Shown here: positions 1 to 64,000 of the stretch, piece after piece | Layout: each line of letters opens with the position of its first letter | Position numbering within the stretch: position 1 is the stretch's first letter | From: Nocardioides scoriae | GTDB taxonomy: Bacteria; Actinomycetota; Actinomycetes; Propionibacteriales; Nocardioidaceae | Reading direction: 5' to 3' | Assembly (NCBI RefSeq): GCF_900104965.1 | Contig: NZ_LT629757.1 | Location: 2,356,001-2,420,000, forward strand | DNA: 64,000 nucleotides | Position numbers and translations under genes: made by a program | The notes under the pieces: generated by a model | Told to the model about the DNA's origin: nothing | Databases searched by the model: none | What the model saw: the letters and a program-made list of their open reading frames with translations, nothing else

Positions 1-1781
1 CCTTCGGCAACGACCTCCAGACGCTGCCCAACTTCCCGGCCGAGATCCGCGCTCCCCAGGGGACGCTGCCGGGCGTGTCGTCGTTCCAGGTGCACTTCGC
101 CGACCACGACATCCTCACGCCGGGCGACTCCCCCGACGTGCTGGTGGCGATGAACCCCGCGGCGCTCAAGGCCAACCTCCCGGACATGAAGGCCGGCACG
201 ACGATCATCGTCGACAGCCACGACTTCACCGGCCGCAACCTCACCAAGGCGGGGTACGCCGAGAACCCCATCGAGGGCGACTCGCTGAGCGACTACACCC
301 TCAACGTGCTCGACCTGACGGGCATGACCGTCGAGGCGGTCAAGGAGTTCGGCCTGTCCCGCAAGGACGCCAGCCGTGCGAAGAACATGTTCGCCCTGGG
401 CCTGCTCTCGTGGATGTACGGCCGCCCGACCGAGACCACCGTCTCCTTCCTGGAGCGGCGCTTCGCCAAGGTGCCCGCGATCCGCGACGCCAACGTGACG
501 GCCTTCAAGGCGGGCTACTTCTTCGGCGAGACGACCGAGTCGTTCGCCGTCCAGTACGAGGTCAAGCCGGCCCCGATGAGCGCCGGCACCTACCGCAACA
601 TCACCGGCAACCTGGCGCTCGCCTACGGCCTGGTCGCCGGCGGCGTCGCCTCGGGGCTGCCGGTCTTCCTCGGCACCTACCCGATCACCCCGGCCTCCGA
701 CATCCTCCACGAGCTGAGCAAGCACAAGCGGTTCGGCGTGACGACCTTCCAGGCCGAGGACGAGATCGCCGGCATCGGCGCGGCCCTCGGGGCGTCGTTC
801 GCCGGCTCGCTGGGCGTCACCAGCACCTCGGGCCCCGGCATCGCGCTCAAGTCGGAGACCATCGGCCTCGCGGTGATGACCGAGCTGCCGCTGGTGATCG
901 TCGACGTGCAGCGCGGCGGCCCCTCGACCGGCCTGCCCACCAAGACCGAGCAGGCCGACCTGCTGCAGGCGATGTTCGGCCGCAACGGCGAGTCGCCCGT
1001 GCCGATCGTGGCGCCCCAGTCCCCCGGCGACTGCTTCACCGCCGCCGTCGAGGCGGTGCGGATCGCGGTCACCTACCGCACGCCGGTGATGCTGCTCTCC
1101 GACGGCATGCTCGCCAACGGCTCCGAGCCGTGGCGCATCCCCGAGGTCGACGACCTGCCCGTGATCGACCCGGCGTTCGCGACCGCGCACAACCACGAGG
1201 TCACCGGCAAGGACGGCGAGACCACCACCGACTTCTGGCCCTACCTGCGCGACGAGGAGACCCTGGCCCGGCCGTGGGCCGTCCCCGGCACCGCCGGTCT
1301 CGAGCACCGCATCGGCGGTCTGGAGAAGGGCGACGGCCACGGCAACATCGCCTACGACCCGGCCAACCACGACTACATGGTCCGGATCCGCCAGGCCAAG
1401 GTCGACCGCATCGCCGAGTCGCTCCCGCCGCTGGAGGTCGACGACCCGTCTGGGCGGGCCAAGGTGCTGGTGCTCGGCTGGGGCTCGACGTACGGCCCGA
1501 TCGGCGCGGCGTGCCGCCGGGTCCGCAAGGCCGGCCACGACGTCGCGCAGGTCCACCTGCGCCACCTCAACCCCTTCCCCAAGGACCTGGGCGAGATCGT
1601 CCAGGGCTACGACAAGGTGCTGATCCCCGAGATGAACCTCGGGCAGCTCTCCCTGCTGGTCCGCGCGAAGTACCTCGTCGACGCGGTCGGCTACAACCAG
1701 GTGCGCGGCCTGCCGCTCAAGGCCGCCGAGCTCGCCGACGCGATCACCGACCTCGTCGAGACGACCAAGGAGACCCGATGA
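1..1781 (+). CDS. korA: 2-oxoglutarate:ferredoxin oxidoreductase, alpha subunit (5' end cut off by window)
   Basis: This is the larger subunit of a two-subunit 2-oxoacid:ferredoxin oxidoreductase, which decarboxylates 2-oxoglutarate to succinyl-CoA and reduces ferredoxin. The frame is open from base 3 with no start, so the gamma-domain end lies outside the window. The visible part has the gamma-domain remainder, then the pyrimidine-binding domain (from about codon 190, with the TYPITPAS and QAEDEIAG motifs typical of these enzymes) and a C-terminal domain ending in PEMNLGQL. Its stop overlaps the start of korB by four bases (ATGA), so the two are translationally coupled. Actinobacteria use KorAB as an oxygen-tolerant route through the TCA cycle. 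A pyruvate- or branched-chain-type substrate cannot be excluded from sequence alone. Confidence 0.93.
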   Translation, partial: FGNDLQTLPNFPAEIRAPQGTLPGVSSFQVHFADHDILTPGDSPDVLVAMNPAALKANLPDMKAGTTIIVDSHDFTGRNLTKAGYAENPIEGDSLSDYTLNVLDLTGMTVEAVKEFGLSRKDASRAKNMFALGLLSWMYGRPTETTVSFLERRFAKVPAIRDANVTAFKAGYFFGETTESFAVQYEVKPAPMSAGTYRNITGNLALAYGLVAGGVASGLPVFLGTYPITPASDILHELSKHKRFGVTTFQAEDEIAGIGAALGASFAGSLGVTSTSGPGIALKSETIGLAVMTELPLVIVDVQRGGPSTGLPTKTEQADLLQAMFGRNGESPVPIVAPQSPGDCFTAAVEAVRIAVTYRTPVMLLSDGMLANGSEPWRIPEVDDLPVIDPAFATAHNHEVTGKDGETTTDFWPYLRDEETLARPWAVPGTAGLEHRIGGLEKGDGHGNIAYDPANHDYMVRIRQAKVDRIAESLPPLEVDDPSGRAKVLVLGWGSTYGPIGAACRRVRKAGHDVAQVHLRHLNPFPKDLGEIVQGYDKVLIPEMNLGQLSLLVRAKYLVDAVGYNQVRGLPLKAAELADAITDLVETTKETR

Positions 1782-2845
1782 CCACCGCAGAGCTCCCCTT
1801 CCCCGGTCTGCAGGGCGTCCCCACCACGGACGACAAGCTGACCGGCAAGGACTACACCTCCGACCAGGAGGTGCGCTGGTGCCCCGGGTGCGGCGACTAC
1901 GCCGTGCTCAAGGCCGTGCAGTCGTTCCTGCCCGACCTCGGGCTGCGCAAGGAGAACATCGTCTTCGTCTCGGGCATCGGCTGCTCGTCGCGGTTCCCCT
2001 ACTACCTCGACACCTACGGGATGCACTCCATCCACGGCCGCGCGCCGGCGATCGCCAGCGGCATCGCCACCCAGCGCGAGGACCTCTCGGTGTGGGTGGT
2101 CACCGGTGACGGCGACGCGCTCTCGATCGGCGGCAACCACCTGATCCACACCATGCGCCGCAACGTGAACCTCAAGATCCTGCTGTTCAACAACCGGATC
2201 TACGGCCTCACCAAGGGGCAGTACTCCCCCACCTCCGAGCCCGGCAAGGTCACCAAGTCGACCCCCGCCGGCTCCGTGGACCACCCGTTCAACCCGGTCT
2301 CGCTGGCCCTGGGCGCCGAGGCGACCTTCGTGGCCCGCACCATCGACTCCGACCGCAAGCACCTCACCTCGGTGCTCAGCGCGGCGGCGGCCCACCGGGG
2401 CACCGCGCTGGTGGAGATCTACCAGAACTGCCCGATCTTCAACGACGGCGCCTTCGACGCCATCAAGAACCCCGACACCAAGGCCGACGCGATCATCCCG
2501 CTGGTCCAGGGCGAGCCGATCCGCTTCGGCACCGGCGGGTCCAAGGGCCTGGTGCGGGCGGCCACCGGCGGCGTCGAGGTCGTGGAGACCGCCGACGTCG
2601 ACGCGGCCGACCTGATCGTCCACGACGCGCACCTCGACGACCCCACGACCGCCTTCGCGATCTCGCGGCTCACCGACGCCGGTGTGCTTCACCAGTCGCC
2701 GATCGGCGTGTTCCGGCAGGTCGAGCGGGCGACGTACGACGACCAGGCGCGCGCCCAGATCCGCACCGCGGCGTCCGCGCAGACCGACCAGAAGGCCGCG
2801 CTGGCCTCGCTCATCAGCGGCAGCGACACCTGGACGGTCGTCTGA
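1778..2845 (+). CDS. korB: 2-oxoglutarate:ferredoxin oxidoreductase, beta subunit
   Basis: This 355-residue protein is the thiamine-diphosphate and [4Fe-4S] subunit of the 2-oxoacid:ferredoxin oxidoreductase. Near the N-terminus WCPGCGDY gives two cluster cysteines, and GIGCSS supplies another. The ThDP/Mg2+ motif starts at GDGDALSIGG and ends at NN about 30 residues later. The length is normal for KorB, and a full C-terminal extension follows. The ATG overlaps the korA stop, which fixes the start. A strong hairpin follows the stop, so korAB probably ends as one transcript. KorB pairs with KorA in the cytoplasm and passes electrons to ferredoxin. Confidence 0.95.
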   Translation: MTTAELPFPGLQGVPTTDDKLTGKDYTSDQEVRWCPGCGDYAVLKAVQSFLPDLGLRKENIVFVSGIGCSSRFPYYLDTYGMHSIHGRAPAIASGIATQREDLSVWVVTGDGDALSIGGNHLIHTMRRNVNLKILLFNNRIYGLTKGQYSPTSEPGKVTKSTPAGSVDHPFNPVSLALGAEATFVARTIDSDRKHLTSVLSAAAAHRGTALVEIYQNCPIFNDGAFDAIKNPDTKADAIIPLVQGEPIRFGTGGSKGLVRAATGGVEVVETADVDAADLIVHDAHLDDPTTAFAISRLTDAGVLHQSPIGVFRQVERATYDDQARAQIRTAASAQTDQKAALASLISGSDTWTVV

Positions 2846-2874
2846 GCGTCCAGCGCTCGCACCCCGCACGACGC

Positions 2875-2908
2875 ACCGCGCCGGCCCCCTCGTGGGGACC
2901 GGCGCGGT
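2875..2908. terminator. Bidirectional hairpin between korB and the convergent aldehyde dehydrogenase gene
   Basis: A 15-bp stem with one mismatch (arm ACCGCGCCGGCCCCC) closes a four-base loop. It sits 30 bases after korB and 37 bases before the end of the convergent gene. There is no U-tract, which is usual for actinobacterial terminators. Confidence 0.7.
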
Positions 2909-2944
2909 GGTGTGCCGGGGTCTGCCCGGCGCGGTGACCCCGGG

Positions 2945-4324
2945 TCAGCTGGGCGAGGAGACCCGCACCAGCTTCTTGTTGGCGAACTCCTCCATGCCCC
3001 AGGGGCCGAGCTCGCGGCCGAAGCCGGAGCGCTTGACGCCACCGAAGGGCAGGCCCGGCATGGTGGTGCCGTGCTCGTTGACGAAGGCCATGCCGACCTC
3101 GAGCCGGTCGGCGGTCTGCTGGGCCAGCTCGGTGTCGCTGCTCCAGACCGAGCCGCTGAGCCCGAAGGACGAGGAGTTGGTCAGCTCGACCGCCTCGTCG
3201 ACGGAACCGACCTTGTAGACGACGCCGACGGGGCCGAACAGCTCCTCGCCGAACGCGTCCATCTCGGGCGTCACGCCGGCCAGCAGCGTGGGCTCGAAGA
3301 AGGCGCCGGGGCCCTCGACCTTGCTGCCGCCGACGAGCACGGTCGCGCCCTGCTCGACGGCCTTGTCGACCTGGGCCGCCAGGGTGTCGGCCGCCTGCTG
3401 CGAGGACAGCGGGCCGATGGCGGTCTTCGGGTCGAGCGGGTCGCCGGGGCTCATCGCGGCGAAGGAGGCGGTGAGCTTCTCCACGAACTGGTCGTAGAGC
3501 GGCTCGGCGACCACGAAGCGCTTCGCGGCGTTGCAGGCCTGGCCGGTGTTGGACATCCGGCCACGGGTCGCGGACTTCACGGTCGCGTCGAGGTCCTCGG
3601 AGTCGAGCACGATGAAGGCGTCGGAGCCGCCGAGCTCGAGCACGACCTTCTTCAGGTTGCGGCCCGCCACCTCGGCGACCGCGGCACCGGCGCGCTCGCT
3701 GCCGGTGAGGGACACCGCCTGGATGCGCGGGTCGGCGATCATCTCGGCGATCTGGTCGTTGGTGGCGAAGACGTTGACGTAGGCGTCGCGGGTCAGGCCG
3801 GACGCGGCGAAGATCTCCTCCATCACCAGCGCCGACTGGGGGCAGCTGGGCGCGTGCTTGAGCACGATGGTGTTGCCCAGCATCAGGTTGGGGGCGGCGA
3901 ACCGCGCCACCTGGTAGTAGGGGAAGTTCCACGGCATGATCCCCAGCAGCGGCCCGATCGGCAGCGTGCGGACCAGCGACTTCTCGGCACCCGGGACGTC
4001 GAGCTCGACGTCCTCGAGCAGGCCGGGGCCGTGGTCGGCGTACCACTGGTAGATGGCGGCGGAGAGCTGGACCTCGCCGACGGCCTGGCGCACGGGCTTG
4101 CCCATCTCGAGGGCGATCAGCTCGGCGAGCTCCTGCTCGCGCTCGCCGTAGGCCTTCGCGACGGCGGTGAGCACCTCCGCGCGCTGCGCGGGGCTCGTGG
4201 TGCGCCAGGTGGAGTAGGCGGTGGTGGAGCGGGCGAGGGCGTCCTCGACCCCGGCGGCGTCGAGCTCGGGGAACTCCTTGACGGTCTCCCCGGTGGCGGG
4301 GTTGACGGTGGCGTAGGCAGACAT
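2945..4324 (-). CDS. NAD(P)-dependent aldehyde dehydrogenase, succinate-semialdehyde dehydrogenase-like
   Basis: This 459-residue enzyme belongs to the aldehyde dehydrogenase superfamily, closest in feel to the GabD/YneI-type succinate-semialdehyde dehydrogenases. The conserved motifs are present: MPWNFPYYQ in the cofactor domain, ELGGSD with the general base Glu230, and GQACNAAKR with catalytic Cys264, at the standard 34-residue spacing. The C-terminal GGVKRSGFGRELG motif is also intact. The ATG start gives the usual N-terminus (ATVNPATGE). It stands alone and convergent to korAB. Placing succinate production next to 2-oxoglutarate oxidoreductase would suit a TCA bypass, but that is inference; the aldehyde substrate is not determined by sequence. 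Confidence 0.88.
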   Translation of the reverse strand: MSAYATVNPATGETVKEFPELDAAGVEDALARSTTAYSTWRTTSPAQRAEVLTAVAKAYGEREQELAELIALEMGKPVRQAVGEVQLSAAIYQWYADHGPGLLEDVELDVPGAEKSLVRTLPIGPLLGIMPWNFPYYQVARFAAPNLMLGNTIVLKHAPSCPQSALVMEEIFAASGLTRDAYVNVFATNDQIAEMIADPRIQAVSLTGSERAGAAVAEVAGRNLKKVVLELGGSDAFIVLDSEDLDATVKSATRGRMSNTGQACNAAKRFVVAEPLYDQFVEKLTASFAAMSPGDPLDPKTAIGPLSSQQAADTLAAQVDKAVEQGATVLVGGSKVEGPGAFFEPTLLAGVTPEMDAFGEELFGPVGVVYKVGSVDEAVELTNSSSFGLSGSVWSSDTELAQQTADRLEVGMAFVNEHGTTMPGLPFGGVKRSGFGRELGPWGMEEFANKKLVRVSSPS

Positions 4325-4383
4325 GCTCCATGTGTACCCGCACCGGGGTGGCTCGACCAGCCTCGGACGGGCCGGTCGGTGGT

Positions 4384-4845
4384 TCAGGCCGTGTGCTCCG
4401 CCACGGCCTTGAGCCGGGCCAGGCCCTTCTCGAAGTCCTTGCCGATGAGCTTGTCCATCGGCACCACCTTGCCGAGCACCCCCATCAGCCCGGACTGCTC
4501 GCCGGTCATCCGCCAGGTGACCTCGGTCGCCGACCCGCGCGGCGCGAGCACGAAGCTGCTGCGGCTCTGCGAGCGGAACGGCTTGAGGAACTCCACGTCG
4601 AGGTCGACCTGCTCGGCGCGGTCCTCGACGACCTCCATCGAGCCGCTGCCCGCCTTACGGTTGCCCGACCAGGCGTAGCGCGCGCCGACGCCCGCGTCGG
4701 GACCGGTGTAGGTGCGCTCCAGGTCGGGGTCGAGGCCCTCCCACGGGGACCACAGCGTCCACTGGCGGAGGTCCGCGACCAGGCCGTGGAGCCGGTCGGC
4801 CGGTGCCTCGACGACGGTGCTGCGCTCGACGGTGTAGGTGCCCAT
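4384..4845 (-). CDS. SRPBCC-family (START-like) hydrophobic-ligand-binding protein
   Basis: This is a 153-residue single-domain protein of the SRPBCC/polyketide-cyclase-like fold. It has the typical opening strand (a V-E-R-S-T-V-V-E-A-P pattern), a W-x-x-W-S-P-W-E-G segment after the first helices, and a long C-terminal helix (KGLARLKAVAEHTA). Such proteins bind lipids or other hydrophobic ligands in the cytoplasm, but the family is too broad to name a ligand. It lies upstream of the aldehyde dehydrogenase on the same strand with a 59-base gap and may share its transcript. No enzyme motif is visible. Confidence 0.8.
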   Translation of the reverse strand: MGTYTVERSTVVEAPADRLHGLVADLRQWTLWSPWEGLDPDLERTYTGPDAGVGARYAWSGNRKAGSGSMEVVEDRAEQVDLDVEFLKPFRSQSRSSFVLAPRGSATEVTWRMTGEQSGLMGVLGKVVPMDKLIGKDFEKGLARLKAVAEHTA

Positions 4846-4913
4846 GCCGGCAGGCTAGACCTCGCGCGGCCCCCGTGGCGCTGTCAGGAGCGTCCGCGGC
4901 GTACGGTGATGAC

Positions 4914-5834
4914 GTGAGCGACCCCACCACCGAGCAGCGACGGGGCCTGCTGCTCGGCGCCGCGGCGTACGCCATGTGGGGGCTGTTCCCGCTGTACTGG
5001 CCGCTGCTGCAGCCCGCCGGCGCCGTGGAGATCCTGGCCCACCGGGTCTGCTGGTCGCTGCTGACGATGGTGGCGCTCACGCTGCTGCTGCGCCGCACGC
5101 CCCAGCTGCGGACGCTGGTGCGCGACCGACGGGTCGTGCTGCTGCTGACCGCGGCCGCGGTGGTGATCGCCTTCAACTGGGGCGGCTTCATCTACGGCGT
5201 CAACGCCGGCCGCGTCGTCGAGGTCTCGCTGGGCTACTTCGTCAACCCGCTGGTGACCGTCATCCTCGGCGTCGTGGTGCTGGGCGAGCGGCTGCGGCCG
5301 GCCCAGTGGGGCGCGGTCGCACTGGCGACGCTGGCCGTGGTGGTGCTGGCCGTCGACTACGGCCACCCGCCGTGGGTGGCCTTCCTGCTGGCCGGGTCGT
5401 TCGGCACCTACGGCCTGATGAAGAAGCAGGCCGACGTGGGCGCCGTCGAGAGCCTGACCTTCGAGACGGTGGTGCTGCTGCCGCTCGCGCTCGGCTACCT
5501 GGTCTGGCTGCAGGCGACCGGCGACGGCGGCTTCGCCAGCCACGGCGTCTCGCACGCCGTCCTGCTGGTGACGACCGGCCTGGTCACCGCCGTGCCGCTG
5601 ATCTGCTTCGGCGCGGCCGCCACCCGGGTCTCCATGACCGCGATCGGGCTGCTGCAGTACCTCGCGCCCACGCTGCAGTTCGTGCTCGGCCTGGTGGTCT
5701 TCGGCGAGGACATGAGCCCGGTCAAGTGGATCGGGTTCGTGATGGTCTGGGCGGCCCTGGCCGTCTTCACCGTCGAGGCGCTCGAGCACCACCGGCGCCA
5801 CCTGCGCGACGCCGCCGAGGCCGTCGCGATCTGA
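4914..5834 (+). CDS. rarD: RarD-type EamA-family transporter
   Basis: This 306-residue inner-membrane protein has about ten predicted transmembrane helices arranged as two EamA repeats. It matches RarD, shown by the N-terminal MWGLFPLYWPLL, the central FNWGGFIYGVNAGRVVE and the SLGYFVNPLV segment. The GTG at 4914 (VSDPTTEQRRG) is chosen because the reading frame upstream is arginine-rich and not membrane-like, and it runs back into the divergent SRPBCC gene. RarD proteins are linked to export or chloramphenicol sensitivity in other bacteria; the substrate is unknown. It is divergently arranged from the SRPBCC gene, with starts 68 bases apart. Confidence 0.88.
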   Translation: MSDPTTEQRRGLLLGAAAYAMWGLFPLYWPLLQPAGAVEILAHRVCWSLLTMVALTLLLRRTPQLRTLVRDRRVVLLLTAAAVVIAFNWGGFIYGVNAGRVVEVSLGYFVNPLVTVILGVVVLGERLRPAQWGAVALATLAVVVLAVDYGHPPWVAFLLAGSFGTYGLMKKQADVGAVESLTFETVVLLPLALGYLVWLQATGDGGFASHGVSHAVLLVTTGLVTAVPLICFGAAATRVSMTAIGLLQYLAPTLQFVLGLVVFGEDMSPVKWIGFVMVWAALAVFTVEALEHHRRHLRDAAEAVAI

Positions 5835-5901
5835 GGTCGCCGGCGCGGAACCGACCGGGCGCGGGTTGCGTCCCACCGGCACACCCCACGAGGAGGCGAC
5901 G

Positions 5902-6551
5902 GTGCAGCTGCGCACGACGACGGTGACCACCGGGGTCGTGGCGTGCCTGCTGGGCCTCCTCGCGTGCGGCGGGCCGCCGGCGACCGAGACGCCGAGCGGC
6001 CCGCCCGGGGCGTACGTCGGGACCGGGGTCCTCGAGGCGCAGGCCAACGAGGACAACCGCTTCTCCGACGCCGACCTGCGCTCGGTGGTGACGATCGCCG
6101 ACGCGGTCGTGGTCGTCGAGGTGGAGGACCAGAGCGCCGAGGTGGTGGAGCAGTCCGACGAGGACGGTGGCGACTGGCACTACTGGGAGACGAGGCTGCG
6201 CGTGCGCGACGTGGTGTGGCGCCGGCCCGGCTCGCCCGCACCCCCGTCCCGCGTGGCGGTCCAGGACCCGTGGCAGCGGCCCCTGTCGGGCTACCTCGTG
6301 GTGCCGCTGGTGCGCGACCGGGAGTGGTTCCCCCTGACGATGACCAGCTTCCTGTCCGTCGAGGACGAGCGACCGTCCCCGGTGGCCGACCCCGGTCCGG
6401 ACGGCGCGTGGACCCGCGCCCAGGCGGGCCGCTCCCTGACGAGCTGGGCCGGGTGCTGCGGCGCACGCCCCCGTGGCCGGGCGGCGACCCCGGTGACACG
6501 CTGCGCGAGCGCGAGGACGCGACGGGCCGGGGGCTGTCCGGCGCTCCCTGA
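5902..6551 (+). CDS. Putative secreted lipoprotein, apparently frameshifted near 6438
   Basis: The GTG at 5902 follows an AGGAGG ribosome site and opens with a lipoprotein signal (hydrophobic run ending LLGLLACGG, Cys at about residue 22). The mature part resembles actinobacterial proteins of unknown function. Up to about 6437 the sequence reads well in the starting frame. After that the same frame becomes Cys/Arg/Ser-rich and runs on to 6693, while the neighbouring frame continues sensibly (DELGRVLRRTPPWPGGD) to a TGA at 6549-6551. One missing base near GCTCCCTGAC would join them. The longer frame would also run over the PHO box of phoX, which supports the shorter end. Either a sequencing error or a real mutation is possible. 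Confidence 0.6.
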
Positions 6552-6627
6552 CCGGCCGCGACGGGCGGCGCCGCGCCGGCCCCGGAGGCCGTCCCGTGCC
6601 CGCTCCGAGACCTCGGCGTCCTCGAGC

Positions 6628-6649
6628 GTTCACCTGGGAGTCACCGGGA
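6628..6649 (+). promoter_or_regulatory. PHO box (PhoP-binding direct repeats) upstream of phoX
   Basis: Two adjacent 11-base units, GTTCACCTGGG and AGTCACCGGGA, match the actinobacterial PhoP direct-repeat unit, roughly G(G/T)TCAYYYR(G/C)G. The first fits at every position and the second differs at the first base and the last. They lie 57 bases before the phoX ATG, as expected for phosphate-starvation control by PhoR-PhoP. Confidence 0.72.
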
Positions 6650-6705
6650 GTCCCGCTGCGCTCGGTTGGGTGGCCCTGTCCACCTCAGCCTGACTCGGAG
6701 ACCCG

Positions 6706-8757
6706 ATGACCCAGCGCACGCTCCTCCCGCTCTTCACCGAGGGCCCCCACGGCTCGCGCAGCGCGGCCACCTGCCACTACCGCTGTGCCGACGCCTGCTT
6801 CAAGCCGATGCCGAACACCACCGACAACCCGGAGTTCCACGAGGTCGCCGCTCGTGCGCTGGCCCGTCGCTCCGTCCTCAAGGCCGGCGCCGCCGGCCTC
6901 GGCGCCCTGGCCGTCGCCGGCGTCAACGCCGCCCCCGCTGCCGCCGCGTCCGCGCCGGCCGCGGCCCCCGCCGCCGCCCGCCGCGGTGGCGGTGTCGGCA
7001 CCGCCGCCTTCACCCCCGTCAAGCCCAACCGCAGCGACCGCGTCGTGGTGCCCCGGGGCTACCGCTCCGACGTCGTCGTCAAGTGGGGCGACCGGCTGTT
7101 CAAGAACTCCCCCGAGTTCGACGTCGACAGCCAGACGCCCCAGTCGGCCGCGCTGCAGTTCGGCTACAACAACGACTACGTCGGCGTGCTGCCCACCGGC
7201 CGCAACCGTGCGCAGCTGGTGACCAACCACGAGTACACCGACGAGAACCTGATGTTCCCGACCGGGCGCTACGACTCGGCCACCATCAAGAAGATCGCCA
7301 TCCAGTCCCACGGCATGTCCGTGGTCGACATCCGCCGCGGCCGCCGGCTGGGCTCCTGGGAGCAGGTCCCCGTGCGCTCGGCCCGCGGCAACCGCCGCAT
7401 CACCGGCACCACCGTCTTCACCGTCGCCGGCCCCGCCGCCGGCGAGAAGCGGCTGCGGACCGCCGCCGACCCGACCGGGCGCAAGGTGCGCGGCACCTTC
7501 GGCAACTGCGCCGGCGGCACCACACCCTGGGGCACGGTGCTCTCGGGCGAGGAGAACTTCAACGGCTACTTCGACAAGTCCGGCGAGCTCGACGCGCGCT
7601 ACACCGCGTCGTACGCCCGCTACGGCCTGACCGGCTCGGGCAGCCGCGGCTGGAGCGAGGTCGACCCGCGCTTCGACCTCAGCACCGAGCCGCACGAGCC
7701 CTTCCGGTTCGGCTGGATCGTCGAGGTCGACCCCTCCGACCCGTCGTCCTCGCCGCGCAAGCAGACGATGCTCGGCCGCTTCAAGCACGAGGGCGCCAAC
7801 GTCGCGATCTCCCGCGGCGGCCGCGCCGTGGCGTACATGGGCGACGACGAGCGGGGCGACTACATCTACAAGTTCGTCTCCGCCCGGCGCTTCGACCCCC
7901 GGAAGGGCCGCGCCGCCCGCCGCCGCAACCTGCAGCTGCTCACCGAGGGCACCCTCTACGTCGCCAAGTTCACCGGCGACGGCACCGGCGACGGCGTCTA
8001 CGACGGCACCGGCCAGTGGATCCCGCTGACCTCGGACACGAAGTCGTTCGTGCCCGGCATGAGCGTCGCCGACGTCCTCATCGACACCCGCCTGGCCGCC
8101 GACAAGGTGGGCCCGACCAAGATGGACCGGCCCGAGGACATCGAGCCCAACCCCGTCAACGGCAAGGTCTACTGCGCGCTGACCAACAACAGCAACCGCG
8201 GCACGTCGTACCCCACGGACGAGGCGAACCCGCTCGCCCAGAGCCAGACCCGCGCCGAGCTCGGCGGCCCGCTGACCACCAGGTCGGGCAACCGCAACGG
8301 CTACGTCCTGGAGATCAGCCCCGGCAAGGGCGACCACGCCGCGACGACCTTCACCTGGGACCTGATGCTGGTCTGCGGCGACCCCGACGCCCCCGAGACC
8401 TACTTCGCGGGCTACCCCAAGCAGCAGGTCAGCCCCATCAGCTGCCCCGACAACGTCGCCTTCGACGCCGTCGGCAACCTGTGGATCTCCACCGACGGCA
8501 ACCAGCTCGGCTCCCACGACGGCCTCTTCCGGGTCCCCGTCTCGGGCGCCAAGCGCGGCCACGTCGAGCAGTTCCTCACCGTCCCGACCGGCGCCGAGAC
8601 CTGCGGCCCGCTCATCTCCGCCGACCAGCGCTCGGTGTTCATCGCCGTCCAGCACCCCGGCGAGACCGACGGCGCCACCTTCGAGAACCCCTCCTCCACC
8701 TGGCCCGGCACCGACGACTTCCCCCGCCCTGCGGTGGTGGTCAACTACCTGGGCTGA
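6706..8757 (+). CDS. phoX: PhoX-family alkaline phosphatase, Tat-exported
   Basis: This 683-residue protein belongs to the PhoX (DUF839) family of Ca2+/Fe3+-dependent secreted phosphatases, which release phosphate from organic esters. The N-terminus has the family's usual long lead-in (TCHYRCADACFKPMPNT) before the twin-arginine motif ARRSVLKAG at about residues 52-60 and an Ala-rich cleavage region. Conserved stretches follow: TNHEYTDENL, NCAGGTTPWGTVLSGEENFNGYF, FRFGWIVEVDP, and MDRPEDIEPNPVNGKVYCALTNN with the metal-ligand glutamate. The length is normal. The PHO box just upstream supports induction under phosphate limitation. It is monocistronic, followed by intergenic repeats. Confidence 0.95.
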   Translation: MTQRTLLPLFTEGPHGSRSAATCHYRCADACFKPMPNTTDNPEFHEVAARALARRSVLKAGAAGLGALAVAGVNAAPAAAASAPAAAPAAARRGGGVGTAAFTPVKPNRSDRVVVPRGYRSDVVVKWGDRLFKNSPEFDVDSQTPQSAALQFGYNNDYVGVLPTGRNRAQLVTNHEYTDENLMFPTGRYDSATIKKIAIQSHGMSVVDIRRGRRLGSWEQVPVRSARGNRRITGTTVFTVAGPAAGEKRLRTAADPTGRKVRGTFGNCAGGTTPWGTVLSGEENFNGYFDKSGELDARYTASYARYGLTGSGSRGWSEVDPRFDLSTEPHEPFRFGWIVEVDPSDPSSSPRKQTMLGRFKHEGANVAISRGGRAVAYMGDDERGDYIYKFVSARRFDPRKGRAARRRNLQLLTEGTLYVAKFTGDGTGDGVYDGTGQWIPLTSDTKSFVPGMSVADVLIDTRLAADKVGPTKMDRPEDIEPNPVNGKVYCALTNNSNRGTSYPTDEANPLAQSQTRAELGGPLTTRSGNRNGYVLEISPGKGDHAATTFTWDLMLVCGDPDAPETYFAGYPKQQVSPISCPDNVAFDAVGNLWISTDGNQLGSHDGLFRVPVSGAKRGHVEQFLTVPTGAETCGPLISADQRSVFIAVQHPGETDGATFENPSSTWPGTDDFPRPAVVVNYLG

Positions 8758-8764
8758 GGCGGCT

Positions 8765-8843
8765 GCGGTTTCCCAGGGGCCCTTGGGAAACCGCTGCTTC
8801 CCCGTCCCTGCGAACCCGGGGAAGCAGCAGTTCACCCCGGGCA
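8765..8843. repeat. Palindromic repeat element, copy 1 (palindrome plus hairpin)
   Basis: A 30-base near-perfect palindrome (8765-8794, half-site GCGGTTTCCCAGGGG) is followed at once by a hairpin (8793-8828, 12-bp perfect arms GCTGCTTCCCCG around a 12-base loop) and a short tail (AGTTCACCCCGGGCAG). A related copy lies in direct orientation at 8917 and one in inverted orientation at 10043-10120. It begins 8 bases after the phoX stop and could also end its transcript. Confidence 0.85.
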
Positions 8844-8916
8844 GTACGCCGCGCAGCCGGGTCCGCTCCTCGCGAGCGGGCCCGGCTGTTGGCGTCGTGG
8901 CCGCCCCGGTGATGGA

Positions 8917-8992
8917 CCGGTTTCCCAGGGGCCCTTGGGAAACCGCCGCTTCCCGGGCCCAGCAACGACAGGTGAGCGGCAGGTTCACCGGG
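8917..8992. repeat. Palindromic repeat element, copy 2 (hairpin part degenerate)
   Basis: The palindrome core (8919-8944) is identical to copy 1. The hairpin section after it has decayed (GCTTCCCGGGCCC), but the tail (GCAGGTTCACCGGGGGAG) can be aligned to copy 1. It is a direct repeat about 152 bases downstream. The 330-base gap 8758-9087 consists mainly of these two units; the 8844-8916 spacer shows nothing recognisable. Confidence 0.8.
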
Positions 8993-9087
8993 GGAGCACG
9001 CCCCGCTCCAGCCGCCGCCACGAGGGTTTTCCACAGGCGGATGCATCGAGGGTGGAGGGTCAGGCCCAGCTCGCGCAGGGTGTCGAC

Positions 9088-10053
9088 ATGGACGACCTGC
9101 TCACCCTCCACCGTCACGGCCTGTTCCTGCGCCAGGAGGCGCTTGCGGCGGGCTACGAGGACAGCGACCTGCGAACCGCCCTGCGCGAGCGCGTCCTGGT
9201 CCGCGTCCGCCACGGCGCCTACGTCGGTGCCGACACCTGGCAGGACGGCGACGACCTGTGGCGCTTCCGGCTCCGTGGCCGAGCGGTGCAGCTGCGGCAC
9301 GGCGAGCGCGTCATGCTGAGCCACACCTCGGCCGCCGCGGAGCACGGCGTCAGCCTCTGGCGGCCGGACCTCGAGCGCGTCCACGTGGTCCGGCTCGACG
9401 GCTTGTCGGGTGGTCAGAGCAAGGACGTCGTCTACCACGAGGGACCAGGGCTGGCGGACCACGCGCAGCCGCTCGGCGCCGGGCTGGGTCTCGAACCCGT
9501 CCGGTCGTGCCTTGGCGCCGCCGCACTGCACGGCATCGAGGCCGGGGTGGTCGCCATCGACTCGCTGTTCCACCTCGGACTCGGCGACCCGGAGCAGGTG
9601 GCCGCGGCGTACCGCGAGCGGGCCCGTACGCCGCACTCCCGGCCCCTCCAGATCGTCGCCCGGCTCGCCCGGGAGGGCGCGCAGTCCCCCGGGGAGAGCC
9701 GCACCCGCTACGCGTTCTTCCGACAGCACCTCCCGGCGCCCGTCCTCCAGTACGAGGTCCGCGACCACCACGGCCGGCTCGTCGGCACCACCGACTTCGC
9801 CTGGCCGCAGTACCGGCTGCTCGGCGAGTTCGACGGCCGGATCAAGTACGGGCGGCTGCTCCGGCCCGGACAGGACGTCTCCGAGGTGGTCTACGCGGAG
9901 AAGGTGCGGGAGGACGCCCTGCGGGAGGCGACGGGGTTCGGGATGATCCGCTACACCTGGGCCGACCTGTCCGCGCCCGACCGGCTGGCCGCGCGGACGA
10001 GGCGGATGCTGGCGACGTACGCCGCGCAGCGCGGCGACCACTTCCCCGGGTGA
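9088..10053 (+). CDS. Nuclease-like protein with N-terminal AbiEi-like winged-helix region
   Basis: This 321-residue protein has an N-terminal winged-helix-like region (about residues 1-90, with the RVRHGAYVGADTW pattern seen in AbiEi-type antitoxin domains) and a C-terminal DUF559/PD-(D/E)xK-like region. There DFAWPQYRLLGEFDGRIKYG (about residues 232-251) supplies the D...E-x-D-G-x-x-K signature, and EKVREDALREATG and RYTWADL follow. Such genes occur in many copies in actinobacteria without a known role. No AbiEii-type toxin lies beside it. The ATG at 9088 is chosen because the domain pattern starts there. The last codons (HFPG-stop) lie inside the inverted repeat copy at 10043-10120, so the gene is bracketed by repeat elements. 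Function is not established. Confidence 0.7.
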   Translation: MDDLLTLHRHGLFLRQEALAAGYEDSDLRTALRERVLVRVRHGAYVGADTWQDGDDLWRFRLRGRAVQLRHGERVMLSHTSAAAEHGVSLWRPDLERVHVVRLDGLSGGQSKDVVYHEGPGLADHAQPLGAGLGLEPVRSCLGAAALHGIEAGVVAIDSLFHLGLGDPEQVAAAYRERARTPHSRPLQIVARLAREGAQSPGESRTRYAFFRQHLPAPVLQYEVRDHHGRLVGTTDFAWPQYRLLGEFDGRIKYGRLLRPGQDVSEVVYAEKVREDALREATGFGMIRYTWADLSAPDRLAARTRRMLATYAAQRGDHFPG

Positions 10054-10120
10054 TCCGCCACTTCCCCGGCGCTGCGCACCCGGGGAAGCAGCGGTTTCCC
10101 AGGGGCCCCTGGGAAACCGC
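10043..10120. repeat. Palindromic repeat element, copy 3, inverted relative to copies 1 and 2
   Basis: On the minus strand this reads in the same order as copy 1: a 30-base palindrome (10091-10120, now perfect), a hairpin (arms CTTCCCCG and CGGGGAAG, 10061-10088), then the GGATCACCCGGGG tail. That tail contains the stop codon of the nuclease-like gene. Copies 1 and 3 therefore form terminal inverted repeats about 1.2 kb apart. Confidence 0.85.
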
Positions 10121-10138
10121 CAGGCCCCGGACACCGCA

Positions 10139-10172
10139 CGACGGGCCGCCCCCCACCGGGGGCGGCCCGTCG
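10139..10172. terminator. Strong hairpin terminator before the DUF4190 gene end
   Basis: A perfect 15-bp stem (arm CGACGGGCCGCCCCC) with a four-base loop lies 14 bases beyond the minus-strand DUF4190 stop. It probably serves that gene and insulates the convergent one. Confidence 0.75.
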
Positions 10173-10185
10173 CGTCACGGCCGGC

Positions 10186-10563
10186 TCAGGGGCTGGTCGA
10201 GGTGGAGAAGTTGTAGTCGATGACGCCGGTCAGGCTGAGGATCACGCCGAGGATGCCGAGCAGGATGGCGATGATGCCGAGCACGAAGCCCGCGGTGGCC
10301 AGGCCGCGGCCGGACTGGGCGCCGCCGGTGGCGTCGATCTCCTTCTGGGCCTGCTTGCCGAGGATGACGGCCGGGATGCCGGTGAAGAAGCCGCAGCAGA
10401 CGAGGCCGAGGATGCCCAGGACGAGCGACCAGATGGCCTTCTTGTTGCTCCCGCCGGCGGGCGGGCCGTAGCCGGGCGGCGGGGCACCGTAGCCACCGCC
10501 TCCGGGCGGCGGCGGAGGCGCCGAGTCGTACCCTCCACCGGACGGTGGGAAGTTCTGGGACAT
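10186..10563 (-). CDS. DUF4190-domain small membrane protein
   Basis: This 125-residue protein has a Pro/Gly-rich cytoplasmic N-terminus (about 40 residues with PPPPPGGGGYG repeats) and two transmembrane helices (about 43-68 and 92-117). It fits DUF4190, a family of unknown function common in actinobacteria. The helices frame a short loop with KQAQKEID followed by TGGAQSGRGLATAG, the family's conserved part. It is separated from the polyprenyl synthase by 82 bases and ends at a strong hairpin. Confidence 0.85.
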   Translation of the reverse strand: MSQNFPPSGGGYDSAPPPPPGGGGYGAPPPGYGPPAGGSNKKAIWSLVLGILGLVCCGFFTGIPAVILGKQAQKEIDATGGAQSGRGLATAGFVLGIIAILLGILGVILSLTGVIDYNFSTSTSP

Positions 10564-10645
10564 CCGTAGTTCCTCTCGTCAGCGCCCCCCGGACGGATGC
10601 GCGGCGAGGGGAGCGTACCGAGCGGGGCGGCCCGCAGGCGGGAGT

Positions 10646-11641
10646 TCAGGCCGTCCGGGTGGCGACGACGTCGGCGAAGGCCTCGAGCGCGGTGCGCACC
10701 GGCCCCTCCGGCAGCACCTTGAGCAGCGACTTGGCCTCGTTGGCGAGGTTGATGACGTAGGCCCGGGCCTCGGCCAGCGCCGGGTGGGCCCGGAGCAGCT
10801 CGAGCGCCTCGGCGTGCAGGGCGTCGTCGGTCAGCGGCGCGGACACCAGCTCGACCAGACGTGCGTCCGCCGGATCGGTGGAGCGCTGGGCGATGAGCAC
10901 CGGCAGCGTCGGCACGCCCTCGCGGAGGTCGGTGCCCGGGGTCTTGCCGGACTCCTCGCTCTCGGAGGCGATGTCGAGGATGTCGTCGGAGAGCTGGAAG
11001 GCCACGCCGACCTTGGCGCCGTACTCGTGCAGCGCGTCCTCGACGTCGGTCGGGGTGCCGGCGAAGCGGGCGCCGTAGCGGGCGGAGGTCGCGATCAGCG
11101 AGCCGGTCTTGCCGGCGACGGTGCGCAGGTGGTGCTCCAGCGGGTCGGCGCCGTCGGCGGGGCCGAGGGTCTCGAGGATCTGCCCCTCCACCAGCGAGGT
11201 GAAGGTCTGGGCCTGGATGCGCACGGCGTCGGCGCCGAGCTCGGCGGTCAGCTCGGAGGACTTGGAGAACAGGAAGTCGCCGGTGAGGATCGCGACGTGG
11301 TTGTCCCACCGCGCGTTGGCCGACGCGGCGCCGCGACGCAGGTCGGCCTCGTCCATGACGTCGTCGTGGTAGAGCGAGGCGAGGTGGGTCAGCTCGACGA
11401 CGCACGCCGAGAGCAGCACGTCGGGGTGGTCGGGCCGCTCCCCCGCCTCGGCGGCGAGGAGCACCAGCAGCGGCCGGAACCGCTTGCCGCCGGCGTCCAT
11501 GAGGTGGCGCGCCGCCGTGGTGACGAAGGCGGCCTCGCTCACCACGTGCTCGGCCAGGGCGACCTCGACCTCGTCCATCCGTCGGCGCAGCCGCGCCTCG
11601 AGCGCGTGGTCGAGGATGGGCAGGGCGAGGGGTGCGCTCAC
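10646..11641 (-). CDS. Polyprenyl diphosphate synthase (menaquinone side-chain supply)
   Basis: This 331-residue trans-polyprenyl diphosphate synthase extends allylic diphosphates with isopentenyl diphosphate. Both Asp-rich regions are present: FARM at HDDVMDEADLRRG and SARM at QLSDDILDI, plus GGKRFRPLL. The GTG start at 11641 overlaps the nuoN stop (GTGA), making it the last coupled cistron of the nuo operon. The context with complex I and menaquinone genes suggests it makes the menaquinone tail, like the heptaprenyl/octaprenyl synthases GrcC/HepT. Chain length cannot be read with certainty, although small residues (AS) before FARM fit a long-chain enzyme. Confidence 0.9.
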   Translation of the reverse strand: MSAPLALPILDHALEARLRRRMDEVEVALAEHVVSEAAFVTTAARHLMDAGGKRFRPLLVLLAAEAGERPDHPDVLLSACVVELTHLASLYHDDVMDEADLRRGAASANARWDNHVAILTGDFLFSKSSELTAELGADAVRIQAQTFTSLVEGQILETLGPADGADPLEHHLRTVAGKTGSLIATSARYGARFAGTPTDVEDALHEYGAKVGVAFQLSDDILDIASESEESGKTPGTDLREGVPTLPVLIAQRSTDPADARLVELVSAPLTDDALHAEALELLRAHPALAEARAYVINLANEAKSLLKVLPEGPVRTALEAFADVVATRTA

Positions 11642-13230
11642 CTGATGAATACTCCCACGCGACCCAGGAGGTCGATCAGGGCGCCCGGCACGATGCCGAG
11701 CAGCAGCGTCATCAGGGTGCCCACGGCGATCACGCCCGAGGTCATCAGGCTCGGGCGGGTCACGCTCGGGCCCTCGCCGACGGGCTCGGCGAAGAACATC
11801 AGCACGATCACGCGGACGTAGAAGTACGCCGCCACGGCCGACATCAGCACCGCCACGATCACCACCGGCCAGGCCCCCACCGACAGCGCGGCCGCGAAGA
11901 CCGCCCACTTGCCGGTGAAGCCGCTGGTGAGCGGGATGCCCGCCATGCCGAGCAGCAGGAAGGCGAAGGTGCCGGCCACCAGCGGCGACTCCTTGCCCAG
12001 GCCCTGCCAGCGCGAGAGGTGGGTGGCCTCGCCGCCGCCGTCGCGGACCACGGTCACCAGGGCGAAGGCCGCCAGCGTCGTGAAGCCGTAGGTGGTCAGG
12101 TAGAACAGCACCGCGCTGACGCCGGTGAGGCTGCCGACGGCGACGTCGGTCAGCGACCGGATGCCGAGGAAGCCGGTGAGGATGAAGCCCGCGTGGGCGA
12201 TCGAGGAGTACGCCAGCATGCGCTTGATGTCGGTCTGGCTGATCGCGAGCACCGAGCCGACCACCATGGTGAGGATGGCCACCGCCCAGATCATCGGGGT
12301 CCAGTCGGTGCGGTTGGCGCCGAAGGCGACGTAGAACAGCCGCAGCATCGCGCCGAACGCCGCCACCTTGGTGGAGGCGGCCATGAAGGCCGTCACCGCG
12401 GTGGGCGCACCCTGGTAGACGTCGGGGGTCCAGGAGTGGAACGGCGCGGCGCCGACCTTGAAGAGCAGGCCGACCGCCATCAGGGCGACGCCACCGAGGA
12501 GCAGGCCACGGCTGCCGCCGCCGCTCTCCACGGCCTGGGCGATCTGCGCGAAGCCCATCGACCCGGCGTACCCGTAGACCAGGGCGATGCCGTAGATGAA
12601 GAAGCCGGAGCTGAAGGCGCCGAGCAGGAAGTACTTGAGCGCGGCCTCCTGGCTGAGCAGGCGGCGGCGACGCGCCAGCCCGCACAGCAGGTAGAGGGGC
12701 AGCGAGAGCACCTCGAGCGCGACGAACATGGTGAGCAGGTCGTTGGCGGCCGGGAACAGCAGCATGCCGGAGATCGCGAACAGGGCCAGTGGGAAGACCT
12801 CGGTGTGCTCCAGCCCCTGGGTGGAGGCCTCGCGCTCGGCCTCGGTGCCGGGCAGCGCCGCGGCCTGGCCGGCGAAGGTGAGCACGCCGCTCTCGACGCG
12901 GCGCTCGGCGAAGAGCAGCACGCTCATCATGCCGAGCACCAGGATCAGCAGCCAGCAGAAGACGGCGGGGCCGTCGGCGGCCAGCGCGCCCTCGGCCACG
13001 ACCTTGCCGGGCTTGACGTCCCCGCTGACGGGGTTGAGGCGCGACATCACGACCGCCGCGGTGACGAAGGCGGCGAGCAGCCCGGCCAGGGAGACCGCGA
13101 CCTGCAGCGGGTAGCGCAGGCGGCGCGAGGCGAACGCCTCGACCAGCACGCCGATGACGGCGGCGGCCAGGACGATGAGGATCGGCGAGACGGTGAAGTA
13201 CTCGATCTTGGGGGCGTCGAAGCCGTTCAC
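11638..13230 (-). CDS. nuoN: NADH-quinone oxidoreductase subunit N
   Basis: This 530-residue antiporter-like subunit forms part of the proton-pumping membrane arm of complex I. It has about fourteen hydrophobic helices and the family motifs, including YFLLGAFSSGFFIYG, KVGAAPFHSWTPDVYQGAP and the lysine-bearing KRMLAYSSIAHAG. The GTG start at 13230 overlaps the nuoM stop. It is the last nuo gene before the coupled polyprenyl synthase. A hydrophilic insertion between the first helices (residues about 65-75 and 120-140) is longer than in E. coli NuoN. Confidence 0.96.
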   Translation of the reverse strand: MNGFDAPKIEYFTVSPILIVLAAAVIGVLVEAFASRRLRYPLQVAVSLAGLLAAFVTAAVVMSRLNPVSGDVKPGKVVAEGALAADGPAVFCWLLILVLGMMSVLLFAERRVESGVLTFAGQAAALPGTEAEREASTQGLEHTEVFPLALFAISGMLLFPAANDLLTMFVALEVLSLPLYLLCGLARRRRLLSQEAALKYFLLGAFSSGFFIYGIALVYGYAGSMGFAQIAQAVESGGGSRGLLLGGVALMAVGLLFKVGAAPFHSWTPDVYQGAPTAVTAFMAASTKVAAFGAMLRLFYVAFGANRTDWTPMIWAVAILTMVVGSVLAISQTDIKRMLAYSSIAHAGFILTGFLGIRSLTDVAVGSLTGVSAVLFYLTTYGFTTLAAFALVTVVRDGGGEATHLSRWQGLGKESPLVAGTFAFLLLGMAGIPLTSGFTGKWAVFAAALSVGAWPVVIVAVLMSAVAAYFYVRVIVLMFFAEPVGEGPSVTRPSLMTSGVIAVGTLMTLLLGIVPGALIDLLGRVGVFIR

Positions 13231-14753
13231 TCGCTGGCCTCCCCTTCGGTCACGGTGGGTTGCGGATCGACCTGGCCGACCTGGGACAAGGTGTGCTCGA
13301 CCGCCGGGTTGATGACGTCGAGCAGCGGCTGCGGGTAGAAGCCGAGCACGACGATCAGCGCCACCAAGGGCGCCAGCGCGCCGATCTCGCGGGCGTTGAG
13401 GTCGCGCATGCCGGCGACGCCCTCGCGGACCGGGCCGGTCATCGTGCGCTGGTAGAGCCACAGCACGTAGATCGCGGCCAGCACGATGCCGAGCACGGCG
13501 AACGCCGCGACCCAGGGCGAGTAGACGAACGCGCCGACCATGACGAGCAGCTCGGAGACGAACGGCGACATGCCGGGCAGCGCCAGCGACGACAGTCCGG
13601 CGACGAGCATCAGCCCGGCCAGCACCGGCGCGACCTTCTCGACGCCGCCGAAGTCCTCGATCCGGGCCGACCCGCGCCGCGAGACCAGGTAGCCGGTGAC
13701 CAGGAACAGCGCGGCGGTGGAGAGGCCGTGGTTGAACATGTAGAGGTTGGCGCCCGAGAGGCCCTGGCTGTTCATCACGAAGATGCCCAGCACGATGAAG
13801 CCGAAGTGGGACACGCTGGTGTAGGCGATCAGGCGCGGGATGTTGCTCGAGCCGATGGCCATGAGGGCGCCGTACAGGATGCTGATGACGGCCAGCACGA
13901 TCACGACCGGCGTGGCCCAGCGCGAGGCCTCGGGGAAGATCTCCAGGCAGAACCGGATCATCCCGAAGGTGCCGATCTTGTCGAGCACGCTCACCAGCAG
14001 CACCGAGGTGCCCGGCGTCGCCTGCTCGGTCGTGTCGGGCAGCCAGGTGTGCACCGGGAACATCGGCGCCTTGATCGCGAAGGCGATGAAGAAGCCGGCG
14101 AACATCCAGCGCCCGGCCGTGGTGCCGATGTCGAGCTGCGCCAGGTCGGTGACCAGGTACGACGGGCTGCCGGCGTCGGAGGACACGACGTACAGGCCGA
14201 TCACCGAGGCCAGCATGACCAGGCCGCCGGTCAGCGAGTAGAGCAGGAACTTGACCGCCGCGCGGACCCGGTCGGGGCCGCCGTAGCCGGCGACCATGAA
14301 GTAGACCGGGATCAGCGTCGCCTCGAAGAAGACGTAGAAGAGGAACACGTCGGTCGCGGCGAAGACGCCGATCGAGAGCCCCTCGAGCGCCAGCATCCAC
14401 GCGAACAGGCCCTTGGCGCCCCAGCGGCCGCCCTCACCGTCCTCCCAGGAGGCCAGCATCACGATCGGGGTCAGGATCACGGTCAGGAGCACGAGCGTGA
14501 GCCCGATGCCGTCCAGGCCCAGCGCGTAGTAGGCGCCGAACAGCTTGATCCAGGAGACCTGCTCCTCGAACTGGAGGCCGGTGCCGGGCTGGTAGGCCAC
14601 GGCGATGCCGATGCCGAGCACCAGGGTCAGGACCGAGAAGCCCAGGGCCAGGAGCTTGGGGGCGTTGGCCGCCGCGCGGGCGGGCAGCAGCGCGACCACG
14701 ACCGACCCGAGGATCGGCAGCAGCAGCAGGATGGTCAGCCACGGGAGCGTCAT
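13227..14753 (-). CDS. nuoM: NADH-quinone oxidoreductase subunit M
   Basis: This 508-residue Mrp-antiporter-like membrane subunit carries the [18 protein letters not shown] segment with the conserved glutamate and the [18 protein letters not shown] motif with conserved Lys and His. The [16 protein letters not shown] helix is also typical. The start (ATG at 14753) overlaps the nuoL stop by four bases. The length is normal. It is one of the three large pump modules (L, M, N). Confidence 0.97.
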
Positions 14754-16702
14754 GCGAGGTTCACCACCACGAGTGCGAGCAGGACGAGGGCAGCCCCGGC
14801 CAGCAGGGAGAGCGCGTAGGAGCGCACGAAGCCGTTCTGGGCGCGGCGCACGGCGCGGGACAGCCCGCCCATCGAGGCTGCCGTCCCCATGGCGCCGCCG
14901 TCGACCACGGTGCGGTCGAAGACCGCCAGGCCGGAGGTCAGGTTCTTGCCGGGCTCGACGACGAGGCCCTGGTTGATGGCGTCGCCGTAGAGCTCGTTGC
15001 GGCCGATGGTCGTGAGGACCGAGACCTTCGTGGGCGCCTCGCGGGGCACCTCGCGCCGACCGAAGAGGGCGAACGCCACCGCGACGCCGATCGCCACGAC
15101 CAGGACCGCGAGCACGCTGATCACCAGCGGCGGCAGCGGCGGCTCGTGCTCGACGGCCTCGCCGGTGACGGGGGCCAGGAAGCCCACGATCCAGTCGTTG
15201 AGCAGCAGGAAGCCGCCGAGCACCGAGAGCGCGGCGAGCGCGACCAGGGGGAACGTCATCACCTTGGGCGACTCGTGCGGGTGCACGCCGGGCTCCCAGC
15301 GGTCCCGGCCGAAGAACGTCATGAGCATCAGCCGCGTCATGTAGAAGCCCGTGACGCCGGCACCCAGGAGCGCGCAGATGCCGAGCACGAGGTTCTCGGC
15401 CAGCGCGGTCTCGATGATCTTGTCCTTGGACCAGAAGCCGGAGAAGCCGGGGAACCCGATGATCGCGAGGTAGCCCATCGCGAAGGTCATGAAGGTGACC
15501 GGCATCGCCTTGCGCAGCGCACCGTAGTGGCGCATGTCCACGTCGTCGTCGGTGCCGTGCATCACCGAGCCGGCGCCGAGGAACATGTTGGCCTTGAAGG
15601 CGCCGTGGGTGAGCAGGTGGAAGATCGCGAAGGCGTAGCCCGCGACGCCCAGGCCCGAGGCCAGCACCATGTAGCCGATCTGGCTCATCGTCGAACCGGC
15701 GAGCGTCTTCTTGATGTCGTCCTTGGCGCAGCCGATCCAGGCACCCATCAGCAGCGTGATGGTGCCGATGATCGCGACCGCGAGGCGGGCGGCGTCGGTG
15801 TACTCGAAGACGAACTGCGAGCGGACGATCAGGTAGACGCCCGCGGTGACCATGGTGGCCGCGTGGATCAGGGCCGACACGGGGGTCGGGCCCTCCATCG
15901 CGTCGAGCAGCCAGGTCTGCAGCGGGAACTGCGCCGACTTGCCGCAGGCGGCCAGCAGCAGGAGCAGGCCGATCGCGGTCATCACGCCGCCCGAGGCGCC
16001 GCTGGTCAGCTCGGAGACGCGGTCGAAGGAGGTCGTCCCGAAGGTGACCAGCATCAGGCCGACACCGAGCGAGAGCCCGATGTCACCGACGCGGTTGATG
16101 ACGAAGGCCTTCTTGGAGGCCGCGGCGGCCGACGGCTTGTGCTGCCAGAACCCGATCAGCAGGTACGACGCCAGGCCGACGCCCTCCCAGCCCAGGAACA
16201 CCCCGACGTAGTCCGAGGAGAGCACCAGCACGAGCATCGCCGCGACGAACAGGTTGAGGTAGGCGAAGAAGCGGCGACGGCGGACGTCGTGCTCCATGTA
16301 GCCGATGGAGTAGACGTGGATGAGCGCGCCCACCCCGGTGATGAGGAGCAGGAACAGCGCCGAGAGCGGGTCGTAGAGCAGCCCGAGCTTCACCTCCCAC
16401 GCACCGGTGGAGAACCACGTCCACAGGTCGAGGCCGAGCTGCCGGTCCTCGGCCCCGCGACCGAGGATGCCGAGGAAGAGCCACAGCGAGCACACGAAGG
16501 AGCCCACGACGGTGGCGGTGCCGAGCAGGTGGCCCCAGGCGTCGGTGCGGCGCCCGCCGAGAAGCAGCACCGCCGCCCCCAGCGCGGGGAGCGCGATGAC
16601 CAGCACCAGTGGCAGCGCCAGTGAGCCGGCCGCGGAGGGGTCGACCACCGGAGGGGTGCCACCACCCTCCGCGGCGAGGACGTGGATCGCGGATGAGATC
16701 AC
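14750..16702 (-). CDS. nuoL: NADH-quinone oxidoreductase subunit L
   Basis: This 650-residue subunit is the distal pump module of complex I. It shows [59 protein letters not shown] (a shorter quotation of the conserved lysine region would be [11 protein letters not shown]) and a C-terminal horizontal-helix region. It starts at GTG 16702, 13 bases after the nuoK stop. The length is slightly above the E. coli protein (613). Confidence 0.96.
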
Positions 16703-16715
16703 GGAAGTCTGCCCC

Positions 16716-17015
16716 TCAATACTTCAGCAGGCTGGCGTCGTCGACCGAGGCCGAGCGACGCGTGCGGAAGATGGTCATGATGATCGCGAGCCCGACCACC
16801 ACCTCGGCTGCGGCCACGACCATGACGAAGAACGCCGCGATCTGGCCCTCGAGGTTGCCGTTGGCCTTGGCGAAGGTGATCAGCGCGAGGTTGCTGGCGT
16901 TGAGCATCAGCTCCACGCACATGAACACCACGATCGCGTTGCGCCGGGTCAGCACGCCGATGGCGCCGATGGTGAACAGGATCGCGGAGAGCACGATGAA
17001 GGGGGTCACGCTCAT
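16716..17015 (-). CDS. nuoK: NADH-quinone oxidoreductase subunit K
   Basis: This 99-residue, three-helix subunit has the conserved membrane glutamates at [13 protein letters not shown] and in [11 protein letters not shown], both needed for proton transfer. Its ATG overlaps the nuoJ stop (ATGA). The length equals that of E. coli NuoK. Confidence 0.97.
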
Positions 17016-17806
17016 CGGCCCGCACCTCCCCCGTCGCTCGAGTCGTCACGGTCGGAGACCGTCTCGTCGCCCCCGCCGAGACGCTGCACCTGGATGGCGC
17101 TGCCCGGGGCGCGGTTGACCGACCCGCGGGCCGCCAGCACGCGCGAGACCGACAGGTCGGAGGTGGTGCCGTCGGGCAGCAGCGCCGGGGTGTCCACGCC
17201 GTTGTGGCGCGCGAAGACGCCGGGAGCGGGCAGCGGGCCGAGGTGCTTGCCGTGGTCGGCGTAGTCGCGCATCCGCTGCGCGGCGACGTCGGCCTGGCTG
17301 AGCTTGGGGGTCAGGCGCTCGCGGTGGGCGAGCACCATCGCGCCCAGCGCCGCGGTGATGAGCAGCGCCGAGGTGACCTCGAAGGCGAAGACGTACTGCG
17401 TGAACAGCACCCGCGCGATGCCCAGGACGTTGCCCTCCGCGTTGGCGTCGTCGAGGCCGACCACGGTGCCGACGCTGACCTGGGCCACGCCGACGACCAT
17501 GGTGACGCCGAAGAGCAGGCCGACCAGCGTGGCCAGCACGCGCTGGCCGCGGATCGTCTCCACCACGGAGTCCGAGGCGTCGACGCCGACGAGCATCAGC
17601 ACGAACAGGAACAGCATCAGGATCGCGCCGGTGTAGACGATGATCTGGATGGCGAACAGGAACGGCGCCTCGAGCACGGCGTAGAGCACCGCGAGGCTGA
17701 TCATCACGACCGCGAGCAGCAGCGCGCAGTGCACCGCCTTGCGGGCGAACAGCAGCCCCAGGGCGCACACCACCATCACGGGCGCCAGGATCCAGAAGGC
17801 GATCAC
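17012..17806 (-). CDS. nuoJ: NADH-quinone oxidoreductase subunit J
   Basis: This 264-residue membrane subunit has five helices in its first 165 residues, including the conserved [18 protein letters not shown] (the pi-bulge helix). A hydrophilic tail of about 90 residues follows and is longer than in E. coli NuoJ (184 in total), as is common in actinobacteria. GTG at 17806 overlaps the nuoI stop. Confidence 0.96.
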
Positions 17807-18357
17807 GACTCGGTCCCTCCCTGCGGCTCCTGGGGGTCCTGGCGGCGCAGCGTGCCGCGGTAGTAGTCGCCCTCGTCGGCGCCCAGGCGCATCGGGTGGG
17901 GCGGCTGCTCCATCCCGGGGAGCAGCGGGGCCAGCAGGTCCTGCTTCTCGTAGATGAGGTCGGCGCGGTTGTTGTCGGCCAGCTCGTACTCGTTGGTCAT
18001 CGTCAGCGCACGGGTCGGGCACGCCTCGATGCACAGGCCGCACAGGATGCAGCGCAGGTAGTTGATCTGGTAGACGCGGCCGTAGCGCTCACCGGGGCTG
18101 AAGCGGTCGTCCTCGGTGTTGGAGGCGCCCTCGACGTAGATCGCGTCGGCGGGGCACGCCCACGCGCACAGCTCGCAGCCGACGCACTTCTCCAGGCCGT
18201 CGGGCCAGCGGTTGAGCTGGTGCCGGCCGTGGAAGCGCGGGGCCGTGGGCTCCTTCTGCTCGGGGTACTGCTCGGTCACCACCTTGCGGAACATCGTCCG
18301 GAAGGTGACCCCGAACCCGGCGACCGGGTCCCAGAGCTGTTCCTTGAGCGTCGCCAT
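17803..18357 (-). CDS. nuoI: NADH-quinone oxidoreductase subunit I
   Basis: This 184-residue ferredoxin-like subunit carries two [4Fe-4S] clusters (N6a, N6b) through [12 protein letters not shown] and [12 protein letters not shown]. It transfers electrons from NuoG to NuoB on the peripheral arm. The ATG at 18357 shares one base with the nuoH stop. Confidence 0.97.
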
Positions 18358-19697
18358 CAGCGGTGGCCTCCTGCGTCGGATCGGGGACTGCGGGACTCGT
18401 CGGACGCGCCGACGGCGGCGTGGCGGCCGGCCGTGACGCTGGTCGTGGCGGCGGTGGTGCCGGGCATGGGGGGCACCGGGTAGCCGCCGGCGAAGGCGTC
18501 GAAGGGCTGGTCGTCGGCGACCGGCTCGGGCTCCTTCTTCTCCGGCACGAACAGCAGCGCCAGGATCAGGACGCCGACCACGGCGGCCAGGCCGATCATG
18601 TAGCGGCGGTCGAAGCCGCCCTCCAGGTCGACCACGCGAATGGCGGCCACGGCCACGATCCACACGATCGAGGCCGGGATGAGCACCTTCCAGCCGAAGG
18701 CCATGAACTGGTCGTAGCGCAGCCGCGGCAGCGAGCCGCGCAGCCAGATGAACATGAAGATGAAGGCCAGGGTCTTGCCCATGAACCAGATGAAGGGCCA
18801 GTAGCCCTCGTTGGCGCCCTCCCAGACCTGGGCGATGCCGAACGGCGCGCGCCAGCCGCCGAGGAACAGCGTCGTGGCCAGCGCCGAGACGGTGGCCATG
18901 TTGATGTACTCGGCGAGGAAGAACAGGGCGAACTTCAGCGAGCTGTACTCGGTGTGGAAGCCGCCGACGAGCTCGCCCTCGGCCTCGGGGAGGTCGAAGG
19001 GCGCCCGGTTGGTCTCCCCCACCATCGCGATCACGTAGATCACGAACGAGGGGATCAGCGTGAACACGAACCACACGTCGCTCTGCGCGGCCACGATCTG
19101 CGAGGTCGACATCGAGCCGGCGTGCAGGAAGACCGCGACCAGGGCCAGGCCCATGGCGACCTCGTAGGAGATCATCTGGGCACTCGAGCGCAGCCCGCCC
19201 AGCAGGGAGTACGTCGACCCGCTGGACCAGCCGCCGAGCACGATGCCGTAGATGCCGATCGAGGCGATCGCCATCACGAAGATGACCGCGACCGGCATGT
19301 CGGTCAGCTGCAGCGGGGTGGTGATGTCGGAGAACGGCACCTTCACCTCGGGGCCGAACGGGATCACCGAGAACGTCACGAAGGCCGGGATCACCGCGAT
19401 CACCGGGGCGATGACGAACACGACCTTGTCGGCGGCCTTGGGGACGATGTCCTCCTTGAGCGCCAGCTTCACGCCGTCGGCGAGGCTCTGCAGCAGCCCG
19501 AAGGGTCCGTGGCGGTTGGGGCCGATGCGGTGCTGCATCCGCGCCACCACCCGGCGCTCCCACCAGATGTTGAACAGCGTCAGCAGCACCAGCACCACGA
19601 AGATCAGCACGGCCTTGAGGATGACCAGCCAGACCGGGTCCTGGCCGAAGGCCTCGAGACCGGCCTCGGCCATCGGCACGGGCAGCAGCAGGCTCAC
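18357..19697 (-). CDS. nuoH: NADH-quinone oxidoreductase subunit H
   Basis: This 446-residue membrane subunit forms part of the quinone chamber. It shows [20 protein letters not shown], the [20 protein letters not shown] loop (quinone-site acidic residues) and about eight helices. The C-terminal tail of about 90 residues is hydrophilic and longer than in E. coli NuoH (325 residues), as is often seen in actinobacteria. GTG at 19697 overlaps the nuoG stop. Confidence 0.97.
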
Positions 19698-22189
19698 GAG
19701 AGGCCTCCGGTGGTGGTGAGGGAGCTGGCGGCGCCCACGGTCAGCGACACCGGGCTGCCGGCGGGGCCGACGAGGTGCCGCACGGAGACGCCCGGTGCGC
19801 TGGCGGGCGCCCAGACGGTGCCCTCGGCGAGGTCGGCGACCCCGACGGGGAGCTCGACCGACCCCAGCGGCCCGGCGAGCACGACCGTGTCGCCGGCCGT
19901 GGCGCCGAGCGCCTCGAGGGTGGCGGGCGCGACCAGGACGACCGGCTTGCGGGCGGTGGCGCGCATCGGCTCGTCGCCGTCCTGCAGGCGGCCGTCGTCG
20001 AGCAGCTGCTTCCAGGACGCGAGCACGAGCGAGCCGTCGAAGTCGGCGTGGGCCGTGACGGCCTCCTCGGAGGTCACCTCGTCCTCGACCGCACCCACGG
20101 TGGTCGCACGCTCGCCGTCCCAGGCGCCGAGCTGGCCCATCTCGGCCCAGGCCTGCTCCGGGGCCCGGAAGCCCAGGGGCGTCCCGAGCTCCTCGGCGAT
20201 GCCGGCCAGGACCCGCACGTCGGGGAGCGAGGACGGCACGTGCAGCACCTTGTCGAAGCGGCGCACGCGCCCCTCCCAGTTGACGAAGGTGCCGGACTTG
20301 TCGGTCGGCGGCGCGACCGGCAGCACGACGTCGGCGCGTCGGGTCACCTCGGACTCGCGGACCTCGAGCGAGACCACGAACTCGGCCGCGTCGAGCGCGG
20401 CCAGGGCCAGCTCCGGGTCGGGCAGGTCGGCCGGGTCGACGCCGCCGACGACGGCGCCGCGCAGCTCGCCCGCGGCCAGCGCGGTCAGGATGGCGTCGGT
20501 GTCACGACCCGGGGTCTCGGGCAGGTGGTCCACGCCCCAGGCGGCGGCCAGGTCGACCCGCGCCGCGGCGTCGGCCACGGGGCGGCCACCGGGCAGCAGC
20601 GTCGGCAGCGCGCCGACCTCGAGCGCACCGCGGTCGCCGGCTCGTCGCGGGACCCAGGCGATCCGGGCGCCGGTCGTGCGCGCCAGCGTGGAGACCGCGC
20701 CGAGGGCACCCGGCACCGCGGCCAGGCGCTCGCCGACGAGGATGACGGCGCCGCTGTCGAGCGCGACGGTGCCGTCGTGGGCCAGGCCCTCGATCACCCG
20801 TGCCTCGTCGCCGGGGCGGGTGGGGATCAGGGTGCCGGACATCTTGTGCAGGCCGCGCGAGGTGAACGGCGCCACCGACCAGATCCGGGCGCCGACGGCC
20901 GAGCGGGCCGCCTTGCGCAGCCGCAGGAAGATCGTGCCGGCCTCGTCCTCGGGCTCGAGGCCGACCAGCAGCACCGCGCGGGCGGTCTCGAGGTCGGCGT
21001 AGGTGACGGCGTCGCCGTGCGGACCCGTGGAGACCACGTGGGCGGCCAGGAACTCCGCCTCCTCGGCCGAGTGCGTACGGGCGCGGAAGTCGACGTCGTT
21101 GGTGCCGAGCGCCACGCGGGCCAGCTTGGCGTACGCGTAGGCGTCCTCGGCCGTGAGCCGGCCACCGGTCAGCACGCCGACCCCGCCGGCCGCGCGGGCG
21201 GCGTCGAGACCGCGGGCGGCGACCGCGAAGGCCTCGGGCCAGCTGGCGGCGCGGAGCTCGCCGGTCTCGGCGTCGCGCACCCGGGGGTGGGTCAGCCGGT
21301 CGTCCTGGCGGGCCCACAGGAACCCGAAGCGGTCCTTGTCGGTGATCCACTCCTCGTTGACCAGCGGGTCGTCACTGGCCAGGCGGCGCATCACCTTGCC
21401 GCGCCGGTGGTCGACGCGGATCGCGGAGCCGCAGGCGTCGTGCTCGGAGACCGAGGGCGTGGAGACCAGGTCGAAGGGCCGCGAGCGGAAGCGGTACGCC
21501 GAGGAGGTCAGCGCCCCGACCGGGCAGATCTGGATGGTGTTGCCGGAGAAGTAGCTCTCGAAGGGCTCCTTCTCGTAGATGCCGACCTGCTGGAGCGCCC
21601 CGCGCTCGACCAGCGCGATGAACGGGTCGCCGGCGATCTGCTCGGAGAAGCGGGTGCAGCGGGCGCACAGCACGCAGCGCTCGCGGTCGAGCAGCACCTG
21701 GGCCGAGATGTTGATGGGCTTGGGGTAGAGCCGCTTGTGCTCCACGAAGCGGGTCTCGCCGCGGCCGTTGCTCATCGCCTGGTTCTGCAGCGGGCACTCG
21801 CCGCCCTTGTCGCACACGGGGCAGTCGAGCGGGTGGTTGATCAGCAGCAGCTCCATCACGCCCTGCTGCGCCTTGTCGGCGACCGGGCTGGTGGCCTGGG
21901 TGTTGACGACCATGCCCTCGGCGACCGTGAGCGTGCAGGAGGCCTGCGGCTTGGGGATCGGGCGGCCGTTGCCGGCGTCGGGCACGTCGACCAGGCACTG
22001 GCGGCAGGCGCCGACCGGGGCGAGCAGCGGGTGGTCGCAGAACCGCGGGATCTGGACGCCGATGCGCTCGGCGGCCCGGATCACCAGGGTGTTCTTCGGC
22101 ACCGACACCTCGACGCCGTCGATGGTCACGGTGACCTCGTCGGAGCGCTCGGGGGCGGTCTCCTTCGACTTCTCCGGGGTGGTGGTCAT
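19694..22189 (-). CDS. nuoG: NADH-quinone oxidoreductase subunit G, lacking the N7 cluster ligands
   Basis: This 831-residue iron-sulfur subunit carries electrons along the peripheral arm. The N-terminal [2Fe-2S] site ([16 protein letters not shown], then SCTL), the His/Cys3 [4Fe-4S] site ([16 protein letters not shown]) and the next [4Fe-4S] site (CVLCARC, then ICPVGAL) are intact. The following motif that normally holds cluster N7, CxxCxxxCx27C, has Ser248, Asp251, Ser255 and Thr283 at exactly those positions, so N7 is absent. The rest is a molybdopterin-oxidoreductase-like domain without obvious catalytic features. ATG 22189 overlaps the nuoF stop. Confidence 0.96.
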
Positions 22190-23505
22190 GCGTGGGCCCC
22201 CTCGCGGGCGAAGACGGTCGAGGCCTCGCGGTCGAACGGGCACCCGCCGTGGGTCAGGTGCGCGAGGTACTCGTCGCGGAAGTGCTGGATCGAGGACGTG
22301 ATCGGGCTGGTCGCCCCGTCGCCGAGGGCGCAGAACGAGCGACCCAGGATGTTGTCGCACACGTCGTCGAGCATGTCGAGGTCGGACGGCTGGCCCTTGC
22401 CCTGCTCGAGGTTGGCCAGGGTCTGCACCAGCCACCACGTGCCCTCGCGGCACGGGGTGCACTTGCCGCAGGACTCGTGCTTGTAGAACTCGGTCCAGCG
22501 GAGCACGGCGCGGACCACGCAGGTGGTCTCGTCGAACAGCTGCAGGGCGCGGGTGCCGAGCATCGAGCCGACCCCCGCGACGCCCTCGAAGTCGAGGGGG
22601 ACGTCGAGGTGCTCGGCCGTGAGCAGCGGGGTCGAGGAGCCGCCCGGGGTCCAGAACTTCAGCTCGTGACCGGCCCGCATGCCGCCGGCGAGGTCGATCA
22701 GCTCGCGCAGCGTGATGCCGAGCGGCGCCTCGAACTGACCGGGGTTGGCGACGTGGCCCGAGAGCGAGAAGATCCCGAAGCCCTTGGACTTCTCGGTGCC
22801 CATCGAGGCGAACCACTCGGCGCCGCGGTCGATGATGCTGGGGACCGAGGCGATCGACTCGACGTTGTTGATCACGGTCGGGCTGGCGTAGAGGCCGGCG
22901 ACGGCCGGGAACGGCGGCCGCAGCCGCGGTTGGCCCCGGCGACCCTCGAGCGAGTCGAGCAGCGCCGTCTCCTCGCCGCAGATGTAGGCGCCGGCGCCGG
23001 CGTGGACGACCAGCTCGAGGCTGTAGCCCGAGCCGTGGATGTCCTCGCCGAGGTGGCCGGCGAGGTAGGCCTCCTGCGCCGCGCGCTGCAGGCGGCGGAT
23101 CACGTGGAGGATCTCGCCGCGCACGTAGATGAAGGCGTGGCTGGCGCGGATCGCGTAGGCGCTGATGATGACGCCCTCGACCAGCGTGTGGGGGCTGGCC
23201 ATCATGAGCGGGGTGTCCTTGCAGGTGCCCGGCTCCGACTCGTCGGCGTTGACCACGAGGTACTTCGGGTTGGGGTTGTCCTGCGGGATGAAGCCCCACT
23301 TCATGCCGGTGGGGAAGCCCGCGCCGCCGCGGCCGCGCAGGTTGGAGGCCTTGACGGTCTCCACGACCTCGCCCGGCTCCATGGCCAGCGCCTTGTGCAG
23401 GGCGCGGTAGCCGCCCTGGGCCTCGTAGCCCGCGAGGGTCCACGAGCCGTCGGTGCCCCAGTTGTCGCTGAGCACCGGGGTCAGGGTGTCGATGGGGTTG
23501 CTCAC
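22186..23505 (-). CDS. nuoF: NADH-quinone oxidoreductase subunit F (NADH- and FMN-binding)
   Basis: This 439-residue subunit oxidises NADH. It has the NADH/FMN glycine-rich loop [14 protein letters not shown], the FMN-site [12 protein letters not shown], the [16 protein letters not shown] segment and the N3 [4Fe-4S] ligands [12 protein letters not shown] plus a downstream Cys (RSFCALGD). The GTG at 23505 overlaps the nuoE stop by four bases. Confidence 0.97.
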
Positions 23506-24410
23506 TTCTCGTCCCCTCCGCGGTTGGCCGGGTTGTCCTCGTGCTTGGCCTCGGCGCCGGAGTCCTCGACCGCGGCCTCCGACTCGGTGTGCTCGGCCTC
23601 GGGGGCGCCCGCGGCCTTGTCCTTCGTGGTGGAGCCCTCGGCGACGTCGGCGCCCTGGTCCTTGTCGTCGCGGGCCTCGGCGGCCTCCTCGACGCTCGGG
23701 GCGGTCCAGCCGCGCTCGCGGGCGATCTCGCGGCCGAGCAGCGAGGCCGGTCCGGCCGAGGGGCCCTCGTCGGCGAGGCCGTCGGGGAAGCCGGCGAGCA
23801 CGCGCTCGGCCTCGCGCCAGGTCACCAGGCGGGGTCCGCGGGTCGAGGTGCGCTCGGTGCCGCTGCGCAGGTCGTCGACGAGGTCGGTGGCCGACTGCGG
23901 GGTCATGTTGTCCATGAACTCCCAGTTGACCGTCATCACCGGGGCGTAGTCGCACGCCGCGTTGCACTCGATGTGCTCGAGGGTGATCCTGCCGTCCTCG
24001 GTGGTCTCGTCGTTGCCGACGTCGAGGTGGTCCTTGAGCCGCTCGAAGATCTGGTCGCCGCCCATGATCGCGCACAGCGTGTTGGTGCAGACGCCGACGT
24101 GGTAGTCGCCCACGGGGCGGCGCTTGTACATCGTGTAGAAGGTCGCCACGCCGCTCACCTCGGCCGCGCTGATGCCGAGGATGGCCGCGCACGCCTCGAT
24201 GCCGCGCGAGCTGACCCGTCCCTCGACGCTCTGCACGAGGTGCAGCATCGGCAGCAGGCCCGAGCGGGCCTGCGGGTAGCGCGCCGCGATCTGCTCGAGC
24301 TCGGCGTACGTCGCCGGGTCGAGCGGCTCGGCGCGGGTCTGCGTGGTCGAGATCGCCGAGGCGGTGGTCGCGTCGTCGGCGCCGGGGATCCGGTCGCTGG
24401 TCTCGCTCAT
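23502..24410 (-). CDS. nuoE: NADH-quinone oxidoreductase subunit E with long acidic C-terminal tail
   Basis: This thioredoxin-like subunit holds the [2Fe-2S] cluster N1a through CTNTLC and CNAAC. The catalytic fold ends near residue 190, but the protein is 302 residues, against about 166 in E. coli. The extra tail continues through a Trp/Arg-containing segment into about 60 residues that are almost only Glu, Asp, Ala, Lys and Gly, with no cysteines, so it is probably disordered. The ATG at 24410 overlaps the nuoD stop. Confidence 0.95.
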
Positions 24411-25744
24411 CTGTCGACACCTCCCATGACGGGGTCGATCGAGGCGATGGCGACGATGACGTCGGCGACCTGGCCGCCCTCGCTCATCACCGACGTCGCC
24501 TGCAGGTTGACGAAGGACGGGTCGCGGAAGTGCGCCCGGAAGGGGCGGGTGCCGCCGTCGGAGACCACGTGGGCGCCGAGCTCGCCGCGGGGCGACTCGA
24601 CCGGCACGTACGCCTGCCCGGCCGGCACGCGGAAGCCCTCGGTCACCAGCTTGAAGTGGTGGATCAGCGCCTCCATGGACTCGCCCATGATGTGCTTGAT
24701 GTGGTCGAGGCTGTTGCCCATGCCGTCGCTGCCGATCGAGAGCTGGCTGGGCCAGGCGATCTTCTTGTCGGCGATCATCACCGGCGCGCCCTCGAGGTCG
24801 ACGAGGCGCTTGGTGGCCTGCTCGACGATCTTGAGCGACTCCCACATCTCGTCGAGCCGGATCCGGAAGCGGCCGTAGGCGTCCATGCTGTCGCGGGTCA
24901 CGACCTCGAAGTCGTAGTCCTCGTAGCCGGAGTAGGGCTGGGCCTTGCGCAGGTCCCACGGGTAGCCGGTCGAGCGCAGCACCGGACCGGTGATCCCCAG
25001 GGCCAGGCAGCCGGCGAGGTCGAGGTGGCCGACCCCCTGGAGGCGGGCCTTGAAGATCGGGTTGGCGTTGCACAGGGCGGCGTACTCGGGCAGGCGCTTC
25101 TTCATCAGGGCCACGAAGTCGCGGATGGCGTCGATGCCGCCGGGCGGCATGTCCTGGGCCACCCCGCCGGGGCGGATGAAGGCGTGGTTCATGCGCAGGC
25201 CGGTGATCAGCTCGAACAGGTCGAGGACCAGCTCGCGCTCGCGGAAGCCGATGGTCATGACGGTCAGCGCGCCGATCTCCATGCCGCCGGTCGCGATCGC
25301 GACCAGGTGGGAGGAGATCCGGTTGAGCTCCATGAGGAGCACCCGCATGACCTGGGCCTTCTCGGGGACCTGGTCCTCGACGTCGAGCAGCCGCTCCACG
25401 CCCAGGACGTAGGTCGCCTCGTTGTAGAAGGGCGAGAGGTAGTCCATCCGGGTGCAGAAGGTGACGCCCTGCACCCAGGAGCGGTACTCCATGTTCTTCT
25501 CGATGCCGGTGTGCAGGTAGCCGATGCCGCAGCGGGCCTCGGTGACCGTCTCGCCCTCGAGCTCGAGGATGAGGCGGAGCACGCCGTGGGTCGAGGGGTG
25601 CTGGGGCCCCATGTTGACCACGACCTTGTTGTCGTGCTCCTCGTTGATGCCCGCGGTGATGGAGTCCCAGTCCTGGCCGGTGACGGTGAACACGCGTCCC
25701 TGGCTGGTCTCGGACTCGGTCGCGGCGTACGGGTCGGCAGTCAT
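24407..25744 (-). CDS. nuoD: NADH-quinone oxidoreductase subunit D
   Basis: This 445-residue subunit, together with NuoB and NuoH, forms the quinone-reduction site. It shows [15 protein letters not shown] (the quinone-site His), the EKNMEYRSW segment and the C-terminal [18 protein letters not shown]. The ATG at 25744 shares one base with the nuoC stop. NuoC and NuoD are separate here, unlike the E. coli fusion. Confidence 0.97.
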
Positions 25745-26478
25745 CAGTTGTAGCTCCTCCGCTGGTCGGGCGGGGGAACCGTCCCGCCCTTGTACTCCAC
25801 CGGGATGCCGCCCAGGGGGTAGTCCTTGCGCTGCGGGTGACCGGGCCAGTCGTCGGGCATCTGGATCCGGGTCAGGGCCGGGTGGCCGTCGAAGACGACT
25901 CCGAAGAAGTCGAACGTCTCGCGCTCGTGCCAGTCGGCCGTGGGGTACGTCGCGATCACGCTCGGCAGGTGGGCGTCGCCGTCGGGCACCGCCACCTCGA
26001 GCCGGATCCGGCGGTTGTGGGTCATCGAGAGCAGGTGGTAGACGACGTGGAGCTCGCGCCCCAGGTCGTCGGGGTAGTGCACGCCGCTGATCCCCGAGAG
26101 CAGCTCGAAGCGCAGCGCCTCGTCGTCGCGCAGCCGCGCCGCCAGGACGGCGACGTGCTCGCGACGCACGAAGAACGTGATCTCGCCGCGGTGGACGACG
26201 ACCTTCTCGACGGCGCCGTCGACGCCCGCGGAGCGCGAGGCCTCGGCGAGCGCGCCGGCGACGTCGTCCATCCAGCCGCCGAAGGGCGGCTGGGTGCCGG
26301 CCGGCATCTCGACGGGCTTGACCAGCCCGCCGTAGCCGGAGGTGTCACCGGTGCCGCGGACGCCGAACATGCCCTCGCGACGCCCGATCTGCTCGCCCCC
26401 GGGGTCGGGGACGTTCTCGGGCATCCGGTCGGTGCTGTCGACCTCGGTGCCGCGGGTGGAGCGTGGCTCGTCGCTCAC
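25744..26478 (-). CDS. nuoC: NADH-quinone oxidoreductase subunit C
   Basis: This 244-residue peripheral-arm subunit has the family signature [16 protein letters not shown] followed by [21 protein letters not shown]. About 60 N-terminal residues form a hydrophilic extension rich in Pro, Gly, Glu and Arg before the fold begins. The GTG at 26478 overlaps the nuoB stop, which supports this long start. Confidence 0.95.
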
Positions 26479-27029
26479 CTCATCAGGCCCTTCATCTGGG
26501 CGGTGGGCAGCGCGTTGAGCCCGGCGGTCTCCTGCTCCTCGATCTCCGCGAGGCGGTTGGGGCCGAGCTTGGTCGCCTGCACCTGGTCGTGGAGCTTGAG
26601 GATCGCGTCGATGAGCATCTCGGGCCGCGGCGGGCAGCCCGGGAGGTACATGTCGACGGGGACGACGTGGTCGACGCCCTGGACGATCGCGTAGTTGTTG
26701 AACATCCCGCCGGAGCTGGCGCACACGCCCATGGCGAGCACCCACTTGGGCTCGGCCATCTGGTCGTAGATCTGGCGCAGGACCGGGGCCATCTTCTGGC
26801 TCACCCGCCCGGCGACGATCATCAGGTCGGCCTGGCGGGGGCTGGCCCGGAAGACCTCCATGCCGAAGCGGGCCAGGTCGTACTTCGGCCCGCCGCTGGT
26901 CATCATCTCGATGGCGCAGCAGGCGAGGCCGAAGGTGGCCGGCCAGAACGACGCCTTGCGCATGTAGCCGGCGACCCCCTCGACGGTGGTCAGCAGCACT
27001 CCGCTGGGGAGCTTCTCCTCGAGTCCCAC
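26475..27029 (-). CDS. nuoB: NADH-quinone oxidoreductase subunit B
   Basis: This 184-residue subunit carries the terminal [4Fe-4S] cluster N2, which reduces the quinone. The adjacent cysteine pair ([10 protein letters not shown]), the VCASSGGMF cysteine and the LPGCPPRPE cysteine are all present. It starts at GTG 27029, 47 bases after nuoA. An ATG lies nearby but is out of frame. Confidence 0.97.
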
Positions 27030-27076
27030 GACTCACATCCCTCGGATCGGTTGGAGAACGGTCGTGCCCGTCAGCA

Positions 27077-27436
27077 TCAGTCCCACTCCAGGCCCCCGCG
27101 CTTCCACACGTAGGTGTAGGCGACGAAGACGGGGATGATGAACAGGACCATCTCGATCAGCCCGAACAGCGCCATCTGGTCGAAGGCGACGGCGATCGGG
27201 TAGAGGAAGACGATCTCGATGTCGAAGATGATGAACATCATCGCGGTGATGTAGTAGCGCACCGGGAAGCGACCACCGCCCACGGGCTGGGGCGTGGGGT
27301 CGATGCCGCACTCGTAGGAGTCCAGCTTGGCGCGGTTGTAGCGCTTGGGCCCGGTGAGCGAGCTGACCGCGACCGAGAAGATCGCGAAGCCCGCGGCGAG
27401 GATCATCAGCGCCAGGACCGGCGTGTAGAGACTCAA
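27077..27436 (-). CDS. nuoA: NADH-quinone oxidoreductase subunit A, likely TTG start
   Basis: This 119-residue, three-helix subunit opens the operon. It has the conserved YECGIDPTP loop and the [13 protein letters not shown] helix with its acidic residues. The TTG at 27436 is chosen because a strong GAGGAGG site lies six bases before it and the protein then begins [11 protein letters not shown], matching the usual NuoA length. The reading frame continues upstream to 27592, but that part is Cys/Pro-rich and crosses the Rex operator. Confidence 0.93.
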
Positions 27437-27482
27437 GGTGATCCTCCTCGGACCCGTCGGGGTGGAACCGCGGCTCGTGCAC

Positions 27483-27500
27483 TTGTGAAGCAGTTCACGA
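27483..27500 (-). promoter_or_regulatory. Rex operator-like site upstream of nuoA
   Basis: The 18-base site TTGTGAAGCAGTTCACGA is an imperfect palindrome close to the Streptomyces Rex operator TGTGAACGCGTTCACA (12 of 16 positions). It lies 47 bases before the nuoA start, where a bound repressor could block transcription. A possible -10 (TATGCT on the minus strand, about 27514-27519) is just upstream of it. The nuo operon is a known Rex target in Streptomyces. Confidence 0.72.
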
Positions 27501-27581
27501 AGTGGCGGCGCCTCAGCATAGAGGCCTGCGTCACATCCTACGAACCCCCACCCCCAGGGTGGTCCCACGGCCTGACCAGCA

Positions 27582-27611
27582 CATTTAGACAACGGCGACG
27601 TTGTCTAAATG
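27582..27611. promoter_or_regulatory. AT-rich perfect inverted repeat between menG and nuoA
   Basis: Two 13-base arms (CATTTAGACAACG) flank a four-base centre (GCGA). It is much richer in A and T than its surroundings. It is 49 bases past the menG stop and about 146 bases upstream of nuoA. It could be an operator for an unidentified regulator of nuo or the menG terminator. No poly-U run follows, so an operator is at least as likely. Confidence 0.6.
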
Positions 27612-27660
27612 ACCTGCGTCACGTCGGCCGGGGGGTCCGGCCAGGCGTCCGGTCGCGGGG

Positions 27661-28350
27661 TCAGGCAGTGGCCCGGTGCAGCGCCACGATGCCGCCCGAG
27701 AGGTTCGACCACTCCGGGTCGCGCCACCCCGCGGCCGCCAGCCGACCGGCCAGGGCCGGCTGGTCGGGCCAGGCCCGGATGGACTCGGCGAGGTAGACGT
27801 AGGCGTCGGGGCTCGAGCTCACGGCGCGCGCCAGCGGGGGCAGCGCCTTCATGAGGTACTCCAGGTAGACGGTGCGGAACGGCACGAAGGTCGGGCTGCT
27901 GAACTCGCAGACCACGAGGCGGCCGCCGGGCCGGGTGACCCGGAGCATCTCGCGCAGGCCGGCGTCGGGGTCGACCACGTTGCGCAGGCCGAAGGAGATC
28001 GTCACCGCGTCGAAGGTGTCGTCGGCGAAGGGCAGCCGGGTGGCGTCGCCCGCGGTGAAGGGCAGCAGCGGCCGGGCCTGCTTGCCGACCCGGAGCATCC
28101 CGACCGAGAAGTCGCAGGGCACCACCTGGGCGCCGAGGTCGGCGAAGGGCTGCGACGAGGTGCCGGTGCCGGCCGCGAGGTCGAGCACCTTCTCCCCCGG
28201 TTGCGGGTCGACGGCGTCCACCACGGCCCGCCGCCAGCGGCGGTCCTGGCCGAGGGACAGCACGTCGTTGGTCAGGTCGTAGCGCTTCGCCACGTCGTCG
28301 AACATGGCCTGCACCTCGGCAGGACGCTTGGACAAGCTCGCTCGGGTCAC
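27661..28350 (-). CDS. menG: Demethylmenaquinone methyltransferase
   Basis: This 229-residue SAM-dependent methyltransferase (UbiE/MenG family) makes the last step of menaquinone synthesis. It contains the SAM loop [12 protein letters not shown], the [18 protein letters not shown] motif and [13 protein letters not shown]. The UbiE start pattern [17 protein letters not shown] is present. GTG at 28350 gives the usual N-terminus. It lies immediately upstream of nuo on the same strand, separated by the Rex and palindrome sites. Confidence 0.95.
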
Positions 28351-28434
28351 GCCAGAACCCTAGGCGGCCCCGGTGCGTCACACCTCCTGCAGGCCCGGAC
28401 GGGGCCGTGAGACCGAGCAGCGAGGACGGGGACC

Positions 28435-29379
28435 ATGGGTGGACGACGACGAGCCCGGCAGCGCCGGGTGGTGACCGGGCTGGTGGCGCTGGGGCTGGTG
28501 CTGGCGACGACCGCGGCGGGGTACGCCGTGACCCGGGGCGGGCTCGTGGACGGCCTCGCGGGCCCCCGGCCGGCGCCGTCGGCGGCAGCCGACGACGAGC
28601 GGCCGACCGCGACGCCGCGCCCGCAGGTGGCCGGCCCCTCGGTCCGGGCGCGCCCCACGACCCCGGCCGGGACCACCCGCCGGCCGGCGCGGGCGCCCCT
28701 GCCGGCGGAGCGGCCGCGGGCGACGCCGCCCCCCGGACCCCGGCTGCTCGGCCCCGGCGACTCCGGGGCCGAGGTGCGCGAGCTGCAGTCGCGGCTGCGC
28801 CAGATCGCGTGGTTCGCCGGCGACGTCACCGACGTCTACGGCAGCCTCACCGAGCAGGCGGTGCGGGGCTTCCAGGCCAAGCGCGAGATCGCGGTCACGG
28901 GCTGGGTCGACCGCCGCACCCTCACCCGGCTCGAGGGGATGACCCGGGAGCCGACCGCGGACGAGCTCGCCAACCGGTCCCCCGGGGACGCCGGGACCTC
29001 CGCCCCTCTCGACGGCCGCTGCCTCACCGGCCGGGCGCTGTGCGTGGACAAGACGTCCTCGACGCTGCGCTGGGTGGTCGACGGGTCGGTCCGCCGGACG
29101 GTCGCGGTGCGCTTCGGCTCGTCGTACACGCCGACCCGCGAGGGGCTCTTCCACGTCGAGAGCAAGTCGCCCGACCACGTGTCCTCCCTCTACGGCTCCC
29201 CCATGCCGTACGCCATGTTCTTCTCGCGCGGCCAGGCGGTGCACTACTCCTCGGACTTTGCCGCCCGGGGGTACGCCGGCGCCTCGCACGGCTGCGTCAA
29301 CGTCCGCGACCTCGACGGGCTGCGGTGGATCTACGACCAGGTCTCGCTCGGGGACGCGGTCGTCGTCTACTGGTCGTGA
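28435..29379 (+). CDS. Peptidoglycan-binding L,D-transpeptidase
   Basis: This 314-residue secreted enzyme probably cross-links peptidoglycan. It has an N-terminal membrane anchor or signal (about residues 12-32), a Pro/Arg-rich linker, a PG_binding_1 domain (about 105-165, starting GDSGAEVRELQSRLRQ) and a YkuD catalytic domain (about 200-314). The catalytic motif is complete: HYSSDFAARG, then SHGCVNVRD with Cys287. It is monocistronic and followed by a hairpin. The start ATG has a GGGGA-like site upstream. Confidence 0.92.
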   Translation: MGGRRRARQRRVVTGLVALGLVLATTAAGYAVTRGGLVDGLAGPRPAPSAAADDERPTATPRPQVAGPSVRARPTTPAGTTRRPARAPLPAERPRATPPPGPRLLGPGDSGAEVRELQSRLRQIAWFAGDVTDVYGSLTEQAVRGFQAKREIAVTGWVDRRTLTRLEGMTREPTADELANRSPGDAGTSAPLDGRCLTGRALCVDKTSSTLRWVVDGSVRRTVAVRFGSSYTPTREGLFHVESKSPDHVSSLYGSPMPYAMFFSRGQAVHYSSDFAARGYAGASHGCVNVRDLDGLRWIYDQVSLGDAVVVYWS

Positions 29380-29397
29380 CGTCGGTCATGCCCGACC

Positions 29398-29427
29398 CGG
29401 CCCCGGCGGGACTCCTCGCCGGGGCCG
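29398..29427 (+). terminator. Hairpin after the L,D-transpeptidase gene
   Basis: A perfect 11-bp stem (CGGCCCCGGCG) with an eight-base loop starts 19 bases after the stop and ends 25 bases before menF. Confidence 0.7.
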
Positions 29428-29452
29428 TGCGGCGCTCCCGTAATCTCGAGGT

Positions 29453-30733
29453 GTGACCAGTCCGCACGCCCCCGGCCTGCCCGCCGGGCGGCTCGTCGGT
29501 CGCACCGTCGAGGTCCCGCCGGCCTCGCTGCCCACCGACCTGCTCGACCTGCTGCCCGCCGCCGAGCCGTTGGCCTGGCTGCGCCGCGGCGAGGGCGTGG
29601 TCGGGTGGGGGGTGGCCGCCCGCTGCGTCACCCACGGGCCCGACCGCTTCGCCGACGCCGCCGACTGGTGGCGCGAGACCGCCGCCGCGGCCGAGGTCGC
29701 CGACGAGGTGCGCGAGCCGGGCACGGGCCTGGTGTGCCTGGGCAGCTTCGGGTTCGCCGACGAGCCCGGCGACAGCGTGCTGGTGGTGCCCGAGGTCCTC
29801 GTCGGCTCCCGGGGCGGCCGCGCCTGGGTGACGGTCGTGGGCCGCGAGGCCGCACCGGACCTGCCCGACCTCGCGCCGACCACCCCGCCCGACGCGCCCC
29901 GCGGGGTCACCTTCGCCGACGGCGCCATGAGCGGGGCGGCGTGGGAGGTCGTGGTGGCCGACGCCGTGGCCCGCATCGGCGCCGGCGAGCTGGAGAAGGT
30001 CGTGCTGGCGCGCGACCTGGTCGTCACCACCGACGCGCCGCTCGACGTCCGGTGGCCGCTGCGCCGCCTGGCGAGCGACTACGAGATGTGCTGGACCTTC
30101 CACGTGGACGGCCTGTTCGGCGCCACCCCCGAGCTGCTGGTGCGCCGCGAGCGCGGCCTGGTCACCTCGCGGGTGCTCGCCGGCACCATCCGGCGCACCG
30201 GCGACGACGCCCGCGACGCCGGGCTCGCCGGCCAGCTGGCGCGGTCCTCGAAGGACCTCGAGGAGCACGAGTACGCCGTCCGCTCGGTCGCCGACTCGCT
30301 GGCGCCGTACTGCTCCTCGACCAACGTGCCCGAGGTGCCCTTCGTGCTGCACCTGCCCAACGTGATGCACCTGGCCACCGACGTCACCGGCGTCGTCCAC
30401 GACCACCACGACGCCGCCGGTGCGAGCGTGCTCGACCTGGCCGCGGCGCTGCACCCCTCGGCCGCGGTCGGCGGCACCCCCACCAAGGTGGCGGTCGAGC
30501 TGATCGAGGAGATCGAGGGCATGGACCGGGGTCGCTACGCCGCGCCGGTCGGCTGGATGGACGCCCACGGCGACGGCGAGTTCGGCATCGCGCTGCGCTC
30601 GGCCCACGTCGACGGCGACCGGGTCCGGCTGTTCGCCGGCTGCGGCATCGTGGCCAGCTCCGACCCCGCGTCGGAGCTGGCGGAGGCGCAGGCGAAGTTC
30701 CTGCCCGTGCGCGACTCGCTCAGCGGCGACTGA
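29453..30733 (+). CDS. menF: Isochorismate synthase
   Basis: This 426-residue chorismate-utilising enzyme converts chorismate to isochorismate, the first step of menaquinone synthesis. The C-terminal ADC-synthase-like domain carries KVVLARDL, SRVLAGTIRRT, a SSKDLEEHEYAVRSV helix, HLPNVMHLATDVTG and GCGIVASSDPASELAEAQAKF, where the acidic Mg2+ ligands lie. An entC-type siderophore role is possible, but no siderophore genes are nearby while menD, C, E, A and G are. The GTG at 29453 is used. The end overlaps the convergent membrane-protein gene by 14 bases. Confidence 0.9.
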   Translation: MTSPHAPGLPAGRLVGRTVEVPPASLPTDLLDLLPAAEPLAWLRRGEGVVGWGVAARCVTHGPDRFADAADWWRETAAAAEVADEVREPGTGLVCLGSFGFADEPGDSVLVVPEVLVGSRGGRAWVTVVGREAAPDLPDLAPTTPPDAPRGVTFADGAMSGAAWEVVVADAVARIGAGELEKVVLARDLVVTTDAPLDVRWPLRRLASDYEMCWTFHVDGLFGATPELLVRRERGLVTSRVLAGTIRRTGDDARDAGLAGQLARSSKDLEEHEYAVRSVADSLAPYCSSTNVPEVPFVLHLPNVMHLATDVTGVVHDHHDAAGASVLDLAAALHPSAAVGGTPTKVAVELIEEIEGMDRGRYAAPVGWMDAHGDGEFGIALRSAHVDGDRVRLFAGCGIVASSDPASELAEAQAKFLPVRDSLSGD

Positions 30734-31346
30734 CGCGTCCGCCCGGCGTCCCGGGACCACCCGGCCGGCGCGCCATCGGCGAGACGTGGCGCAGGCTCTC
30801 GGGCACCGGGTCCGGCGGCTCGTGCGACGGGACCCGCTCGTTCTGGCGCTCGCGGACCGCGAGCTTGATCTGCTGCAGGTTGTTGCGCAGCAGGTCCGAG
30901 ACCAGCTCGTCCATGCGCGGGTCGCCCAGCATCTCGATCAGGACCCGCAGCGTCGTCTCGGTCACCTGGCCGACGACGGCGTCGTAGCCGGGCAGCCGGG
31001 CGACCACGCGCGAGGACGGGTCGTTGCGGACCTTCTCCCCGACCAGCTCGATCAGCTCGTCGTGGTTCTCGACCAGCGCGGCGGAGATGTTCTTGGTGTA
31101 GTGGCCGGTCTGGATGACGTCGGCGACCTCGTCGAGCACGGCGATGGTGATCGGGCGCTTGACCAGGTCGACGAAGGTCTGGGTCAGCTTGTTGATGCGC
31201 CGGATCACGAACGGCGCCCGGCGGCCGCGCCGGTAGAGGCTGCGGGTGAGCAGCCCCGAGACGACCATCAGCACGACCAGCACCGCGAGGGTGAGGAACA
31301 CGAGCTCGAGCACCGAGCGCTGCCGCAGCCAGTCGATCACGGGCAC
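30720..31346 (-). CDS. Conserved single-pass membrane protein of unknown function
   Basis: This 208-residue protein has one N-terminal transmembrane helix (about residues 12-34) and a helical cytoplasmic region ending in a Pro/Arg tail. The middle contains LTQTFVDLVKRPITIAVLDEVADVIQTG, a stretch I do not recognise from a named family, with charged amphipathic helices. It may act at the membrane, but no function can be given. GTG at 31346 starts it, with a second GTG six bases later (MPV, then V). Its 3' end overlaps the last 14 bases of menF. Confidence 0.7.
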   Translation of the reverse strand: MPVIDWLRQRSVLELVFLTLAVLVVLMVVSGLLTRSLYRRGRRAPFVIRRINKLTQTFVDLVKRPITIAVLDEVADVIQTGHYTKNISAALVENHDELIELVGEKVRNDPSSRVVARLPGYDAVVGQVTETTLRVLIEMLGDPRMDELVSDLLRNNLQQIKLAVRERQNERVPSHEPPDPVPESLRHVSPMARRPGGPGTPGGRVSRR

Positions 31347-31391
31347 AGTCTGCCGGTCGTGGCCTCGCGGCGTGGCCGTGTCACGTGCGGG

Positions 31392-32030
31392 TCAGAGGTC
31401 CTGACCCGGCTGCAGCCTGGTGTAGGTCTGGTCGCGGGGGCCCAGGAAGCCCTCGATCAGCCCGGCGGCGAACTGCAGGCCGGCCTCGCTGTAGATCGCG
31501 TCGTGGATCGCCACCGAGCGGGGCGCGCCCACGTCGCGGGCGAAGTCGATGCACTCCGAGACCTTCAGCCAGGGCGCGCTGACCGGCAGCAGCAGCAGGT
31601 CGACGTCGCGCTCGGGCACGGTCAGGGCGTCGCCCGGGTGGAAGACCTGCTGGCCCTCGACCTCGAGCAGGAAGCCGCTGTTGTGCAGGCCCGGCAGCTC
31701 GGGGTGGATGACCGCGTGGCGCTCCCCCACGACCTCCAGGGGCACGCCGACGTCGAGCTGCTGGCCGGGAGCGACGACCGTGATCCGCCCCGCCAGGTCG
31801 GGCGCCTCGCCCGTGATGGCGTCGGCCACCGCCTGGATCGTCCAGATCGGCGCCTGCGACCGGCGCAGGTGCTCGGCGCTCCAGTGGTCGGCGTGCTCGT
31901 GGGTCACCAGCACCGCGGTGGCGCCGGCGGTGGCGTCCTCCTCGGGGGTGAACGCCCCGGGGTCGAGCACGATCGTGTGGCCGCCGGACTCGATCCTGAC
32001 GCAGGCGTGGCCGAGCTTGGTGAGTCGCAT
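31392..32030 (-). CDS. MBL-fold metal-dependent hydrolase
   Basis: This 212-residue protein has a metallo-beta-lactamase fold. The motif THEHADHW (about residues 43-50) and a later HPGDAL supply metal ligands, and it begins MRLTKLGHACVRIE as in the UPF0173/L-ascorbate-lactonase-like group. The substrate is not known. The ATG at 32030 gives a complete domain. Its upstream region, 32031-32252, contains two palindromic repeats. Confidence 0.85.
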   Translation of the reverse strand: MRLTKLGHACVRIESGGHTIVLDPGAFTPEEDATAGATAVLVTHEHADHWSAEHLRRSQAPIWTIQAVADAITGEAPDLAGRITVVAPGQQLDVGVPLEVVGERHAVIHPELPGLHNSGFLLEVEGQQVFHPGDALTVPERDVDLLLLPVSAPWLKVSECIDFARDVGAPRSVAIHDAIYSEAGLQFAAGLIEGFLGPRDQTYTRLQPGQDL

Positions 32031-32071
32031 GTCGACAGCGTAGGGGCGGGGGTGGGGGCCGAGGGCGGGCA

Positions 32072-32157
32072 GTTTCCCCGGTCGACCGGGGAAACCGGCC
32101 GCGACACCGGGACGAAGTGGACACCCACGGGCAGTTTCCCCGGTCGACCGGGGAAAC
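32072..32157. repeat. Two palindromic repeats in direct tandem (62-base period)
   Basis: Two perfect 24-base palindromes (32072-32095 and 32134-32157, half-site GTTTCCCCGGTC) are each preceded by GGGCA and followed by CGGCCGCG. The second copy repeats the first at a 62-base spacing. They share the GTTTCCC...GGGAAAC ends with the repeats near 8765, 8919 and 10091 but differ in the centre, so they look like a related family. They fill the gap between the hydrolase gene and the antiporter gene. Confidence 0.85.
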
Positions 32158-32252
32158 CGGCCGCGGCGCCGGGACCCACGGGCAGCTCCACCCGCCCACG
32201 ACGCCCGTTTCGTCCCCGCCCGCACGGCCCGGGGTCGTGCGCCGGCCCGCGG

Positions 32253-34133
32253 TCAGCCGGTGAGCTCGTCCACGAAGCACCAGCGCCACTCCTCGCCGGG
32301 CTCCGCGGAGCGCATCACCTCGTGGCCGGTGTGCTCGTGGTGGACGCTGGCGTGGCGCTGCGGCGAGGAGTCGCAGCAGGCCACGTGGCCGCACACCACG
32401 CACATCCGCAGGTGCACCCACGCGGTGCCCTCGCGCAGGCAGTCACCGCACTCGCCGGGGGTGTCGGGCTCGACGGGCGGGCGGACCTGGCGCAGGTGCT
32501 CGCAGCCCCCCTCGAGCAGGTGGGCCGTGTTGGCGGCGCGGACGCGGTTGCGCTCCGCGTCGCTGAACTCCAGCATCGACTCCTCGACGTCGAGCATCGC
32601 CAGCACCTCGTCGACCACCTCGTGCGGCACCTGGCCGGTGCTGCGGACCTCCAGGACGCGGCTGCGCTCGGCGTCGATCATGCTGCGGCGCCAGCGGTTG
32701 TAGGTCTCGCTGGGGTTCTCGTCCTGGTTGGGCCCGACCCGTTCCCAGGCGGCGAAGTCGCGGCGGCGCACCCGGTCGCGGATGGTCTCGCCGACGTCGT
32801 GCGGGTCGTCCTCCTCGATCTGCTCCAGGCGGGCCAGCCCGGCCTGGGAGGCCTGGTGGAGCAGGTTGGCGCGGGCCAGGGCGTCGGCCCCCGCGTCGGG
32901 CGAGGGCACCCGCAGCCGCCGGGCGAACCACGGCAGCGAGAGGCCCTGGACGAACAGCGTGCTGGCCGTGACGAAGAAGGCCACGAGCAGCAGCACGTCG
33001 CGGTACGGCGTCTCGGGCGGGATCACGAACGCCGCGGCGAGGGTGACCACGCCGCGCATGCCGGCCCAGCCGAGCAGGAAGGAGTAGGCCCACGGCGTGG
33101 GCTGGCCGGTGACGCCGTCCTTGGGCCGCACCAGCAGGTAGCGGGCCAGGAACACCCAGGCGATCCGGAGCACCACCACCGCCGCGAGCACGGCGACGCA
33201 GACCCCGATCACCCGCCCGACGCTCGCCTCGCCGCTGAAGGCGTCGGCGATGATCGTGCGGGCCTGCAGGCCGATGAGCAGGAAGACCGCGCTCTCGAGG
33301 ATGAACTGGATGCTGCTCCAGTTGAGCCGCATCGCGATCCGCGACTGCGCGGTCTGCAGCCGCGGGGAGTTGTGCCCGAGCAGCAGGCCGGCGACGACGA
33401 CCGCGACCACGCCCGAGGGGTGGGCGACGTGGTCGCCCGAGGTCGGGATGCCGATCTCCTCGGCCGCGACGTACGCCGCGAACGGCGTGATGAAGCCCAG
33501 CGCGCTGTCGATCGTGGTCTGCACGACGTGCTTGCGGACGAAGCCGACGACGACGTAGAAGGCCAGCCCGACGGCGACGCCGCCGACCGCGGCGATGGCG
33601 AAGTCGGTGCCGACCACCCGCCAGGACACGATCGCGGCGATCGCGGTGTTGAGCGCCACCAGGGCGGTGGCGTCGTTGAGCAGCGACTCGCCCTCGAGGA
33701 TCGTGACGATCCGCCGCGGCAGGCCGATCCGACGGCCGATGCTGGTCGCGGCCACGGCGTCGGGCGGCGCGACGACGGCGCCGATGGCGAACGACGCGGC
33801 CCACCCGATCTGGGGCAGCAGCGCGTGCACCACGACCCCCACGCCCAGCGTCGTGACGATGACGAGCACGACCGAGAGCAGCAGGATCGGTCGCCGGTTG
33901 GCGTTGAAGTCGACCAGGCTGGTCTGCAGCGCCGCGGCGTACAGCAGCGGTGGCAGCAGCGCGAACAGCACCACCTCGGGCTCGAGGGTCACGTCGGGCA
34001 CGAAGGGCAGGTAGGACCCCGCCACCCCGACCAGGATCAGGACCAGGGGCGAGGGCAGGTCGAGCTTGGAGCTGACGCCGGCCACGGCGACGACGACCGC
34101 CACGATGCCGACGAGCAGGACGACGGTGTGCAC
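32253..34133 (-). CDS. Na+/H+ antiporter with C-terminal UBP-type zinc finger
   Basis: This 626-residue protein is a CPA1-type cation/proton antiporter. About twelve transmembrane helices occupy residues 1-420, including APPDAVAATSIGRRIGLP and EGESLLNDATALVAL, the conserved carboxylate region. A helical linker follows, then a UBP-type zinc finger from about residue 540 (CEHLRQV, CGDCLREG, CVVCGHVACCDSS, then HHEHTGHEV), a fold that in eukaryotes binds the C-terminus of ubiquitin. The GTG at 34133 is chosen because the antiporter fold begins there (HTVVLLVGIV). The gene stands on its own beside menD. Confidence 0.9.
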   Translation of the reverse strand: MHTVVLLVGIVAVVVAVAGVSSKLDLPSPLVLILVGVAGSYLPFVPDVTLEPEVVLFALLPPLLYAAALQTSLVDFNANRRPILLLSVVLVIVTTLGVGVVVHALLPQIGWAASFAIGAVVAPPDAVAATSIGRRIGLPRRIVTILEGESLLNDATALVALNTAIAAIVSWRVVGTDFAIAAVGGVAVGLAFYVVVGFVRKHVVQTTIDSALGFITPFAAYVAAEEIGIPTSGDHVAHPSGVVAVVVAGLLLGHNSPRLQTAQSRIAMRLNWSSIQFILESAVFLLIGLQARTIIADAFSGEASVGRVIGVCVAVLAAVVVLRIAWVFLARYLLVRPKDGVTGQPTPWAYSFLLGWAGMRGVVTLAAAFVIPPETPYRDVLLLVAFFVTASTLFVQGLSLPWFARRLRVPSPDAGADALARANLLHQASQAGLARLEQIEEDDPHDVGETIRDRVRRRDFAAWERVGPNQDENPSETYNRWRRSMIDAERSRVLEVRSTGQVPHEVVDEVLAMLDVEESMLEFSDAERNRVRAANTAHLLEGGCEHLRQVRPPVEPDTPGECGDCLREGTAWVHLRMCVVCGHVACCDSSPQRHASVHHEHTGHEVMRSAEPGEEWRWCFVDELTG

Positions 34134-34167
34134 CCCACCATCATCCTCCGTCGCGGGCCGGTGGGCC

Positions 34168-35817
34168 TCACCGGTGCGCGAGGGCCCGGATCGCCTCGTC
34201 GAGCTCGCGGCGGTCGTCGCGGCGCACGACGGCCTCCACGACCTCGATGCCGCCGTTGGGGCTGGCGAGCGCGTGCTCGAGCTCGGCACGGCTCTCCACC
34301 CGCCAGTGGGGCGTCCGGGTGGCGGCGCACAGGGCCGCCAGGTCGACGCCGTGGGGGGTGGCGAAGAGCTGCTCGAAGCGGTCGGCGTACGCCGGTCCGC
34401 CCTGCTCGAGGGTGGCGAAGATCGAGCCGCCGTCGTCGTTGGCCACCACGATCGTCAGGTCCGGCCGGGCCTCGCGGGGGCCCACGACCAGGCCGGTGAG
34501 GTCGTGCAGGAAGGTCACGTCGCCGACGTACGCCGTCGCGCGGGTGCTGCGGTCGCGCGCCAGCGCCGCCCCGATCGCCGTCGACAGGGTGCCGTCGATG
34601 CCGGCCAGGCCGCGGTTGGCGAGCACCATCCGGCGCTCGCCCGCCGGGTGGGCCCCGGCCATCAGGTCGAGGTCGCGGACCGGGTTGCTGGCGCCGACCA
34701 CGAGCAGGCCGCCGGGCGGGTTGGCGGCGTCGACGACCTGGGCCACCTCGTACGGCGTCAGCCCCGGTCGCGCGGCCACGAACGCGTCGATGCGCCGCGA
34801 CAGCTCCCGGTCGGCGGCGCGCCACTCCTCCAGCCAGGCCGGGTCGTCGCGCTCGGCGCGGACGGCCTCGTGCTCGGCGTCGACCGGGAACGGCCTCGTC
34901 GGCCAGCGACCGGCGGCGGGCACCGAGACGACCTCGACGTCCGGGCGCGCCAGCAGCCGCGCGACGGGCCGCGAGAGCGTCGGGTGGCCCGCGACGACGA
35001 CCCGCTCCACCCGGTCCCCGAGCCCGGTGCCGAGCAGCAGCCGGTAGGTGCGCAGCGCGTGGGTGCCGGTGCGGGAGCCGGAGCTGGGCTCGGCGAGCAG
35101 CGGCCAGTCGGCGTCCTGGGCGAGCAGCCGGGCGGGCGGGCCGGCGTCGTCGCCGGCGACCACGACGGTGCGCCTGCCCAGCGGCAGCGGGACCTGGTCG
35201 GTGCGGCGCCGCCACGGGTGGGGCGCGGCGTCCCGGGCCCGGGGCCCCGGCGCCGGTCGGACGGGCTGGCCGGGGGGCGGCACCAGCGGGTCGTCGAGCT
35301 GCACGTCGAGGTGCACCGGCCCGGGCACGGCGAACAGCGCCTCCAGCGCCGTGTCGTCGGGCGCGGCCAGGTCGGCGAACCCGGCGGCGTCGCCGAACAG
35401 CCGCACCTGGTCGGTGGTCTGGTTGGCTCCGGTGCCGCGGAGGCGGGCGGGGCGGTCGGCGGTCACCGCCACGAGGCGCACGCCGGCGTGCGCGGCCTCC
35501 AGCACCGCGGGGTGCAGGTTGGCCGACGCGGTGCCCGAGGTCGTCACGACCGGGACCGGTCGGCGCGACGCCTTGGCCAGCCCCAGCGCCAGGAAGCCGG
35601 CGGTCCGCTCGTCGATGCGCGTGTGCAGCCGGACCCGCTCGTCGGCGGCCAGCGCGAAGGCCAGCGGGGCGTTGCGCGACCCGGGGCACAGCACGGCCTC
35701 GCTCGCGCCCTGCTCGACCAGCCGGTCCACCAGCCAGGTGGCCAGCACCTGGGAGGGCTGGGGTGCCGGCGCGGGCTCGCGGTCGGGTGCGGGCTGCTCG
35801 GGGGCGTCGGGGCTCAC
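34168..35817 (-). CDS. menD: SEPHCHC synthase (2-succinyl-5-enolpyruvyl-6-hydroxy-3-cyclohexene-1-carboxylate synthase)
   Basis: This 549-residue ThDP-dependent enzyme joins isochorismate to 2-oxoglutarate. It shows the MenD N-terminus (CPGSRNAPLAFAL), the TTSGTASANLHPAVLEA motif and the ThDP segment GDVTFLHDLTGL with the downstream ANDDGG. The GTG at 35817 overlaps the menC stop (GTGA). The first 25 residues are Pro/Ala-rich and probably not part of the fold. Its 2-oxoglutarate requirement ties it to the same pool as KorAB. Confidence 0.95.
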   Translation of the reverse strand: MSPDAPEQPAPDREPAPAPQPSQVLATWLVDRLVEQGASEAVLCPGSRNAPLAFALAADERVRLHTRIDERTAGFLALGLAKASRRPVPVVTTSGTASANLHPAVLEAAHAGVRLVAVTADRPARLRGTGANQTTDQVRLFGDAAGFADLAAPDDTALEALFAVPGPVHLDVQLDDPLVPPPGQPVRPAPGPRARDAAPHPWRRRTDQVPLPLGRRTVVVAGDDAGPPARLLAQDADWPLLAEPSSGSRTGTHALRTYRLLLGTGLGDRVERVVVAGHPTLSRPVARLLARPDVEVVSVPAAGRWPTRPFPVDAEHEAVRAERDDPAWLEEWRAADRELSRRIDAFVAARPGLTPYEVAQVVDAANPPGGLLVVGASNPVRDLDLMAGAHPAGERRMVLANRGLAGIDGTLSTAIGAALARDRSTRATAYVGDVTFLHDLTGLVVGPREARPDLTIVVANDDGGSIFATLEQGGPAYADRFEQLFATPHGVDLAALCAATRTPHWRVESRAELEHALASPNGGIEVVEAVVRRDDRRELDEAIRALAHR

Positions 35818-36806
35818 GACCGTCGATCCTGCCCCAGGTCGGGCGGGGCGTCGTCGAGCAGGGCCGCGACCCGGTCCAGCCGGGTGCGCCAGTGGGCCAC
35901 GCGGTCGGGGTCGGCGGCCAGCCGGGCCAGCCGCGCGGGGTCGACCTCCGCCGGCCCGACGGGCAGCTCCCCGTCGACGGGCAGCAGCGGGTGGCGGGCC
36001 ACGTCGTCGCTCAGCAGCTGGACGGTGGCCAGCCCGCAGGCGTGGTGCAGCTCGGGCAGGGCGGCGGCCAGCGCCACCCCCGCGGCGATCCCGACGCTCG
36101 ACTCGACCGCGCTCGAGACCACCACCGGCATCCCGATGTCCTCGGCGATCCGCAGGCAGGCCCGCACCCCGCCGAGCGGCTGCACCTTGAGCACGGCCAC
36201 GTCGGCGGCGCCGAGGTCGCGCACCCGGTAGGGGTCGGCGGCGCGGCGGATCGACTCGTCGGCGGCGATCGGGACCGACACCCGGCGTCGCACGAGCGCG
36301 AGGTCCTCGACGGTGGCGACCGGCTGCTCGACGTACTCCAGGCCGCCCGCGGCGCGCTCCAGCACCGGGATCCGGCGGCACGCCTCCTCGACGTCCCAGC
36401 CGCCGTTGGCGTCGATGCGCACCAGCCCGCCGGGGCCGACGGCGTCGAGGGCGTCGCGGACCGCCTCGAGCCGCGCCTCGTCCTGCGTCGGGTCCTGGCC
36501 GCGCTCGGCGACCTTGACCTTGGCCGTGCGGCAGCCGCCGGCGCGCACGATCGCGTGCGCCTCCTCGGGCCCGCAGGCGGGCACGGTCACGTTGACCGGC
36601 ACCCGGTCGCGCACCGGCGCGGGCCAGCCCCGGTCGGCGGCCTCGCGCGCGCAGGCCAGCCAGGGCGCGGCGGTCGGGTCGTCGTACTCCAGGAAGGGGC
36701 TGAACTCCCCCCAGCCCGCCTCCCCGCGCAGCAGCACGCCCTCGCGCACGGTGATGCCGCGGAAGCGGGTCGTGAGCGGGACCGCGAAGACCGCGAGGTC
36801 AGCCAC
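35814..36806 (-). CDS. menC: o-Succinylbenzoate synthase
   Basis: This 330-residue enolase-superfamily enzyme dehydrates SHCHC to o-succinylbenzoate. It has the KxK base (AKVKVAE), the Mg2+ ligands in RIDANGGW, YVEQP and IAADES, and the second lysine in VLKVQPLGG. It starts at GTG 36806, overlapping the end of menE by eight bases, and its stop overlaps menD. Confidence 0.95.
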   Translation of the reverse strand: MADLAVFAVPLTTRFRGITVREGVLLRGEAGWGEFSPFLEYDDPTAAPWLACAREAADRGWPAPVRDRVPVNVTVPACGPEEAHAIVRAGGCRTAKVKVAERGQDPTQDEARLEAVRDALDAVGPGGLVRIDANGGWDVEEACRRIPVLERAAGGLEYVEQPVATVEDLALVRRRVSVPIAADESIRRAADPYRVRDLGAADVAVLKVQPLGGVRACLRIAEDIGMPVVVSSAVESSVGIAAGVALAAALPELHHACGLATVQLLSDDVARHPLLPVDGELPVGPAEVDPARLARLAADPDRVAHWRTRLDRVAALLDDAPPDLGQDRRS

Positions 36807-37842
36807 CGGCGGCCACCTCGCGGGCCGCGAGCTCGTGGATCGCCTGGCGGTCGGGCTTGCCGTTGGCCAGCCGGGGCAGCGCCTGCACGACGACGAGCCG
36901 GCGCGGCGCCCAGGTCCGCGGCTCCACCAGGTCGCGGACCCCGGCGAGCGAGATCGGGTCGCGGGCCTCGACGACGGCCGTCACCAGCTCGCCCCACTCC
37001 TCGTCGGGCACGCCCACCACCTCCACCTCGAGCACCGCGGCGTCGGCGGCGACCATCGTCGCGACGGCCCTGGCCGGCACCTTGACCCCCCCGCTGATGA
37101 GGACGTCGTCGGCCCGGCCGGTCACCCGCAGCAGGCCCGCGGAGTCGAGCTCGCCCAGGTCGTCGGTGCGGAACCAGCCGTCGGTCATCGCGCGGCCGGT
37201 GCGCTCCGGCTCCCCGTCGTACGCCGTGAACAGGACCGGGCCGCGCAGCTGCACCTCGCCGTCGTCGGCGATCCGGACCTCCACGCCGTCGAGCGGGCGG
37301 CCGTCGTACACGCAGCCGCCGCAGGTCTCGCTCATGCCGTAGGTCTGCACGAGGCGCACGCCGTGCCCCTCGGCCTCCGCCCGCACCCGCGGGTCGAGGG
37401 GTCCGCCGCCGACCAGCACCGCGTCGAGCCGCGCCAGGGCCTCGAGCGCCGGCCGGCCACCGTCGTCGCGCAGCAGCCGCAGCAGCTGGGTCGGGACGAG
37501 CGAGGCGTAGCCGCGGCCCTGGACCCGGTCCACGGTCTCGGTCCAGTCGCCCTCGTGGACCACCGGCTCGGTGCCGGCCAGCAGCGAGCGGTAGAGCACC
37601 TGCACGCCCGCGACGTACGTCGGCGGCAGCCCGAGCACCCACCGGCCCGGGCCACCGAGCCGCGCGTGCGTGGCACGGGCCGAGGCGCGCACCGCCTCGC
37701 GCGAGAGCACCACGCGCTTGGGGGCGCCGGTCGAGCCGCTGGTGGCGATGACGAGCGGCTGCGGGTCGGGAGCCGCCTCCCAGTCGCGCAGCAGGTCGAG
37801 GAGCTCCTCGGTGGTGCCGGAGACGGGGCGCAGGCTGCTCAC
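36799..37842 (-). CDS. menE: o-Succinylbenzoyl-CoA synthetase (short actinobacterial form)
   Basis: This 347-residue AMP-forming ligase activates o-succinylbenzoate with CoA. The AMP-binding loop IATSGSTGAPK, the YGMSET motif, the GWFRTDD motif and the C-terminal GKPDRQ catalytic lysine are all present. It is shorter than the E. coli enzyme (about 450) because the N-terminal subdomain is reduced, as in other actinobacterial MenE. It begins at GTG 37842 and is divergent from menA, with 57 bases between the starts. menE-menC-menD form one operon. Confidence 0.93.
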   Translation of the reverse strand: MSSLRPVSGTTEELLDLLRDWEAAPDPQPLVIATSGSTGAPKRVVLSREAVRASARATHARLGGPGRWVLGLPPTYVAGVQVLYRSLLAGTEPVVHEGDWTETVDRVQGRGYASLVPTQLLRLLRDDGGRPALEALARLDAVLVGGGPLDPRVRAEAEGHGVRLVQTYGMSETCGGCVYDGRPLDGVEVRIADDGEVQLRGPVLFTAYDGEPERTGRAMTDGWFRTDDLGELDSAGLLRVTGRADDVLISGGVKVPARAVATMVAADAAVLEVEVVGVPDEEWGELVTAVVEARDPISLAGVRDLVEPRTWAPRRLVVVQALPRLANGKPDRQAIHELAAREVAAGG

Positions 37843-37899
37843 CGGACCACGCTAGCCCGGCCCGCCGACCCCGTCCGCGCGGCTGGCATGATCCCGCGC

Positions 37900-38793
37900 A
37901 TGGCCACCCCCGCGCAGTGGATCGTCGGCGCCCGTCCCCGCACGCTGCCGGCGGCCGTCGCCCCCGTCCTGGCCGGCACCGCCGTCGCGGTGTGGGAGCG
38001 CGAGGCGGTGTGGTGGAAGGCGCTGCTCGCCCTGGCCGTCTCGCTGCTGCTGCAGGTGGGCGTCAACTACGCCAACGACTACTCCGACGGCATCCGCGGC
38101 ACCGACTCCGACCGGGTCGGCCCGATGCGGCTGGTCGGCAGCGGCGCCGCGCCCGCCCGGGCGGTCAAGTGGGCGGCGTTCGCCGCGCTCGGGGCCGCCG
38201 CGGTCGTCGGGCTGGTCCTGGCAGCGACCACCAGCTGGTGGCTGGTCGCGGTCGGCCTGGCCTGCATCCTCGCCGCGTGGTTCTACACCGGCGGGTCGCG
38301 GCCCTACGGTTACCTCGGGCTCGGCGAGGTGATGGTGTTCGTCTTCTTCGGGCTGGTGGCCGTGATCGGCACGGCGTACGTCCAGACCGAGGCGTTCCAC
38401 CTCTCCGCCCTGTGGGCCGGCATCGGCATCGGCGCCCTGGCCTGCGCGATCCTGGTCGCCAACAACCTGCGCGACATCCCCACCGACCGGGTCGCGGGCA
38501 AGCGCACCCTGGCGGTCGTGCTGGGCGAGGACCGCACCCGCCACCTCTACAGCCTGCTCGTCGACGCCAGCGTCGTGGCCCTGGTCGGCGTCGCCCTCAC
38601 CACCACCTGGTGGACGCTGCTGGCCCTGGTCGCCGCCCGCCCGGCCGTCAAGGCCGTCACCGTCGTGCTGGGCGACCGCGCCACCGGACCCGCGCTGATC
38701 CCGGTGCTGCAGCTGACCGGCGTCGCGGAGCTGCTGTACGCCGCGGGGCTGCTCGCCGGCTCCGGCATCGGCGTCGTGCTCGCCTCCCGGTGA
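37900..38793 (+). CDS. menA: 1,4-Dihydroxy-2-naphthoate polyprenyltransferase
   Basis: This 297-residue UbiA-family membrane enzyme attaches the polyprenyl tail to the naphthoate ring. It has about eight helices, the NDYSDGIRGTDSD Asp motif and the second ligand region NNLRDIPTDRVAGKRT. An in-frame ATG at 37888 (MIPR) could be used, but ATG 37900 gives the family's start (MATPAQWIVGARPRTLPAA). The polyprenyl synthase at 10646-11641 probably makes its co-substrate. It is divergent from menE. Confidence 0.94.
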   Translation: MATPAQWIVGARPRTLPAAVAPVLAGTAVAVWEREAVWWKALLALAVSLLLQVGVNYANDYSDGIRGTDSDRVGPMRLVGSGAAPARAVKWAAFAALGAAAVVGLVLAATTSWWLVAVGLACILAAWFYTGGSRPYGYLGLGEVMVFVFFGLVAVIGTAYVQTEAFHLSALWAGIGIGALACAILVANNLRDIPTDRVAGKRTLAVVLGEDRTRHLYSLLVDASVVALVGVALTTTWWTLLALVAARPAVKAVTVVLGDRATGPALIPVLQLTGVAELLYAAGLLAGSGIGVVLASR

Positions 38794-38847
38794 CCCCCCG
38801 GGCCGGGCGTGGGCCTCGCGTCACCGCCGGCCTGCGAGGATGACGGC

Positions 38848-38982
38848 ATGTGGTTCATCGTCCTGCTCGTCATCGTCGGCGCCTGCGCGCTGGCCTACCG
38901 CAACCGCGTCACGCTGCTGGCCAGGATCCTGGGCCAGTCCGAGACCCGCATCAACCGCCAGCTCAAGCGCCGCGGTCGCTGA
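38848..38982 (+). CDS. 44-residue small membrane protein
   Basis: The ATG at 38848 follows a GAGGA site at good spacing, and the 44-residue product has one N-terminal hydrophobic helix (residues 2-17) and an Arg/Lys-rich tail (RQLKRRGR). It fits a small membrane protein of unknown function. It is downstream of menA on the same strand. Codon use is GC-rich at third positions, as in real genes here. No family is recognised. Confidence 0.55.
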   Translation: MWFIVLLVIVGACALAYRNRVTLLARILGQSETRINRQLKRRGR

Positions 38983-38988
38983 GCCCGG

Positions 38989-39252
38989 CTAGTCGGCGTC
39001 CTCGCGCGCCCGGCGCTCCTCGAAGGCCGCGCTGGCCCGCGCCGCCCGCTGCTGGACCCGCAGGGCGAAGGCCTCGCGCTGCCGCTTGAGCAGCTTGACC
39101 GACAGCACGGCCGAGATGATCACCGAGACCAGGAACGGCCACAGCACCACGCCCTGGGTGCCGAACGCGAGGACGTAGAGGCCGCCGACGACGGCGTACG
39201 TCACGACGAAGAGCCCCAGGCGCAGGCCGGTGTAGATCGCGAACTCCTTCAC
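38989..39252 (-). CDS. DUF4229-type small membrane protein
   Basis: This 87-residue protein has two helices (about 5-27 and 32-54) and a charged C-terminal tail of about 30 residues. The N-terminus (KEFAIYTGLRLGLFVV) resembles the actinobacterial DUF4229 family of unknown function. The GTG at 39252 sits right after a GGAGGG; an upstream start within 39253-39300 would add a Gly/Arg-rich leader. It converges with the 44-residue gene. Confidence 0.78.
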   Translation of the reverse strand: MKEFAIYTGLRLGLFVVTYAVVGGLYVLAFGTQGVVLWPFLVSVIISAVLSVKLLKRQREAFALRVQQRAARASAAFEERRAREDAD

Positions 39253-39313
39253 CCCTCCAGGGTAGGAGCCTCGACCTCGTCCTCGACTACCGGCCACCAT
39301 CTACCCTGGGAGC

Positions 39314-39547
39314 ATGCTGCGCGTCGTCCTGTTCCTCGCCCTCCTCGCGGCGGTGGTCTACGCGGTCTTCTGGCTCCTCGACCGACGCCGCACCGGCCCG
39401 CGTCCCCCCGGTGAGGGCGGCGGCCGCGGCGGCCGCCCCGCCCCCCGCGGCCCCGTCGGCCCCGACGACGACGAGGACTTCCTGCGCGAGCTCGACCGCA
39501 AGCGCCGCCACAAGCGCAAGGAGCCCGACGAGGGCGAGCCCGCCTGA
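39314..39547 (+). CDS. 77-residue membrane protein with charged tail
   Basis: One N-terminal transmembrane helix (about residues 3-22) is followed by a Gly/Pro/Arg linker and a highly charged C-terminal region (DDDEDFLRELDRKRRHKRKE). ATG 39314 follows a GGGAGC site. No family is recognised. It is divergent from the DUF4229 gene, whose start is 61 bases away, and lies directly upstream of a repeat-rich gap. Confidence 0.7.
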   Translation: MLRVVLFLALLAAVVYAVFWLLDRRRTGPRPPGEGGGRGGRPAPRGPVGPDDDEDFLRELDRKRRHKRKEPDEGEPA

Positions 39548-39554
39548 GCTGTTT

Positions 39555-39630
39555 GGCCCCTGAGGGCGTGCCCCCGGTCCCTGAGGACGTCACCCTCGGC
39601 CCCTGAGGGCCTCACCCTCGGTCCCTGAGG
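39555..39630. repeat. Degenerate 22-base tandem repeat
   Basis: Three full units and a partial one are seen (39555-39575, 39576-39597, 39598-39619, 39620-39630), each close to GG(T/C)CCCTGAGGNC with a CTCACCCTC end. It runs directly into the interspersed repeats that follow. Confidence 0.75.
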
Positions 39631-39860
39631 AACGACGGAGTCGTGTCTCGAAGGGCCCGACCACCTGGTCCGCGGATCGCACGTACCAGGTACGTACGAT
39701 CCGCGGACGGGACCCACGCCGACCCAGACTGGCGCCGGCAAGCAGGGACCAGGGCAGGCGTCGAGGTCCTGAGAACCACGACGTCGTGTCTCGAAAGGCC
39801 CCACACAGTCGAGCCCCCCTCGGTCCCTGAGGAACGACGAAGTCGCGTCTCGAAGGGCCC
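39620..39860. repeat. Three interspersed copies of a 36-39-base repeat around a 41-base palindrome
   Basis: Copies lie at 39620-39657, 39765-39800 and 39822-39860. Each begins GGTCC(C)TGAG and ends TCTCGAA followed by A/GGGCC. Between the first two is a 41-base palindrome at 39668-39708, with 20-base arms (one mismatch; arm starts GTCCGCGGATCG) around a single central A. The rest of 39548-39947 is otherwise empty apart from the SOS-like box at its end. Confidence 0.82.
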
Positions 39861-39900
39861 ACCCCTCGCCCCAGAACACGCTCAGACCGCCTCCCACATA

Positions 39901-39916
39901 TCGAACACGTGATCGA
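39901..39916 (+). promoter_or_regulatory. LexA/SOS-box-like palindrome upstream of the DUF222-HNH gene
   Basis: TCGAACACGTGATCGA matches the actinobacterial LexA operator pattern TCGAAC-N4-GTTCGA at 11 of 12 fixed positions. The site is 32 bases before the ATG. SOS boxes are known upstream of 13E12-family genes in Mycobacterium tuberculosis. Confidence 0.7.
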
Positions 39917-39947
39917 TATTGTCGGCGCCAAGCGCTAGGATCGGGCC

Positions 39948-41420
39948 ATGCCCGCCACCACCGCGACCCGCCCGGCACCCACCGTGCCGCAGGCCTGTGG
40001 TGCGCCGGGCCGGGGCGCCGCAGACCAGGTCATCCACGAAGTACGCCGCGCCAGGCAGACCGCCCATGCCGCCGAGGTCCGCCAGCTCGAGCTCGCCGTC
40101 GAGTGGGCCCTGCTCCACCCCGTCCCGGATGACGGCTACGCCGCGGACTGGTCGCAGAGCGGTGGCCTCTGGGCCGAGGGGTCGTCCAGGCTGGCCGGCG
40201 AGGGTGCTCCGGAGTGTGCGGAGTTCGCGCCCGTCGAGCTCGCCGCCGCCCTCGGCATCACCCTCGACGCCGGCCGGGCGCTGATCGCCGACGGCCTCGA
40301 CCTGACCCACCGCCTCCCACGACTCTGGGCGCACCTCCGCGCAGGCCGGGTCGAGCCGTGGCGGGCCCGGCGGATCGCGCAGGACTCCCGCGACCTCGGA
40401 CCCGACGCGATCGCCCACGCCGACCGGCTCCTGTCCGCGACCCCGGCCAAGCTCGACCAGGTCGACACCCGCCGCCTCGTCGACGAAGCCCGGCTCTACC
40501 ACGACCCCGTCCGCGCGTGCGAGGACGAACGCCACCAGCTCGCCCACCGCGGCGTCTGGCTCCGCACCGGATCCCGGCCCGCCACCACCGACGTCCTCAT
40601 GACCCTCGACACCCCCGACGCGCTGGCCTTCGACCACACCGTCGGTTCGCTGGCTACCCAGCTCGGGCGGCTTGGCGACGCCGCCTCCCTGGACGTACGG
40701 CGCGCCCGCGCCGCCGGACTCCTCGCCAGCCCGCAGCAGGCCCTGGACCTGTTGGCCGGCGAGACCACCGACCTCGACCACGTCCGGGGCGCGCTCGGGT
40801 CCGTCGAGCTGGTCGTCCACGTCACGCCCGCCGACCTCGCACCCGCCGACGACACCGGCGCCGGCGCCGCGACCGTCGAACGGCTCGGCGCGGTCACCAC
40901 CGAGGTGCTCGAGGATTGGGTCCGCCGCGTCACCGGCCGCACCGGCCCCATTCGGATCCGACCCGTCCTGACCGTGCCGACCGGAGACGACGTCGGAGAC
41001 GACCCAGCCGGCCCTGCCGTCGATGCCCACGACCCGCCCGCCTGGATGCGCGAGGCCGCGGTCCTGCGCGACGCCACCTGCGTCTTCCCCGGCTGCCACC
41101 GCGACTCACGGCGCGCCGACCTCGACCACATCCAGCCCTACGTCGACCTCGACGAGGGCGGACCGCCCGGCCAGACCTCGCTGTCGAACCTCGCGCCCCT
41201 GTGCCGGACCCACCACCGGGCCAAGACCCACAGCGACTGGGACTACGAACGCAGGCCCGACGGGTCCTACCGGTGGACCAGCCCCACGGGGCACACCTAC
41301 CTCAGCCGCTCGCGTCCACGGACCCCACCAGCCCGGCCCGGGACTGCGGCACCACCCGTGCCGCAGCAGCGCCGCCCCCGATCCACGACCTCCGCCAGCG
41401 ACACTGCCGCCGGACCCTGA
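39948..41420 (+). CDS. DUF222 / 13E12-repeat-family HNH endonuclease-like protein
   Basis: This 490-residue protein belongs to the large actinobacterial 13E12/DUF222 family. A DUF222 domain spans about residues 30-320 and a C-terminal HNH domain about residues 370-440: CVFPGCHRDSRRADLDHIQPY followed by NLAPLCRTHHRAKTH, holding Cys/Cys zinc-type ligands and the catalytic His. The tail is Pro/Arg-rich. These genes are multi-copy and often sit by repeats, but their activity is not established. It has an SOS-like box upstream and dense repeats on the left. It interrupts an otherwise housekeeping stretch, so recent mobility of this locus is possible. The ATG at 39948 follows an AGGA site. Confidence 0.88.
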   Translation: MPATTATRPAPTVPQACGAPGRGAADQVIHEVRRARQTAHAAEVRQLELAVEWALLHPVPDDGYAADWSQSGGLWAEGSSRLAGEGAPECAEFAPVELAAALGITLDAGRALIADGLDLTHRLPRLWAHLRAGRVEPWRARRIAQDSRDLGPDAIAHADRLLSATPAKLDQVDTRRLVDEARLYHDPVRACEDERHQLAHRGVWLRTGSRPATTDVLMTLDTPDALAFDHTVGSLATQLGRLGDAASLDVRRARAAGLLASPQQALDLLAGETTDLDHVRGALGSVELVVHVTPADLAPADDTGAGAATVERLGAVTTEVLEDWVRRVTGRTGPIRIRPVLTVPTGDDVGDDPAGPAVDAHDPPAWMREAAVLRDATCVFPGCHRDSRRADLDHIQPYVDLDEGGPPGQTSLSNLAPLCRTHHRAKTHSDWDYERRPDGSYRWTSPTGHTYLSRSRPRTPPARPGTAAPPVPQQRRPRSTTSASDTAAGP

Positions 41421-41495
41421 CCAGCCGGGCTGGTCGGGGACACCGGCATGCCCGCCCGAAGCCACCCGGGCGCTCGGCTCCGGCAGGGAGCCAGG

Positions 41496-42548
41496 TCAGG
41501 CGTCGAGGTGCAGGACCACCGAGGTCGGCTCGGGGGCGGCGTAGGAGTGCTGGCTGCCGCTGCCGAAGAAGAAGTTGATGCCGACGAAGTTGAACAGCAG
41601 GGTGGCCAGGCCGACGAGGGCGATGATCGCGGCCGAGCGGCCCTTCCAGCCGGACGTGGCCCGGGCGTGGAGGTAGGCGGCGTACACCACCCAGGTGATG
41701 AAGGCCCACACCTCCTTGGGGTCCCAGCCCCAGTAGCGGCCCCAGGCGTAGTGCGCCCAGATCGGGCCGGTGATGAGGGCGGCGAAGGTCCAGATCGGGA
41801 ACGCGAAGGCGTGGGTGCGGTAGGCGAACCGGTCCAGCACCTTCAGCTCGGGCAGCCGGGCCAGGTAGCCACCGGGGTTGCGGGAGACACCGCCGCGGTC
41901 CTCCCAGCGGGCCTTCACCAGGTAGAGCAGCGAGGTCATGCCGCCGAGGGTGAAGCCGCCGGTGGCGATGACGGCGGCCACGACGTGGATGACCAGCCAT
42001 GGGGACTGCAGCGAGTCCTGGAGCGGCACGACGGGTTCGTAGAGGGTGAGCACGTCGACCATGAGCACGACCAGCACGAAGCCGGTCACGACCGGCGACA
42101 GCCAGCTCAGCGAGTAGCGGCGGTAGAGCAGCAGGTAGCCCAGCGTCACCACGAAGCTGCCGGTGAGCGTGAACTCGTACATGTTGCCCCAGGGCACCCG
42201 CACCGGGTCGGCGGCGAGGCCGCGCGTGACGACGGAGAGGAAGTGCAGCGCGGCGGCCACAACCGTCAGCGAGACGCCGATGCGGCCGAAGAGCAGCATC
42301 CGCTCCGGCTCCTCGTCGGCGGCCGGCGTCGCGGGAGCGTCGAGCGTGGCGACGTCGCCGGAGGCGCCCGCACCGGCGGTGACGTGCTCGCGCGCGCCGA
42401 CCCGACCGGTCTCGGAGACCGACTCGGCGACGGCGACCTTGCGGCCGGCCGCCCACTGGACGAGGTGGGCCAGGAAGGCCAGGAAGTAGACCGCCGCGCA
42501 CCCGGCGACCGCCTGGTTGCTCAGCACCTCGAACTGCTCGTGCGTCAC
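41496..42548 (-). CDS. ccsB: Cytochrome c biogenesis protein CcsB/ResC (heme-handling WWD protein)
   Basis: This 350-residue protein is the heme-channel half of the System II cytochrome c maturation complex. It has about eight helices and the WWD-type motif (YWGWDPKEVWAFITW), plus VPWGNMYEF and conserved periplasmic histidines. A hydrophilic loop after the first helix (residues about 30-75) is long. Its GTG at 42548 overlaps the resB stop and has a GGAGGAG site. It pairs with ResB at the membrane to attach heme. Confidence 0.93.
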   Translation of the reverse strand: MTHEQFEVLSNQAVAGCAAVYFLAFLAHLVQWAAGRKVAVAESVSETGRVGAREHVTAGAGASGDVATLDAPATPAADEEPERMLLFGRIGVSLTVVAAALHFLSVVTRGLAADPVRVPWGNMYEFTLTGSFVVTLGYLLLYRRYSLSWLSPVVTGFVLVVLMVDVLTLYEPVVPLQDSLQSPWLVIHVVAAVIATGGFTLGGMTSLLYLVKARWEDRGGVSRNPGGYLARLPELKVLDRFAYRTHAFAFPIWTFAALITGPIWAHYAWGRYWGWDPKEVWAFITWVVYAAYLHARATSGWKGRSAAIIALVGLATLLFNFVGINFFFGSGSQHSYAAPEPTSVVLHLDA

Positions 42549-44176
42549 GTCGTCTCCTCCGGGGAAGCGGTGGTGGTGGGGGGCTTCGGACGGAGCCGCT
42601 CGACCAGCTCGTCGAGCTCGCCGGAGAGGTCGCCACCGGCGCTGCGGTCGAGTCCGGCCACCTCCACGAGCGTACGCCGCCCCTCCCGGCGGGCCCGGAC
42701 CCAGACGCGTCGGGGCCGGATGAACAGCGAGCCGAGCAGGCCGACCAGCGCGAGCACGACCCCGGCGAGCGCCACGCCCTGCCCCGGCGTGTGGCTGACC
42801 TGCAGCTTCACGAAGCGGCTCAGGCCGTCGAAGGTGACCGTGCCCATGCCGTCGGGCAGCTTCGCGGTGCTGCCGAGCGCGAGGTCGATGCGCAGCGGCT
42901 TGCCGTCGGCCTTGAGGATCGGCTTCAGCCCGGACTTGTCGAGCGCGTAGACCGACTGCGGGTCGCCGTCGTCGGTGCCGAGGTCGCCGGAGTAGGCGAG
43001 CATCGAGATCGCGGGGTTCTTGGAGTCCGGGAAGGCCGCGAAGGGTCCGGTCGCGTCGGTGAAGCCGTACGTCGGGTAGAACTCGCCCTCGAGCCCGATC
43101 TGGGTGTCGCGCCCGTCGGCCAGCTTGGCGTCGTTGACCTTGACCACCCCGAAGGACCGGAAGGTGGCGTCCTCGGGCAGGAACACCGTCGGGCCGGAGT
43201 AGGCGACCTCGCCGTCCGCGTCGCGCACCGTGATGTTGGGCGCGTAGCCGTGGCCGATGAGGAACACGTCGGTGTCGTCGATGCTCAGCGGGTGGTTGAC
43301 CGAGATCTCGCGCTCCTGGTCGGGGGCGCCCGGCGCGGTGCGGTAGGTCAGGTCGGCGCGGAACTTCTGCGCCATGCCGGCCTGGCGGCCCTCCTGGAGG
43401 AACGTCACGTCGAAGGAGTCGACGGTGAAGTCGAAGGGCGCGAGCGAGTCGGTGTCGAAGAACGAGCCGGCCTTGAAGTCGTCGTACTGCGTCAGGGTGT
43501 TGGCGAAGCCGTCCTTGGTGACCACGATCGCCCCGCCCTTGAAGCCGAGCAGCGAGCCGGTCGCGAAGCCGACCAGCACGACCAGGATCGACAGGTGGAA
43601 CAGCAGGTTGCCGGCCTCGCGCAGCCGCCCGCGCTCGGCGCGGACCGAGCCCGGTGTGGCGTCCTCGGCGGCGTCGAGCCGCGCCCGGTAGCGCCCGGAG
43701 CGCAGCGCCGCGTGGGCGCGCTCGAGCACCACCTCGGGCGCCTCGTCGGTCTCCCAGCTGCGGTGCTCGGGCAGCCGGTCGAGCCGGCGGGGGGCCCGGG
43801 GGACGTCGGCGCGCACCCCGCGCCAGTAGACCCGCAGCCGGGGCACGATGCAGCCGACCAGCGAGACCATGAGCAGCAGGTAGATGGCCGAGAACCACAC
43901 CGAGTCGTAGACCGAGAACAGCCCGAGCTTGTCGTAGATCGGCGCCAGGGTGGTGTGCTCCTCCTGCCACCGGGAGGCCCGCACCGAGTCGACGTCGGTC
44001 TGCGGGATCACCGAGCCCGGGACGGCGCCCAGGGCCAGCAGGAACAGCAGGATCAGCGCGGTGCGCATCGAGGTGAGCTGTCGCCAGCCCCAGCGCGCCA
44101 GCTCCAGCGGCGAGAGCGCCGGCGGGTCGGGCCGCTGCGGCGGGGTGGCGGGGCGCTCGGTCGTGGTGGTGGCCAC
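42545..44176 (-). CDS. resB: Cytochrome c biogenesis protein ResB
   Basis: This 543-residue membrane protein is the second half of the System II heme-ligation complex. It has an N-terminal helix pair (GWRQLTSMRTALILLFLLALG), helix 3 near residue 185, a large extracellular domain (about 215-460) and a last helix near 470. The N-terminal TMD sequence with its PGSVIPQ is typical. Its GTG lies six bases after the ccdA stop. Confidence 0.93.
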   Translation of the reverse strand: MATTTTERPATPPQRPDPPALSPLELARWGWRQLTSMRTALILLFLLALGAVPGSVIPQTDVDSVRASRWQEEHTTLAPIYDKLGLFSVYDSVWFSAIYLLLMVSLVGCIVPRLRVYWRGVRADVPRAPRRLDRLPEHRSWETDEAPEVVLERAHAALRSGRYRARLDAAEDATPGSVRAERGRLREAGNLLFHLSILVVLVGFATGSLLGFKGGAIVVTKDGFANTLTQYDDFKAGSFFDTDSLAPFDFTVDSFDVTFLQEGRQAGMAQKFRADLTYRTAPGAPDQEREISVNHPLSIDDTDVFLIGHGYAPNITVRDADGEVAYSGPTVFLPEDATFRSFGVVKVNDAKLADGRDTQIGLEGEFYPTYGFTDATGPFAAFPDSKNPAISMLAYSGDLGTDDGDPQSVYALDKSGLKPILKADGKPLRIDLALGSTAKLPDGMGTVTFDGLSRFVKLQVSHTPGQGVALAGVVLALVGLLGSLFIRPRRVWVRARREGRRTLVEVAGLDRSAGGDLSGELDELVERLRPKPPTTTASPEETT

Positions 44177-44182
44177 AGCGCC

Positions 44183-44947
44183 TCAGATCCCCGACTCGAA
44201 GCCGGGGAAGAACCACAGCTGGGCCCAGCCGATGGCGACGTCCCACCAGCCGGTGACCAGCAGCACGCCGACCGCCACGAGCATCAAGCCGCCGAAGCCG
44301 GTCACCCAGCGCTGGTGGCGACGCACCCAGCCGACGGCACCCATCATCCGGCGGTAGGCGAGCGCGACCAGCACGAACGGCACGCCCAAGCCCAGGCAGT
44401 AGACGAGGCTCAGCAGCGCGCCGCGGCCCGCGGTGCCCTGCTCGAGCGAGAGCCCGATGACGGCCGTCAGCGTCGGGCCGATGCACGGCGTCCAGCCCAG
44501 GCCGAAGAGCACGCCGAGCAGCGGTGCCGCGACCAGGCCGACGGCCGGCACCTTGTGGACGCGCACGTCGCGCTGGAACCACGGCACCACGCCGAGGAAC
44601 GACAGGCCGAGCACGATGGTGAGGCTGCCGAGCGCGATCGTGATCGGGCGCCGGTAGTCGAAGAAGAAGTCGCCGAGCCCGCCGAAGAGCGTGCCGACCG
44701 AGACGAAGACGAAGGAGAAGCCGAGCACGAACAGCAGCGACCCGGCCAGCATCCGGCCCCGCTTGGCGTCGGCCAGGTCGGCGCCGGACAGACCGGTGGC
44801 GTAGGAGAGGTAGCCCGGGAGCAGCGGCACCACGCACGGCGAGAAGAACGAGACCAGGCCGGCGAGGAGCGCGACCGGGACCGCGACGGCCAGGGACCCC
44901 GACGCTGCCTGCGAGGCGAACCAGTCGCCGATGGCGAGCGGCGTCAC
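44183..44947 (-). CDS. ccdA: Thiol-disulfide transporter CcdA
   Basis: This 254-residue, six-helix DsbD-type protein carries reducing power from cytoplasmic thioredoxin to the outside for apocytochrome c reduction. Both conserved cysteines are seen: FFSPCVVPLLPGY and GWTPCIGPTL. GTG at 44947 overlaps the resA stop, giving the order resA-ccdA-resB-ccsB. Confidence 0.95.
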   Translation of the reverse strand: MTPLAIGDWFASQAASGSLAVAVPVALLAGLVSFFSPCVVPLLPGYLSYATGLSGADLADAKRGRMLAGSLLFVLGFSFVFVSVGTLFGGLGDFFFDYRRPITIALGSLTIVLGLSFLGVVPWFQRDVRVHKVPAVGLVAAPLLGVLFGLGWTPCIGPTLTAVIGLSLEQGTAGRGALLSLVYCLGLGVPFVLVALAYRRMMGAVGWVRRHQRWVTGFGGLMLVAVGVLLVTGWWDVAIGWAQLWFFPGFESGI

Positions 44948-45558
44948 GAGGACTCCCCTGCGGAGCCGTCGCGCACGTCCTCGACGATCCCGACCAGGGT
45001 GCTGCGGCTCTCGACGTCGCCGAGCAGTCGGGCCGCGACCCGGCCCTGCTGGTCGATCACCACGGTGCTGGGGATCGAGTTGGGCGTCAGGGTGCCGCGC
45101 AGCTTGAGCAGGTTGCGGCCCGACGGGTCGTAGATCGACGGGTACGGCACGTCGAAGCGGCGCTGGTAGGCCAGACCCTGGGCCTGGCTGCTGTCGCGGG
45201 TGTTGATGCCGAGGAAGACGACGTCGTCGCGGGCCAGCTCGCGGGCCGCGTCGGCGAGCAGCGGCGCCTCCTTGCGGCACGGCGGGCACCAGGAGCCCCA
45301 GACGTTGAGCACCACGACCTGGCCGCGGTAGTCGTCGAGCGAGACCTGCTCGCCCTCCAGGGTCTCGCCGGACACCGTGCCGGGCGGCGGGGTGCGGCCG
45401 CCCGGGTCGAGCACCGTGAGGCCGCCGGACCCGTCGACGTAGCCCTTGTCGCCGGTGCTGGGCGTGCTGGAGCAGCCGGCGAGCAGCGAGGCGACGAGCA
45501 GGGCGGCCAGCGCCGTGAGCAGCACTGACGTCGGGCGGGCGGGGCGGCGCAGGGGCAT
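44944..45558 (-). CDS. resA: TlpA-like thiol-disulfide lipoprotein (ResA/CcsX)
   Basis: This 204-residue secreted lipoprotein has a signal peptide with lipobox LLAGC and a thioredoxin fold with the active site WCPPC (about residue 95). It reduces the heme-binding cysteines of apocytochrome c, powered by CcdA. Its ATG shares one base with the stop of the phosphatase gene. The C-terminal PSTVVIDQQGRV segment contains the cis-Pro. Confidence 0.92.
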   Translation of the reverse strand: MPLRRPARPTSVLLTALAALLVASLLAGCSSTPSTGDKGYVDGSGGLTVLDPGGRTPPPGTVSGETLEGEQVSLDDYRGQVVVLNVWGSWCPPCRKEAPLLADAARELARDDVVFLGINTRDSSQAQGLAYQRRFDVPYPSIYDPSGRNLLKLRGTLTPNSIPSTVVIDQQGRVAARLLGDVESRSTLVGIVEDVRDGSAGESS

Positions 45559-46247
45559 CAGCCCACGCCCCCGACCTCGTTCTGGTCGAGCTCCTCGTGG
45601 CGCCCCCCGGAGGAGAAGGGCTTGTGGCGGTCGGCGAGCGGGATCAGGTCGCCGGCGGGCTCGGAGTAGCCGATGCTGACCAGCTTCTCGCCCTCGAAGG
45701 TGAACGACGTGAGGCTGGCCAGGGTGCAGTGGCGCTTGCGCGGGTCGTGCAGGAACGAGCGCTTCTCGGCGCGCAGCCGCGTGGTCCAGATCGGCAGCTG
45801 GTGGGAGACGATCACCGCCTCGTGGCCCTCGGCCTCCTTGCGGGCGTCGAGCACGGCCGGCCACATCCGGGCGACGATGTCGGCGTACGCCTCCCCCCAC
45901 GACGGGCGGAACGGGTTCCACATGTGCTTCCACATCCCGGGGCTGCGGAGCACGGACTTGCGGAAGCGGAACGGCTTGCCCTCGAAGATGCTGCTCGACT
46001 CCAGGACCCGCTCGTCGAGGCGGACCTCGAGGCCGCGCACGCGCGCCAGGGGTGCGGCCGTCTCCTGGGCCCGCTCCAGCGGCGAGGAGACGATGAGCAC
46101 GATGTCGCGGTCGCCGACGCGCATCGCGACGCGGTCGGCCATGGCGCGACCGCGCTCGGAGAGGTGGTAGCCCTCGGAGCGGCCGTAGAGGATGCCGTCG
46201 GGGTTGTGCACCTCGCCGTGGCGCAGCAGGTGGACGGTGGTCTTCAC
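45558..46247 (-). CDS. Histidine-phosphatase (phosphoglycerate-mutase-like) protein
   Basis: This 229-residue branch-1 histidine phosphatase has the catalytic LLRHGEV and the second catalytic His in IVSHQLPIW. It sits between hemL and resA, the same place as the phosphoglycerate-mutase-like gene in the corresponding M. tuberculosis cluster, which suggests a role connected to this operon, but the substrate is unknown. GTG 46247 overlaps the hemL stop. Confidence 0.88.
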
Positions 46248-47617
46248 GGGCGGGCTCCTTCACAGGCCTGCGCGGCGGCCTCGGCGGCGGCCGGCAGGGC
46301 GTCGATGACGTGCTGCAGGGCGTGGTCGTCGTGGGCGGCGGAGAGGAACCACGACTCGAAGGCGCTGGGCGGCAGGTAGACGCCGCGGTCGAGCATCGCG
46401 TGGAAGAAGGCCCGGAAGACCGACGTGTCCTGGCTCGAGGCGCCGGCGAAGTCGACGACCCGGTCCACGCGCGGGGCGAAGAAGACGCTGAACATGCTGC
46501 CGTCGTGCTGCACCAGGTGGGGCACGCCGGCCCGGTCGAGCGCCTCGCCGACCGCGGTCGAGAGCGTCGTGGCCGCCGCGTCGACGTGGGCGTAGACCTC
46601 GTCGGTGGCCAGCCGCAGCGTGGTCAGCCCGGCGGTGGTCGCGATCGGGTTCCCCGAGAGGGTGCCGGCCTGGTATACGGGGCCCTGCGGCGAGAGCATC
46701 CCCATCACGTCGGCCCGGCCGCCGAAGGCCGCGGCCGGGAACCCGCCGCCCATCACCTTGCCGAAGGTCATCAGGTCCGGGCGCCAGCCCTCGTGGGCGC
46801 CGTCGAGGCCCCACTGGCCCTGGCGCGAGACGCGGAAGCCGGTCATCACCTCGTCGGAGACGAACAGCGCGCCGTGGCGGGCGCAGGTCTCGGCGAGGAA
46901 CTGGTTGAAGCCCGGCTCGGGCGGGACCACTCCCATGTTGCCGGGCGAGGCCTCGGTGACCAGGCAGGCGATCTCGGAGCCGCGCTCGGCGAAGACCCGC
47001 TCGACGGCCGCGCGGTCGTTGTAGGGCAGCACCAGCGTGGCCTCGACCGACGCGGCCGGCACGCCGGGCGTGCCCGCGACCGCATGGGTGGCCAGGCCCG
47101 AGCCGGCCTCGGCCAGCAGCGAGTCGACGTGGCCGTGGTAGCAGCCGGCGAACTTCACGACCACGTCGCGCCCGGTGAACCCGCGGGCCAGCCGGATCGC
47201 CGACATCGTCGCCTCGGTGCCCGAGGAGACCAGGCGCACCTGGTCGACGGGCGTGCGGGCGACGATCTCCTCGGCGAGCTCGACCTCGCTGCGCGACGGG
47301 GTGCCGTACGACGTGCCGCGGGTCACCGCGTCCTGCACCGCGGCCTGGACCTCGGGGTGGGCGTGCCCCAGGAGCATCGGCCCCCACGAGCAGATCAGGT
47401 CGACGTAGTCGTGGCCGTCGACGTCGGTCAGCCAGGCACCGCGGCCCGAGACCATGAAGCGGGGCGTGCCGCCGACCGCGTTGAAGGCCCGCACCGGCGA
47501 GTTGACGCCGCCCGGCGTGACCCGGTGGGCGCGCTCGAACCACTCGGCCGACGCGGTGCTCGACCGGGTCGTGGCTCCGGTCGGGGCAGGGTCGGGTGAG
47601 GTCGTGGTGTCAGGCAC
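46244..47617 (-). CDS. hemL: Glutamate-1-semialdehyde 2,1-aminomutase
   Basis: This 457-residue PLP enzyme makes 5-aminolevulinate from glutamate-1-semialdehyde, right after HemA. It shows [10 protein letters not shown], the [16 protein letters not shown] cofactor motif, DEVMTGFR and the PLP lysine in [12 protein letters not shown]. The GTG at 47617 (PDTTTSPDP...) is preferred because the reading frame farther upstream is low-complexity and has no domain. It heads the hemL-phosphatase-resA-ccdA-resB-ccsB operon, so heme synthesis and cytochrome c assembly are co-expressed. Confidence 0.95.
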
Positions 47618-47783
47618 GCCGCCATTCTCCCCGACCGTCCCCACGGAACCGAACCGGCTGCCGCGACGACGGCGCTCCGAGGGCTGAGAATCTGGTGAAG
47701 ACCTGACCCGTGTGCCCGGGTCTGGCCCTATTGTCGGTGAGCCACTGTGCACCGTGTGGCATGGGTCACAGCAGGGGTTTGTG

Positions 47784-47811
47784 CGTGACCACGTGAGGGA
47801 AGTCTCGTTGA
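47784..47811 (+). promoter_or_regulatory. Sigma-BldN-type promoter upstream of the secreted transglycosylase
   Basis: CGTGAC (47784-47789), a 16-base spacer and CGTTGA (47806-47811) match the Streptomyces sigma-BldN consensus CGTAAC-N16-CGTTGA at 11 of 12 bases with exact spacing. The ATG follows 72 bases after the -10. The remaining part of the 266-base gap 47618-47883 shows no other clear signal. No riboswitch was recognised. Confidence 0.65.
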
Positions 47812-47883
47812 GGCATCCACGGTGTCCCTCGGGGAGACAGGTCACCGGCAGAGCACCACCAGGGGAGAGGGAGCACCACCACC

Positions 47884-49146
47884 ATGACGTCGCGTTCCAT
47901 GTCACGTCGCACCAAGGCGATCACGCTCGTGCCGCTCGCCCTGCTGTCGGGCGTCTGGACGGCCAGCCTGGTCACCTCGAGCGCCAACGCCGACCAGCAG
48001 GCCGCGGCCGCCGAGTCGCTGCCGGACGGCACCAGCGTCCCGTCCGACGCCATCGAGGCGCCCGCGAGCGTGCCGGTCGCCGGCATCATCGCCCCGGCCG
48101 TGCCGCAGGGCGGCGCCGACCAGGTCGTCTCCGGCGCCTCCAGCAACGGCATCCCCGCCCCGGCACTGTCGGCCTACCAGCGCGCCGGCCAGATCATCGA
48201 CGCCGCCGACAAGAGCTGCAACCTCCCCTGGGAGATGGTCGCGGCGATCGGTCGCATCGAGTCCGACCACGGCCGCTACGGCGGCAACACCCTCACCGAC
48301 GACGGCGTGAGCAAGCCCGGCATCTACGGCATCGCCCTCAACGGCAAGAACGGCACCCAGGCCATCAACGACACCGACGGCGGCCAGCTCGACCAGGACA
48401 CGGTGTACGACCGTGCCGTCGGACCGATGCAGTTCATCCCCTCCACCTGGCAGGTCGTCAAGGTCGACGCCGACGGCGACGACGAGCGCAACCCGCAGGA
48501 CATCGACGACGCGTCGCTGGCCACCGCGGTCTACCTCTGCTCCGGCAAGGACGACCTCAGCAAGCGGGCCGGCCAGGAGGCGGCGGTCTACCGCTACAAC
48601 CACAGCCGCGACTACGTGAACCTCGTGCTGCGGATCATGCTGGCCTACTCCTCGGGCGACTACACCGCGGTCCCCGCGGGCACCCAGGGCGGCACCTCCT
48701 TCTCCCCCAGCTACTCCTCCTCCATCCAGAAGTCCTACGCGGTCGCCAAGGAGCGCAAGGCCCGCGCCACCAAGCTGCGCCAGCAGCGCGCGGCCCAGCA
48801 ATCCGGCGGCAGCAGCTCCGGCGGCACCGGCCTGACCAGCGGCACCTCCGGCGGCTCCACCGGGATCGTGCCCGGCACCTCCGGCGGCACCGGCGGCTCG
48901 ACCGGCAGCGGAGGCGACGGATCGCTCAGCGGCGTCGTGGGCGGCGTGGTCGGCGGCATCACCGGTGGCGGCGGCGGGGGCGGCAGCACGGGCGGTGGCG
49001 GTGGTGGCGGCGGCGGCAGCACGCCCGCCCCGGCTCCCGACCCGGTCACCCCGGTGCTGACCTTCGCCCAGGCGCAGGCCCAGTGCATCGCCCAGGGCGT
49101 GAGCCCTCTCAACCTCACCAAGTGCATCAACGACCTGCTCTCCTGA
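47884..49146 (+). CDS. Secreted lytic transglycosylase-like protein with Gly/Ser-rich linker
   Basis: This 420-residue exported protein has a signal peptide (about residues 1-36) and a lytic-transglycosylase/SLT-like domain (about 95-270). The likely catalytic glutamate is E126 in [15 protein letters not shown], followed by [10 protein letters not shown]. Then comes a Lys/Arg/Gln segment, a long Gly/Ser/Thr linker (about 300-385) and a short tail with two Cys (AQCIAQ...TKCINDLLS) that may form a disulfide. The RBS is a GGGGAGAGGGAG run ten bases before the ATG. It likely remodels peptidoglycan. It is monocistronic and ends at a strong terminator. The upstream sigma-BldN-type promoter suggests developmental or cell-surface control. 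Confidence 0.88.
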
Positions 49147-49152
49147 GCCAGG

Positions 49153-49194
49153 CACGACGAAGCCCCCGGCCGGTCGGCCGGGGGCTTCGTCGTG
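49153..49194. terminator. Very strong bidirectional terminator
   Basis: A perfect 20-base-arm inverted repeat (arm CACGACGAAGCCCCCGGCCG) with a two-base centre lies between the convergent transglycosylase and hemB stops. The inner bases would open to form the loop. Confidence 0.85.
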
Positions 49195-49206
49195 GTCGGG
49201 CCCTGC

Positions 49207-50187
49207 TCAGTCGCGCAGCATCCGGGCGGCGTCGAGCGCCCAGTAGGTGAGGATCACGTCCGCCCCGGCCCGCCGGATCGAGGTGAGCACCTCCATGACC
49301 GCCGCGTCGCGGTCGATCCAGCCGTGGGCGCCGGCCGCCTCCACCATGGCGTACTCGCCCGAGACGTTGTACGCCGCGACCGGCACGTCGACCGCCTCGC
49401 GGACCGCGCTCAGCACGTCGAGGTAGGCCAGGGCCGGCTTGACCATGACGATGTCGGCGCCCTCGGCGACGTCCAGGCGGGCCTCGCGCACGCCCTCGAG
49501 CCGGTTGGGGGTGTCCTGCTGGTAGGTCCGGCGGTCGCCCTGCAGCGAGGAGTTGACGGCCTCGCGGAAGGGGCCGAAGAACGCGGAGGCGTACTTCGCG
49601 GAGTACGCCAGGATGCCGACGCCCGCGTGCTCCTCGGCGTCGAGCGCCCGGCGGATCACGCCGACCTGGCCGTCCATCATGCCGCTCGGGGCGACCAGGT
49701 CGACCCCGGCTGCGGCGTGGGCCAGCGCCATCTGCCCGTAGATCTCCAGGGTGCGGTCGTTGTCGACCCAGCCGTCGGGGTCGAGGACGCCGCAGTGGCC
49801 GTGGTCGGTGAACTCGTCCAGGCACAGGTCGGACATCACGGTGAGCCCGTCCCCCACCTCGGCCACGACGTCGGTGATCGCGACGTTGAGCACGCCCTGC
49901 GGGTCGAGCGCGCCGCTGCCCTCCGCGTCCTTGTGCTCGGGCAGGCCGAACAGCATCACGCCGCCCAGCCCGGCCGCGACGGCGTCGGAGGCCGCCTGCC
50001 TGAGCGAGTCGCGGGTGTGCTGCAGGACCCCGGGCATGCTCGAGATCTCCCGGGGCTCGGTGAGCCCCTCCCCCACGAACAGCGGCAGCACCAGCTGCGA
50101 GGGGCGCAGGTGGGTCTCGGCCACCATCCGCCGCAGCGCCGCCGTGCGCCGCAGCCGGCGCGGCCTGACCTCGGGGAAGCCCGCCAC
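49207..50187 (-). CDS. hemB: Delta-aminolevulinic acid dehydratase (porphobilinogen synthase)
   Basis: This 326-residue enzyme condenses two aminolevulinates into porphobilinogen. It has [16 protein letters not shown] (metal-site cysteines with an Asp in place of one), the Schiff-base lysines in [16 protein letters not shown] and [10 protein letters not shown], and a C-terminal [10 protein letters not shown]. The GTG at 50187 shares one base with the hemD stop (TAGTG). It ends the rex-hemACDB operon at the strong terminator. Confidence 0.96.
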
Positions 50188-51890
50188 TACTTCGAGCTCG
50201 CCTTGCGGCGGGTCGAGGGACGGCGGTCCGAGGGCTTGGTGACCGGCTGGCCCGACTCGAGCAGCGAGGAGCGGCGCGCGGCACCGAAGTCGGCGAGGGC
50301 GTCGACCAGGGACTCGACCGACGGCTCGGAGGCCATCACGTCGACCCGCAGGCCGTGCTCCTCGGCGGTCTTGGCGGTCGCGGGACCGATCACGCCGATC
50401 ACGGTCGAGGTGTGCGGCTTGCCCGCGATCCCGACCAGGTTGCGCACGGTCGAGGAGGAGGTGAACACGACCGCGTCGAACTTGCCGGTCTTGATCGCCT
50501 CGCGGGTCGGCGCCGGCGGCGGGGCGGCCCGCACGGTGCGGTAGGCCGTCACGTCGTCGACCTCCCAGCCCAGCTCCACCAGACCGGCGACCAGGGTCTC
50601 GGTCGCGATGTCGGCGCGGGGCAGGAAGACGCGGTTGATCGGGTCCAGCACGTCGTCGTAGGGCGGCCAGTCCTCGAGCAGCCCGCGGGCGGACTGCTCG
50701 CCCGAGGGGATGAGGTCGGCCTTGAGGCCCCAGTCGGACAGCGAGGCGGCGGTCTTCTCGCCGACCGCGGCGATCTTGAGGCCGGAGAAGGCACGAGCGT
50801 CGAGGCCGTACTCCTCGAACTTCTCGCGCACGGCGCGCACCGCGTTGACCGAGGTGAACGCGATCCACTCGTAGCGGCCCTCGACCAGGCCGCGCACGGC
50901 CTTGTCCATCTGCAGCGGGTTGCGGGGCGGCTCGACCGAGATGGTCGGCACCTCCTCGGGGGTGGCGCCGTGGCCGCGCAGCCGCGACGACAGCGCACCG
51001 GCCTGCTCCTTGGTGCGGGGCACCAGCACGCGCCAGCCGAACAGCGGCTTGGTCTCGAACCACGACAGCGCGTCGCGCTGTTCGACGACCGCGCCGACCA
51101 CGGTCACGGCCGGCGGCGTCATGCCGGCCGCGCGGGCGTCCGCGGCGATCTGGCCCAGCGTGGAGACCACGGTCTCCTGGGTGGTCAGGGTGCCGGTGCG
51201 GGTCATCGACACCGGGGTGTCGACCGAGCGGCCGGCGGCGACCAGCTCGTCGGCGATCTCGCCGATGGCGCCGACGGCCGAGAGCAGCACCAGCGTCGGG
51301 TGGGCGGCGTACGCCGACCAGTCGACCTTGGCGTCGCTGCACGTCACCACGGCCACCTCGCGGTGGTTCTTGGTGGTCAGCGGGATGCCGGCGTACGCCG
51401 GGACGGCGGTCACCGAGGAGACGCCGGAGACGATCTCGAAGCCGACGTCGGCCTTGGTGCAGGCCAGCGCCTCCTCGGGACCGGAGGCGTAGAGGAAGGG
51501 GTCGCCGGAGAGCAGCCGGACCACGCGACGGCCGGTCTTGGCCTGGCGCACCACGACCTTGGCGCGGGCGGCGTGGGTGAGCGGCTGGCCGTCCTCGCCG
51601 AACCCGCCGTCGACGAAGACCGGGCCCTCGGGCTCGACCGCGGCGGCCTCGTCACCCGTGGCCTCGGCGGCCTCGACGGGCGCGGGCAGGCCGAGCACGC
51701 TGCGCACCAGCGCCTCGTGGTCGGGGATCTCGGTCACGACCACCTCCGCCTCGCGGAGCAGCTCGACGGCGCGAACCGTCAGCAGACCGGGGTCGCCGGG
51801 ACCGCTGCCCACGAAGGAGACCCACTTGACGGGCCGTCCTGCGGCAGCAGTGCCGGCAGCGGAGGTGCTGGGGGTGTTCTGCTTGGTCAC
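50187..51890 (-). CDS. hemD: Uroporphyrinogen-III synthase fused to a divergent uroporphyrinogen-III methyltransferase domain
   Basis: This 567-residue fusion has an N-terminal SUMT/CobA-like domain (about 20-275) and a C-terminal uroporphyrinogen-III synthase (about 285-545). The first [14 protein letters not shown] loop is normal, but the SAM-binding region reads [16 protein letters not shown] (125-140) instead of the usual GGDPF followed by GRGGEE, and there is an insert at about 68-105. Methyltransferase activity is therefore uncertain. The HemD half shows [17 protein letters not shown] and TSSSTVRNL. The GTG at 51890 is used. It lies 70 bases after hemC. Confidence 0.93.
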
Positions 51891-51960
51891 AATCGCCTTC
51901 TTGGTGCTTCGGTTCTGGGTGCTGGTGGGTGCTGCAGGTGGTGCGCGAGCTCGCCCGGCG

Positions 51961-52950
51961 CTAGGTGGCCGGCCTCTCGGAGATCAGGTCGGCCGCGCCG
52001 TCGGCCAGCATCTCGGCGGCCAGGGACCGTCCGAGGGCGACCGGGTCGTCGAGCGGCCCGGCGGCGGAGCGGCGTACGGCCAGGGTCCCGTCGGGCGAGA
52101 GCGCGACCGCACGGACCCACAGTTCGTCACCGACCTCCCCCATGGCAACTTCGGCCAGGGCACCGACGGGCGCGGAGCAGCCCGCCTCGAGCTCGGCGAG
52201 CAGGACGCGCTCGACCGTGACGCACGCACGGGTGGGCGCGTCGTCCAGCGCGGTGGCCACGATCGCGACGAGGTCGTCGTCGGCGCGGCACTCCAGGGCC
52301 AGGGCGCCCTGCCCGGGGGCGGGCAGCACCTGGATCGGGTCGAGGACCTCGGTGGCCTCCTCGACCCGGCCGAGCCGGTTGAGGCCGGCCCGGGCGAGCA
52401 CGACCGCGTCGAGCTCGCCGTCGCGGACCTTGGCGATCCGGGTGTCGACGTTGCCGCGGATCCCGACGAGCTGCACGCCGAGGCCGAGGGCCTCGATCTG
52501 GGCGACCCGGCGCGGGGCGCCGGTGCCGACCGTGGCGCCCTGCGGCAGCTCGCCGAGGGTGAGGCCGTCGCGGGCCACCACGACGTCGCGGGGGTCCTCG
52601 CGCGGCGGCACGGCGGCCAGCGCGATGCCCTCGGGCGGGGCGGTCGGCAGGTCCTTGAGCGAGTGCACGGCGAGGTCGACCTCGCCGCGGAGCAGGGCGT
52701 CGCGCAGCGCGCTGACGAAGACGCCGGTGCCGCCCATCTGGGCCAGCGGCTCGCGCGAGACGTCGCCGTGGGTGCTGATCGGCACCAGCTCGGTGACCAG
52801 GCCGGTGCGCTCGGTGAGCAGGTCGGCCACGGTGGTGCTCTGGGTGCGGGCGAGCGCGGAGGCGCGGGTGCCGATGCGCACGACGCGGCTGCCGGGGGTC
52901 GCGGCGGCGGACGTGCCGGCGTCCTGGAGGGAGGTCTCGGTGGTGGTCAC
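51961..52950 (-). CDS. hemC: Hydroxymethylbilane synthase
   Basis: This 329-residue enzyme assembles four porphobilinogens into the linear tetrapyrrole. It has RIGTRASALARTQ, VDLAVHSLKDLPT, the GTGAPRRVAQ region (a Ser-to-Ala form of GTSSPRR-type motifs) and the cofactor-attachment Cys in ELEAGCSAPVGA. The GTG at 52950 overlaps the hemA stop. About 20 N-terminal residues precede the fold. Confidence 0.95.
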   Translation of the reverse strand: MTTTETSLQDAGTSAAATPGSRVVRIGTRASALARTQSTTVADLLTERTGLVTELVPISTHGDVSREPLAQMGGTGVFVSALRDALLRGEVDLAVHSLKDLPTAPPEGIALAAVPPREDPRDVVVARDGLTLGELPQGATVGTGAPRRVAQIEALGLGVQLVGIRGNVDTRIAKVRDGELDAVVLARAGLNRLGRVEEATEVLDPIQVLPAPGQGALALECRADDDLVAIVATALDDAPTRACVTVERVLLAELEAGCSAPVGALAEVAMGEVGDELWVRAVALSPDGTLAVRRSAAGPLDDPVALGRSLAAEMLADGAADLISERPAT

Positions 52951-54245
52951 GGGCGCTCCACCTCCGCCCGGGTGACGGCCTCGACGGCCTCGGGGTCGAG
53001 GGCGAACAGCTCCGCGAGCGCGGCGGCGTACGAGACGGCGCCGGACTCGTTGGCCAGCTGCTTGACCCGCACGGTCGGCTGGTGGAGCAGCTTGTCGACG
53101 ACCCGTCGCAGGGTGCGCTCGACCTCGCCGCGGCTGGTGTCGTCGAGGCCGGGCAGCCGCTGCGCCAGGCGCGCCAGCTCGGACTCGACCACACCGGTGG
53201 CCATGGTGCGCAGCGCGACGACGGTGGGGGTCACGCTCTGGCTGCGCCGGGCGGCCAGGAAGGCGGCCAGCTCCTGGCTGACGATGGTGCGGACCCCGTC
53301 GACGTCGGCCCCGCCGGGCGCGCCCTCGAGCTCGGCGGCCAGGGTGTCGAGCGCGACCAGCTGCACGCCGGGCAGGTCGGCCACGGCCGGGTCGACGTCG
53401 CGCGGCAGCGCCAGGTCGAGCACCGACAGCGGTCGGGTCGGGTCGGTGCGGCGCGACGCGATCGCCTCGACCGAGAGCACCTGGCCGGCGGCGCCGGTGC
53501 AGGAGACGACGACGTCCACCGGCTCGGACCAGGAGGCGAGGTCGGCCAGGGAGATCGCGGTGGCGTCGTACTGCAGGGCGAGGCGGGCGGCGCGCTCCGG
53601 GGAGCGGTTGGCCACCGTCACCGACGCCGCTCCGGCGCGCGTCACCGTCGCCACCGTCAGGCCGGCCATCGAGCCGGCGCCGATGACCAGCACCCGCTTG
53701 CCGGTGAGGTCGCCGACGTGCGGCACGGCGCGCTCCAGCGCGGCCGCGACGAGGCTGGGGGCGACGCGGTCGATGTCGGTCTCGGCGTGGGAGCGCTTGC
53801 CCACGCGCAGCGCCTGCTGGAACAGCACGTTGAGGGCGGGACCGACGGTGCCGGCCTCCTGGCCGACGCGCAGCGCCTCGCGGGCCTGGCCGAGGATCTG
53901 GCTCTCGCCGAGGACCATCGAGTCGAGCCCGGCCGCGACGTGGAACAGGTGGGAGACCGCGCCGTCGTCGTAGTGGACGTAGAGGTGCTCCAGCACCGCG
54001 TCGGGGTGCTCGCCGGTGCGCTCGCCGAGCAGCCGCGAGATCGCCTCGACGCTGCCGTGGAAGCGGTCGACGTCGGCGTAGACCTCGGTGCGGTTGCAGG
54101 TCGAGATGACCGTCGCCTCGGTGACGTGGTCGTTGTCGCTGACCTGGCGGATCAGCTTCTGCACGCCCTCGGCGTCGAGGGCGACGCGCTCGAGGACCGG
54201 CACGGGTGCCGTCTTGTGGGAGATGCCCACGACCAGGACGCTCAT
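52947..54245 (-). CDS. hemA: Glutamyl-tRNA reductase
   Basis: This 432-residue enzyme begins heme synthesis by reducing glutamyl-tRNA(Glu). It has the N-terminal VVGISHKTAPV, catalytic Cys50 in VISTCNRTEVY, the LGESQILGQ motif, the NADPH loop VIGAGSMA and a C-terminal dimerisation helix. The ATG at 54245 overlaps the rex stop, so heme production is coupled to Rex. Confidence 0.97.
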   Translation of the reverse strand: MSVLVVGISHKTAPVPVLERVALDAEGVQKLIRQVSDNDHVTEATVISTCNRTEVYADVDRFHGSVEAISRLLGERTGEHPDAVLEHLYVHYDDGAVSHLFHVAAGLDSMVLGESQILGQAREALRVGQEAGTVGPALNVLFQQALRVGKRSHAETDIDRVAPSLVAAALERAVPHVGDLTGKRVLVIGAGSMAGLTVATVTRAGAASVTVANRSPERAARLALQYDATAISLADLASWSEPVDVVVSCTGAAGQVLSVEAIASRRTDPTRPLSVLDLALPRDVDPAVADLPGVQLVALDTLAAELEGAPGGADVDGVRTIVSQELAAFLAARRSQSVTPTVVALRTMATGVVESELARLAQRLPGLDDTSRGEVERTLRRVVDKLLHQPTVRVKQLANESGAVSYAAALAELFALDPEAVEAVTRAEVERP

Positions 54246-54934
54246 CGCACGCCTCCGACCGGCTGGCCCAGGTCGGCCACGACCTCGGCCACCGTCGCGG
54301 GCGCGGAGGACTTGCGCTGCTCGTGGTAGGCGAGGATCTGCAGCTCGCTGGACAGGTCGACGCGGCGCACGTCGACGCCCTCGGGCAGCGAGAGGATCGT
54401 CGGCGCGAAGTTGAGGATGCTGCGGATGCCGACCGCGACCATGCGGTCGGCGACGTCCTGGGCCGCCACGGCCGGGGTGGCGATGACGCCGATCCCGACG
54501 CCGTGCTCGGCCACGACCGCCTCGAGCTCGTCGAAGCCGCGGATCTCGATGCCGGCCACCACGTCACCGTGACGGGCGGTGTCGGCGTCGAGCAGGGCCA
54601 CGGTGCGGAAGCCGCGGGAGGAGAAGCCGGAGTAGTTGGCCAGGGCGTGGCCCAGGTTGCCGATGCCGACCACGACCACGGGCCAGTCCTGGGTCAGGCC
54701 GATCTCGCGGGAGATCTGGTAGCGGAGGTACTCCACGTCGTAGCCGACGCCGCGGGTGCCGTAGGAACCGAGGTGGGACAGGTCCTTGCGCAGCTTGGCG
54801 CTGTTGACGCCGGCGGCGGTCGCGAGCTCGAGGCTGGAGCACGTCGTGGTGCCTGACTCGCTCATCGAGTTGAGCGCCCTCAGGTAGACCGGGAGACGGG
54901 CCACCGTCGCCTCGGGGATCCTGGTTCCGCTCAC
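54242..54934 (-). CDS. rex: Redox-sensing transcriptional repressor Rex
   Basis: This 230-residue regulator senses NADH/NAD+. It has an N-terminal winged-helix region (about 10-80, with NSAKLRKDLSHLGSYGTRGVGYD as its recognition part) and a Rossmann domain (VVGIGNLGHALANYSGF). The typical Rex C-terminal helix for domain swapping is present. GTG at 54934 starts it. It heads rex-hemA-hemC-hemD-hemB, the order known from Streptomyces, and has a Rex-operator-like site in its own promoter. Confidence 0.97.
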   Translation of the reverse strand: MSGTRIPEATVARLPVYLRALNSMSESGTTTCSSLELATAAGVNSAKLRKDLSHLGSYGTRGVGYDVEYLRYQISREIGLTQDWPVVVVGIGNLGHALANYSGFSSRGFRTVALLDADTARHGDVVAGIEIRGFDELEAVVAEHGVGIGVIATPAVAAQDVADRMVAVGIRSILNFAPTILSLPEGVDVRRVDLSSELQILAYHEQRKSSAPATVAEVVADLGQPVGGVR

Positions 54935-54990
54935 GCTGCGACACTCTCCAGACGATCTGCGCTGGTCGTCCCGCGTTGGACGCCTCAGTC

Positions 54991-55019
54991 ACTCTAGGAG
55001 TTTGTGAACGTGCGAACAA
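54991..55019 (-). promoter_or_regulatory. rex promoter with overlapping Rex operator
   Basis: On the minus strand a -35 (TTGTTC, 55014-55019) and -10 (TAGAGT, 54991-54996) are 17 bases apart. The 18-base site TTGTGAACGTGCGAACAA (55002-55019) covers the -35 and spacer and matches the Rex operator TGTGAACGCGTTCACA at 12 of 16 positions. This suggests autorepression at high NADH clearance. Confidence 0.7.
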
Positions 55020-55109
55020 ACCGACGGTGACCATCGGCTACCACAGGTGAGAATCCTCACCGACTCGGGCCCCCTACCGAACGGTCCTGCGCCCGGGTCG
55101 GCCCCGAGG

Positions 55110-55364
55110 TCAGGCCAGCGCGGCGCGCAGCCGACGCTCGTCGACGCGCCAGAAGTCGTGGCGCCGGCCGTCGACCAGGGTGACGGGGACCTGCTCGCCG
55201 TAGGCCTCGAGCAGGTCCGTCGAGGAGTCGACGTCGACCTCGGTGAAGGACTCCCCCAGGTCGTCGCAGACCCGCTGCACGACCTCGCGCGCCGCCTCGC
55301 ACAGGTGGCAGCCCGGACGCGAGTAGAGGGTGACGCGGGCCTCCCCCGCGGCAGCCGCGCTCAC
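55110..55364 (-). CDS. Glutaredoxin-like protein
   Basis: This 84-residue thioredoxin-fold protein has the active site GCHLCEAA (CxxC) and the cis-Pro region QVPVTLVDG. It belongs to the short glutaredoxin/YruB-like family seen next to rex in actinobacteria. The GTG at 55364 overlaps the stop of the acyl-CoA ligase gene. A redox role is likely but the partner is unknown. It ends 175 bases before rex. Confidence 0.87.
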   Translation of the reverse strand: MSAAAAGEARVTLYSRPGCHLCEAAREVVQRVCDDLGESFTEVDVDSSTDLLEAYGEQVPVTLVDGRRHDFWRVDERRLRAALA

Positions 55365-56962
55365 TGCAGGAGTCCCGCGTCGAGGCGACGGGCCGCGGCG
55401 CGCAGCCGGCCCTTCTGGATCTTGCCGGTGGCGGTGTAGGGCAGCTGGTCCACGACCTCGACCACGCCGGGCTGCTTGAAGCGGGCCAGCCGCTCCGCGC
55501 AGTGGCGGCGCACGAGGTCGGCGAGCTCGACGGGGTCGGCGCCGGGGGTCGCCGGCGTCACGTAGGCGACCACCGCCTCGCCGGTGTGCTCGTCGGGCAC
55601 GCCCACGACGGCGACGGCGGCGATCTCGGCCAGCTCGCCGACGACCTCCTCGACCTCGACCGGGAAGACGTTGAAGCCCGAGACGATGACCAGGTCCTTG
55701 ACCCGGTCGACGAGGTAGAGGTCGCCGTCGGGGTCGACCAGGCCGACGTCGCCGGTGGCCCACCAGCCGTCGGCGTCGGGCCCTCCGGCGCCGTCGGGCC
55801 AGTAGCCGGAGAACAGGTTGGCGCCGCGCAGCCAGATCTCGCCGGCGTCGTCGGGGCCGGTGGCACGCCCGGCCTCGTCGACCAGGCGGAGCTCGATGCC
55901 GGGCAGGGGGGCGCCCACCGACCGCGGTCGCAGCTCGCGGCTGCTCAGCGTCGAGGTGACGACCGGCGCCGCCTCGGTGAGGCCGTAGCCCTGGTGGACC
56001 TCCACCCCGGTGCGCTCGCTGAAGGCGGCGGTCAGGTCGGGCGGCAGCGGCGCGGAGCCGCTGAGCACGAGCCGCACCGGGCCGAGGCGGTCCTCCAGGC
56101 CCGGGACGGCCATCCACTGCGGGAACACGGGCGGGGCGACCGGCAGCACCGAGACCGCCTCGTCCTCGATGAGGTCCAGCGAGCTCTCGGCGTCGAAGCC
56201 GTCGACCAGCACCATCCGTGCGTGCTGGCGCAGCACCTGTCCGAGCACGGCGTTGAGGCCGTAGACGTGGTAGAGCGGCAGCACCCCCAGCACGACGTCG
56301 CGGCCGGTCACCATCGGCGGGTCGACCTGCGCGACCTGGTCGATGCTCGCGAGCAGCGCGCGGTGGGAGAGCATCGCCGCCCGGGGCCGGCCCGAGGCAC
56401 CGCTGGTGTAGAGCAGCACGGCCAGGCCCTCGGGGTCCGAGCGCTGCGGGACCGGACGCGCCTGCTTGGCCACCAGCTGGTCCCAGCCGCGCTCGCCGGG
56501 CGCCAGGGTGGTGCCGACCGTGACGATCCTCGGCCGGGTCGAGGGCTCGAGGCCGGCCGTCAGCATCGCCTCGCCAAGACCCTGCACGGCCGCGCGCACC
56601 GTGGTGATGGTGGAGGCGTCGGCGACGACCATGCGGGTGCCCGAGTCCACCAGCACCCGCACCAGCTCGCCGGTGACGCTGCGGGGGTTGACCGGCACCG
56701 CCACCATCCCGGCGCGCAGGGTGCCGAGGTAGGCCGCCACGAACTCGATCGTGTTGCCCGCCGCGATCATCACGCGGTAGCCCGCGACCATGCCGGCGTC
56801 GGTGAGGCCCTGGACCACGCGGGCGACCAGGTCGTCGAGCGCGGCCCAGGTGACCGAGCGGCCGGTGGACGCCTCGGAGAGAGCGATCTTGTGGGGTTCC
56901 TCGACGTGCGCCCGGGTCAGGAGATCGGCGACGTTGGACTCCATCGCAGGAGTGTGACACAT
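55361..56962 (-). CDS. AMP-forming acyl-CoA synthetase (FadD-like)
   Basis: This 533-residue ligase activates a carboxylic acid with ATP and CoA. It has LLYTSGASGRPRAAM (P-loop with Ala where Thr is common), the YGLTEAAPVV motif, GWWATGDVG and the C-terminal KIQKGRLR with the catalytic lysine. The substrate is probably a fatty acid but is not set by sequence. ATG 56962 is chosen because a GGGGGAGG site lies five bases before it; ATG 56944 (MESNVAD) is an alternative. It is coupled to the glutaredoxin gene and divergent from the HAD gene. Confidence 0.88.
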   Translation of the reverse strand: MCHTPAMESNVADLLTRAHVEEPHKIALSEASTGRSVTWAALDDLVARVVQGLTDAGMVAGYRVMIAAGNTIEFVAAYLGTLRAGMVAVPVNPRSVTGELVRVLVDSGTRMVVADASTITTVRAAVQGLGEAMLTAGLEPSTRPRIVTVGTTLAPGERGWDQLVAKQARPVPQRSDPEGLAVLLYTSGASGRPRAAMLSHRALLASIDQVAQVDPPMVTGRDVVLGVLPLYHVYGLNAVLGQVLRQHARMVLVDGFDAESSLDLIEDEAVSVLPVAPPVFPQWMAVPGLEDRLGPVRLVLSGSAPLPPDLTAAFSERTGVEVHQGYGLTEAAPVVTSTLSSRELRPRSVGAPLPGIELRLVDEAGRATGPDDAGEIWLRGANLFSGYWPDGAGGPDADGWWATGDVGLVDPDGDLYLVDRVKDLVIVSGFNVFPVEVEEVVGELAEIAAVAVVGVPDEHTGEAVVAYVTPATPGADPVELADLVRRHCAERLARFKQPGVVEVVDQLPYTATGKIQKGRLRAAARRLDAGLLQ

Positions 56963-56987
56963 CACGACCTCCCCCTAGTCTGTGCGG

Positions 56988-57893
56988 GTGACACCGCCCC
57001 GCACCCCCGCCGGCGGCCCGAGGCCGGGAGCCGCCGGCCCCAACCTGCGCCGTCGCTCCCAGCTCGCGGGCGAGGCCGCCGCCGCGATCGCGGAGGTCGA
57101 GAGCGCGCTCACCGTGGAGGCCGACTCCGGGTCGGCGGCCTTCTTCGACGTCGACAACACGGTCATGCAGGGCGCCTCGATCTTCCACCTCGCCCGCGGC
57201 CTGCACCGCCGCGAGTTCTTCACCACCAAGGACATCCTGGGCGCCGCCTGGAAGCAGGCCTACTTCCGCGTCGTGGGCGTCGAGGACCCCGACCACGTCG
57301 CCGACGCCCGGGCCTCGGCCCTGTCCTTCATCGCCGGCCACACCGTCGCCGAGCTGGAGTCGCTGGGCGAGGAGATCTTCGACGAGCGGATGGCCCACCG
57401 GATCTGGCCCGGCACCCGGGCGCTGGCCCAGCTGCACCTCGACCAGGGCCAGCGGGTCTGGCTGGTGACCGCCGCGCCCATCGAGATCGCCACCATCATC
57501 GCCCGGCGCCTGGGACTGACCGGTGCGCTCGGCACGGTGGCCGAGCACGTCGACGGCGTCTACACCGGCGCCCTGGTCGGCGAGATGCTGCACGGCTCGG
57601 CCAAGGCGGTGGCGGTGCGCGAGCTCGCGGACCGGTTCGACCTCGACCTGGCGCGCTGCTCGGCGTACTCCGACTCCTACAACGACCTGCCGATGCTCGA
57701 CATCGTCGGTGACCCCTGCGCCATCAACCCCGACGCCCGGCTGCGCGAGCACGCCCGCGCCCAGGGGTGGCGGGTCCGCGACTACCGCACCGGGCGCAAG
57801 GCGGCCCGCGCGGGCGTGTTCACCGCCGCGGTGGCCGGGGCGGTGGCCGGCACGGCCGCGGCCGGCGCGGCGCTGCGCCGCAAGGTCACCTGA
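56988..57893 (+). CDS. HAD-IB (SerB-like) phosphatase
   Basis: This 301-residue HAD-superfamily IB protein resembles phosphoserine phosphatase. The catalytic FFDVDNTVM, the VTAAP motif and the DSYNDLPML motif are all present. A C-terminal hydrophobic, Ala-rich helix (about 272-295) may anchor it to the membrane. GTG 56988 is preferred; GTG 56982 is in frame too. It is placed next to a BldN-like sigma gene, as in Streptomyces. The phosphate substrate is not known. Confidence 0.87.
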
Positions 57894-57934
57894 CCCCGTC
57901 CCGGGCGGGAGGCCGGAACGGTCCGTCGTACCGG

Positions 57935-57963
57935 TTCACATGTGTCCACTGGAGAAGTAGTCT
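57935..57963 (+). promoter_or_regulatory. Promoter of the BldN-like sigma gene
   Basis: TTCACA (57935-57940) and TAGTCT (57958-57963) are 17 bases apart and 47 bases before the ATG. They fit a housekeeping-type promoter. Confidence 0.5.
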
Positions 57964-58010
57964 CGCGGCAAGTTCAACAGGGACCCGGTCGCCGACCGGT
58001 GGGGGACGCC

Positions 58011-58739
58011 ATGCACGCAACCGCGGTCGAGGCCGGCCTCGACGCGCTGCGCCGTGCCGTCCTCGAGGTGCTGCTCAGCCTCGCCGACGGTCCCGCCGAC
58101 GGCGCCGGCCCGGGGCGTCCCGGCGGCACGGGCACGCCCATCGCCCCCGACGACCACGACCAGGCCGCCTCCTCGGCCCAGGACGAGGCCGAGCAGACCC
58201 GGCTGATCGCCCTGGTCGAGCTCGCACGCGGCGGCGACAGCGAGGCGTTCGGCCAGCTCTACGACCACTACCAGCCGAGCGTGTTCCGCTTCCTCTACTA
58301 CCGGGTCGGGTCGGTGCAGCTGGCCGAGGACCTCACCTCGGACACCTTCTTCCGGGCGCTGCGGGCGATGAGCTCGTTCCGCTGGCAGGGCAAGGACTTC
58401 GGCGCCTGGCTGATGACCATCGCGCGCAACCTGACGATGGACCACTACAAGGCCGGCCGCACCCGCCTGGAGCAGACGACCGAGGACATGAACACCCTCG
58501 ACACCAGCACGGAGGGTCCGGAGACCTCCGTGCTCGCGAGCCTCACCCACGAGGCGCTGCTCACGGCGCTGACCGAGCTGCCCACCGAGCAGCGCGAGTG
58601 CCTGGTGATGCGGTTCCTCCAGGGCCTGTCCATCGCCGAGACGGCCGAGGTCCTGGGCCGCAGCGCGGGAGCGGTCAAGCAGCTCCAGCTACGCGGCGTG
58701 CGCAACCTGGCCAAGGCGCTGCCGGAGGACCTCCGGTGA
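58011..58739 (+). CDS. bldN: BldN-like ECF sigma factor with N-terminal extension
   Basis: This 242-residue ECF-type sigma factor fits the BldN family. A hydrophilic extension of about 60 residues precedes the sigma2 region (about 78-155, including YDHYQPSVFRFLYYRVG and DLTSDTFFRALRAM) and sigma4 region (about 185-236, LPTEQRECLVMRFLQGLSIAETAEVL). Streptomyces sigma-BldN is made as a pro-protein with such an extension; whether this one is processed is inference. ATG 58011 follows GTGGGGGAC. It is followed by an RsbN-like membrane anti-sigma gene, and the rex-hem operon and HAD gene beside it match the Streptomyces neighbourhood. Confidence 0.85.
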   Translation: MHATAVEAGLDALRRAVLEVLLSLADGPADGAGPGRPGGTGTPIAPDDHDQAASSAQDEAEQTRLIALVELARGGDSEAFGQLYDHYQPSVFRFLYYRVGSVQLAEDLTSDTFFRALRAMSSFRWQGKDFGAWLMTIARNLTMDHYKAGRTRLEQTTEDMNTLDTSTEGPETSVLASLTHEALLTALTELPTEQRECLVMRFLQGLSIAETAEVLGRSAGAVKQLQLRGVRNLAKALPEDLR

Positions 58740-58785
58740 GCTGGGCGGCCCAGTCGGCTCACTCCGTGGACGGATCGGCGGACGG

Positions 58786-58814
58786 CATAACCTCGGTGAC
58801 GAAGACCTCGTTGA
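58786..58814 (+). promoter_or_regulatory. Sigma-BldN-type promoter upstream of the anti-sigma gene
   Basis: CATAAC (58786-58791), a 17-base spacer and CGTTGA (58809-58814) resemble the sigma-BldN consensus CGTAAC-N16-CGTTGA, with one mismatch and one extra spacer base. In Streptomyces rsbN is itself a sigma-BldN target. Confidence 0.6.
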
Positions 58815-58896
58815 CGGCTTCGTCAGCGTGCGTCACCCTCCCGGCCCCCGGCCGGGACCGTGGCCGCACTCCTTCCGCGCCACCAGGACGACCCGC

Positions 58897-60120
58897 ATGA
58901 GACCCCTCGCTCCCCCAGGCCGCGCTGCCGAGGAGTTCGCACGCGTCCTCGACGGGACGGCGACCCCGGAGCTGCGCGAGCGGTACGCCGCCCAGCTGCG
59001 CACGCTCGAGCGGGTGGCGCAGGTCCCGCTGGTCTCGCCCCGCCCCGCCTTCACCGCCGACCTGCGCGAGCAGCTGCTCCGTGCCGCCGAGACCGAGCTG
59101 GTCGCGGGGCCGTCGGCGACCGTCCACGAGCTGCGGCCGCGCGAGCAGGGCCGCACCTCGCGGCGCCTGGGCACCGTGGCCGCCAGCCTGGTGATCGTGG
59201 GCGGCTCGGCCGGCATGGCCGCCGCGGCCGGCGGATCCCTGCCGGGAGACGCGCTGTTCCCCGTCAAGCGCGGCACCGAGCAGGTGGGCACCGCCCTCAG
59301 CTTCGGCGACGTCGACAAGGGTCGCTCGCTGCTCGGCCAGGCCGGGACGCGGCTGTCCGAGGCGCAGGACCTGCAGGGCCGGGGTGCCGACGACGCCATG
59401 GTGGCGGGCTCGGTCGACGCGTTCCGCAGCGCGGCCGACGCCGGGTCGCAGCGGCTCTTCGACGCCTACGACACCGACCCCGACACCGCCTCGCTCACGC
59501 TGCTGCGCGGCTTCACCGCCACCCAGATGGACGTCCTCGCGGCGATGGCCCCCGAGGCCGACCCGACGGTGGCCTCCGCGCTCGCCGACGCCGCCGACAC
59601 CCTGGCCGACATCGACCAGGCGGCGCTGGTGCGCTGCGGCAGCTGCGGGCCCGACGAGGCCGTGACCACGCCGCAGGCGCTCTCCCAGGGTGCCGGTGCC
59701 GCGACCGTCGACTCGCTGCTGGCCCGCCCCGCCTCCCAGGCACGGGTCGACCGCGAGGCCATGGACGCGCTCCAGACCGCGCAGATCGAGCAGCTCCGCC
59801 GGATGGCCCAGCAGCGTGCCGGCGAGCTCGGCGACGCTCCGGCCGGGGTGCGCGACGCGCTCCCGACGATCCCCAGCACCCCGCACGGCCCCGTGGCGAG
59901 CACCCTCACCGCCGGCGCCCGCGCCGGCGACGGACTGCTGTCGGCCGACGGCCCGGTCGCGGGCCTGCTCGACGGCCCGGTGACCGAGCTGGTCACCGGC
60001 GTGACCGGCACCGTCACCCAGGTCACCGGCACGGTGCCGAAGACCGGCACCCCGCTCGACCAGCCGGTCCAGGACCTGACCGACACGGTCGACGGCGTCA
60101 CCAGCAGCGTCCTGCCCTGA
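58897..60120 (+). CDS. rsbN: RsbN-like membrane anti-sigma factor (DUF5667)
   Basis: This 407-residue single-pass membrane protein has a cytoplasmic N-terminal region (about 1-88) that likely binds sigma, a transmembrane helix (about 91-113) and a DUF5667-type extracytoplasmic region starting at GDALFPVKRG. A Thr/Val-Gly-rich tail follows. It lies 157 bases downstream of the sigma gene, behind a sigma-BldN-type promoter, as expected for an anti-sigma factor that limits its own activator. ATG 58897 follows an AGGA site. An in-frame GTG at 58828 would add a Pro/Arg-rich leader. Confidence 0.82.
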   Translation: MRPLAPPGRAAEEFARVLDGTATPELRERYAAQLRTLERVAQVPLVSPRPAFTADLREQLLRAAETELVAGPSATVHELRPREQGRTSRRLGTVAASLVIVGGSAGMAAAAGGSLPGDALFPVKRGTEQVGTALSFGDVDKGRSLLGQAGTRLSEAQDLQGRGADDAMVAGSVDAFRSAADAGSQRLFDAYDTDPDTASLTLLRGFTATQMDVLAAMAPEADPTVASALADAADTLADIDQAALVRCGSCGPDEAVTTPQALSQGAGAATVDSLLARPASQARVDREAMDALQTAQIEQLRRMAQQRAGELGDAPAGVRDALPTIPSTPHGPVASTLTAGARAGDGLLSADGPVAGLLDGPVTELVTGVTGTVTQVTGTVPKTGTPLDQPVQDLTDTVDGVTSSVLP

Positions 60121-60142
60121 CCGGCCCGCGTCCGCCGGTCGG

Positions 60143-61465
60143 TCAGCCGAAGACGGAGCGGCGCTTGACCAGCAGCGTGTAGAGCGTCTGCTGGATCGAC
60201 TCGCGCACCTGGTCGGTCACGTTGAACACCAGCATCGGGTCGTCGGCGGCGCCGGTGTCGTAGTCGTCGGTGCGGATCGGCTCGCCGAACTCGATGAGCC
60301 ACTTCGACGGCAGCGGGATCATGCCCAGCGGCCCGAGCAGGGGGAACAGCGGCGTGATCGGCAGGTAGGGGATGCCGAGCAGGCGCGCCAGCGACGGCAC
60401 GTTGCCGACCAGGGGGTAGATCTCCTCGGCGCCGACGACCGAGGTCGGCACGATCGGCACGCCGGTGCGGATGGCGGCCGAGACGAACCCGCCGCGACCG
60501 AAGCGCTGCAGCTTGTAGCGCTCGCTGAACGGCTTGCCGATGCCCTTGAAGCCCTCGGGCCACACGCCGACGAGCTCGCCGCCGCGCAGCATCCGCTCGG
60601 CGTCCTCGTTGCAGGCCAGGGTGGCGCCCCCGCGGCGGGCCAGGTCGGCCACGACGGGCAGCTTGAAGACCAGGTCGGCGCCCAGCGCCCGCAGGTGGCG
60701 ACCGGTCTGGTCGTGCACGCTCACCATGGTCATGAGGCCGTCGACCGGGACGGTGCCGGAGTGGTTCGACACCACCAGGGCGCCACCGTGGGCCGGGATG
60801 TTGTCGGCGCCGATGACGTCGATGCGGAACCACTTCTGCGCGAGCGGTCGCAGCGCCGCCAGCAGGAACTGCTCGGTCAGCTCCTCGTCGAAGCCGTAGT
60901 CGTCGACCGCGTAGTCACCGGTCAGCCGTCGGCGCAGGAACGCCAGGATCTCGGCCAGCCGGGGCTCCCAGCTGTCGCCGAACACCTCCTTGGCCGCGGA
61001 GGTGAAGCTGGAGAGCAGCTCTCGCGGCGAGATGCTGGGGCCGGGCAGGCGGTGCTCGGTGCGGGTGGGGGCGCGCTCGGGGACCAGCACCGGCGGGGCC
61101 GGCGTCCGGGGAGCCGCGGTGACGTCGTCGGCGCGCCGCGACTGGGCGGGCACGACGGGCGGCTCGCCCGGCTGGTCGAGGGGCTGCTCGACCGACCGCT
61201 CGACGGGGCGTTCGACCGGGCGTTCGACGGGGCCGTCCACCGCCTGATCGGCGGCACGGTCGCGGAGGGCGTCGGTCGGGGCCGGCGTCCGGTCCCGCGC
61301 GGGCACGGCCTCGGCCGCCTCGGCGGCCTCGACGGCGCGGGCACGCGCGGCCGACCGCGGCGCCAGGCTGCGGCTGTTGCTCGAGGGCTTGGACTCGCCC
61401 GTGCCGCGACCGGGGCGTCCGCGGGTGCCGATGGGGATGATCTCGGCGTCACCCATCGAGGTCAC
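60143..61465 (-). CDS. 1-Acylglycerol-3-phosphate O-acyltransferase-like protein (PlsC domain)
   Basis: This 440-residue protein has a C-terminal acyltransferase domain (about 205-430) with the catalytic NHSGTVPVDG histidine, the acyl-acceptor motif WPEGFKGIGKPF and VPTSVVGAEEIYP. The first 150 residues are low-complexity and hydrophilic (Pro/Arg/Ala/Glu, with a repeated PVER stretch). It is probably membrane-associated. The GTG at 61465 overlaps the epimerase stop; an ATG nine bases later (MGDAEIIPIG) is an equally plausible start. It likely acylates lysophosphatidic acid or a related lipid. Confidence 0.85.
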   Translation of the reverse strand: MTSMGDAEIIPIGTRGRPGRGTGESKPSSNSRSLAPRSAARARAVEAAEAAEAVPARDRTPAPTDALRDRAADQAVDGPVERPVERPVERSVEQPLDQPGEPPVVPAQSRRADDVTAAPRTPAPPVLVPERAPTRTEHRLPGPSISPRELLSSFTSAAKEVFGDSWEPRLAEILAFLRRRLTGDYAVDDYGFDEELTEQFLLAALRPLAQKWFRIDVIGADNIPAHGGALVVSNHSGTVPVDGLMTMVSVHDQTGRHLRALGADLVFKLPVVADLARRGGATLACNEDAERMLRGGELVGVWPEGFKGIGKPFSERYKLQRFGRGGFVSAAIRTGVPIVPTSVVGAEEIYPLVGNVPSLARLLGIPYLPITPLFPLLGPLGMIPLPSKWLIEFGEPIRTDDYDTGAADDPMLVFNVTDQVRESIQQTLYTLLVKRRSVFG

Positions 61466-62514
61466 CCATCGACGTGGTCCTCGGTGCGTCGGGAGCCGTC
61501 GATCGCGCGCATCGCCCCGACCAGCGCGGCCTCGGCGGAGCGGACCCGCTCGGGCGAGAGCACCCCCTGGCGCAGCGAGGCGGCGAAGTCGTCGAAGGCC
61601 TCGAGGGTGGTGAAGCGCGGGTGGAAGCCGAACATCGTGCGCATCCGCGTGGTGTCCATGCCGCGGCCGTGGCGCAGGTAGGCGACGGCCTCGGGCGAGA
61701 AGTCGGCGACCTTGGTCTGCCGGATGGCCGAGCCGAACGACGGCACGGCGAAGCCGGGGAGCGGCACCGAGGGGCGACCGAGGCGGCGGACGGCCTGGCC
61801 GAGGGTGAGGACCCCGTCGCCGGCGACGTTGTAGGTGCCGGTCACCTCGGAGGCGACGGCGTGCTCCAGCGCGTCGAGGGCGTCCTGCTCGTGGAGCAGC
61901 TGCAGCCGCGGGTTGTGGCCCAGCACGGTCGGGACGACCGGCAGCCCGAAGTAGCCGGTCATCGCGGTGGTGATCTGCGGTCCGATGACGTTGGCCATCC
62001 GCAGCGTCGTCACCGCGACGTCGGGGCGGCGGCGCGCGAAGCCACGGGTGTAGGACTCGACCTCGCTGATGTCCTTGGCGAACCCGCCGCCCGCGAGCCG
62101 CTTGGCCGTCATGCCCTCGGTGAACATGGCCGGGTCGCGGTGCGAGGCGCCGTAGAACGCGGCGCTGGACTTGAGCACCAGCTTGCGCACGTCGGGCGCC
62201 TGCTGGCAGGCGGCCAGGAGCTGCATCGTCCCGATGACGTTGAGCTCCTTGGTCGAGGAGCGCCCCCCGGCCGCCGCCGGGGTGGCCGTCACGCTGGCGT
62301 GCACGACGGTGTCGATCCGCTCCCGCACGATCACCTTGGCGATGACCGGGTTGCGGATGTCGGCGCGCACGAAGTCCGCTCCCGCCAGGTCTCCCCGCGG
62401 CGGCAGCACGTCGACCGCGATGACGCGGTCGACCACCGGTGACCTCGACAGCTGCACCGCGACGCGGCGCCCGAGATCACCGGCGACTCCGGTGACGAGC
62501 ACGACCCGGCCCAT
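61462..62514 (-). CDS. NAD-dependent epimerase/dehydratase (extended SDR)
   Basis: This 350-residue Rossmann-fold protein has the cofactor loop VTGVAGDLGRRVA and a YxxxK-like region (YTRGFARRR) that is not canonical, since the usual Tyr/Lys pair is not clear. SSAAFYGAS is typical of sugar-epimerase-like proteins. The substrate is unknown. It is coupled to the acyltransferase and starts 11 bases after bS22. Confidence 0.82.
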   Translation of the reverse strand: MGRVVLVTGVAGDLGRRVAVQLSRSPVVDRVIAVDVLPPRGDLAGADFVRADIRNPVIAKVIVRERIDTVVHASVTATPAAAGGRSSTKELNVIGTMQLLAACQQAPDVRKLVLKSSAAFYGASHRDPAMFTEGMTAKRLAGGGFAKDISEVESYTRGFARRRPDVAVTTLRMANVIGPQITTAMTGYFGLPVVPTVLGHNPRLQLLHEQDALDALEHAVASEVTGTYNVAGDGVLTLGQAVRRLGRPSVPLPGFAVPSFGSAIRQTKVADFSPEAVAYLRHGRGMDTTRMRTMFGFHPRFTTLEAFDDFAASLRQGVLSPERVRSAEAALVGAMRAIDGSRRTEDHVDG

Positions 62515-62525
62515 GGGGCGTGGGC

Positions 62526-62627
62526 TTACTTGCCCAGACGACGACGCTGCACGCGCGTCTTCTTCAGCAGCTTGCGGTGCTTCTTCTTCGCCATGCGCTT
62601 GCGGCGCTTCTTGATGACAGAACCCAC
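62526..62627 (-). CDS. Ribosomal protein bS22 (AURKAIP1/COX24-type, 33 residues)
   Basis: This 33-residue, highly basic protein ([18 protein letters not shown] then a basic tail to RRRLGK) is the small actinobacterial 30S protein bS22. The GTG at 62627 follows an ATAGG site. It is too short for most gene finders. Its neighbours, a BldC-like gene and an epimerase, match the order seen in other actinobacteria. Confidence 0.9.
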
Positions 62628-62661
62628 GTCGGACCTATTCGTTGTCGGAACACTCAGGCAT

Positions 62662-62684
62662 GCCGCGTCCGGGTCGGACGCGGC
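62662..62684. terminator. Hairpin between bldC-like gene and bS22
   Basis: A perfect 10-bp stem (GCCGCGTCCG) with a three-base loop lies 101 bases after the BldC-like stop and 35 bases before the bS22 start. It may terminate the BldC-like transcript or sit in the bS22 leader. Confidence 0.5.
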
Positions 62685-62784
62685 GAAGGGCCCAGCCTAA
62701 CCGTCGACCCCCGGGCGGACGAATCGGTGTCCGGCGACGGGCGCGGACCGGGGGCGAGGCGGGCTCGAGGTGGGTGCGACCGGG

Positions 62785-62991
62785 TCAGCCGGCGTTGAAG
62801 AAGCTGGTGCGGAGGTACTCGTGGACGTCGTCCTCGGAGACCCGGAAGGAGCGTCCGACCCGGACGGCGGCGAGCTCGCCGTTGTGGACGAGGCGGTAGA
62901 CCGTCATCTTCGAGACCCGCATCATGGCGGCGACCTCGGCGACGGTGAGGAACTTCACCTCGGAGATGTCTCCGGGCAGGTTCGTGGGCAT
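62785..62991 (-). CDS. BldC-like MerR-family DNA-binding protein
   Basis: This 68-residue protein is a compact winged-helix DNA-binding domain of the BldC/excisionase type: FLTVAEVAAMMRVSKMTVYRLVHNGELAAVRVGRSFRVSEDDVHEYLRTSFF (quoted in parts: VAEVAAMMRVSKMTVYRL and VRVGRSFRV). BldC proteins of this length control development in Streptomyces; this one resembles the paralogue found near bS22. The ATG at 62991 is 13 bases before a GGTGAG-containing leader. A minus-strand -10 (TATATT, 63058-63063) lies upstream. Confidence 0.88.
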   Translation of the reverse strand: MPTNLPGDISEVKFLTVAEVAAMMRVSKMTVYRLVHNGELAAVRVGRSFRVSEDDVHEYLRTSFFNAG

Positions 62992-63150
62992 GGCTCACCA
63001 GGCTTTCGTCTCGCGCGTCCCCGCCGTCCGATGACGACCCTCGCGTGCGTTGGGAGAAATATAGGACTGTGTGTGACCTGTGTGCCACAGATTCCCGGAA
63101 GTGACTCGTGTGGCGTCGGCGTGTCGACTTGCCACCCTGTCACACGGCTC

Positions 63151-64000
63151 TCACATCAACGGGTCGAGGCCGTGCTCGGGGAAGACGGCGTCCCGGGTGG
63201 CCTGCACCGCGCGGTCGAGCCAGGTGTCGGGGTCGAAGCCGCCCGACCAGTCCTGGTAGGCCACCGAGCGGCCGTCGGTCATCCGCGACGGGGCTCGTAC
63301 GCCGAGGCGCTCGGCGACCTGGTCGCGCCAGTCGGCCGGGGTGTCGAGCGTGGGGTCCAGCGGGTGGCCCGAGACCACGGCCAGCAGGTGGGTCCACGCC
63401 CGCGGCACGACGTCGACCACGGCGTACCCGCCGCCGCCGAAGGCCAGCCACCGGCCGCCGGCCGCCTCGTGGGCGAGGTCGTGCAGGGCGAGGTAGCTCG
63501 CGCGCTGGCCGTCGACGCTCAGCGCGAGGTGGGCCAGCGGGTCGTCGCGGTGGCTGTCGCAGCCCTGCTGGGTCACCAGCACGTCGGGCGCGAACTCGCG
63601 CAGCAGCGGCGGCACCACGGCGTGGAAGGCCCGCAGCCAGCCCGCGTCGGCGGTGCCGGGCGGGAGCGCGACGTTGACCGCCGTGCCGAGGGCCTCCGGG
63701 CCGCCGGAGTCCTGCGGGAAGCCGGTGCCGGGGAACAGCATCTGGCCGGTCTCGTGCAGCGACACCGTCAGCACGCGCGGGTCGTTGTAGAAGATCTGCT
63801 CCACGCCGTCGCCGTGGTGGACGTCGACGTCGACGTAGGCCACCTTGCGCGCGCCGTTGGCCAGCAGCCAGCGGATCGCCACGGCGACGTCGTTGTAGAC
63901 GCAGAAGCCGCTCACCCGGTCGGGCATGGCGTGGTGCAGGCCGCCCGCGATGTTGGCGGCGTGGTCGACCTCGCCGGACCACACCTGCCGCGCCGCCTCG
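63151..64000 (-). CDS. Histone deacetylase/AcuC-family deacetylase, 5' end beyond window
   Basis: At least 283 residues are visible of a class-I-like histone deacetylase (acetoin utilisation AcuC type). The zinc-binding and catalytic motifs are seen: GGLHHAM, DVDVHHGDGV and the FGGGGYA tyrosine loop. The frame stays open through base 64000, so the start lies outside. The family removes acetyl groups from lysines or small amines; the substrate here is unknown. It lies next to the BldC-like gene on the same strand, 159 bases upstream. Confidence 0.9.
   Translation of the reverse strand, partial: EAARQVWSGEVDHAANIAGGLHHAMPDRVSGFCVYNDVAVAIRWLLANGARKVAYVDVDVHHGDGVEQIFYNDPRVLTVSLHETGQMLFPGTGFPQDSGGPEALGTAVNVALPPGTADAGWLRAFHAVVPPLLREFAPDVLVTQQGCDSHRDDPLAHLALSVDGQRASYLALHDLAHEAAGGRWLAFGGGGYAVVDVVPRAWTHLLAVVSGHPLDPTLDTPADWRDQVAERLGVRAPSRMTDGRSVAYQDWSGGFDPDTWLDRAVQATRDAVFPEHGLDPLM

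Follow-up and report, generated by a model that had tools for sequence, protein, structure and literature searches.

A probable sigma-BldN promoter in front of a putative secreted lytic transglycosylase in Nocardioides scoriae and its relatives

The sigma factor sigma-BldN is known from the aerial hyphae of Streptomyces. Its promoter motif, as printed in PMC2375139, is CGTAAC-N16-CGTTGA. In the survey by Chandra and Chater (PMC4255298), convincing BldN proteins, with well over 50% identity and local synteny, are reported only from morphologically complex genera; Nocardioides sp. JS614 was among the genomes surveyed, and the authors describe Nocardioides as mycelial and sporulating. The same source states that Streptomyces venezuelae rsbN has a BldN-dependent promoter of its own. 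For the presence of bldN in this lineage we claim no novelty; the new element is the target, a lytic transglycosylase (LT) that, within the lineage, appears to accompany sigma-BldN faithfully. No report of an LT as a sigma-BldN target was found in the literature searched, the scope of which lay outside the primary BldN papers (2000, 2012) and the 24 further BldN regions predicted by SIGffRid.

The DNA analysed here, referred to as the window, is a 64,000-nt stretch of the N. scoriae genome. The features on which the argument depends are the following:

46244-47626, minus strand: hemL, the divergent gene delimiting the promoter region (NF000818/TIGR00713)
47784-47789, plus strand: -35 element CGTGAC of the LT promoter, read from the sequence; CGTRAC is kept among LT orthologues
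47806-47811, plus strand: -10 element CGTTGA of the LT promoter; the spacer, 47790-47805, is 16 nt
47812-47883, plus strand: predicted LT 5' leader, with a predicted start position and a purine-rich ribosome-binding stretch
47884-49146, plus strand: gene for a putative secreted lytic transglycosylase, SLT_2/MltB-like (PF13406; Glu126 in GRIESDHGR)
57942-58739, plus strand: bldN orthologue, ECF sigma factor (TIGR02952, synteny); the start is possibly at 57999
58786-58814, plus strand: second sigma-BldN-type site, CATAAC-N17-CGTTGA, before rsbN; kept at bldN loci
58897-60120, plus strand: rsbN-like anti-sigma gene, DUF5667 (PF18915 found on the longer frame 58828-60120)

Very probably, 47784-47811 serves as the promoter of the LT gene, and the RNA polymerase that recognizes it carries the sigma-BldN orthologue, whose gene lies about 9 kb further downstream. 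This reading starts from what is seen directly in the genomes: a site that is conserved, a shared gene order, and the loss of sigma factor and LT together. In the mechanism that we propose, RsbN would release sigma-BldN in response to a presumed signal; the free sigma factor would then transcribe its own anti-sigma gene, rsbN, thereby establishing negative feedback, and would also transcribe the LT gene, the product of which would be exported and, in its presumed enzymatic and physiological role, cut peptidoglycan.

The bldN and rsbN genes lie about 9 kb downstream of the LT gene, on the same strand. The bldN product contains the Sigma70_r2 and r4 domains, and its best model is TIGR02952 (BldN family), at 172 bits, below the cut-off of 206 bits for that model. 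Its identity to proteins of a Streptomyces-like genus (g39), presumably Streptomyces itself, is 49-55%, and the gene order hemB-hemD-hemC-hemA-rex-HAD-bldN-rsbN-acyltransferase-epimerase is common to two loci of that genus, in both of which a tblastn match to rsbN stands at the equivalent place. Judged by sequence identity and gene order, the sigma factor is the syntenic BldN orthologue. The rsbN gene has the two marks of an RsbN gene, adjoining bldN and carrying a sigma-BldN-type site of its own, and its product is a putative anti-sigma factor.

Since sigma-BldN is predicted to act on its own anti-sigma gene, its specificity can be read at its own locus without an experiment. In bldN loci from named genomes (the best 80 of 281 relatives), a C(G/A)TAAC-N17-CGTT site scoring at least 10/12 was found 7-97 nt past the bldN stop codon in 80/80 cases, against 1.6 expected from letter shuffles, and an rsbN match lay directly downstream of the site in every one of these best 80; the motif therefore belongs to sigma-BldN. 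The sequence-only reading of the window had proposed a sigma-BldN-type site before rsbN with a matching -35 element. The site is real and is borne out by these 80 loci, but in the window it reads CATAAC-N17-CGTTGA, with one mismatch in the -35 element and a spacer of 17.

In the two Streptomyces-like loci, CGTAAC-N17-CGTTG precedes rsbN. A strict site common to Streptomyces-like genomes precedes, in the single locus read (L352), a gene for a response regulator of LuxR type with a WhiB gene next to it, an arrangement that fits bldM/whiD. In a class sample of 296 genomes, with bldN presence defined as E below 1e-40, the strict motif (CGTAACN15/16TCGTTGA) was present in 67 of the 118 that have bldN and in 13 of the 178 that lack it (Fisher p 3e-21, a nominal value, the genomes being related). 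The reversed control occurred in 3/118 and 23/178, respectively, and, being itself rarer in bldN genomes, indicates that base composition is not fully matched. Within the family, the same sample gave the strict motif in 20 of 22 genomes with bldN and in none of the five lacking it.

The LT site is intergenic, on the same strand as the LT gene and between it and the divergent hemL, with 72 nt from the last A of CGTTGA to the ATG at 47884. It agrees with CGTAAC-N16-CGTTGA in 11 of 12 bases, one base being off and the spacer of 16 identical, which confirms, at 47784-47811, the CGTGAC-N16-CGTTGA first noticed from the sequence. The transcript would be expected to start about 6-8 nt past the -10 element, at approximately 47817-47819. 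Within the 64-kb window, this is the only exact CGTNAC-N16-CGTTGA; when up to two mismatches are allowed, 10 matches appear where 18.4 would be expected, and as these loose matches show no excess over expectation, they are uninformative and were set aside.

The c-di-AMP riboswitch is associated with actinobacterial wall hydrolases. A riboswitch of this or another kind in the LT leader was considered and rejected, no Rfam match being found in 46000-60500 at E up to 1.

Counts from the N. scoriae genome alone, given below, are weak; the strength of the case comes from conservation. Among 46 LT orthologues, 42 have a site of at least 10/12 (2.1 expected from dinucleotide shuffles) and 37 a site of at least 11/12 (0.1 expected). 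Ten of 13 additional orthologues, a set without shuffles, also reach 10/12, and the pooled figure of 52/59 backs the sigma-BldN-type promoter that had been proposed before the LT gene. The remaining seven upstream regions reach only 8-9/12 (L029, L034, L035, L256, L375, L376 and L377) and count against it. The 59 orthologues exclude L013, an unlinked second LT copy of G005 with no site, and the LT of G340, also with no site; the bldN-linked copy of G005 (L386), at 12/12, is included. The best 80 of 281 bldN loci reach an LT in 35 cases, three of them with enough upstream DNA, and in 3/3 of these named loci (L069, L073 and L117) the site scores 11/12.

In the genus of the window, the -35 element of the LT site is mostly CGTGAC (CGTCAC in L020 and CGTAAC in L030), and elsewhere it is mostly CGTAAC. 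When 20 upstream regions of the genus are aligned, conservation is among the strongest at CGTGACC and TCGTT and is weaker at the final A. The site is kept in eight fetched genomes of family f3 (with CGTTAG or CGTTGT as the -10 element) and in one f4 genome, which makes up the whole f4 scope; seven further f4 genomes have distant LT relatives only and fall outside the site count. Among Streptomyces-like LT relatives, which are not orthologous, 29 of 30 score at most 9 and one scores 10 (CGGGAC-CGGTGA). In one genus, many of the LT promoters (L242-L255) have GTGAC inside the spacer, and the Streptomyces-like strict site likewise has GTGACC within its spacer; a second regulator could bind there.

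The gene and the sigma factor also tend to be present together. An LT match at E 1e-58 or better was found in 50 of 52 family members with bldN, and the two without one (G025 and G031, 92% and 82% complete) count against the association. In 43 of these 50 genomes, the LT gene and bldN point the same way, with the LT gene 7.7-27.9 kb upstream (median 9.5 kb), G005 being scored with the linked copy of its two LTs; in the other seven, the genes are on different contigs (six) or far apart (G286). In eight family members, all of which retain the hem cluster, no match to bldN was obtained at E 1e-20. For five (G135, G145, G262, G309 and G340), bldN was absent among the nine candidates scored per genome and beside the hem cluster, so their assignment leans also on gene order. 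In seven of the eight (G022, G023, G029, G135, G145, G262 and G309), the LT is missing from its place between hemL and hemB. A more distant LT relative is present elsewhere in four of the seven (G029 at E 3e-56; G145, G262 and G309 at about 1e-36); in G023, the contig stops before the place of bldN, and in G029, the HAD gene is also missing from its place. The eighth, G340, retains the LT in the hem cluster, with a promoter of only 7/12. Because LT and bldN stand at separate points of the cluster, their joint loss probably represents more than one event. Part of the linkage and of the joint loss could be attributable to the shared neighbourhood, and the genomes are not independent.

These comparisons bear on other readings of the site. 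It might be a promoter read by a different ECF sigma factor with a similar specificity, and sigma-BldN no more than a neighbour; the CGTGAC of the LT does differ from the CRTAAC of rsbN-type sites, and the 13 of 178 bldN-less genomes with the strict motif point the same way. We nevertheless consider this improbable, given that LTs of other genera bear CGTAAC, that the strict motif accompanies bldN within the family and is absent from the five bldN-less members in the class sample, and that in G340, where bldN was not found, the LT is retained and the site is gone. A chance match, with the LT transcribed from an ordinary housekeeping promoter alone, would fit the lack of excess among loose matches in the window and the weakness of single-genome counts. 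It is hard to reconcile with the conservation of the site, at similar distances, in 52 of the 59 orthologues, and a simple sigma-70 scan of 47600-49260 returned no site, although the scan is strict and shuffles also gave 0.0; we regard chance as very improbable.

A further possibility, compatible with transcription by sigma-BldN, is that the site is used and that the LT has additional promoters, sigma-BldN adding to a basal level. Streptomyces bldM, according to PMC4125116, has one sigma-BldN-dependent and one independent promoter. On the other side, the simple scan, which covers one promoter type, detected no other promoter-like site, and we hold such an arrangement to be possible, if rather unlikely.

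The LT protein has 420 residues from the start at 47884, and a signal peptide, with the reading SANA-DQQ, was recognized by eye. Residue E126 is invariant across 16 aligned orthologues, in the motif GR(I/V)ES(D/N)HG. A profile of LT orthologues matches the lytic murein transglycosylase 7qvd across the Glu motif (E 8e-5); the single LT sequence, searched by itself, found nothing. Against the NCBIfam MltB_2 model, it scores 29 bits, far below the cut-off of 248, and we therefore call it MltB-like and not MltB. From these features, we infer that the LT is exported and cuts peptidoglycan.

In the N. scoriae genome, CGTNAC-N15-18-CGTTGA has 12 matches against one for the reversed control, but three of the six other classed sites fall within coding sequence. 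A spacer of 17 with one mismatch allowed gives 34 matches (4 reversed), and 29 of the 30 that were read are inside called genes. As matches so often lie inside genes, the reversed control understates chance. The rsbN site was retained despite an in-gene call, because the overlying call is a 26-codon antisense frame. The genome-wide motif search that the sequence-only reading had suggested is positive in number and weak as evidence from one genome. Across 22 genomes of the genus with bldN, there are 236 matches to CGTNAC-N16/17-CGTTGA against 17 reversed, and in two genomes without bldN, 8 against 12. In G018 and G007 together, 40 of 42 sites were read, of which 30 are intergenic and 10 in genes, the other two being the LT sites. 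In one relative, about 20 sites are intergenic, most of them preceding genes for exported proteins.

A sample of putative targets was defined by CGTRAC sites whose nearest gene is at most 250 nt away. From 60 loci, 20 of which had been preselected for CGTRAC, 40 were kept; ten with CGTCAC or CGTTAC were set aside, and ten were dropped as coding, too far from a gene, or with no gene or too short a one. An N-terminal hydrophobic segment, scored by a simple hydrophobicity rule, is present in 27/40 target genes and 6/47 neighbours (p 1.6e-7). The start codon lies 6-7 nt past CGTTGA in nine of the 40 (L153, L155, L160, L169, L170, L198, L199, L204 and L211), which suggests leaderless transcripts from sigma-BldN promoters. 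Pfam searches with 35 of the 40 targets identified S15 peptidases (six), MlaE permeases (two), an ABC ATPase, a penicillin amidase, a lipase and a glyoxalase, as well as STAS, beta-helix, BNR and metK products, and 19 of the 35 match nothing. In L156, L167, L192, L201 and L202, the genes behind the sigma-BldN-type sites encode MlaE permeases or ABC ATPases, perhaps of mce-type lipid transport (assigned by Pfam in L156, L192 and L202, and judged by sequence in L167 and L201). In two genomes, a site stands 143 nt before metK, encoding S-adenosylmethionine synthetase (L164, assigned by Pfam, and L191, judged from sequence).

With a spacer of 16 and at most one mismatch to CGTRACC-N15-CGTTGA, seven of eight matches in the N. 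scoriae genome are intergenic, against one match in the reversed control. These seven belong to the LT, a subtilase (L302), a secreted protein of 288 residues (L305), a short-chain dehydrogenase (L001), a small protein (L304), L301, where no gene follows on the strand of the site, and L007. The L305 protein shares 231/288 identical residues with target L207 of G005. The plausible sigma-BldN target set in this genome is a smaller one, at about seven, but the small regulon proposed earlier gains only partial support, given the 236 matches against 17 reversed in the genus. The further proposal that the regulon remodels peptidoglycan likewise gains partial support, with the LT as one putative output; the sampled targets are mostly varied exported and membrane proteins, together with MlaE-type permeases and a likely small RNA.

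The only full CGTAAC-N16-CGTTGA of the N. scoriae genome is that of L007, beside guaA and outside the window. At L007:1501-1661, this full site is followed by a likely small RNA of about 100-130 nt with hairpins, the loops of which are mostly CTCCCTCCC. No protein gene lies downstream of the site in L007 or its homologues, and the last hairpin, a stable one, is present in 13 loci, with guaA inside the fetched 3 kb in 11 of them:

Small-RNA loci: L007; homologues L210, L194, L197, L240, L241, L359, L364, L366-L369 and L371

RNAalifold on the alignment supports only the last hairpin, with 8 pairs, 4 of them changed on both sides. Four loci searched against Rfam gave no match at gathering scores and none credible at E up to 5. 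The likely RNA resembles the C-rich-loop small RNAs of actinobacteria (6C). Pairing of the C-rich loops with the LT leader was considered and rejected, its -24.7 kcal/mol standing beside -23.4 and -28.6 for two of 14 other gene starts in the window. In other families, the strict sites of L360, L361 and L363 stand before hairpins whose loops read CCACCCCC, directly behind a gene that by eye resembles an ABC transporter; these hairpins may belong to a related small RNA.

The LT appears to be a core target of sigma-BldN that is specific to this lineage. Tentatively, and with less than even confidence, we suggest that the older role of sigma-BldN, preserved in Nocardioidaceae, is to run a programme for export and the envelope, comprising the LT as core target, the anti-sigma feedback and the C-rich-loop small RNA beside guaA, the aerial-sheath (chaplin and rodlin) role in Streptomyces being a later specialization. 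A wall lyase that adjoins sigma-BldN and is lost with it across the family would be a concrete target outside Streptomyces and a simple handle on the role of this developmental sigma factor there, for which the bldN-less relatives are ready-made natural knock-outs.

Among known systems, the LT shares the domain and the ESDxGR-type Glu motif of MltB-type lytic transglycosylases (PF13406 SLT_2; 7qvd), but unlike these, it is predicted to be secreted and has a low-complexity Gly/Ser stretch. The promoter motif of Streptomyces coelicolor sigma-E presumably differs from the sigma-BldN-type motif found here. The sigma-E regulon of cell-envelope stress, as described in PMC6767563, likewise has an ECF sigma factor feeding envelope genes, although the sigma factor is a different one. 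The Streptomyces sigma-BldN/RsbN system, with its bldM p1, chaplin, rodlin and rsbN promoters, has in common with this locus the orthologous sigma factor, the two-part motif and the rsbN promoter; unlike in Streptomyces, the putative core target here is an LT encoded between hemL and hemB.
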